The position numbers and the translations under genes were made by a program. Below, piece after piece: positions 1 to 28,524 of a stretch of DNA of 28,524 nucleotides; positions within the stretch are counted from its first letter, which is position 1; each line of letters starts with the position of its first letter. Under the pieces are notes generated by a model, which saw nothing but the letters and a program-made list of their open reading frames with translations, made no database searches and was not told the DNA's origin. Source of the DNA: a virus; the IMG/VR virus record IMGVR_UViG_3300008952_000229, positions 1 to 28,524 of that record. The stretch is one strand, 5' to 3'.

Positions 1-9
1 TAAAAATGA

Positions 10-1593
10 ATGAGCTTTCAATTAGACAAAAAACAAAAAGTAAAAGAGATATTAAAGTGCGGCAAAGATTCTGCCTATTTTTTAAAGACGTATGCGAGGA
101 TCTCGCATCCACTACACGGTCTTATTTTATTTGACACGTATGACTTTCAGGACGATTTGCTGGATAACTTTAACGATTATCGTTTTAATGTTATTTTAAA
201 AGCCCGCCAGCTTGGCATCTCAACGATTACGGCTGGTTATATTGTTTGGATGATGTTATTTCATCGAGATAAAGCAATTCTTGTAATGGCAACAAAGTTT
301 GCAACGGCGGGTAACTTAGTAAAAAAAGTAAAAGGTATCATGCGTAATCTTCCAGACTGGTTAAAGATTGCCACTATTGATGTAGACAACAGAACTTCGT
401 TTGAGCTTTCTAACGGTTCTTCTATTAAGGCCGCCTCCACTTCTGGCGATGCTGGCCGTTCGGAGGCGTTGTCTCTTTTGGTATTGGACGAAGCGGCACA
501 CATCGAAGGTTTAGAAGAACTCTGGACAGGTTTGTATCCCACGCTATCCACCGGTGGACGCTGTATTGCTTTGTCTACTCCCAACGGTGTGGGAAATTGG
601 TTTCACAAGACGTGCACGGACGCAGACGCAGGAACAAACAATTTTAATTTGACAACTCTCATGTGGGATGTGCACCCTGAACGAGATGAAGAGTGGTATA
701 AGAAAGAAACCAAAAATATGTCGAAACGACAGATTGCACAAGAATTAGAATGTAACTTTAATACTTCAGGCGAAACTGTTATTGATCCTGATTGTATGGA
801 GTGGCTGTTGACGTGTGTGAGGGAGCCTAAATATCGTACTGGTTTTGATCGAAACTTTTGGATCTGGGAAGAACATGATCCCACGTGTAATTATTTAATG
901 GTAGTGGATGTTGCACGTGGAGACGCTGCTGACTATTCTACTTTTCATATTATAAAATTAGAAACATTAGAAGTGGTAGGAGAGTATCAAGGAAAGCCAA
1001 CCCCAGATATGTATGCCAATATGCTGAATCAAGTGGGTAGAGAATATGGGGGATGTATGCTGGTAGTTGAAAATAATAATATTGGATACACAGTACTAGA
1101 CAAGCTCATAGAATACCAATATCCCAATCTTTATTATTCAATTAAGTCCACCCATGAATATATTGAGCAACACCAGGCCGAAATAAGAAATAGCGCCATC
1201 CCAGGTTTCACCACTTCGATGAAGACGCGTCCCTTGATCGTCGCGAAATTAGAGGAGTTTATCAGAAACAAACTAATTAAAATATATTCTTCACGACTAG
1301 TAAACGAAATGAAAACTTTTATTTGGAAAAATGGCAAACCCCAAGCTATGAAAAGCTATCATGATGATCTAGTAATGGCTCTTGCTATAGGTTGCTGGGT
1401 ACGAGATACCGCTATTCAAGCAAACGCGCGAGATTTAAATTATCACAAAGCCTTCCTTGGTTCTATTAAAACTACCAATACATCCTTCAATACCAGGATA
1501 AGTGGCCAAGAGGGCTACAAAAAAGATAACATCTTTGATAAAATAAATGAAGCAAAGAATATGTATGATCAATATAAATGGATTATAAAGTGA
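10..1593 (+). CDS. gp17: Terminase large subunit (T4 gp17-like, TerL)
   Basis: DNA-packaging motor ATPase and headful nuclease, 527 residues; it docks on the portal and pumps genome into the prohead. Seen: a deviant Walker A, ARQLGIST at residues 65-72 (the P-loop lysine is replaced, with the basic residues upstream, as in many TerLs); Walker B LLVLDE at 156-161; coupling motif STPNG at 189-193. The RNase H-like nuclease follows with VVDVARGD around D300 and D308, E354 in VVENNN, and HDD at 451-453, giving the expected acidic triad. In-frame TAA (1-3) and TGA (7-9) stand directly before the ATG, so no earlier start is possible in this frame; its ribosome-binding site lies outside the window. 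The small subunit is not in the window. The portal gene follows after 9 bases. Confidence 0.96.
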   Translation: MSFQLDKKQKVKEILKCGKDSAYFLKTYARISHPLHGLILFDTYDFQDDLLDNFNDYRFNVILKARQLGISTITAGYIVWMMLFHRDKAILVMATKFATAGNLVKKVKGIMRNLPDWLKIATIDVDNRTSFELSNGSSIKAASTSGDAGRSEALSLLVLDEAAHIEGLEELWTGLYPTLSTGGRCIALSTPNGVGNWFHKTCTDADAGTNNFNLTTLMWDVHPERDEEWYKKETKNMSKRQIAQELECNFNTSGETVIDPDCMEWLLTCVREPKYRTGFDRNFWIWEEHDPTCNYLMVVDVARGDAADYSTFHIIKLETLEVVGEYQGKPTPDMYANMLNQVGREYGGCMLVVENNNIGYTVLDKLIEYQYPNLYYSIKSTHEYIEQHQAEIRNSAIPGFTTSMKTRPLIVAKLEEFIRNKLIKIYSSRLVNEMKTFIWKNGKPQAMKSYHDDLVMALAIGCWVRDTAIQANARDLNYHKAFLGSIKTTNTSFNTRISGQEGYKKDNIFDKINEAKNMYDQYKWIIK

Positions 1594-1602
1594 GAAAACT
1601 AA

Positions 1603-3618
1603 ATGCCCCCCTTTAAAGGAAAAAACCCTAACAACCCCCAGTCGGATTTATTTAAAGCCCTAACAAGGCTTTTTTCAGGTCCGATTATTAATTATCGCTC
1701 TCAATCGGGACGACGTATTAGAAGACAACATCTTGACAAATTCTCTTCTCGGTTTAAATCAGCATCAGGACAACAGTTTAAAAAGACATTATATAGCCCT
1801 TTAGATACTATTGCCACCAATGCTATAGCAAACCAACGACGTTCTGAAAGATATATTGATTTTGATCAAATGGAATATACGCCAGAGATCGCTTCTACGA
1901 TGGATATATATGCAGACGAAATGACTACATATTCTGATTTGCGACCCATGCTTAACATCAAGTGCCCCAATGAAGAATTGCGAGCAGTATTGGATGTGCT
2001 TTATAGTAGTGTTTTAAACTTAAATTATAATTTATTCGGGTGGAGTCGCACTATGTGTAAGTATGGCGATTTCTTTCTGTATTTGGACATTGACGAAAAA
2101 TATGGAGTCAAATCAGTTATTGCTCTCCCTCCCCAAGAAATTGAAAGACTAGAAGGAATGGACAGCACCAATCCCAACTATATCCAATATCAGTGGAATA
2201 GTGCGGGAATGACATTTGAAAATTGGCAAATGTGTCATTTTCGTATTTTAGGAAATGATAAGTATGCGCCGTATGGGACATCAATTCTAGAGCCAGCCAG
2301 ACGCATCTGGCGCCAGCTAACTTTGATGGAAGATGCGATGATGGCATATCGCGTGATCCGTTCCTCAGAACGTCGCCTTTTTAAGATTGATGTAGGTGCG
2401 ATTCCTCCACAGGATGTGGAGCAATACATGGAGAAGATTGTCACACAGCTTAAGCGCCACTCCGTGGTGGATCCTAAAACGGGACACATTGATTTGCGTT
2501 ATAACCCTATGAGCATTGAGGAAGATTATTTTATCCCCGTCCGTGCTGGCTCCGCGACAGACATTACAAATCTTGCTGGTGGAGCAAACACAACGCAGAT
2601 TGATGATATTAAGTACCTTAGAGATAAGTTATTCTCCGCTCTTAAAATTCCCCAATCATATCTCACGATGGGAGAGGGAGCCGAGGAAGACAAGACAACA
2701 TTAGCCCAAAAAGACATTCGTTTTGCTAGAACTATTCAAAGACTTCAGCGAGTGATTGTAGCAGAACTAACCAAGATTGGAATCATTCACTTGTATACCC
2801 TAGGATTTAGAGGAGATGATTTACTTTCATTTCAATTAAGCTTAAATAATCCTTCTAAGATTGCGGAATTGCAAGAGCTAGAACATTGGAAAACAAAGTT
2901 TGACACCGCAGCAAGCGCTACGGAAGGCTATTTCTCTCGTCGGTGGGTATCAGAACATATGTTTGGAATGACGCACGAAGAGTTTATTCGCAACCAGAGA
3001 GAGATGTATTATGATCGCATGCACGACGCTGCACTTCAACAAGTGGCAGAGGCATCGGCAGCAGAAGCCGCCGGCGCAGGTGCTGGCGCCATGGGTGGAG
3101 ATCTTGGCGGTGGCATGGGCGCAGATCTTGGTGGCGATCTTGGAATGGAGGCGCCTGGCGGGCCCGCCGAAATGCCGGCAACTGATGCCGCAGCTGCTGC
3201 AGCCCCTGAAGCAGCAGGTGAGGAATCCCCACTTTTGGCAGTTCCACCAGGATCGCGGAATTCTCCTCGTCTCACGCCTGGATCCAGGGGGAAGGTATAT
3301 AATCCTGTAAAGACAGACAAACGTGCAGCCGGCGCCCGTTCTCGTTCTTATGCTGCTAAATATTCGAAAGAAAAAGGCAGCAACACTAGAAGAGGAACGT
3401 TGCCGGGTTATGGCGATATACAATCTCTTGTAAAAATGGATGGCTTAACTAATGGAATTTATGAAGAAGAACAATCTACTTATAGTTTGAGAGAACAAAC
3501 AGAAGAGAAACAACTATTTACAATTAATGAATCTCTACGCAGCCTACTTCACGAATTGGAAACTAAAGACTTAATAACGGAGCAAAAGAATGAAGACAAA
3601 ACACAACAAGAAACGTAA
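1603..3618 (+). CDS. gp20: Portal vertex protein (T4 gp20-like)
   Basis: Forms the dodecameric ring at the capsid vertex that nucleates the prohead, binds TerL and later the neck. 671 residues, longer than T4 gp20 (524). The core is recognisable by the segment at about residues 343-385, where KLFSALKIPQSYL leads into the MGEG loop and the helix KDIRFARTIQRLQRVI, typical of gp20 homologues. From about residue 484 to 552 the chain turns into a low-complexity Ala/Gly run with repeated GGDLGG-type units, followed by a basic Arg/Ser/Gly stretch and a final charged helix. This C-terminal extension of roughly 190 residues has no T4 counterpart I can name. The 3' end overlaps the next gene by 29 bases. 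Confidence 0.95.
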   Translation: MPPFKGKNPNNPQSDLFKALTRLFSGPIINYRSQSGRRIRRQHLDKFSSRFKSASGQQFKKTLYSPLDTIATNAIANQRRSERYIDFDQMEYTPEIASTMDIYADEMTTYSDLRPMLNIKCPNEELRAVLDVLYSSVLNLNYNLFGWSRTMCKYGDFFLYLDIDEKYGVKSVIALPPQEIERLEGMDSTNPNYIQYQWNSAGMTFENWQMCHFRILGNDKYAPYGTSILEPARRIWRQLTLMEDAMMAYRVIRSSERRLFKIDVGAIPPQDVEQYMEKIVTQLKRHSVVDPKTGHIDLRYNPMSIEEDYFIPVRAGSATDITNLAGGANTTQIDDIKYLRDKLFSALKIPQSYLTMGEGAEEDKTTLAQKDIRFARTIQRLQRVIVAELTKIGIIHLYTLGFRGDDLLSFQLSLNNPSKIAELQELEHWKTKFDTAASATEGYFSRRWVSEHMFGMTHEEFIRNQREMYYDRMHDAALQQVAEASAAEAAGAGAGAMGGDLGGGMGADLGGDLGMEAPGGPAEMPATDAAAAAAPEAAGEESPLLAVPPGSRNSPRLTPGSRGKVYNPVKTDKRAAGARSRSYAAKYSKEKGSNTRRGTLPGYGDIQSLVKMDGLTNGIYEEEQSTYSLREQTEEKQLFTINESLRSLLHELETKDLITEQKNEDKTQQET

Positions 3619-4423
3619 TACAGCTTTTGTATACGAAGCGCTTGTCAAAGAAGCTACTGTTGCCATTTTAAAAAACGATTCAAACAGAAGAAATATAGCA
3701 ATCAAAGTAATAAAAAAGCATTTCAAGCCTGGAAGTGTGTTGAGAAGAGATTTAGATTGCTATCGTTCGTTGTGTGAAAATCAGAATTTAGATCGCGTCA
3801 TGGCAGAAAAGATATTGCGCGAAGCTAAATTACAACACAAGCTTATTGATCCAACTGGTTTATTCAAACAACAAACCAAGTTAATTCACGATGTTAACAA
3901 AGATGTATCACCATCAGTTTTTGCTAATTTCGTACCCAACTACAAATCGTTGGCAACTATTATGCAGATTTTTTCAGATCGTATTTCTCCTAAAAATCAA
4001 ATTATTTTAGAAAATGAGATTATTCAACGCATGACAATAGGCAGAGAAGAGGTGGAGAAAGGAGAAGTTATTGATGGGTTGGTTTATAAAACATTCGCCA
4101 CTAAGTTTAATAAGAAATATGAGAATGAGCTTTTAAATGAGCAAAAGCAACTGCTACATTATTATGTTGCTTCGTTCGCAGATAATGCTGTGGAGTTGAA
4201 GTTGTTTTTAAATGAAGAGCTACCGCGCCTTACAACTGCATTGCGTACCGCTCAAGATATAAATGAGATTAAAGAAGACGAAGAGATGCTAACAAAGACT
4301 CAATCAGTTATTGATCGTCTGGAGACATTAGGAGCTAGTGAGATTAACGAAGAGCTTCTTTTGACAGTTATGCGAACTCAAGCGCTTGTAAAGGAAATTT
4401 ATAACGATGCCCATAACCATTAA
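3590..4423 (+). CDS. Conserved-looking phage protein next to portal, unknown function
   Basis: 277 residues, predicted soluble and mostly helical, rich in Lys and Glu. The N-terminus is strongly basic (MKTKHNKKRN), followed by a helix AFVYEALVKEATVAIL and a long Leu/Glu-rich C-terminal half (about 180-277) that looks like helical bundle or coiled coil. No signal peptide, membrane segment or catalytic motif is visible. A GGAG at about 3580 precedes the ATG with normal spacing; the start lies inside the portal gene and the end overlaps the next gene by 17 bases, so it is translated as part of the head-assembly operon. Position between portal and protease is where T4 carries its small prohead-core genes 67 and 68, but I see no similarity to them, so a core or portal-assembly role is only inference from place. 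Confidence 0.8.
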   Translation: MKTKHNKKRNTAFVYEALVKEATVAILKNDSNRRNIAIKVIKKHFKPGSVLRRDLDCYRSLCENQNLDRVMAEKILREAKLQHKLIDPTGLFKQQTKLIHDVNKDVSPSVFANFVPNYKSLATIMQIFSDRISPKNQIILENEIIQRMTIGREEVEKGEVIDGLVYKTFATKFNKKYENELLNEQKQLLHYYVASFADNAVELKLFLNEELPRLTTALRTAQDINEIKEDEEMLTKTQSVIDRLETLGASEINEELLLTVMRTQALVKEIYNDAHNH

Positions 4424-4943
4424 GATTGGAAAACCTAATGAAGGAAGCGTGCGTTTAGATTTAAATGTACGGAAAAGCGTCAGTGGAGATTTAATGATCT
4501 TTGATCATGGAGATATCGATATTGTATTATCAACTGCAAAAAACAAAGTTATAACATTTCCGAAAGAAGCCATGTCTGATTTGGCATATGGCGCCCAAAA
4601 TCGTCTTTTTACATATCTCCATAAGAAAGGAATAGTAATCCCCGAATCGATTCATGCTGGTGGTTTTTATGGCTCTATCGAGGCTGATATGGAAACGCCC
4701 TCATCCGAACAATTAAGTGCCCCTAAGTTAGCTCTTATTAATATATCTCGTTTTATAGAAGAAGAGCGTCCTTATTTTGAAGCCACCGAAGCAATAATAT
4801 CGATGGACGACGAAGAATTGATACACCCGGATAAAGAAGACTCAACCGAGCTTGGAGATGTTCCGCAGAAGGTTGAACAAGGTTCGATTCGCAAAGGATA
4901 TGTTAGGGATCCGTATTCGCTAAGTTATCTGTATACGATGTAG
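4407..4943 (+). CDS. Unknown protein in head-assembly operon
   Basis: 178 residues, not recognised. The first 95 or so residues alternate hydrophobic and charged residues in short stretches (ITIKIGKP, VRLDLNVRK, IDIVLST), suggesting a beta-rich domain; the rest is acidic with a Glu/Asp-rich patch at about 115-150 and an aromatic tail ending SYLYTM. No signal peptide or membrane segment. AAGGAAA at about 4391 serves as ribosome-binding site; the start overlaps the upstream gene by 17 bases and the next gene begins 10 bases after the stop. Co-translation with portal and protease genes suggests a virion-assembly role, nothing more specific. Confidence 0.75.
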   Translation: MPITIKIGKPNEGSVRLDLNVRKSVSGDLMIFDHGDIDIVLSTAKNKVITFPKEAMSDLAYGAQNRLFTYLHKKGIVIPESIHAGGFYGSIEADMETPSSEQLSAPKLALINISRFIEEERPYFEATEAIISMDDEELIHPDKEDSTELGDVPQKVEQGSIRKGYVRDPYSLSYLYTM

Positions 4944-4953
4944 GAGTGTTTCT

Positions 4954-5409
4954 GTGTCTGAGATGAAATTGATAATGGAGAATTGGCGCCTTGCGAATTT
5001 GACCGAAGGTTTAAACACTGTCGGTGATTTAATTAATGTCATACAAACCGTCAAAAGAGATAAGATGTTAAAGAAAGGCGGCAAGCTGATAGCCAAGTTG
5101 GCTACTGGGGGCTTGGGAGACGTTGCTGATTTTTTAGGCGCAGCTATGGATGCAGGTGACTTTGCGTCAGCTTTGTATGGCGGAGATTTATCACAGAAAA
5201 AACAACCCCCAGGACTAGAAGCAATTGCTATTGATCCAGATATTTCTAGAATTGTAGATGATGATATAGAAAAAGCTTTTTTAAAACACCTGTCCGCACA
5301 ACTCGAAGAGCTAGATCCGCAAACCCCATTAAGCCAAGTTAATACTACCGCGATGCTGCAGGCTTTTATAGCTCAGAATTTTAACAACAAAACTGTAAAG
5401 GATAACTAA
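4954..5409 (+). CDS. Unknown small protein, GTG start, possible head-targeted protein
   Basis: 151 residues. GTG is chosen because GGAG at 4943-4946 lies 7 bases upstream; the ATG at 4963 would be 16 bases away. The N-terminus (MSEMKLIMENWRLANLTEG) is an amphipathic peptide ending in a Leu-x-Glu, the kind of site cut by T4-type prohead proteases. Residues about 45-75 form a Gly/Ala/Leu-rich stretch (KLATGGLGDVADFLGAAMDA) that might be a weak amphipathic or membrane-interacting helix; the C-terminal half is a charged helical region. The stop overlaps the next start (TAATG). Function unknown; an internal head protein is a possibility by context and N-terminal pattern. Confidence 0.75.
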   Translation: MSEMKLIMENWRLANLTEGLNTVGDLINVIQTVKRDKMLKKGGKLIAKLATGGLGDVADFLGAAMDAGDFASALYGGDLSQKKQPPGLEAIAIDPDISRIVDDDIEKAFLKHLSAQLEELDPQTPLSQVNTTAMLQAFIAQNFNNKTVKDN

Positions 5410-5723
5410 TGGAACTTTTGACTTTTATACTCGCAGCTTATGGCTTAACTCAAATATTAGTGTACGGCAGCATTTTTGATGGATGGCGCCCCACAGAAGG
5501 AAAACTAGGAGAGCTATTCAAGTGTCCAATGTGTATGGGATTTTGGGTAGGCGCACTTTTAATGTTTCTTTCTCCGTTTACAGAACTATTTAGTTTTGAC
5601 GTATCTGTTGACAATTTTTTGATTTTAGGATGTATCTCTTCGGGGACATCATATATATTAAATATGACATTCGGAGACGAAGGTATTAAGCTATTTAAAA
5701 CAGTAGAGGTAAAAAATGACTAA
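5409..5723 (+). CDS. Small membrane protein with CPMC motif (DUF1360-like)
   Basis: 104 residues with three likely transmembrane segments at about 3-20, 44-60 and 69-88. Between the first two is ELFKCPMCMGFWVGA, with C39 and C42; a Cys-x-x-Cys directly before a Gly-Phe-Trp hydrophobic helix is the hallmark of the DUF1360 family of small bacterial and phage membrane proteins, whose function is unknown. AAGGA at 5398-5402 and a TAATG overlap with the upstream stop support the start. It is odd to find an inner-membrane protein in the middle of a head-assembly operon; T4 proheads do assemble on the inner membrane (via gp40), so a membrane anchor for assembly is a possible but untested idea. Confidence 0.8.
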   Translation: MELLTFILAAYGLTQILVYGSIFDGWRPTEGKLGELFKCPMCMGFWVGALLMFLSPFTELFSFDVSVDNFLILGCISSGTSYILNMTFGDEGIKLFKTVEVKND

Positions 5724-5808
5724 CTTTTGGACACAGAAATGGATGCTTCAACCAGTAAGGAATTGCTGTAAGGGATCAATACCCGCGCGGGTGATGCCCG
5801 CAATATAG
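5716..5808 (+). CDS. Very short ORF, 30 residues, unknown
   Basis: A 30-codon frame (begins MTNFWTQKWMLQP, ends ARVMPAI) starting inside the last codons of the DUF1360-like gene. It is supported by AGAGGT at 5705-5710, only 5 bases before the ATG, and it fills the otherwise empty 95-base gap before the next gene; its TAG stop abuts the GAGG ribosome-binding site of that gene. The peptide has two Trp early and a Cys pair. It contains a GC-rich hairpin in its last third. Could be a genuine micro-protein or a leader that couples translation to the next gene; coding status is uncertain because of the length. Confidence 0.4.
   Translation: MTNFWTQKWMLQPVRNCCKGSIPARVMPAI
5787..5801 (+). other. GC-rich hairpin before ribosome-binding site
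   Basis: GCGGG and CCCGC (5787-5791 and 5797-5801) form a 5-bp stem over a TGATG loop; the left arm is also part of a perfect 12-base palindrome (5781-5792), so two alternative folds exist. No T-run follows, so it is not a standard terminator. It sits 6 bases before GAGG at 5808-5811 and could influence initiation of the 5819 gene. Confidence 0.45.
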
Positions 5809-5818
5809 AGGAATACAA

Positions 5819-6472
5819 ATGAAGATTACTAAATCACAACTTAAACAGATAGTTGAAGAAGAGATATCTAATGTTACTTCGGAAGCGATGTACGGCGCCG
5901 GCGAAACAGGCAGAAGAAAGATTGGCATGCAGGACGTAGCAGGCAACTATCTGCGCGATCAGAAGAAGGGCGAGGAACCTTACGCTCCCGATATACAGAG
6001 AATATGGGAATCGGCACTTGAAGATGAGATTAAAAAGGCGCCCACCGCTGGTTTTGAAAAATGGTCTGATGATTATCGATATTATCTTTTTTCTAAGAGA
6101 ACCGTAATTAATGAATTTAAGCATATAATGGAAAAGTGGGGTAAAGACTATTGGGTAAGCCGCGCAAAACAAGCACTAAAAACTGGTGATTCCATCTTTC
6201 CAGAGGCTAGTGAGAGCCGTGGTGGCCCACCAAATATGGATGAAGATGGCTGGCCACGAGTCCCAGAAGATGCCAATCCGGTACCTGACTCAGTATATAA
6301 ACCGGGAGAGTTTCCAACGGAACAGTGGTACAAGTTTGTTCCGCCGGCTGGTGGATTCGAAGGTAGAGAAGCTGGACCCGCCCCAGAAGGGGAATATGAT
6401 ATTCCGTTTCAAGAGTCTATGATTACGCGGATTATCCAAGAAGAATTAAAGAGGTTTTTAAAAAATAAATAA
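5819..6472 (+). CDS. Unknown protein with capsid-targeting-like N-terminus
   Basis: 217 residues. The first 18 (MKITKSQLKQIVEEEISN) form a Lys/Gln/Ile/Glu amphipathic helix ending in consecutive Glu, similar in kind to the start of the proteins at 7073 and 9850. Residues about 60-120 are Trp/Tyr/Lys-rich helical (IQRIWESALEDEIKKAP, HIMEKWGKDYWVSRAKQAL), then a Pro/Gly/Glu-rich linker at 130-195, and a C-terminal helix RIIQEELKRFLKNK that echoes the N-terminal pattern. GAGG at 5808-5811 is 7 bases before the ATG. The stop overlaps the protease start (TAATG). T4 internal head proteins carry a short N-terminal capsid-targeting sequence removed by the gp21 protease; a similar role here is inference from pattern and position. 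Confidence 0.75.
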   Translation: MKITKSQLKQIVEEEISNVTSEAMYGAGETGRRKIGMQDVAGNYLRDQKKGEEPYAPDIQRIWESALEDEIKKAPTAGFEKWSDDYRYYLFSKRTVINEFKHIMEKWGKDYWVSRAKQALKTGDSIFPEASESRGGPPNMDEDGWPRVPEDANPVPDSVYKPGEFPTEQWYKFVPPAGGFEGREAGPAPEGEYDIPFQESMITRIIQEELKRFLKNK

Positions 6473-7080
6473 TGGGAAAAGTACTTTTACGAGAATATTA
6501 CGAACTCTGCGAGGGTGGCGTATGTCAAGATCTTTTGACAGAAGATGAAAAAAGATTTGTGTCAAACGGCGGCATGATGCTTTCGGGCAAATTACAAGAA
6601 GCCGATATACAAAACGGTAATGGAAGAGTTTACCCTTTCAAAACTTTGATGAGAGAAGTTAAGAATTACCAAAAGCTCGTAAAAGAAAAAAGAGCGCTGG
6701 GAGAATTAGATCATCCCGATGACTCAGTTATTAATCTCAAAAACGCATCACATATGGTTACTTCTGTTTGGATGGAGGACAAAAGTGTGATGGGTAAAGT
6801 AAAAGTTTTAAACACTCCTTCTGGCAATATTCTTCGTTCACTGGTAGAGTCGGGTGTTAAGCTTGGTATCTCTTCTCGTGGGATGGGCTCTGTGAGCGAG
6901 AACAACGGCGCTACCACGGTACAAGACGATTTTCAATTGATCTGTTTTGATTTCGTTTCTGAGCCATCAACTCCAGGGGCATATATGATGTCCGAAGCAA
7001 AGAATTTAAAAGAATCCAATATATTCACACGAGCAGATCGAATCAATCGCTTATTAAATGAGGTATTAGCAGATGAATAA
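6472..7080 (+). CDS. gp21: Prohead core protease (T4 gp21-like)
   Basis: Serine protease that assembles inside the prohead, trims capsid and core proteins and then itself before packaging. 202 residues, close to T4 gp21 (212). Seen: an NGRVYP segment at 50-55, GELDHP with the likely catalytic His81, LGISSRGMGSV with the likely nucleophile Ser134 or Ser135, and an acidic partner probably in CFDFVSEPS (Asp160). This His-Ser order and the SSRG context are those of the gp21 family (MEROPS U9/S80 type). The best upstream purine motif (GAGG about 6450) is too far away, so translation probably depends on coupling through the TAATG overlap. It overlaps the next gene by 8 bases. Confidence 0.95.
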   Translation: MGKVLLREYYELCEGGVCQDLLTEDEKRFVSNGGMMLSGKLQEADIQNGNGRVYPFKTLMREVKNYQKLVKEKRALGELDHPDDSVINLKNASHMVTSVWMEDKSVMGKVKVLNTPSGNILRSLVESGVKLGISSRGMGSVSENNGATTVQDDFQLICFDFVSEPSTPGAYMMSEAKNLKESNIFTRADRINRLLNEVLADE

Positions 7081-9853
7081 ACCACAACTTGCACAAATTG
7101 TTTTAGAGGAAATAAATCGCCAGGAAGATATCAGGAAGACTGCGACGATTATCCAGGAAGAACTCTTGGTTTTTAAATTAAATCAAGACATTCTTAAAGA
7201 ACATCAAAAACTTATAAAGGAACGCAAAGATTTCTGGTCGGTGGTTTTACAAGAATACCTTAAAGCAGAGCATGGCGACAAGTTTGATTCATCGCTTATT
7301 GAAGAGGGTATTTGGACAAATATTAAATATAATATAGGCAAATTGGGCTCTCTTGAGAAGGGCGGCAAGATTTTTGGCAAGCGCAAAGAACGCGTTGCTG
7401 CCGCATTGGAAAAAGTACAAGCTGCTATTGATGGCGCTATGAAGAAAGGCTTCGGAGATTTTAAGAAAAATATTGAGGCAGAGCATAAAGAGTTTCCTAA
7501 TATGAGAGAAAAGGTTGATTTTATGGCAGCACTATATGAAATTGGTGGTGTATATGATTCAGCCGAGGCCGCCGTTGAGTCGGGCAATTTCCCTGGTGGA
7601 CCTGCAGCAGCAAATTATCTTGTGAAAGCTTTGAGAGAATATGTAAAATGGCTTCTTGATTTTCAATTGGCAGACGCTTATAAGCATTTCACAGAAGAAA
7701 AAGAAATACCGGAAGATGTTCTGGCAGAACAGCTTCAAGAATGGCATACCAAGAATTTAAAAGAAGCTCCAATTATGCCTGGAAACGTAGGTGCTGCAAC
7801 TGACACTAGACAGCCTCAGTTACAAAAGGGCCGCACAGCGGCTTATGCTGCACCCGAGGGCCCAACGGGCGCGAGCTATACAAAAGCCGGCAGAGAGGGC
7901 GACGAGGTAGATTCTGCCACAATTAAAGGGCTCAAGAGCAACAAGGCACCAGCAGTTCTGGCAGCTTTAGGAGCATTGGGAGCCGGATTTGGTTGGCTTG
8001 TCCAACAGCCATGGTTTATAGCCATGTTTAAAGACCCAGGACAATGGGTAACACTTAAGAACGTTATTATGGGAACAGACAGAGTGGGAGTAACCGAACA
8101 GTTAGCAGTGTTACAAGGGACTCCAGGCGCGAATCTTTCCCAATTGGGCGTCGGAGATTTTGTGAAGCAAATGGCGTCAAAGGGACTTGTTGATGGTGCT
8201 GGCAATCCAACAAAGAATTTATTAGATATGGCGTCAGCCGGCGGAAATACAGGTTTCGCTAATTGGTGGACAACCAATATTGCAAATGCTGTAACTACAA
8301 ATCCTGCAGCCACTTTGGAACAAGTCATTCCCTTGTCGGGAGCGGGGGCCCCCGGCGCAGGAGGCGATGTTTTTACTCCTAAGATTGCAAAGATAGTGAC
8401 AAAGACAGTTTTCAGACAGGGTGCCACATCTTTGGGCGCATATCAATTAGCTGCAGCCGGCCCATGGATCGCAGCTTTGGGCATTGGATTAGTTAGTGCC
8501 GGCGCAGCAGTCAAGCTCCTTCGTATGAAGGGCATGAAGTCTTCACGAGCACAAATGCTCGCAGATTTATATAAAGAGTTAGTAGACTTTCCTGTGCCTG
8601 AAGAAAGTAAAATACAACAAGCAATTGATCCTGAGCCCGAAAAGAAAGACGATGACATCGAACAAACTTCGGATGATACCGACCTGGACCGGGGTCCTGT
8701 CGAGCCCGTCGACCCCATAACCGAACCTGGGCTTCAACAAGAAGTTATAATTGATTATGACACCGTACAAGCGCGTGTAGGCGACAAGGTTGATGATCCA
8801 GTCAAAGTAGATTATATTTTGCAAGCTTTCGAGGCAGCAAACAAAAACGACAAGATCAAGTTTAAATTAGCTCCCGCTTCTATCGCCAAGGTACAGAAAG
8901 AAAATATTAATGTTTTCCAGGCATGGAAGGAATACATAGCGTCCGAAGAGCCGTCGATAACGACAGCAGACGTGAAAGAAGTAATAAAGGCTATTTTGGG
9001 AATCTATGGAGACGCGGGACTTACGCAGGCACATTTTGAGGGCATGGACGAGTTGCCCATCACTAAGACGGATGACGAAGTTGATGATGAAGATCGGACT
9101 AAAAAGGACGACGAAACCAAAATCACTGTTGATGATGAAGAGGTGATCACACGGGACTTGGAACCAGACGCCACCCCCCAAGATGATCTTTCTCTAACCA
9201 AGGATGTATCAAGGTGGGATAAAGGAGAAGAGCCGGTTGATACGACTGTAAGTGTCGATCCAGAAAAGGGAGAAGAAGAAGAGGAAGAAGAGGTACCTAA
9301 AAAGAAAACTTATAGATTGCCTCCTAAATTTAAACAGCAGGAAATCGAAACACGCACAGGAAAAACGTATAAAGTTGCGCGTTTATTAAGAGATCTTGAA
9401 GGCGCCCACGCTCAACAGTTTCCAGAAAATTCTTTTGAAGAAGACTGGGGAGAGTTTGTGGATGCATTAGGAGACATTAAGAGACAAATGAGCGCCCCCG
9501 TGCAAGAAGGAGGAACAACTGTGGCAAAGATGGCAGGTGCATTTGGCAAAGAAAAAGCCTCTACTGCATTAGCGCATCTGAATAATCTCCAAAAGAAAAA
9601 GGACACTGGATCTTATCGTATCCTGCAGTCACTAAAAAAACCTCATGACGCTCGTGTAATGGTGCCGCTTTTGACGCGTGTATTGAAGTCGGTTACAAAG
9701 GGTGGCGTGTCTTCTAAACAAACAGCAGATGCCACCAGCGCCCCGCCGGCGAAGCTGGCCAACGTAGCCGAAGCAATGGGAGAAGGCATCTTAAAAGAAT
9801 CTGTCCTTGGCAGATGGAAGACGCTATCAGGAATTAGCAAGGGTGATGGATGA
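7073..9853 (+). CDS. Large head-cluster protein, candidate internal virion protein
   Basis: 926 residues, not recognised. Layout: N-terminal helix MNKPQLAQIVLEEINRQ, similar to the start of the 5819 protein; Lys/Glu helical region to about 235; Pro/Gln/Gly linker; hydrophobic Ala/Gly segments at about 292-311 and 459-482 that could span or insert into a membrane; then very acidic tracts at about 520-550 and 656-742 (including a run of seven Glu); a basic helical C-terminal region to 926. GAGGT at 7060-7064 supports the start, which overlaps the protease gene by 8 bases; the stop overlaps the next start (ATGA). The place between protease and later scaffold and the acidic segments could suggest a core protein, but gp22 itself lies at 16734. 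An ejected or membrane-active internal head protein is an alternative. Function not known. Confidence 0.8.
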   Translation: MNKPQLAQIVLEEINRQEDIRKTATIIQEELLVFKLNQDILKEHQKLIKERKDFWSVVLQEYLKAEHGDKFDSSLIEEGIWTNIKYNIGKLGSLEKGGKIFGKRKERVAAALEKVQAAIDGAMKKGFGDFKKNIEAEHKEFPNMREKVDFMAALYEIGGVYDSAEAAVESGNFPGGPAAANYLVKALREYVKWLLDFQLADAYKHFTEEKEIPEDVLAEQLQEWHTKNLKEAPIMPGNVGAATDTRQPQLQKGRTAAYAAPEGPTGASYTKAGREGDEVDSATIKGLKSNKAPAVLAALGALGAGFGWLVQQPWFIAMFKDPGQWVTLKNVIMGTDRVGVTEQLAVLQGTPGANLSQLGVGDFVKQMASKGLVDGAGNPTKNLLDMASAGGNTGFANWWTTNIANAVTTNPAATLEQVIPLSGAGAPGAGGDVFTPKIAKIVTKTVFRQGATSLGAYQLAAAGPWIAALGIGLVSAGAAVKLLRMKGMKSSRAQMLADLYKELVDFPVPEESKIQQAIDPEPEKKDDDIEQTSDDTDLDRGPVEPVDPITEPGLQQEVIIDYDTVQARVGDKVDDPVKVDYILQAFEAANKNDKIKFKLAPASIAKVQKENINVFQAWKEYIASEEPSITTADVKEVIKAILGIYGDAGLTQAHFEGMDELPITKTDDEVDDEDRTKKDDETKITVDDEEVITRDLEPDATPQDDLSLTKDVSRWDKGEEPVDTTVSVDPEKGEEEEEEEVPKKKTYRLPPKFKQQEIETRTGKTYKVARLLRDLEGAHAQQFPENSFEEDWGEFVDALGDIKRQMSAPVQEGGTTVAKMAGAFGKEKASTALAHLNNLQKKKDTGSYRILQSLKKPHDARVMVPLLTRVLKSVTKGGVSSKQTADATSAPPAKLANVAEAMGEGILKESVLGRWKTLSGISKGDG

Positions 9854-10266
9854 AGAAGTCAGATCTCAAACGCTTAATCAAGCCTGTAGTTAAAGAGTGT
9901 ATTCATGAAGTCCTTCTAGAAGAGGGGCTTCTCTCGAATGTGGTGGCTGAAGTAGCTAAGGGCATGCAAGGTAATCTCGTTATGGAAACAAAAGAGGCTG
10001 CTCCGAAACGCATGTTTAATGAAGATATGAAGATGCGCAAGCAGTCTAACGAATCGAGAAAGAAGGTTCAAGAACACCGTCAAAAATTGATGGAATCTAT
10101 GGGAGCAGACGCATATAATGGCGTTGATTTGTTTGAAGGAACTGAGCCGATGTCACACAGGCAGTCTGCCGCCGGCGCACCCGATTTGGGTCCTCCCGGC
10201 GATGCAGGGGTAGATATTAGTTCTATTCTCGGACATTCTTCCGCGATTTGGAAAGCAATGAAATAG
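9850..10266 (+). CDS. Small helical protein with capsid-targeting-like N-terminus
   Basis: 138 residues, charged and mostly helical. The N-terminus (MKKSDLKRLIKPVVKECI) continues into HEVLLEEGLLS, again an amphipathic Lys/Leu/Ile helix ending in Leu-x-Glu, as in the 5819 and 7073 products. Residues 50-85 are a Met/Lys/Arg/Gln-rich coil and 105-130 a Gly/Pro/Ala linker. AAGGGTG at 9839-9845 and an ATGA overlap with the 7073 gene support the start. The size is near T4 prohead-core gp68 (141 residues), but I see no sequence match, so a core or internal head protein is inference only. The bS21 gene follows 7 bases downstream. Confidence 0.75.
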   Translation: MKKSDLKRLIKPVVKECIHEVLLEEGLLSNVVAEVAKGMQGNLVMETKEAAPKRMFNEDMKMRKQSNESRKKVQEHRQKLMESMGADAYNGVDLFEGTEPMSHRQSAAGAPDLGPPGDAGVDISSILGHSSAIWKAMK

Positions 10267-10273
10267 GTATATA

Positions 10274-10516
10274 ATGGCAAAAACATATAATATTGGCGTA
10301 ACTTCAAGAGAGACAAGGGGTAACGTTGAGAGAATGATAAAAAAATTCACTAAGAAAGTCAAGAAAGAACGCATTATTGAAGAGGTGCGTGATCGTAAGC
10401 GATATAAAAAACCATCTGTTGCTAAGAAAGAAAAACGAATTCGAGCACAACGGATGAGATTAAAAGAAGAACGAAAAAAACGTAAAGCCCAAGAAAGACG
10501 CAATAGAAAAAAATAG
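10274..10516 (+). CDS. rpsU: Phage-encoded ribosomal protein bS21
   Basis: 80 residues, about the length of bacterial bS21 (70-71 in E. coli). Residues 18-58 follow the bS21 pattern: a helix NVERMIKKFTKKVKKERII, then EEVRDRKRYKKPS at 36-48 (E. coli has AEVRRREFYEKPT), then a Lys/Arg-rich C-terminal helix to residue 80. bS21 binds the 30S platform near the anti-Shine-Dalgarno end of 16S rRNA and aids initiation. Homologues are known from cultured and environmental phages. AGGT at 10265-10268 is 5 bases before the ATG. It is the last gene of the head operon; the inferred late promoter for the next unit begins 3 bases after its stop, with no terminator between. Incorporation into host ribosomes to favour phage mRNA is the usual hypothesis, unproven here. 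A generic basic nucleic-acid-binding protein is the alternative. Confidence 0.85.
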   Translation: MAKTYNIGVTSRETRGNVERMIKKFTKKVKKERIIEEVRDRKRYKKPSVAKKEKRIRAQRMRLKEERKKRKAQERRNRKK

Positions 10517-10518
10517 AG

Positions 10519-10526
10519 ACTATTTA
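10519..10526 (+). promoter_or_regulatory. Putative late promoter (ACTATTTA)
   Basis: ACTATTTA between the bS21 stop and the 10557 start, 30 bases before that ATG. One of nine intergenic copies in the window; taken as the functional counterpart of the T4 late element TATAAATA. It would drive the duplicated pair and the first fibre genes. Confidence 0.65.
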
Positions 10527-10556
10527 CATTGAACATAATTATTTTAGGAGATTCAT

Positions 10557-11000
10557 ATGCCAGGCGATTCATGGAAATTAGCACCAGGCCTACACAACGT
10601 TGGCTCTTATCAGGTGAGCGGCATTCCCTTTGTATCGGGTGGAATTGATGCTAGGACAGCCCTCAAGATTCAATTCCCCTCTGTAACTAAGTGGGTGTGG
10701 GTGCAGAATAGAGACGACTCCAATGATTTAAAAGTGGGCTTTTCTGAAGCTGGAGTGAGAGCCGACGCTGCATGGACTGGCGCAGGATATGCGGCAGGAA
10801 CGTATTTTTTTACCGTGGAAGACACTTCGACGGCGCCCGATAGAGCTTCTCATTTACCTACATTGCCCGTAAAGATTAGCGAATTGTGGCTTTCGGGATC
10901 GACTGCCGTAGATGTAATGGCTGGATTGACTTATGTTCCTAAACAGCGTACTGATACTACCCAAGGCACAAGTTGGTCGGGCTCTAACGGGGTAGGATAG
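10557..11000 (+). CDS. Putative virion decoration/structural protein, copy 1 of tandem pair
   Basis: 147 residues, beta-rich, no signal peptide. It starts MPGDSWKLAPGL and shares with the next gene almost every block: GSYQVSGIPF, SGGID, TKWVWVQNR, LKVGFSEAGV, DRASHLP, ISELWLSGS, MAGLTYVPKQRTDT and a Ser/Gly C-terminus. The Trp/Val-Gln-Asn core and the SELWLSGS strand near 115 suggest a compact beta-sandwich. AGGAG at 10546-10550 precedes the start, with ACTATTTA upstream. Strong ribosome-binding site, own promoter and lack of enzymatic motifs point to an abundant virion protein such as capsid decoration or fibre base; this is inference. Confidence 0.75.
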   Translation: MPGDSWKLAPGLHNVGSYQVSGIPFVSGGIDARTALKIQFPSVTKWVWVQNRDDSNDLKVGFSEAGVRADAAWTGAGYAAGTYFFTVEDTSTAPDRASHLPTLPVKISELWLSGSTAVDVMAGLTYVPKQRTDTTQGTSWSGSNGVG

Positions 11001-11034
11001 TAATGATTAAATTTATTAATTTAGGAGATTCTTA

Positions 11035-11454
11035 ATGCCGGGAGATTCATGGAAATTAGCGCCTGGATTAAATGCTGTTGGAGCTTATCAAGTTAGCGGC
11101 ATTCCATTTGCGTCGGGTGGTATTGATTGTACCACTGCTACGAAAGTTCAGTTCCCACATGTGACTAAATGGGTGTGGGTACAAAATAGATTTTCGGGAA
11201 CTGGGGTTACCAACCTTAAAATAGGCTTTTCGCAATTGGGAGTAGAAGGCGACAATTGGATTGCGTTGCCCGATAAACATTCGGGAGCACCAGATCGTGC
11301 GTCGTATCTTCCCATTATTGATGTGAAGGTAAGCGAAATATGGCTTTCAGGATCGAGCAACGTGGATATAGTTGCAGGATTAACGTATGTTCCTAAACAA
11401 AGGACTGATACTGACAAGGGTACCAGTTGGTCTGGTTCTGCAGGGGTAGGATAA
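11035..11454 (+). CDS. Putative virion decoration/structural protein, copy 2 of tandem pair
   Basis: 139 residues, a clear paralogue of the 10557 product: MPGDSWKLAPGLNAVGAYQV at the start, TKWVWVQNR, LKIGFSQLGVEGDN, APDRASYLP, VSEIWLSGS, AGLTYVPKQRTDT and SWSGSAGVG at the end. The main difference is the loop at about 55-85, where copy 1 has an Ala/Gly insertion. The leader is also duplicated (TTAGGAGATTC before both starts; AGGAG at 11023-11027). No ACTATTTA stands directly before this copy, so it is probably co-transcribed. Two diverged copies suggest a hetero-oligomer or two positions in the particle. Confidence 0.75.
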   Translation: MPGDSWKLAPGLNAVGAYQVSGIPFASGGIDCTTATKVQFPHVTKWVWVQNRFSGTGVTNLKIGFSQLGVEGDNWIALPDKHSGAPDRASYLPIIDVKVSEIWLSGSSNVDIVAGLTYVPKQRTDTDKGTSWSGSAGVG

Positions 11455-11457
11455 GAG

Positions 11458-12138
11458 ATGGCATCGTTTGGATGGGCATATGTTGATTGTACAGAGACTG
11501 ATGGAGCTTTTAGTGGGCCCACTGGTTCGGTTTTATTTGTAACGGGTACAAAAAAAGCCACTGGTGTTACTAATTTTATGTACTATACAGCCTCTACTGG
11601 CGAATTAGCAGCTAGTACATTGGTGTTGACAGGAACTCTTATTGTTAGTGGGAATATTAGCGCTAGCCATTATCATATTGAAAATGTTGCTGTTATTGAT
11701 TCCACTGGTTCTACTTATTTCGGTAATAGTAACGATGATATGCATCGCCGTACCGGTAGTTTAACTGTGATGTCGGGCGCAACGTATTTATTTAGTGCAT
11801 CGGCTATAACAGAAAGGGTGTGGGTAAGAGGATTTGGCGCAAAATATTCAGCAGTTGGAGTAGCCGCTAATCCGTATCATGTTTCTTCTAGTGATTATAT
11901 TTTGGGAGTTAAAGATAGTAATAATGTAACCATATATCTTCCTAGCGCATCAGTGTCGCGACCCGGGGCCATGTTATTGGTAAAAGATCAAGTTACTTCC
12001 CGCGCCACTAAAATAGTAATTTCAGCTTCTGTTCCTGCGGGCGGTTTCACTATTGATGGCGATTCTTATTATACTATGGCTGGCACCATGGCAGCAATTA
12101 GTCTATATTCGGACGGAACGAATTGGTTTGTATATTAG
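11458..12138 (+). CDS. Fibre-like virion protein with shared C-terminal domain
   Basis: 226 residues, Ser/Thr/Gly/Val-rich as in phage fibres. N-terminal MASFGWAYVDC and GPTGSVLFVTG, then LVLTGTLIVSGNISASHY, the short alternating beta repeat of fibre shafts, then VIDSTGSTYFGNSNDD. The C-terminal domain from about 158 (TIYLPSASVSRPG, IDGDSYYTMAG, ISLYSDGTNWFVY) is recognisably related to the ends of the three following proteins. The start is 3 bases after the previous stop with an AGGATAAGAG purine tract upstream. Likely part of a fibre or fibre base; whether on head or tail is not determinable. Confidence 0.8.
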   Translation: MASFGWAYVDCTETDGAFSGPTGSVLFVTGTKKATGVTNFMYYTASTGELAASTLVLTGTLIVSGNISASHYHIENVAVIDSTGSTYFGNSNDDMHRRTGSLTVMSGATYLFSASAITERVWVRGFGAKYSAVGVAANPYHVSSSDYILGVKDSNNVTIYLPSASVSRPGAMLLVKDQVTSRATKIVISASVPAGGFTIDGDSYYTMAGTMAAISLYSDGTNWFVY

Positions 12139-12153
12139 GAGGAGCGGTGTTGA

Positions 12154-13203
12154 ATGGCATACAATGTTTTATCTGGCACCGTAATTGCCGCCCAAGAATA
12201 TACACCTAGTACGCTTGTTGTCGGAAACATTGTTTCCGGAAATCTGAGCACTTCGGATGGAGCTAACGTTATTAATGTTCCACGTGTATCTAATGCCACT
12301 AATAATGCGATTCTTACTAATGTAGGTGGTGACGCGAACTCTATAACGTGCGAATCAAATCTGACTTTTGATGGGAGCACGTTGTCTCTCACTGGCGATC
12401 TTACTGCTAGTGTGGGAGTTTCTGCGTCCTATTTTGAGGGCGACGGCAGTAGATTAACAGGAATTAGTGCCGGCGGTGGTGGTGGAGGGGGTTCCGCCTC
12501 TGCAGGGCCCGCATATTCATTACAGTTTGTAACAGCATCGGGAAGAAGCGGCACAACCGGATCCGTCAAATTATTATACTCTAGTAATAATTTAACGTTT
12601 ACAGGAAGTCTTAGGGTGAGTGGCACCACTTATTTGGATGGCAATTTGGTGCCTACTTTGGGAAGTACTCATGACTTAGGAACGTCTGCTAATCCGTGGG
12701 GATCATTATATGTGGATGCCGGCACAATTTATATGGGCTCTGACGCTCTTACGGTAGCTGATAATAACTTGAAATTTGGCTCTGGAAGTACTACAAAAGG
12801 CTTTGATGTAGGCTTTATGAATTTTAAGAATAATGGAATCTTTATGGATCCAGGATTTTTGTTTAAGCTCCGAGCTTATCAAATTCAAATGTTTGGGGGG
12901 ATTGGATATGTTAGAAGAGTAGTGGCAGATGATTATACAATTCAAGAAATTGATTATTTAGTAGGAATCCAATCAGACACTCTTACAGCTTCAGTTACAT
13001 TAACTCTTCCTTCTGCCGATGGTGTCTTAAATGGGCAGACATATGCTATAAAAGACGAGGGAGGTAACGCTTCAACGTATCCAGTGATTATAAGGACTCA
13101 GGGAAGCGATACTATTGATGGGCAAACTTCAATAGTTTTAGAATCACCTTATGCAGCAATTCAGCTTTATTGCAACGGGCTCAATAAATACTTCGTTTAC
13201 TAG
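12154..13203 (+). CDS. Fibre-like virion protein, modular shaft
   Basis: 349 residues. N-terminus MAYNVLSGTVIAA resembles the start of the 15522 product (MAYNVIKGK), suggesting a common attachment end. Shaft modules typical of myovirus fibres follow: SNLTFDGSTLSLTGDL at about 70, a poly-Gly hinge (seven Gly) near 108-115, AYSLQF with a SSNNLTFTGSLRVSG strand pair, and the LVPTLGSTHDLGTSANPWGS motif at about 168-187. The C-terminal domain from about 283 (LTLPSADGVLNG, IDGQTSIVLESPYAAIQLY, KYFVY) is shared with neighbours. AGGAGG at 12137-12142 is 11 bases upstream. Oligomeric fibre protein; receptor or particle location unknown. Confidence 0.85.
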   Translation: MAYNVLSGTVIAAQEYTPSTLVVGNIVSGNLSTSDGANVINVPRVSNATNNAILTNVGGDANSITCESNLTFDGSTLSLTGDLTASVGVSASYFEGDGSRLTGISAGGGGGGGSASAGPAYSLQFVTASGRSGTTGSVKLLYSSNNLTFTGSLRVSGTTYLDGNLVPTLGSTHDLGTSANPWGSLYVDAGTIYMGSDALTVADNNLKFGSGSTTKGFDVGFMNFKNNGIFMDPGFLFKLRAYQIQMFGGIGYVRRVVADDYTIQEIDYLVGIQSDTLTASVTLTLPSADGVLNGQTYAIKDEGGNASTYPVIIRTQGSDTIDGQTSIVLESPYAAIQLYCNGLNKYFVY

Positions 13204-13224
13204 AAATTTAAAGGATCCAGGCGC

Positions 13225-13231
13225 CTATTTA
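13225..13231 (+). promoter_or_regulatory. Putative late promoter (CTATTTA, 7/8 of motif)
   Basis: CTATTTA preceded by C instead of A, 22 bases after the 12154 gene stop and about 98 bases before the 13329 ATG. It is the only copy with a first-base mismatch and with a long leader after it; that leader holds two hairpins. Confidence 0.5.
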
Positions 13232-13236
13232 GTAAT

Positions 13237-13268
13237 AAGCGGGGATACGTGTATGCGTAATCTCGCTT
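13237..13268 (+). other. Leader hairpin 1 (GTAT loop)
   Basis: Arms 13237-13250 and 13255-13268 pair over 14 positions with one A-A mismatch and three G-T wobbles, loop GTAT (13251-13254) closed by T-G. It starts about 6 bases after the CTATTTA element, so if that is a late promoter the hairpin would lie at or very near the 5' end of the mRNA. No T-run follows, so it is not a terminator. Confidence 0.55.
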
Positions 13269-13273
13269 GCATT

Positions 13274-13295
13274 TGGATAGGTGTATGCCTATTCA
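13274..13295 (+). other. Leader hairpin 2 (GTAT loop)
   Basis: Arms 13274-13282 and 13287-13295 pair over 9 positions with two G-T wobbles, again with a GTAT loop (13283-13286) closed by T-G. Loop and closing pair are identical to hairpin 1 although the stems differ. It ends 20 bases before the GGAGGA of the fibre gene, leaving the ribosome-binding site free. Confidence 0.55.
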
Positions 13296-13328
13296 GATAA
13301 GCTAACTATTTCTTGGAGGATATATAAT

Positions 13329-15404
13329 ATGGCTTATAAATTTCAATTTGGGGCTGCTACTATGAGTGGCTCCTTAGTACAGGAGGAAGGTATTACTACG
13401 ACCACACTTAGTGCAACTGGTGATGTCGATCTGGGTAACGCTACTACCGATACTGTTACAGTAACCGGTCAGTTTGATTCGGATCTTATCCCTTCTACTG
13501 ATAGTGCCCGTGATTTGGGTACTTCTGCTAAACAATGGGCGGAAGCTCACATCGATGCTGGTTACATCGATGCAATTACAGTAACTGGTACGTCAACTTT
13601 GACTACTGTTGATATCAACGGTGGTAATATTGATGGAACCGTAATTGGTGCTGCATCCGTTGCAGCTGGTACATTTGCCGCTGTTGCTGGAACAACGGGT
13701 ACCTACTCTGGTGTTCTTAAGACAGACGATACAACTGAAGCAACTTCAACAACTGACGGTTCTTTACAGACCGATGGTGGTTTAAGTGTTGCTAAGAGTG
13801 CTGTTATTGGAGATGACTTGGATCTCTTGTCTGATGGTGCAATTCTGAACATTGGAAGCACTTCTAAATTCACTTTGACAGATCAAGCAGCTAATAACTG
13901 CGTTATGGCTGCTTCAGGCGCCCGACTTGCCTTTGGTAATGCTGGCGAATACATTAGTGGTGATGGAACTGATCTCGACATCATATCAAGTGGAGATCTC
14001 GATATCACAGCTACTTTAGTTGATGTAACGGGTGCAGGTACTTTCAGCGGTATTCTCAAAACTGATGACACAACTGATGCTACTAGTAAAACTGACGGTT
14101 CACTTCAAACTGATGGTGGATTAAGTGTTGCTAAGGCAATCTACAACGGAACAGCGGCAACCTTTGCTGCGGATTCTGGTGTCGTGACGATGGGCGCAGC
14201 TACTGCACTCACCGTTTCAGCTGCTGGTATTCTGAATGTTAACAACGCAACTGAAGCAACTTCAACAACTGACGGTTCTTTACAGACCGATGGTGGTTTA
14301 AGTGTTGCTAAGAGTGCAGTTATCGGTGATGACTTGGACCTCTTGTCTGATTCGTCAGTTCTTTCGATGGGCCTCGGCTCGGATATTACGTTTACTCATG
14401 ATGGTACAACTGGTCTAACCATTGCTGCTACGCCAATCTCTGTTAAATCAGTTGGAGATTTAACTCTGTCTTCGTCCACCGACATCGTTCTCGATGCTAT
14501 TGGTGGAAACTTTGAATTCAAAGATGCCGGTACTGCAAAATTGACTATCGATCTTGATACCACTGCAGGCGACGTTGATGTAAATCTCATGGTTGATGGC
14601 GATGATTTGGTTTTCAATCAGTTTGATGGAACTGAAGTAATGAGATTAACGGATGACGGCGAAGTTCAAATTACGGCAGGACTCATACCAGACGCCAACG
14701 ATGGTGCTTATCTCGGTACAACTGCCAAACAGTTTAGCGATCTCTTCCTTGCGGAAGGTGCCGTTATCAACTTTGATAATGGTGATTTGACGCTGACACA
14801 AACTGGCGATGCTCTGGTTCTTGCCGGCGACGGTGTTCCTAAGTTAACTGCTACTCTGACTAACGCGCTTTCTAAAGCTGCTAACTCAGGTTTGGGCGGA
14901 ACGACTTATGACGCTTCTTCTGCTGTTTCCGACTGGAAACTAGACATGAACACGCTAACCGCAGCTGCAGTTGATGTGGCTCTCGATAGTGTTGCTATCA
15001 TTGATTCTAGTGACTCTAATCAAACACGCAAAGAAAGCATTGCGGACTTAGTTTCAGGAATGGCGGGAACTGGTCTTTCCGCTACCAATGGAGTACTTTC
15101 TGTTGGCGCTGCAAGCACTCCTAATGGAATTGGAGATGCCAATGCAGTCATGGCAGAAGGGCTTAACTATGGTACCGCTACTTTCACTGCTGCTCGTGTT
15201 TGGACGATGCTTGGTTCATCTAACTTATCTACTGGCGATGTTGTTCGCGTGAAGGCTCCTGCTGGAGTTTCCACTACTAACACGTTGACGATCACTGCTA
15301 GTGGTGCACAGACTTTCGATGGAGAATCAACCTTGAAGATTGAATCACCTTATGGTGGTATCTCTCTTTTCTACGTTGCTGCTGATACATTTGTGATTAT
15401 CTAA
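13329..15404 (+). CDS. Large fibre protein with repeated shaft modules
   Basis: 691 residues, the largest of the fibre set. ATG 13329 is chosen because GGAGGA at 13315-13320 lies 8 bases upstream; the frame is open to a GTG at 13281, but that start falls inside leader hairpin 2 and lacks a ribosome-binding site. Modules: LIPSTDSARDLGTSAKQW at about 54-71; three copies of a unit centred on TDGSLQTDGGLSVAK; LTLSSSTDIVLD and similar beta-strand repeats; a second LIPDANDGAYLGTTAKQF; C-terminal domain from about 638 ending ESPYGGISLF and FVII. Ser/Thr/Asp/Ala-rich with almost no Cys. These are standard fibre-shaft repeats in T4-like phages. Own promoter, structured leader and strong terminator suggest high expression. 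C-richer codon choice than the adjoining fibre genes fits that. Confidence 0.87.
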   Translation: MAYKFQFGAATMSGSLVQEEGITTTTLSATGDVDLGNATTDTVTVTGQFDSDLIPSTDSARDLGTSAKQWAEAHIDAGYIDAITVTGTSTLTTVDINGGNIDGTVIGAASVAAGTFAAVAGTTGTYSGVLKTDDTTEATSTTDGSLQTDGGLSVAKSAVIGDDLDLLSDGAILNIGSTSKFTLTDQAANNCVMAASGARLAFGNAGEYISGDGTDLDIISSGDLDITATLVDVTGAGTFSGILKTDDTTDATSKTDGSLQTDGGLSVAKAIYNGTAATFAADSGVVTMGAATALTVSAAGILNVNNATEATSTTDGSLQTDGGLSVAKSAVIGDDLDLLSDSSVLSMGLGSDITFTHDGTTGLTIAATPISVKSVGDLTLSSSTDIVLDAIGGNFEFKDAGTAKLTIDLDTTAGDVDVNLMVDGDDLVFNQFDGTEVMRLTDDGEVQITAGLIPDANDGAYLGTTAKQFSDLFLAEGAVINFDNGDLTLTQTGDALVLAGDGVPKLTATLTNALSKAANSGLGGTTYDASSAVSDWKLDMNTLTAAAVDVALDSVAIIDSSDSNQTRKESIADLVSGMAGTGLSATNGVLSVGAASTPNGIGDANAVMAEGLNYGTATFTAARVWTMLGSSNLSTGDVVRVKAPAGVSTTNTLTITASGAQTFDGESTLKIESPYGGISLFYVAADTFVII
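13732..13801 (+). repeat. 70-bp direct repeat, copy 1
   Basis: Identical, as read by eye, to 14248-14317, 516 bases (172 codons) apart in the same frame; it encodes the TTDGSLQTDGGLSVAKS shaft unit. Similarity continues past the exact block to about 13830. Confidence 0.9.
14071..14136 (+). repeat. Diverged middle copy of the shaft repeat
   Basis: Encodes TDATSKTDGSLQTDGGLSVAK; same protein motif as the two identical copies but with many synonymous and some coding differences (for example CACTTCAAACTGATGG against TTTACAGACCGATGG). Confidence 0.8.
14248..14317 (+). repeat. 70-bp direct repeat, copy 2
   Basis: Second exact copy of 13732-13801, in the same reading frame. The middle copy at 14071 is much more diverged, so copies 1 and 2 are likely to be homogenised by recent recombination or duplication. 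Confidence 0.9.
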
Positions 15405-15441
15405 TCTACGGCTTTCCTTAGATTTAAGATCATATCTTTTT

Positions 15442-15476
15442 GGATGTCCCTCTTTACGGGGGGCATCCTTTTTTTT
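15442..15476 (+). terminator. Rho-independent terminator after large fibre gene
   Basis: GGATGTCCC (15442-15450) pairs with GGGGCATCC (15460-15468, one T-G wobble), then eight T. The next ACTATTTA starts 3 bases after the T-run. Confidence 0.9.
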
Positions 15477-15478
15477 AG

Positions 15479-15486
15479 ACTATTTA
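15479..15486 (+). promoter_or_regulatory. Putative late promoter (ACTATTTA)
   Basis: Exact ACTATTTA directly after the terminator and 35 bases before the 15522 ATG; followed by AGTAATGA, a continuation (TAATGA) also seen after the 20962 and 23656 copies. Confidence 0.7.
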
Positions 15487-15521
15487 AGTAATGAAGCTAA
15501 TTATTTGCGAGAGGATATAGA

Positions 15522-16667
15522 ATGGCTTATAATGTTATTAAAGGGAAAATGGATGGTTTAGTAGGGCAACACGGCGATCAAGAAATAGAAGGAATTAAAG
15601 TTTTTAAAAATGTATTGAGCGCCAGTGTTTTTTACGATACTGATGCTGAAAGTCCTTGTGCTACTGAAAACAAAGTTGCTTTTGACGAATTAGTATTTGG
15701 GATCCCCAATGGCATCCTTGTATATGAAGGAGATAAAAAAGTCAAAACACCTTCTAATTTAACTTTTGATGGAAGTACACTTCATGGAGATCATGCTCAT
15801 TTTGGCTTTTTTAAAGGATCCGCCAAAGAGCTACACCATATTCCGGGAGAGAAGGTAATTGGAAAGGTAAAGGGCGAAAATGTTAATTATGGTAGTGGTT
15901 TAGAAGCGCACAGAGGCGTCTTAAAAGTGTGCGCTAAAAACGGGATCACTGTACTGGAAGAAGGAGTTCAGGTAGATGTGGCAATGGATGGTGGACTATC
16001 CTTTAAAAATCAAAAGCTTGTTATTAATCCTTCTCATACTGTAGACATCGCCACCGGTGGCCAGAACATTAGTGATGGCGATATGATTCTCATACACGAT
16101 TTAACACGAGGAGAAGTAAGACACACTACAGTAAAAAATTTATATGATGCCTCTATTGCGTTAAAGATTCCTCAGCCCGCCGGCGTTCGACACAGTCTCC
16201 AATACAAGGGCGCCAAAGAATGTGAGGGTAGCGCTAACTTGATATTTGATCCTCGCAGCGATGTTCTATCTGTCAAGGGAACTGTTAAAGCATTAAGTGC
16301 ACAAATTTCGGAGAAGATGGAGATAAATGGCGATTTAGAAATAAATGGCGCTCTCTATAAAGACATAAAAGTTGTCAAAGATAAAACATACGACTTCCAG
16401 GCGTCAGATAGTACAGTGTTGTTTGATACTACCGAACACAGAATTGAGGCAACGCTACCTCATCCTAAAGATAATCGCGGCAGAATTATTACAATTAAAA
16501 CTTTTGCAGAACAAAAATATAAATTAAGCTGCCATGCTTTAACCATTGCCGCAGAGGATGGCTTGATAGATTTTTCTAAAGAAATCCGAATTAAAAATAA
16601 TTATTCAATTCGTACCTTTCACTGTGATGGCGAGAATTGGTGGATTGTAAACAGAAGTGGCACATAA
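15522..16667 (+). CDS. Fibre-like virion protein, paralogue of 12154 product
   Basis: 381 residues. Starts MAYNVIKGKMDGL, like the 12154 protein, and shares SNLTFDGSTL (about 83), the HSLQYKG ... ANLIFDPRSDVLSVKGTV shaft unit (about 225-250) and a C-terminal domain from about 308 (EATLPHPKDNRGRIITIK ... HCDGENWWIVN). The middle (90-215) is its own: a Lys/Gly/His-rich segment with NGITVLEEGVQVDVAMDGGL. Its tail is the most diverged of the four C-terminal domains. GAGAGGA at 15510-15516 lies 6 bases upstream. Monocistronic by its own ACTATTTA; followed by the scaffold promoter without a clear terminator. Fibre or fibre-associated function inferred from module content. Confidence 0.82.
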   Translation: MAYNVIKGKMDGLVGQHGDQEIEGIKVFKNVLSASVFYDTDAESPCATENKVAFDELVFGIPNGILVYEGDKKVKTPSNLTFDGSTLHGDHAHFGFFKGSAKELHHIPGEKVIGKVKGENVNYGSGLEAHRGVLKVCAKNGITVLEEGVQVDVAMDGGLSFKNQKLVINPSHTVDIATGGQNISDGDMILIHDLTRGEVRHTTVKNLYDASIALKIPQPAGVRHSLQYKGAKECEGSANLIFDPRSDVLSVKGTVKALSAQISEKMEINGDLEINGALYKDIKVVKDKTYDFQASDSTVLFDTTEHRIEATLPHPKDNRGRIITIKTFAEQKYKLSCHALTIAAEDGLIDFSKEIRIKNNYSIRTFHCDGENWWIVNRSGT

Positions 16668-16692
16668 TAATAGTCTTTTTGCTATAGAGGGT

Positions 16693-16700
16693 ACTATTTA
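16693..16700 (+). promoter_or_regulatory. Putative late promoter for scaffold and capsid
   Basis: Exact ACTATTTA 33 bases before the gp22-like ATG; a T-rich stretch and AGGAG follow. The capsid gene has no copy of its own, so scaffold and capsid are probably co-transcribed from here. Confidence 0.7.
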
Positions 16701-16733
16701 TTTTTGAATTATTGTTTTTTTAGGAGCTAATTA

Positions 16734-18032
16734 ATGTCAACATTGCTAAAAGAAGCCATCATTGATGCTAAGGCGTTACGAGATGCCGCATTAAAGACGG
16801 CAGAATCCTCGATTGTAGAGAAGTATTCTGATGAGGTGCGCACAGCACTCGATAAACTTTTAGAACAAGAAGATCCCCTTGCCGCCGATCCAATGGCGGC
16901 CGATCCGATGGCGGCCGATCCGATGGCGGCGGATCCCTTGGCTGCTGATCCCATGATGGGGATCGAGGGAGCAGAAGGAGCCGAAGTTGAAGATATCGTG
17001 GATGGAGTTCCTTTATCTGCAACAGATAATTTGTCTGAAATGGAAGGCGAAGGATTAAAACATTTAGAAGATGAAGGAGAAAATGTGAAAGTGACTGTTG
17101 ATTTAGATGCTCTTGCGGAGGCTATAGAGTCTCTACAAACTGAGACGGGTGGAGGCGGACGATCTCCTAGTGATCCGGGCGTAGCTAAAAAAGACATCGC
17201 CGGAAAACAACCCAAACATTCATGGGAATCCGAAGAGGATGATGAACTAGAAGAAGAAATTGATATTAATGAAGAAGATTTAATTAAGATGGTGGCAGAA
17301 GCTACAGCAGGAATTACTGCTGCAGCACAAGAAGAAGCCGATGTAGACGCTATGGACTCTTTAGAAGGGGGTGGAAAATCAAGTGGCGGAAGCGAAGCTG
17401 TTGAGGCTGATGTCATGGGAACGGAAGACGAAGAAGGCGAAAAACAAGAAGAAGGCCTAGAGATTCCCGATGAGTTAATTGATGCCATCGCAGAAAAGCT
17501 CACAGTAGATATGGGCGCCACATTAGGTGGATGGGCAGGACGCTCATCCGAAAGTCAGAAGTGGGAGATGGGAAAAGAAATTGCTCATCGTCGTACTACT
17601 GATGTTAAAAAAGATTTAGATGTTTTGAGAAAAGCTCAAGAAGAGTTGGTTTTTGAAAATAAGCAACTCAAAGCGAGCAATAAAAAATATAAGCAGGCTG
17701 TTGGAGAAATAAAAGAAACCTTGCAAGAGGTTAATATTTCAAATGCGCGCTTGCTTTACACGAACCGTGTTTTGAGAAATACCTCCCTAAATGAGCGGCA
17801 AAAAGATAAAATTGCCGAAGCTATTTCTAATGCTGGTTCAGTTATGGAGGCAAAGACAATATTTGAAACGCTTGAAAGCGCAGCGCCGGCACAAACTAAA
17901 CGTGCCCCACAATCGTTGAGCGAAGCAATCAATCGTCCGTCTTCAATTATCCGTGCATCTCGCAGAGAAGCACAAACAACTGATCCATTCTTAGACAGAA
18001 TGAAAAGGTTAGCCGGAATTAAGAATAACTAA
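16734..18032 (+). CDS. gp22: Prohead core scaffolding protein (T4 gp22-like)
   Basis: Forms the internal core on which the capsid assembles and is degraded by the prohead protease. 432 residues against 269 in T4. Features: N-terminal helix; five-fold repeat of the pentapeptide ADP(M/L)A at 47-74; acidic, low-complexity middle (about 75-250, many Glu/Asp, Gly and Ser runs); a basic coiled coil at about 280-345 (RKAQEELVFENKQLKASNKK, then NARLLYTNRVLRN); and NERQKDKIAEAIS with AKTIFETLES at about 355-385, a signature of gp22 homologues in T4-like phages. The place immediately before gp23 is the T4 arrangement. AGGAG at 16722-16726 is 7 bases upstream. The extra length lies mainly in the acidic part. 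Confidence 0.92.
   Translation: MSTLLKEAIIDAKALRDAALKTAESSIVEKYSDEVRTALDKLLEQEDPLAADPMAADPMAADPMAADPLAADPMMGIEGAEGAEVEDIVDGVPLSATDNLSEMEGEGLKHLEDEGENVKVTVDLDALAEAIESLQTETGGGGRSPSDPGVAKKDIAGKQPKHSWESEEDDELEEEIDINEEDLIKMVAEATAGITAAAQEEADVDAMDSLEGGGKSSGGSEAVEADVMGTEDEEGEKQEEGLEIPDELIDAIAEKLTVDMGATLGGWAGRSSESQKWEMGKEIAHRRTTDVKKDLDVLRKAQEELVFENKQLKASNKKYKQAVGEIKETLQEVNISNARLLYTNRVLRNTSLNERQKDKIAEAISNAGSVMEAKTIFETLESAAPAQTKRAPQSLSEAINRPSSIIRASRREAQTTDPFLDRMKRLAGIKNN
16872..16955 (+). repeat. 15-bp tandem repeat in scaffold gene
   Basis: About 5.6 units of GATCCNATGGCGGCC-type sequence, each coding D-P-(M/L)-A-A. Units 2-4 are nearly identical and units 1 and 5 diverged. In-frame expansion or contraction would change length without breaking the gene. 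Confidence 0.9.
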
Positions 18033-18050
18033 AAAGGAGGTATTTAAATT

Positions 18051-19868
18051 ATGGCTGGTATTGTAGAAAGATTAACTGAAGGTATCATTAATCGTGATAT
18101 GCGTGCCGAAGGTAACGCATTGTTAAATAAGTGGGAGGCTACTGGTCTTCTCGAAGGGCTTGGTTCTGATCAAAAGCGTCAGACAATGGCTCGATTGCTT
18201 GAAAATCAAGCAAAGGAACTCCTCCGTGAGAGTTCATCCATGGCAGCAGGTGATGTCGAAGGCTTCGCAGCCGTCGCGTTCCCCATCGTTCGCCGTGTTT
18301 TTGCAGGCTTGATCGCCAACGATCTCGTTAGTGTTCAGCCCATGAGTCTCCCAAGTGGACTCATTTTCTTCCTGGACTTCGTGTTCTCCCCTGACTTGGG
18401 AGCATCCGCTAGCCAGACCGACCGTTTTGGTAACTTAGTTAATAAGTCCATTTACGGTACTGATCAGGTTGGTAGCCAGATCACAGGTGGTGTAGACTTA
18501 GTCTCTTCAGACGCGTCCTCACTCTCTGGTCCGCGCAACAGTGCTCGCGGTTATGCATACGCATCTCCGTCCGCTAGTAGCGTTCAGTTCGCTGCTGGTA
18601 CCGGCGTTGCTCTCAAGGATCAGTTCTACCTAGGCGGTGGCAACAGTATTACTTATGCTACTGACGCTCAGCTTAAGCTTATCGAATGGGATCCTGATCT
18701 CGTTGCGTTATCAGGCGGAAGCACTGCGTACAAGGTAGTTGTTCTTGATCTCTTGAAGTCTACTTATACGGCTGCTCAGACGGATATGGACAACTTGGCT
18801 GCATTCGAGATTAGTGGTGCCGCATGGAACACTTGTCTTGATGGACTCGCTAGTGATACTGCTTGTTCTTCAGTGCGTCGATTGACGACATTTGTTGCAG
18901 CAGGTAATACCGATCTGGCAACAGCAGCAGTTCGACATATTGGTATTATGACATCTGCAAGTATTGGTGGAGCAGGCTCTGCTTCTGTCGGTGCTGGACT
19001 TGGTGTACAGGTGCCAATTTATGACAATCTCACTAATGCTTCTGCATTGGGCGCGGTTGTCGGTACGACTGAATGGGGACTCGAAGGAAACGACCAAATC
19101 CCAGAGATCGACATCAAGGTCGACTCAGTGGCAGTCACCACGCAAACCAAAAAGCTCAAGGCTAAGTGGACGCCAGAGTTGGGGCAGGATCTTAATGCCT
19201 ATCACAACCTTGACGCCGAAGTCGAGCTTACCAGTATTCTTTCTGAGCAGATTGCTCTTGAAATTGACCGTGAGATTCTTGCGGATCTGGTAAATGGTGC
19301 AACCGCCAGTACGTACTACTGGGCTCGCTCACCGGGCTTGTTCGTAGATCGTACAACTGGTACGGAGGTTGGTGCTAGCGCTGCTGCTCCAGACTTCACC
19401 GGTACCGTTAGCGAGTGGTATGAGACTCTGATTGAGACCATCAATGATGTGTCCGCTCAGATTCATCGTAAGACTCTGCGCGGTGGAGCTAACTTCATCG
19501 TCTGCGGACCTGAAGTTGCTAATATCCTTGAGTTCACGGCTGGTTTCCGCGCAAGCGTAACCGCTGATGACGACAGGGGTACTGCTGGTGCAGTTAAGGT
19601 TGGTTCTCTTTCCAAGAAATTCGACGTTATCGTTGATCCTTACTTCCTGCGCAACGTTGTCCTAGTAGGACGCCGAGGCTCTAGTTTCCTAGAGAGTGGA
19701 TATGTATACGCACCTTATGTGCCACTACAGACTACCCCCACGATCTTCGGCCCTGAAGACTTCGTGCCGAGAAAGGGTGTTATGACTCGTTATGCAAAGA
19801 AGATGGTTCGTCCTGATATGTATGGCTTGGTTATCATTCGCGGCTTGCTTGGTGAGTCTGGTTCCTAA
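18051..19868 (+). CDS. gp23: Major capsid protein (T4 gp23-like)
   Basis: Main hexamer subunit of the head, 605 residues (T4 521). The N-terminal 60 residues are a removable helix; ELLRE at 56-60 followed by SSSMAAGDVEGF fits a T4-type cleavage after Leu-x-Glu at residue 60, where T4 cuts at 65. The mature N-terminus leads into AFPIVRRVFAGLIANDLVSV and QPMSLPSGLIFFLDF at about 93-112, the clearest gp23 landmark. HK97-fold elements follow (IDIKVDSVAVTTQTKKLKAK, LTSILSEQIALEIDREIL, GANFIVCGPEVANILE, KFDVIVDPYF). The region about 185-310, Ala/Ser/Thr-rich, looks like an insertion in the domain between. AAGGAGGT at 18034-18041 is near-perfect, and codons are more C-ending than in neighbours, both as expected for the most abundant protein. 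Confidence 0.96.
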   Translation: MAGIVERLTEGIINRDMRAEGNALLNKWEATGLLEGLGSDQKRQTMARLLENQAKELLRESSSMAAGDVEGFAAVAFPIVRRVFAGLIANDLVSVQPMSLPSGLIFFLDFVFSPDLGASASQTDRFGNLVNKSIYGTDQVGSQITGGVDLVSSDASSLSGPRNSARGYAYASPSASSVQFAAGTGVALKDQFYLGGGNSITYATDAQLKLIEWDPDLVALSGGSTAYKVVVLDLLKSTYTAAQTDMDNLAAFEISGAAWNTCLDGLASDTACSSVRRLTTFVAAGNTDLATAAVRHIGIMTSASIGGAGSASVGAGLGVQVPIYDNLTNASALGAVVGTTEWGLEGNDQIPEIDIKVDSVAVTTQTKKLKAKWTPELGQDLNAYHNLDAEVELTSILSEQIALEIDREILADLVNGATASTYYWARSPGLFVDRTTGTEVGASAAAPDFTGTVSEWYETLIETINDVSAQIHRKTLRGGANFIVCGPEVANILEFTAGFRASVTADDDRGTAGAVKVGSLSKKFDVIVDPYFLRNVVLVGRRGSSFLESGYVYAPYVPLQTTPTIFGPEDFVPRKGVMTRYAKKMVRPDMYGLVIIRGLLGESGS

Positions 19869-19892
19869 TCCGAATCCTTACTTGCTATTGAT

Positions 19893-19925
19893 AAAACCCC
19901 CACCTGTTGGTGGGGGTTTTTGTTT
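19893..19925 (+). terminator. Rho-independent terminator after capsid gene
   Basis: AAAACCCCCACC (19893-19904) and GGTGGGGGTTTT (19909-19920) form a perfect 12-bp stem with a TGTT loop, followed by T-rich sequence. Strongest terminator in the window. Confidence 0.95.
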
Positions 19926-19932
19926 GTCTGGA

Positions 19933-19940
19933 ACTATTTA
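19933..19940 (+). promoter_or_regulatory. Putative late promoter (ACTATTTA)
   Basis: Exact motif 7 bases after the capsid terminator and 61 bases before the 20001 ATG. A small hairpin (GAGGC 19946-19950, GTCTC 19956-19960, one G-T pair) begins where transcription would start. Confidence 0.7.
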
Positions 19941-20000
19941 CGAACGAGGCGAAAAGTCTCACCATAATATTAAACATGATTATAAACGGAGGGTTTAAAA

Positions 20001-20588
20001 ATGGGAAAAAGAATAGGCTTGAAGAGGACTCAAGCATTAATTGAAGGCTTGAGAAGAGAGATAGAAATGAACGGCGCACAACTCACAGGAGTTAAGCAGA
20101 TCAGCTATTCCGCTGTTCAAGACAGTTACGGTGTGTACGAGGCTGTGTTTGAAACTGATTTTGGTGGTTATACCGCTACGGCTACCGACAACGGTCTTCA
20201 GAAAACTGTTGCAACATTACCAGCATCAGCGCGTGTATTGGATTGTCACGTTATTTGCAGCGAAGCTTTTAGCGATGCAAACGCAAATTCAACCGATTTG
20301 GTACTTACAGCCACAACGGCCACGGCGGATGCCGCTGTGACGGCGACATTGACAATTCTTGACGGAATCGATTTTGGTAGCGATGCCAACGGTGCCGCTG
20401 GGATGATCACTGGTGCTGGCTTCGCTAGCACAACTGCGAGTTACGTCGGTGACGGTAGTACCGGAACGACTCTCTGCTGGATTAACAAGGGTACCGGCAA
20501 CGGCACCACTGAGAAAACTAGTGGAAAGCTTGTTGTGTACATTAAATACATTGGTTCAGCCCAGGCTACGGCGAACACCGACGTTTAA
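20001..20588 (+). CDS. Unknown virion-type protein downstream of capsid
   Basis: 195 residues. A basic helical N-terminus of about 35 residues (KRTQALIEGLRREIEMNGAQ) precedes a beta-rich Thr/Ala/Gly/Asp domain with strands such as YEAVFETDFGGYTATATDNG, AVTATLTILDGIDFG and KLVVYIKYIGSA. Two or three Cys. GGAGGG at 19988-19993 is 7 bases upstream. It has its own late promoter and terminator, and codon use similar to the capsid gene, both pointing to abundant virion protein. The helical N-terminus with RREIE could be a capsid-targeting or capsid-binding segment cut by the protease. Head decoration is a reasonable guess but no family is recognised. Confidence 0.75.
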   Translation: MGKRIGLKRTQALIEGLRREIEMNGAQLTGVKQISYSAVQDSYGVYEAVFETDFGGYTATATDNGLQKTVATLPASARVLDCHVICSEAFSDANANSTDLVLTATTATADAAVTATLTILDGIDFGSDANGAAGMITGAGFASTTASYVGDGSTGTTLCWINKGTGNGTTEKTSGKLVVYIKYIGSAQATANTDV

Positions 20589-20614
20589 AGTACGTAAAAT
20601 TTAAATAAAAATTT

Positions 20615-20645
20615 CCCCCCTCTTCGGGGGGGGTTTTCTTTTTGT
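20615..20645 (+). terminator. Terminator with TTCG tetraloop
   Basis: C-rich arm 20616-20622 pairs with G-rich arm 20627-20633 around a TTCG loop closed by C-G, followed by TTTTCTTTTTG. The extra-stable UUCG loop is typical of intrinsic terminators. Confidence 0.92.
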
Positions 20646-20655
20646 TAATTTGTAT

Positions 20656-20663
20656 ACTATTTA
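20656..20663 (+). promoter_or_regulatory. Putative late promoter (ACTATTTA)
   Basis: Exact motif between the terminator and the small basic gene, 33 bases before its ATG. Confidence 0.7.
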
Positions 20664-20696
20664 TAACATGTATTCACATAATAAGGAGAAAATGCA

Positions 20697-20903
20697 ATGA
20701 ACCCAAGAAGAAGATTATGGCTGAAAAACCTCCATAAAGAAAAAAAAACGACGGTAGAAACTGCTGTTGCGCCCACTCCCCCTGTTACCGCACCTAAGAC
20801 TACGAGTACTGTGGCGCCTGCTGCTCCTAAAAAAGTGGTAAAAAAAGCTGCTCCCGCCAAAAAGCCTCTTAAGAAAGAGAAGAAGAAAAGTTCTAAGAAG
20901 TAA
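20697..20903 (+). CDS. Small Lys/Ala/Pro-rich basic protein (histone-H1-tail-like)
   Basis: 68 residues, with no acidic residue outside a few Glu. N-terminal MNPRRRLWLKNLHKEKK, then a Thr/Pro/Val/Ala linker at about 20-42, then a C-terminal basic tail APKKVVKKAAPAKK and PLKKEKKKSSKK, resembling the disordered tails of histone H1 or of bacterial H1-like proteins. Likely binds nucleic acid non-specifically. AAGGAG at 20683-20688 is 8 bases upstream; an ATG at 20692 is followed two codons later by a stop and is not used. It is a single-gene unit with its own ACTATTTA and terminator, between capsid and neck genes. Possible roles: DNA condensation in the head, or binding to the capsid interior. 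Its codons and ends look normal. Confidence 0.75.
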   Translation: MNPRRRLWLKNLHKEKKTTVETAVAPTPPVTAPKTTSTVAPAAPKKVVKKAAPAKKPLKKEKKKSSKK

Positions 20904-20923
20904 TTTCTTTTCACTTATTGAAA

Positions 20924-20954
20924 CAGCCCCTAGGATGTCTAGGGGTTTTGTTTT
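20924..20954 (+). terminator. Rho-independent terminator after basic protein gene
   Basis: CCCCTAG (20927-20933) and CTAGGGG (20939-20945) pair over a GATGT loop, followed by TTTTGTTTT. Confidence 0.92.
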
Positions 20955-20961
20955 ATGAACT

Positions 20962-20969
20962 ACTATTTA
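20962..20969 (+). promoter_or_regulatory. Putative late promoter for neck genes
   Basis: Exact ACTATTTA, followed by TTTAATGA, 37 bases before the 20999 ATG. Probably drives the three neck and terminator genes. Confidence 0.7.
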
Positions 20970-20998
20970 TTTAATGAACGTTCAAGGAACCTTTAATA

Positions 20999-22270
20999 AT
21001 GCCCACTGATTTATCTCCCAGGTCTACGCAGAGTGCCGTAATCTTAACATCTACGGGCTCTGCTGCTCTCGTAGCCGCAGCTGTTCCTTTTGGGATTTAT
21101 ACCGGCTCTAGTGATTTTTTGAGCGGAGCCGCTCTGCAAGTAAACTATGTTTATAAAAAACTAGGAGGGGATGTAGTTGATATTGAGCTAACCCCTGCTA
21201 ATGTTTATGCAGCTTATGAAGAAGCTGTGTTGGAATATTCATATATTTTCAATCTTCATCATGGAAAAAACACGCTCTCTAGTGTTCTTGGTGCAACCAC
21301 TGGAACCTTTGATCACAAAGGGGACAGATTGACGGGCCCCACTGGGGTGAATTTAAAGTTTCCTCGTTATCAATTTACATATGCGATGACAGTTGGTGAT
21401 GGATTGGCTGCAGCAGCAGGCTTTGGAGGAACTATTCCAGAGTACTCTGCTTCATTCAAGCCTAGAACTAATGTGCAGGATTATAATATTCAGAACATCA
21501 TTTCAAGTTCTTCAGCATCCGGAGTGGATGATGGAGGCAGTGCAGTGGCGTATGCCGGAAAAGTTGAAGACAACCGGGTGTTCATCACAAAAGTTTTTTA
21601 TAAGTCTCCACGGGCTATGTGGCGCTTCTATGGGTATTATGGAGGTATAGGAGTGGTAGGCAATTATTCCACCTATGGACAATTTGCCGATGATGCCACA
21701 TTTGAAATTATTCCCACTTGGCAAAATAAACTACAAGCCATTATGTACGAGGATTCTATAGTAACCCGAACTTCTAATTATTCCTATGAATTAATAAATA
21801 ATAAATTGAGGCTGTTTCCTAATCCAAGCGATTGGGCTTTTAAAGACGCAGATAGGATATGGGTTAAATTTTATATTAAGACTGATGCATGGGAAGAAGA
21901 TGATAACTATAAAACAGGCAGAGAAGGTGTAAATAATGTTAACACCATTCCTTTAGACAATATTCCCTATACTAATATTAATGCAATAGGCAAACAGTGG
22001 ATTCGAAAATATGCCCTGGCAGTATGTAAAGAAATGTTAGGACAAATTAGGGGTAAATTTACAACGATTCCCATTCCCGGAGAAAGTGTAACTTTGAATC
22101 ATTCGGAATTGCTAGCCCAAGCGAAAGAAGAGCAAACAACACTTAGGGATAAATTAATGGAAATGTTGAAAGAAATGGAATATGCAGAATTGGCGAAGAG
22201 AGATGCAGAGATCACCGATGCCACTACCAATACTTTAAAGAACTCGCCATTACCAATTTTTGTAGGATAA
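20999..22270 (+). CDS. gp13: Neck protein (T4 gp13-like)
   Basis: Head-completion/neck protein that joins the portal after packaging. 423 residues against 309 in T4 gp13. The landmark is at about 50-85: KLGGDVVDIELTPANVYAAY followed by EEAVLEYSYIFN, the family's pattern of a conserved loop and helix (a hydrophobic beta-strand, then an acidic helix). Middle: Gly/Ala and aromatic-rich, with WRFYGYYGGIG. Towards the end, helix KQWIRKYALAVCKEMLGQIR at about 335-354 and a Lys/Glu coiled coil (LRDKLMEMLKEMEYAELAKR) are typical of connector proteins. AAGGAA at about 20983 is the ribosome-binding site. Assignment to gp13 rests on these segments and on the two genes that follow, so is a little less secure than for sheath or capsid. 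Confidence 0.75.
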   Translation: MPTDLSPRSTQSAVILTSTGSAALVAAAVPFGIYTGSSDFLSGAALQVNYVYKKLGGDVVDIELTPANVYAAYEEAVLEYSYIFNLHHGKNTLSSVLGATTGTFDHKGDRLTGPTGVNLKFPRYQFTYAMTVGDGLAAAAGFGGTIPEYSASFKPRTNVQDYNIQNIISSSSASGVDDGGSAVAYAGKVEDNRVFITKVFYKSPRAMWRFYGYYGGIGVVGNYSTYGQFADDATFEIIPTWQNKLQAIMYEDSIVTRTSNYSYELINNKLRLFPNPSDWAFKDADRIWVKFYIKTDAWEEDDNYKTGREGVNNVNTIPLDNIPYTNINAIGKQWIRKYALAVCKEMLGQIRGKFTTIPIPGESVTLNHSELLAQAKEEQTTLRDKLMEMLKEMEYAELAKRDAEITDATTNTLKNSPLPIFVG

Positions 22271-22277
22271 GTAGAGT

Positions 22278-22766
22278 ATGTCTAATGAATGGAAACGCCC
22301 AGCACAGCCGCCCCCTCCGCTTTTTCTAGGTAAAAAAGAAAGAGATCTTGTCAAACAAGTTAATGACGAGCTTATCGAAAAGGTAATCGGTCAACAACTT
22401 CTTTATTATTCTATTGATTTAGAAACTACAGATTTTCATGAATTATATGGCGAAGCGATTGTTAAAACTTATTTGCCTCCCGTCCGTGTATACGCCCTTA
22501 TTGAATTTACCGAGTTTTCTACTCAATATATGGAAGACGGTGGCGTTGACAAAACTTGGGAAATTAATGTACATTTTCATAAAAGACGATTAGAAGAAGA
22601 TCAGAATATGTATGTAAGAGAAGGGGACTTTGTACTTTATAATGATTATTATTATGAGATTGTAAAACTTACTGAGCCCAAATTATTGTTTGGACAAGCA
22701 AACAGGGAATTTGAAATTTCGGCACTATGTAAGAGAGCACGTAAGGGATTGTTCGATGCTACCTGA
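22278..22766 (+). CDS. gp14: Neck protein (T4 gp14-like)
   Basis: Second head-completion/neck protein, 162 residues against 256 in T4. The C-terminal two-thirds matches the family pattern: FHELYGEAIVKTYLPPVRVY, then INVHFHKRRL, then VREGDFVLYNDYYYEIVKL and FGQANREFEISALCKRAR; T4 gp14 carries a corresponding EGDLIYF ... FEINWVEP ... QLGQ order. The N-terminus is short and Pro-rich (PAQPPPPL). A weak purine tract precedes the start 8 bases after the gp13-like stop, so coupling is likely. The end overlaps the next gene by 11 bases. Gene order gp13-gp14-gp15 is that of T4. Confidence 0.8.
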   Translation: MSNEWKRPAQPPPPLFLGKKERDLVKQVNDELIEKVIGQQLLYYSIDLETTDFHELYGEAIVKTYLPPVRVYALIEFTEFSTQYMEDGGVDKTWEINVHFHKRRLEEDQNMYVREGDFVLYNDYYYEIVKLTEPKLLFGQANREFEISALCKRARKGLFDAT

Positions 22767-23631
22767 TAACTTTGATTTTGCCCAACTGCCTCCCGGAACT
22801 TATAACTTGCGGGAAATAGGGATGCTGGAGTCTACTATTGAGACGATAGATATGGCATTGGTGTCCTGGGTAAAGAAAGATTTAAATTTGAGCGCTCGAT
22901 CCAATGAAGGCTTTAAGGAGGTGCCGGTTTTATGGCAAGCTCCAGAAAGGGCGTATCAAGTGAAACACAATAAAGATTTAAGAGACGATGCTGGAGCACT
23001 TAAGCTTCCTTTAATTTCCGTAAACAGAACGGGCATTACTAAAGATCCCGCAAAAAAAGGCGCCTTTCAAGCCAATTATTATTCTAAAAACCGTAATGGG
23101 AGAGCAGGACGCTGGGTTATTGCTAAACGGATTGTGGAAGACAAAACTCGAAACTATGCAGTGGTGGGAAATACCCGCAATGAGAACTTTACTTCCGGAA
23201 CTGATCAAAGATATTACCCTCGTGTAAACAAAAAGATTGTTATTCAGAGTTTGTCTATTCCTATTCCGGTATATGTTAATGTAGAGTACAAGATTTTTAT
23301 TAAAACGGAATATCAACAACAAATGAACGATCTCTTAGCTCCGTTTTTAGCACGCACTGGTCAAATTAATGCTTTTGTAATGAAGCGAAACGGCCATTTA
23401 TATGAAGCATTCATTGATCAAGGGTTTTCTCACAATAACAACGTGAACAATCTTGGGGAAGATATGAGGATGTTCAATTCCGAGATTACAATTAGAGTAT
23501 TGGGATATTTAATTGGCGAAGGCGAAAATGATGATAGGCCTATCGTGAGAATAGATGAAAATACAGTGGAATTAACGTTTCCTTCCGAAGGCCCAGTTCC
23601 TGAAGGTAATCCCGACTTTTTTCTTCCATAA
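22756..23631 (+). CDS. gp15: Tail completion/sheath-terminator protein (T4 gp15-like)
   Basis: Hexameric cap that ends the tail and joins it to the neck. 291 residues against 272 in T4. Landmarks: IPVYVNVEYKIFIKTEYQQQ with MNDLLAPFLA at about 178-207 (T4 has the same hydrophobic strand then helix), TRNYAVVGNTRNEN before it, and MRMFNSEITIRVLGYLIG towards the end, an inner-ring strand typical of tail terminators. AAGGGA at 22743-22748 is 7 bases before ATG 22756; the open frame runs back to TTG 22690 but that start lacks a ribosome-binding site. C-terminal residues (PEGNPDFFLP) are Pro-rich. Followed by a promoter rather than by sheath on the same unit. Confidence 0.8.
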   Translation: MLPDNFDFAQLPPGTYNLREIGMLESTIETIDMALVSWVKKDLNLSARSNEGFKEVPVLWQAPERAYQVKHNKDLRDDAGALKLPLISVNRTGITKDPAKKGAFQANYYSKNRNGRAGRWVIAKRIVEDKTRNYAVVGNTRNENFTSGTDQRYYPRVNKKIVIQSLSIPIPVYVNVEYKIFIKTEYQQQMNDLLAPFLARTGQINAFVMKRNGHLYEAFIDQGFSHNNNVNNLGEDMRMFNSEITIRVLGYLIGEGENDDRPIVRIDENTVELTFPSEGPVPEGNPDFFLP

Positions 23632-23655
23632 AGAAAGCGTTTTGAGATCAAAAAT

Positions 23656-23663
23656 ACTATTTA
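23656..23663 (+). promoter_or_regulatory. Putative late promoter for sheath and tube
   Basis: Exact ACTATTTA followed by ATTAATGA, 52 bases before the sheath ATG. A small hairpin (AATGAT 23667-23672, ATCATT 23679-23684) follows. Confidence 0.7.
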
Positions 23664-23715
23664 ATTAATGATTGCACTATCATTTACATGATTTTAATAA
23701 TGAGGAACCCACAAT

Positions 23716-26625
23716 ATGTCAGTTAAAAGTTTTAAGTTTGTATCTCCTGGGGTGTTTATCAATGAGATTGATAACTCCTTTATTCCAAAGTCTGCCGATA
23801 CTATCGGCCCCGTCGTTGTCGGGCGCGCATCTCGCGGCTTAGGCATGAAGCCTGTTAAGGTAGAATCTTATTCTGATTTCGTTACAATGTTTGGCGAAAC
23901 AGTTCCTGGGAATGCCGGCGGTGATATTTCACGCTATGGTAATTACCAGTCTCCAATGTATGGAACGTATGCCGCTAAGGCTTTTTTGAGAGCAAATGTA
24001 GCACCTTTGACATATGTACGTTTATTGGGAACTCAAAACACCGATGCCACAACTGCTGGATATGCAGGCTGGGAGACGGAAAAAGATCCTGCCTCCACCA
24101 TTGCTGAAAACGGAGGAGCTTATGGGCTCTTTATGTTCCCAAGTGCATCCGTGGTTTCTACTTCTTCAGTGGGCACTGGCTCATTAGCTGCCATTTGGTA
24201 CCTTGATCAGTCTGCCTCCATTCAATTAAGTGGAACAATTTACAACAAAGCTGAAGGCGCCGGCACTGCTGATAATCGTACTGCGGGTATAGCTAAAGTA
24301 TTATCGACTGATGCAAACAACCTTTTTACAGTAATACTCTCCAGTTCGGCTGCAGGTTCTGAACAGAAGATTAAATTCGGTTGGGACGACTCTGCTGAAA
24401 CTTTCATTCGTGAACGTTTTAATACTAATCCTCAGCTAGTGTCAACGGCAGGGGCTTTTTACCCCAGTTCTGCACAGCAGCGTTATTGGCTTGGCGCTAC
24501 TTTCGAGCAAGAAGTACGAGATAGAAGCATGGTAGGTGCAGCAGCATATGGTGTTATTCTTCCCATCGCTCAACATACGACTGCCACCAAGGGCCCACAT
24601 GCCCTGAGACAGTCAACTCGCGAAGCTGTTGCTGGATGGTTTATTGGACAAGATTTGAGTGGCGTTACTGGAAGCTATGCTCCCGCTGCCATGCAAAAAC
24701 TATTCCGTCTGAAGGGAAGAGGACACGGTCAATGGCTTGATCGAAATGTTAAAGTTAGCATTGAAAAGCTCAGAGCATCGACAACTACTCTTAATAACTA
24801 TGGAACGTTCTCGGTAGTTCTTCGCGACTTAAACGATAGTGACAACAAACAAGTTGTTTTGGAGCGTTTTGATAACTTGACTTTAGATCCTACGAGCCCT
24901 AACTATGTTGCGCGCAAGATCGGAGACAAATATGAGGAATGGAGTTCGACTGAACGCCGATTGAAAGAATACGGCGATTATGATAACAAGTCTAAATTTG
25001 TCTACGTGTCGATGAACGATACAGTTGATGCCGGCGGAACTGACGAAGCTCTGTTGCCGTTTGGCTACTTTGGACCTCCTAAATATAATGATGCAACCCG
25101 AATCACGGGCAGTTTCTCCGATACGGTGATTAACAATACCTTCATTTTCTCAGGTTCTAACCTCTTAAACGCCAACATGAACGCGATTTTAAGTGGAAAC
25201 TACCAAGGTGATGGCGGTGCCGGTTTCCTAACAGGATCGCTAACAGGATCGTTGAAGTTCCCACATGTTCGTTTGCGCGCATCTGCCTCCGATGGCGGAT
25301 TAAGCGATCCAACACGAGCATGTTTTGGTATGCAGACTACCCGAGAAGCAAACGGAACTACAGCCGATGCTAGCGTAGCTGATTACCATAAACTACTTTT
25401 TGCTGATTTCCCGGATGATCCTACGACATATGGTTCGCAGGCACCTACTCAGCTTTCCGGCGCTCTCGCATGGGGGTATATCTTCTCGATGGATGACATT
25501 GGAACATCTTCAGCGAACGTATACCATTATGTCTCAGGCGCCCGCAAGGCAGGTACTAGCGTGGGAAGTTATACTACTCTTTTGAATGCAGGATATGATA
25601 GTTTCACTGCCCCCTTCTGGGGAGCATATGACGGTTTTGATATCAAGCTGCCGGATCCTCTATATAATGGCGGAATGACTGCGGGAACGAGTACTGAGCT
25701 TAATAGTGCTCCATACAACACCTACAAGCAAGCTCTTGATAGTGTTGCGGATCCTGAAGCAGTAGATATGAACTTGCTCGTTACTCCGGGTCTAACGTTT
25801 GATGCACTGACTGCGCATATGGTTAATGTATGTGAAGAGCGTGCAGATTCCTTGGCTCTGATTGATTTGGCAAATGTTTACATCCCATCTTCAGAGGCAT
25901 ATTATTCTGATAAATCATCTAGAATTGGGACAACCCCCACCAATGCATCTACTGCTCTTCGCGACAGGCGTATAGATTCCAGTTACGGCTGTACTTTCTA
26001 TCCATGGGTACAAACCCGTGATGAAGCTACTGGCCGACTATTGTGGGTTCCGCCCAGTGTCGCTATGATGGGTGTTCTTGCCTCTTCTGAGGCTAAAACC
26101 GAAATTTGGTTTGCACCTGCAGGATTTAATCGTGGTGGTTTGAGTGAGGGTGCCGCTGGCATCCCCGTCACCGGTGTGACTGAGAAGCTGACATCTAAAC
26201 AAAGAGATACGCTTTACGAGTCTAACATCAACCCCATTGCCTCCTTCCCCTCCACAGGAATAGTTGTCTTCGGACAAAAAACACTACAAGAGCGTCAATC
26301 TGCTCTTGACAGAATTAATGTAAGACGATTGGTTATCTACTTGAAGAAGCAGATTTCGATTCTGGCAACACAGATTCTGTTTGAACAGAACGTTCAGGCT
26401 ACGTGGAATCGGTTCAAGTCACTTGTTGAGCCGTTCCTTGCGAATGTTAAAACCCGATTTGGTATAACGGACTATAAGTTGATTCTAGATGAATCTACTA
26501 CGACTCCCGACTTAATTGATCAAAACATTCTGTACGCCAAAATTATGATTAAACCGGCACGTGCTATCGAATTCATCGCAATTGACTTCGTGGTTATGTC
26601 AACCGGCGCATCATTTGAAGATTAA
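23716..26625 (+). CDS. gp18: Contractile tail sheath protein (T4 gp18-like)
   Basis: Forms the contractile sheath around the tube. 969 residues against 659 in T4, much larger than usual. N-terminal FVSPGVFINEIDNSFIP and GPVVVGRASRG are the standard sheath start (SPGV motif). The C-terminal part, about 826-960, is equally typical: TSKQRDTLYESNINPIASFP, then GIVVFGQKTLQ, RINVRRLVIYLKKQI and a last strand region with IEFIAIDFVVMSTG. The excess is in the middle (about 130-250 and 455-640), Ser/Gly/Ala/Thr-rich with a short repeat (FLTGSLTGSL), probably extra surface domains. GAGGAA at 23702-23707 is 8 bases upstream. Sheath and tube are contiguous, with a hairpin between. Confidence 0.95.
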   Translation: MSVKSFKFVSPGVFINEIDNSFIPKSADTIGPVVVGRASRGLGMKPVKVESYSDFVTMFGETVPGNAGGDISRYGNYQSPMYGTYAAKAFLRANVAPLTYVRLLGTQNTDATTAGYAGWETEKDPASTIAENGGAYGLFMFPSASVVSTSSVGTGSLAAIWYLDQSASIQLSGTIYNKAEGAGTADNRTAGIAKVLSTDANNLFTVILSSSAAGSEQKIKFGWDDSAETFIRERFNTNPQLVSTAGAFYPSSAQQRYWLGATFEQEVRDRSMVGAAAYGVILPIAQHTTATKGPHALRQSTREAVAGWFIGQDLSGVTGSYAPAAMQKLFRLKGRGHGQWLDRNVKVSIEKLRASTTTLNNYGTFSVVLRDLNDSDNKQVVLERFDNLTLDPTSPNYVARKIGDKYEEWSSTERRLKEYGDYDNKSKFVYVSMNDTVDAGGTDEALLPFGYFGPPKYNDATRITGSFSDTVINNTFIFSGSNLLNANMNAILSGNYQGDGGAGFLTGSLTGSLKFPHVRLRASASDGGLSDPTRACFGMQTTREANGTTADASVADYHKLLFADFPDDPTTYGSQAPTQLSGALAWGYIFSMDDIGTSSANVYHYVSGARKAGTSVGSYTTLLNAGYDSFTAPFWGAYDGFDIKLPDPLYNGGMTAGTSTELNSAPYNTYKQALDSVADPEAVDMNLLVTPGLTFDALTAHMVNVCEERADSLALIDLANVYIPSSEAYYSDKSSRIGTTPTNASTALRDRRIDSSYGCTFYPWVQTRDEATGRLLWVPPSVAMMGVLASSEAKTEIWFAPAGFNRGGLSEGAAGIPVTGVTEKLTSKQRDTLYESNINPIASFPSTGIVVFGQKTLQERQSALDRINVRRLVIYLKKQISILATQILFEQNVQATWNRFKSLVEPFLANVKTRFGITDYKLILDESTTTPDLIDQNILYAKIMIKPARAIEFIAIDFVVMSTGASFED

Positions 26626-26631
26626 AAAGGA

Positions 26632-26649
26632 TGGGGGATTTTTCCCCCA
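26632..26649 (+). other. Hairpin between sheath and tube genes
   Basis: TGGGGGA and TCCCCCA (26632-26638, 26643-26649) pair over a TTTT loop. No T-run follows on this strand, so read-through to tube is expected; on the opposite strand a TTTTT stretch follows. Could act as a partial attenuator or 3'-end stabiliser for sheath mRNA. Confidence 0.6.
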
Positions 26650-26688
26650 CCACACTAATTAAAAATAGATTATAGGAGTCCCTAAAAA

Positions 26689-27276
26689 ATGGCATTTTGG
26701 TCAACCAACTTTGGTGAAGATACAACCCTTAAAGATCCAAAAAGAAAGTTTCGATTTACAGTAGAATTTCAAGGAATTCAGGCAGCACAGGGTGGTGCAA
26801 TATTATGGTATGCAAAAACTGCAGCCAAGCCTAGTTTCCAGGTGGCAGAGGCAACTCATAAGTTCCTTAACCACACCTTTTATTACCCAGGTTCAGTAAC
26901 ATGGCAAGATATCTCTATAACGCTGGTGGATCCAGTCGATCCAGATATGGCTGCAACTCTTTCTGACATTGTGGTACAATCAGGATATACTCCACCAACG
27001 GATGCTAATTCGTTATCTACGATGTCTAAGGCTAAGGCCGCTGGTGCTTTAGGGACAGTTATTATTACTCAAATCGATTCAGATGGAAAGCCGCTTGAAA
27101 CATGGACTCTTTGGAATTCCTGGATTAAAGAAGTTAAGTATGGCGATCTAGGATATGATACCGATGATCTTACCGAAATGACGGTAGCTCTTAAATATGA
27201 CTGGGCACGCGTAGAAACAGCTGGTCCCTCCGTCGCAGTTGCTGGCGCTGGTGGAACAGAATTCTTTAACGTTTAA
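26689..27276 (+). CDS. gp19: Tail tube protein (T4 gp19-like)
   Basis: Builds the inner tube through which DNA passes. 195 residues, compared with 163 in T4. Landmarks: MAFWSTNFGEDTTLKDPKRK at the start, FRFTVEFQG and KPSFQVAEATHKFLNHTFYY at about 50-70, PGSVTWQDISITLVDP at 72-87, then a Gly/Ala linker and WNSWIKEVKYGDLGYDTDDL with MTVALKYDWARVE at about 155-180; this succession of beta-strands is that of the gp19/VgrG-type tube fold. AGGAG at 26674-26678 precedes the ATG. No separate promoter copy is seen, so it shares the sheath unit. Confidence 0.95.
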   Translation: MAFWSTNFGEDTTLKDPKRKFRFTVEFQGIQAAQGGAILWYAKTAAKPSFQVAEATHKFLNHTFYYPGSVTWQDISITLVDPVDPDMAATLSDIVVQSGYTPPTDANSLSTMSKAKAAGALGTVIITQIDSDGKPLETWTLWNSWIKEVKYGDLGYDTDDLTEMTVALKYDWARVETAGPSVAVAGAGGTEFFNV

Positions 27277-27301
27277 AGATTGATAAAACAAGAGGTGTAA
27301 A

Positions 27302-28159
27302 TTGTCAAGAAATAAAGGACGCTCAGGGGGCGCCCAACAACCGGACACAAGTCCACCACCACAAGTACTACAAGGGGAGCCTAGCGGTTTCTCCTTTGTT
27401 GTTCCTACAGAATTTGTGGAACTACCTTCAGGGGGTGAGCTATATCCGGAAGGGCATCCGCTCCATGGTGAGAGTACGATTGAGATACGTCAGATGACGG
27501 CGAAAGAAGAGGACTTGCTTACGTCCAGAACCCTCCTTAAAAAAGGTGTAGCCCTGGACAGGGTGTTAGCTAATTTGATCGTAGACAAGCGCATTGACGG
27601 CGATTCTCTGTTGGTAGGAGATCGCAATGCGATCATCATTGCTATGAGAGTATCGGGATATGGTAATGATTATAATACTAAGGTAACATGTCCAGCCTGT
27701 AATGAGACTCAAGAATTTAATTTTGATTTGAATGAGGCTAATATCTACCACGGAGAGACAGAGAAAGAAGGTTGGGACATTACAGATAATGGAAATGGAA
27801 CATTTGATCTTGTGCTTCCGAAGACACAGGTAACCGTAACCTTTAGGCTCTTAACGGGCAAAGATGAAAAAGCTCTATTCAGTGGAATGGAACAAGATCG
27901 TAAGCGCAAGACTTATGAGCAGACTGTGACGCGTCAATTGGTAAATACAGTTGTGGCAGTCAATGGAGACAATTCTCCAGAAGCAATTAATTATTTGATT
28001 AATAATATTCCTTCATTAGATTCGAGGCATATTAGGCTTGCTTATCGCTTTGTGGCACCCAATGTTGATTTGACTCAACACTTTGAGTGCGGCGAGTGTG
28101 ACTATGCGCAAGATATGGAGGTTCCGCTCAGCGCGGACTTTTTTTGGCCTGACCGGTGA
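27302..28159 (+). CDS. gp26: Baseplate hub/assembly protein (T4 gp26-like), TTG start
   Basis: 285 residues against 208 in T4 gp26. The start codon is TTG, supported by AGAGGTG at 27290-27296 (5 bases upstream) and by the lack of any ATG before about residue 65. Family pattern: FVELPSGGELYPEGHPLHG at 40-60, IEIRQMTAKEEDLLTSRTLL at 64-84, a metal-binding-looking CPAC at 130-133 and a second pair CGEC at 263-266 (a split zinc ribbon), and LTGKDEKAL at about 190. T4 gp26 (PF12322-type) takes part in hub assembly. Directly after tube and directly before a further small gene and an ORF in tape-measure position, it occupies the place of tape-measure chaperones in other tailed phages. Confidence 0.85.
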   Translation: MSRNKGRSGGAQQPDTSPPPQVLQGEPSGFSFVVPTEFVELPSGGELYPEGHPLHGESTIEIRQMTAKEEDLLTSRTLLKKGVALDRVLANLIVDKRIDGDSLLVGDRNAIIIAMRVSGYGNDYNTKVTCPACNETQEFNFDLNEANIYHGETEKEGWDITDNGNGTFDLVLPKTQVTVTFRLLTGKDEKALFSGMEQDRKRKTYEQTVTRQLVNTVVAVNGDNSPEAINYLINNIPSLDSRHIRLAYRFVAPNVDLTQHFECGECDYAQDMEVPLSADFFWPDR

Positions 28160-28163
28160 GTAT

Positions 28164-28412
28164 ATGGAGAGCGTGTATGAACAGTTCTTCTTCATGAAAT
28201 ATTCAGGAGGATGGAGCTTTTCAGAGGCTTATAATTTACCGGTTGGCTTGAGGAAGTGGTTTGTAGAAAGATTGATTAAACAGCTACAAGCAGAGAAAGA
28301 GGCAATTGAAAGCGCATCAGGCGGCAGTGCAGGCAGTAAAGCTCAAACATTAACGTCACGTAACCAGCCACAAATGCCCCCACAACTAGCGAATAGAAGG
28401 AGACAGGGTTAG
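28164..28412 (+). CDS. Small protein after gp26-like gene, possible tail-assembly partner
   Basis: 82 residues: MESVYEQFFFMKYSGGWSFS, then EAYNLPVGLRKWFVERLIKQ and a Glu/Ala/Ser-rich linker with a basic tail (ANRRRQG). The aromatic FFFMKY and the LPVGLRKWFVERL helix look like a partner-binding helix. ATG 28164 follows the gp26 stop by 4 bases with GGTGA at 28155-28159. The same frame is open upstream to 28083, beyond the gp26 end, and a seven-T run at 28139-28145 lies in the overlap (see findings). I know of similar short proteins in this spot in T4-like phages, whose function is unclear. The stop lies inside the terminator stem. Confidence 0.7.
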   Translation: MESVYEQFFFMKYSGGWSFSEAYNLPVGLRKWFVERLIKQLQAEKEAIESASGGSAGSKAQTLTSRNQPQMPPQLANRRRQG

Positions 28413-28426
28413 ACCTGTCTTTTTTT
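28401..28426 (+). terminator. Rho-independent terminator after tail operon
   Basis: AGACAGG (28401-28407) pairs with CCTGTCT (28414-28420) over a 6-base loop, then TTTTTTG. The left arm is coding and the stop codon TAG of the 28164 gene (28410-28412) is in the loop. Confidence 0.9.
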
Positions 28427-28433
28427 GTAGCAA

Positions 28434-28441
28434 ACTATTTA
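28434..28441 (+). promoter_or_regulatory. Putative late promoter (ACTATTTA)
   Basis: Exact motif after the terminator, 29 bases before the GTG of the last ORF. Confidence 0.7.
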
Positions 28442-28470
28442 CCTTAGTAACAATATAAGAGGATTTTATT

Positions 28471-28524
28471 GTGGCTAAAACCCCAAACCAGATACAAGCA
28501 GAACTTAATAAGCTTCTGGAAGAA
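28471..28524 (+). CDS. Start of a further late gene, truncated by window end
   Basis: Eighteen codons are visible, MAKTPNQIQAELNKLLEE when the GTG is read as Met; the frame is open to the end of the window. AAGAGGA at 28457-28463 is 7 bases upstream and ACTATTTA stands 29 bases before the start. The helical, Gln/Leu/Glu-rich N-terminus and the place after tube and gp26-like genes make a tape measure or other hub protein likely, but too little sequence is present to identify it. Confidence 0.6.
   Translation, partial: MAKTPNQIQAELNKLLEE

Follow-up and report, generated by a model that had tools for sequence, protein, structure and literature searches.

A peptide of about 15 residues, MKITKxQLKxIIKEE, begins otherwise unrelated proteins of uncultured marine phages, and judging from its sequence it is likely to be a capsid-targeting propeptide, similar in kind to the capsid-targeting sequence (CTS) of T4 but with a sequence of its own, greatly expanded and lineage-specific. 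In the assembling prohead, the amphipathic N-terminal helix would attach the protein to the scaffolding core; the S77 prohead protease would then cut after [IL]xE (residue 14), with a second cut perhaps close to residue 22, and the freed mature body would stay in the head with the DNA, perhaps to be injected along with it. The tag is portable, with several hundred unrelated bodies found behind it, and there are two other types that apparently do the same job.

Tagged products in the window

The window, namely the whole stretch of 28,524 nucleotides analysed here, is IMG/VR record IMGVR_UViG_3300008952_000229, a 28.5-kb fragment with a T4-type head and tail cluster. Pfam matches identify a portal (PF07230), an S77 protease (PF03420) and gp23 (PF07068), and terminase, sheath and tube genes also appear to be present when gene order and sequence are read together. 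The product of 6472-7080 scores above the curated cut-off of PF03420 and hence belongs to Peptidase S77, its nearest relatives in cultured phages (of Microcystis, Flavobacterium and Synechococcus) being about 39-56% identical. The features to which the text refers are as follows.

4963..5007, + strand: probable type C tag MKLIMENWRLANLTE in the 151-aa product (4954-5409), of the MKLIMENW..xE form, judged by eye
5819..5863, + strand: type A tag MKITKSQLKQIVEEE, N-terminus of the 217-aa product (5819-6472), 29.4 bits
6413..6469, + strand: C-terminal tag repeat ESMITRIIQEELKRFLKNK of the same 217-aa product, 8.2 bits, with a relative in L006
6472..7080, + strand: S77 (gp21-type) prohead protease, the presumed processing enzyme, PF03420 102.5 bits against a cut-off of 27
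6484..6495, + strand: LLRE near the protease N-terminus, a possible self-processing site
7073..7114, + strand: shortened type A tag MNKPQLAQIVLEEI, N-terminus of the 926-aa product (7073-9853), 17.1 bits
9850..9927, + strand: diverged tag-like N-terminus MKKSDLKRLIKPVVKECIHEVLLEEG of the 138-aa product (9850-10266), 7.9 bits, 12 relatives
18219..18230, + strand: LLRE at the expected gp23 propeptide junction (LLRE|SSSM), where cleavage would be predicted from T4

The first-pass annotation had proposed that the products starting at 5819, 7073 and 9850, which surround the protease, share an N-terminal motif. The three ORFs do start at these positions with the protease gene among them, and the motif was borne out by a 12-column profile, built from tagged-family representatives of other contigs with the window's own 5819 protein excluded, for which the best of 1,389 control N-termini reached 3.3 bits. 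The N-termini of the 5819 product (KSQLKQIVEEEI, 29.4 bits), the 7073 product (KPQLAQIVLEEI, 17.1 bits) and the 9850 product (KSDLKRLIKPVV, 7.9 bits) all exceed every control, and they are the only ones in the window to do so, none of the other window ORFs (28 in total) rising above -2.2. The 7073 product carries a shortened form of the tag, and the 9850 product is the weakest case of the three. The latter belongs to a separately conserved family, with xLKxLIKPLVKECIxEVLxEEG in 12 relatives, whose versions in two jumbo phages, found in the fetched protease neighbourhoods, lie nearer to the tag (for example MAKITKRMLKGIVKECLVEILSEG, 22.3 bits). The repeat that had also been suspected at the C-terminus of the 5819 product (ESMITRIIQEEL, 8.2 bits) likewise exceeds the null, and the L006 relative of this product has a complete second tag at its C-terminus (GKIKKSQLKRIVKEELKRFLKNK), scoring 38.4 bits on a 15-column profile. 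No Pfam or PHROG family was matched by any of the three products.

Several neighbouring genes were recorded on their own account. Directly 5′ of the 5819 gene lies a tiny ORF (5716-5808, MTNFWTQKWMLQPVRNCCKG...), and in another locus the DNA ahead of a tagged gene codes for a peptide resembling it (NTWTRKWMLQPVRLCKSGC). Between the tagged genes and tail-fibre-like genes sits a gene (10274-10516) whose very basic 80-aa product matches ribosomal protein bS21 (PF01165, 38.5 bits); the adjacent products 10557-11000 and 11035-11454 are tandem paralogues, both beginning MPGDSWKLAPGL. Before gp23, a scaffold-like protein (16734-18032) contains a short tandem repeat (DPMAADPMAADPMAADPLAADP).

Distribution of the tag

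Beyond the window, at least 276-294 BLAST-unrelated families begin with the type A tag, and distinct Pfam domains occur among their bodies, although these counts rest on BLAST non-detection, so that distant kinship among short bodies is possible. A degenerate DNA pattern for MKITKx[QE]L... gave at least 120 matches in viral contigs, against none in viral contigs for the same residues in scrambled order, and no exact copy of the tag pattern occurred in 23 random long contigs. By strict regex, tagged ORFs in whole long contigs number 17 in G003, 13 in G031, 8 in G001, 3 in G010 and 2 in G020, while the 367-kb G014 has none by the strict and one by a relaxed regex. The tagged ORFs of long contigs often stand in tandem runs, some of them far from head genes. 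The highest number for one record, 25 tagged ORFs within the retrieved stretches, was found in a MAG contig (TMED69). No convincing cultured phage carrier was found in INPHARED by tblastn with tag types A, B and C.

A cellular role for the tag was considered and rejected, as a scan of genome contigs returned only 13 stretches, all in MAG contigs and several of them multi-tagged; the contigs with many tags may well be phage contigs binned into MAGs. As to the capsid genes of the long contigs, G003 and G016 each have two tandem full-length gp23-like genes, and G011 carries, some 48 kb away from its capsid gene, additional short fragments that are gp23-like.

Anatomy and conservation

The anatomy of the tag was examined on proteins selected on residues 1-8 only, one per body family, giving 276 families among the matches listed. 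Positions 11, 12, 14 and 15 are I in 85%, I in 93%, E in 95% and E in 75% of these families, and [ILVM]xE falls at residue 14 in 95.7% of them, compared to 1.9% in bodies, with a second peak at residues 21-22 (16% and 30%). Conservation stops at residue 22-23, just past an [IL]xE site, and information is about 0 from residue 24. As in a CTS, the same peptide precedes unrelated mature bodies. Because copies retrieved with the DNA pattern are constrained in part of residues 1-12, the test of E14 was repeated on 80 loci fetched by protease homology alone, where 33 tagged families were found in 38 loci and E14 was present in 100%. The gp21-type [IL]xE ending that is expected of a CTS is thus found in 95.7% of the 276 and in 100% of the 33 families. 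The very N-terminal position is equally CTS-like: when ORFs were searched throughout, 579 of the 606 strong matches listed came directly after the start codon, and the others lie mostly near the N-terminus, behind another module, or at the C-terminus.

Association with the S77 protease and gp23

As would be expected of a CTS, the tag is carried by phages with both S77 and gp23. An S77 protease is present in 24 of 36 long tagged contigs, including 11 of 11 of at least 150 kb, compared to 3 of 23 random long contigs (p = 5e-5), and gp23 occurs in 23 of the 24 with S77 versus 0 of the 12 without it. As the S77-less contigs also lack gp23, they are probably fragments missing the head module. Moreover, the gp23 propeptide junction in relatives of the window conserves [LV][LI][RK]E, followed by a variable spacer, which is the same form as the IIKE|E of the tag, and LLRE was seen 62 times among 74 N-termini of related S77 proteases.

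The tag also has dialects, which separate perfectly by S77 clade: records with NQNGR in their S77 protease have Arg-rich tags of the KRQLRR type (9 of 9), and the remaining records have low-Arg tags (15 of 15). When tags from unrelated bodies are compared, those of one record resemble each other more closely (0.685) than do those of different records (0.632), with permutations giving at most 0.662. Common ancestry contributes to both the dialect-protease match and the within-record likeness, and it confounds the dialect and S77 associations.

Portability of the tag

Bodies behind the type A tag include HNH endonuclease, DUF6321, DUF5824, DUF3008 and FliG_C domains. A second form, type C (MKLIMENWxxFLxE), is found on 32 families, with carriers such as a protein in which a guanylate kinase domain starts at residue 21, just after the tag, and, below the family cut-off, a Zeta_toxin-like kinase and an AAA_33-like protein. 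Type B (M..WSSF...WRxFLxE) is found on 14 families. For the 926-aa window protein (7073), with its type A-like start, L032 encodes a homologue that starts with type B instead (35.5% over 498 aa, E 2e-46), which shows tags being exchanged on a conserved body. In L036, a 46-aa protein consists of the tag and a YLSNIYKWCP module; this small protein recurs in L049 and L190 fused to the ends of longer proteins, the L049 copy still lying behind an internal tag.

Alternative explanations

It has to be considered that the tag might serve solely as a propeptide for the building blocks of the prohead core. The three window proteins would then be gp67-, gp68- and gp22-like core proteins, held together by the shared helix and cleared at maturation, and not cargo. 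As an account of the tag overall this is improbable, because there are hundreds of tagged bodies, which differ from phage to phage, have enzyme domains among them and occur in arrays away from head genes. It may still hold for the three window proteins: their genes lie between the portal and capsid genes, where T4 keeps its core genes (67, 68, 22), and relatives conserve both the 9850 product and the gene that follows the protease. They are best regarded, on present sequence grounds, as putative tagged head components, either core parts or cargo. Hence the modular cargo-loading set envisaged by the first-pass annotation stands in part, in that comparison strongly supports a modular N-terminal tag with a gp21-type site on unrelated bodies, linked to the head machinery and reaching far beyond these three genes, while the three proteins that prompted the idea may belong to the core; clearer cargo arrays lie elsewhere in related genomes.

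Less probable again is that the tag binds a non-capsid phage or host factor and marks early host-takeover proteins acting in the infected cell. Small variable genes in tandem, frequently close to the ends of contigs, do resemble takeover modules, and no enrichment of the T4-type late promoter TATAAATA was found upstream of tagged genes, but takeover would predict neither that the tag ends in a conserved [IL]xE and matches the gp23 junction, nor that it goes with S77 and gp23 genomes in dialects that follow protease clades. Hardly credible is a signal conserved in the DNA or mRNA where genes begin, for translation for example, of which the peptide would be a by-product: tag codons lean A-rich (AAA, ACA, GAA), but codons differ at the conserved Leu, Ile and Thr positions, those for Leu and Ile widely, so that selection acts on the peptide and not on the DNA; the upstream DNA has no strong common element, and in-frame internal and C-terminal copies exist. 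A capsid-targeting propeptide remains the reading that we prefer, although the missing late promoter, the tag arrays distant from head genes and the 12 long tagged contigs with no S77 speak against it.

Implications

T4 has few known internal proteins, several of them with functions still open. With a tag legible in the sequence, the head-carried proteins of uncultured ocean phages become computable: several hundred proteins stand out as candidates for head loading, and the tags supply new peptides with which foreign proteins might be brought into phage heads. On balance, we lean slightly towards the broader idea that a large uncultured group of marine T4-like and jumbo phages loads many fast-changing proteins per virion, enzymes included, for delivery to the host by means of cleaved tags in several dialects; if this is true, reading the tag predicts the injected protein set of uncultured viruses. 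Our literature search found no paper with the tag sequence, nor one joining “capsid targeting” and phage metagenomes.

Comparison with known systems

In SPN3US and phiKZ, head proteins lose N-terminal propeptides to the prohead protease at a motif ending in Glu (PMC10052503). The tag resembles the propeptides of these head and ejection proteins in its N-terminal place and its Glu-ending motif, with cleavage being predicted for the tag; in the passages of that source drawn on here, the propeptides are longer than the tag, mostly 111-254 residues with two of 20-24, and a recurrent portable tag, unlike in the tagged marine phages, is not described (PMC10052503).

A different arrangement is seen in the cyanophage T4-GC119 proteins (L428-L439; cyanophages P-SSM4, S-SM2 and S-RIM2), which look like chains of small basic modules joined by xE|[AG]-like linkers and, from their sequence, could be a head polyprotein cut by gp21. 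The DUF6321 cargo module of the tagged protein L154:5550-6104 is shared with T4-GC119, where such linkers precede it, but there it is a module of one long multi-module protein with no type A tag; in two small phages, P-SCSP1m and HTVC035P, DUF6321 stands alone and untagged.

The closest parallel is the CTS of T4, a gp21-processed peptide on IPI, IPII and IPIII, with IPII and IPIII in NC_000866 beginning MKTYQEFIAE|A. Its processing depends on residues 8 and 10, and T4 Alt is also cut at its C-terminus. In both cases a short N-terminal MK...IxE peptide precedes unrelated bodies, in phages that have an S77 protease and gp23. Compared to the T4 consensus MKTYQEFIAE, MKITKxQLKxIIKEE has a longer conserved stretch and lineage dialects, and tagged genes number up to 25 per record as opposed to a few in T4. 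Only MK and IxE are common to the two peptides, which is too short for judging homology, while the [IL]xE site of the tag matches the specificity of T4 gp21.
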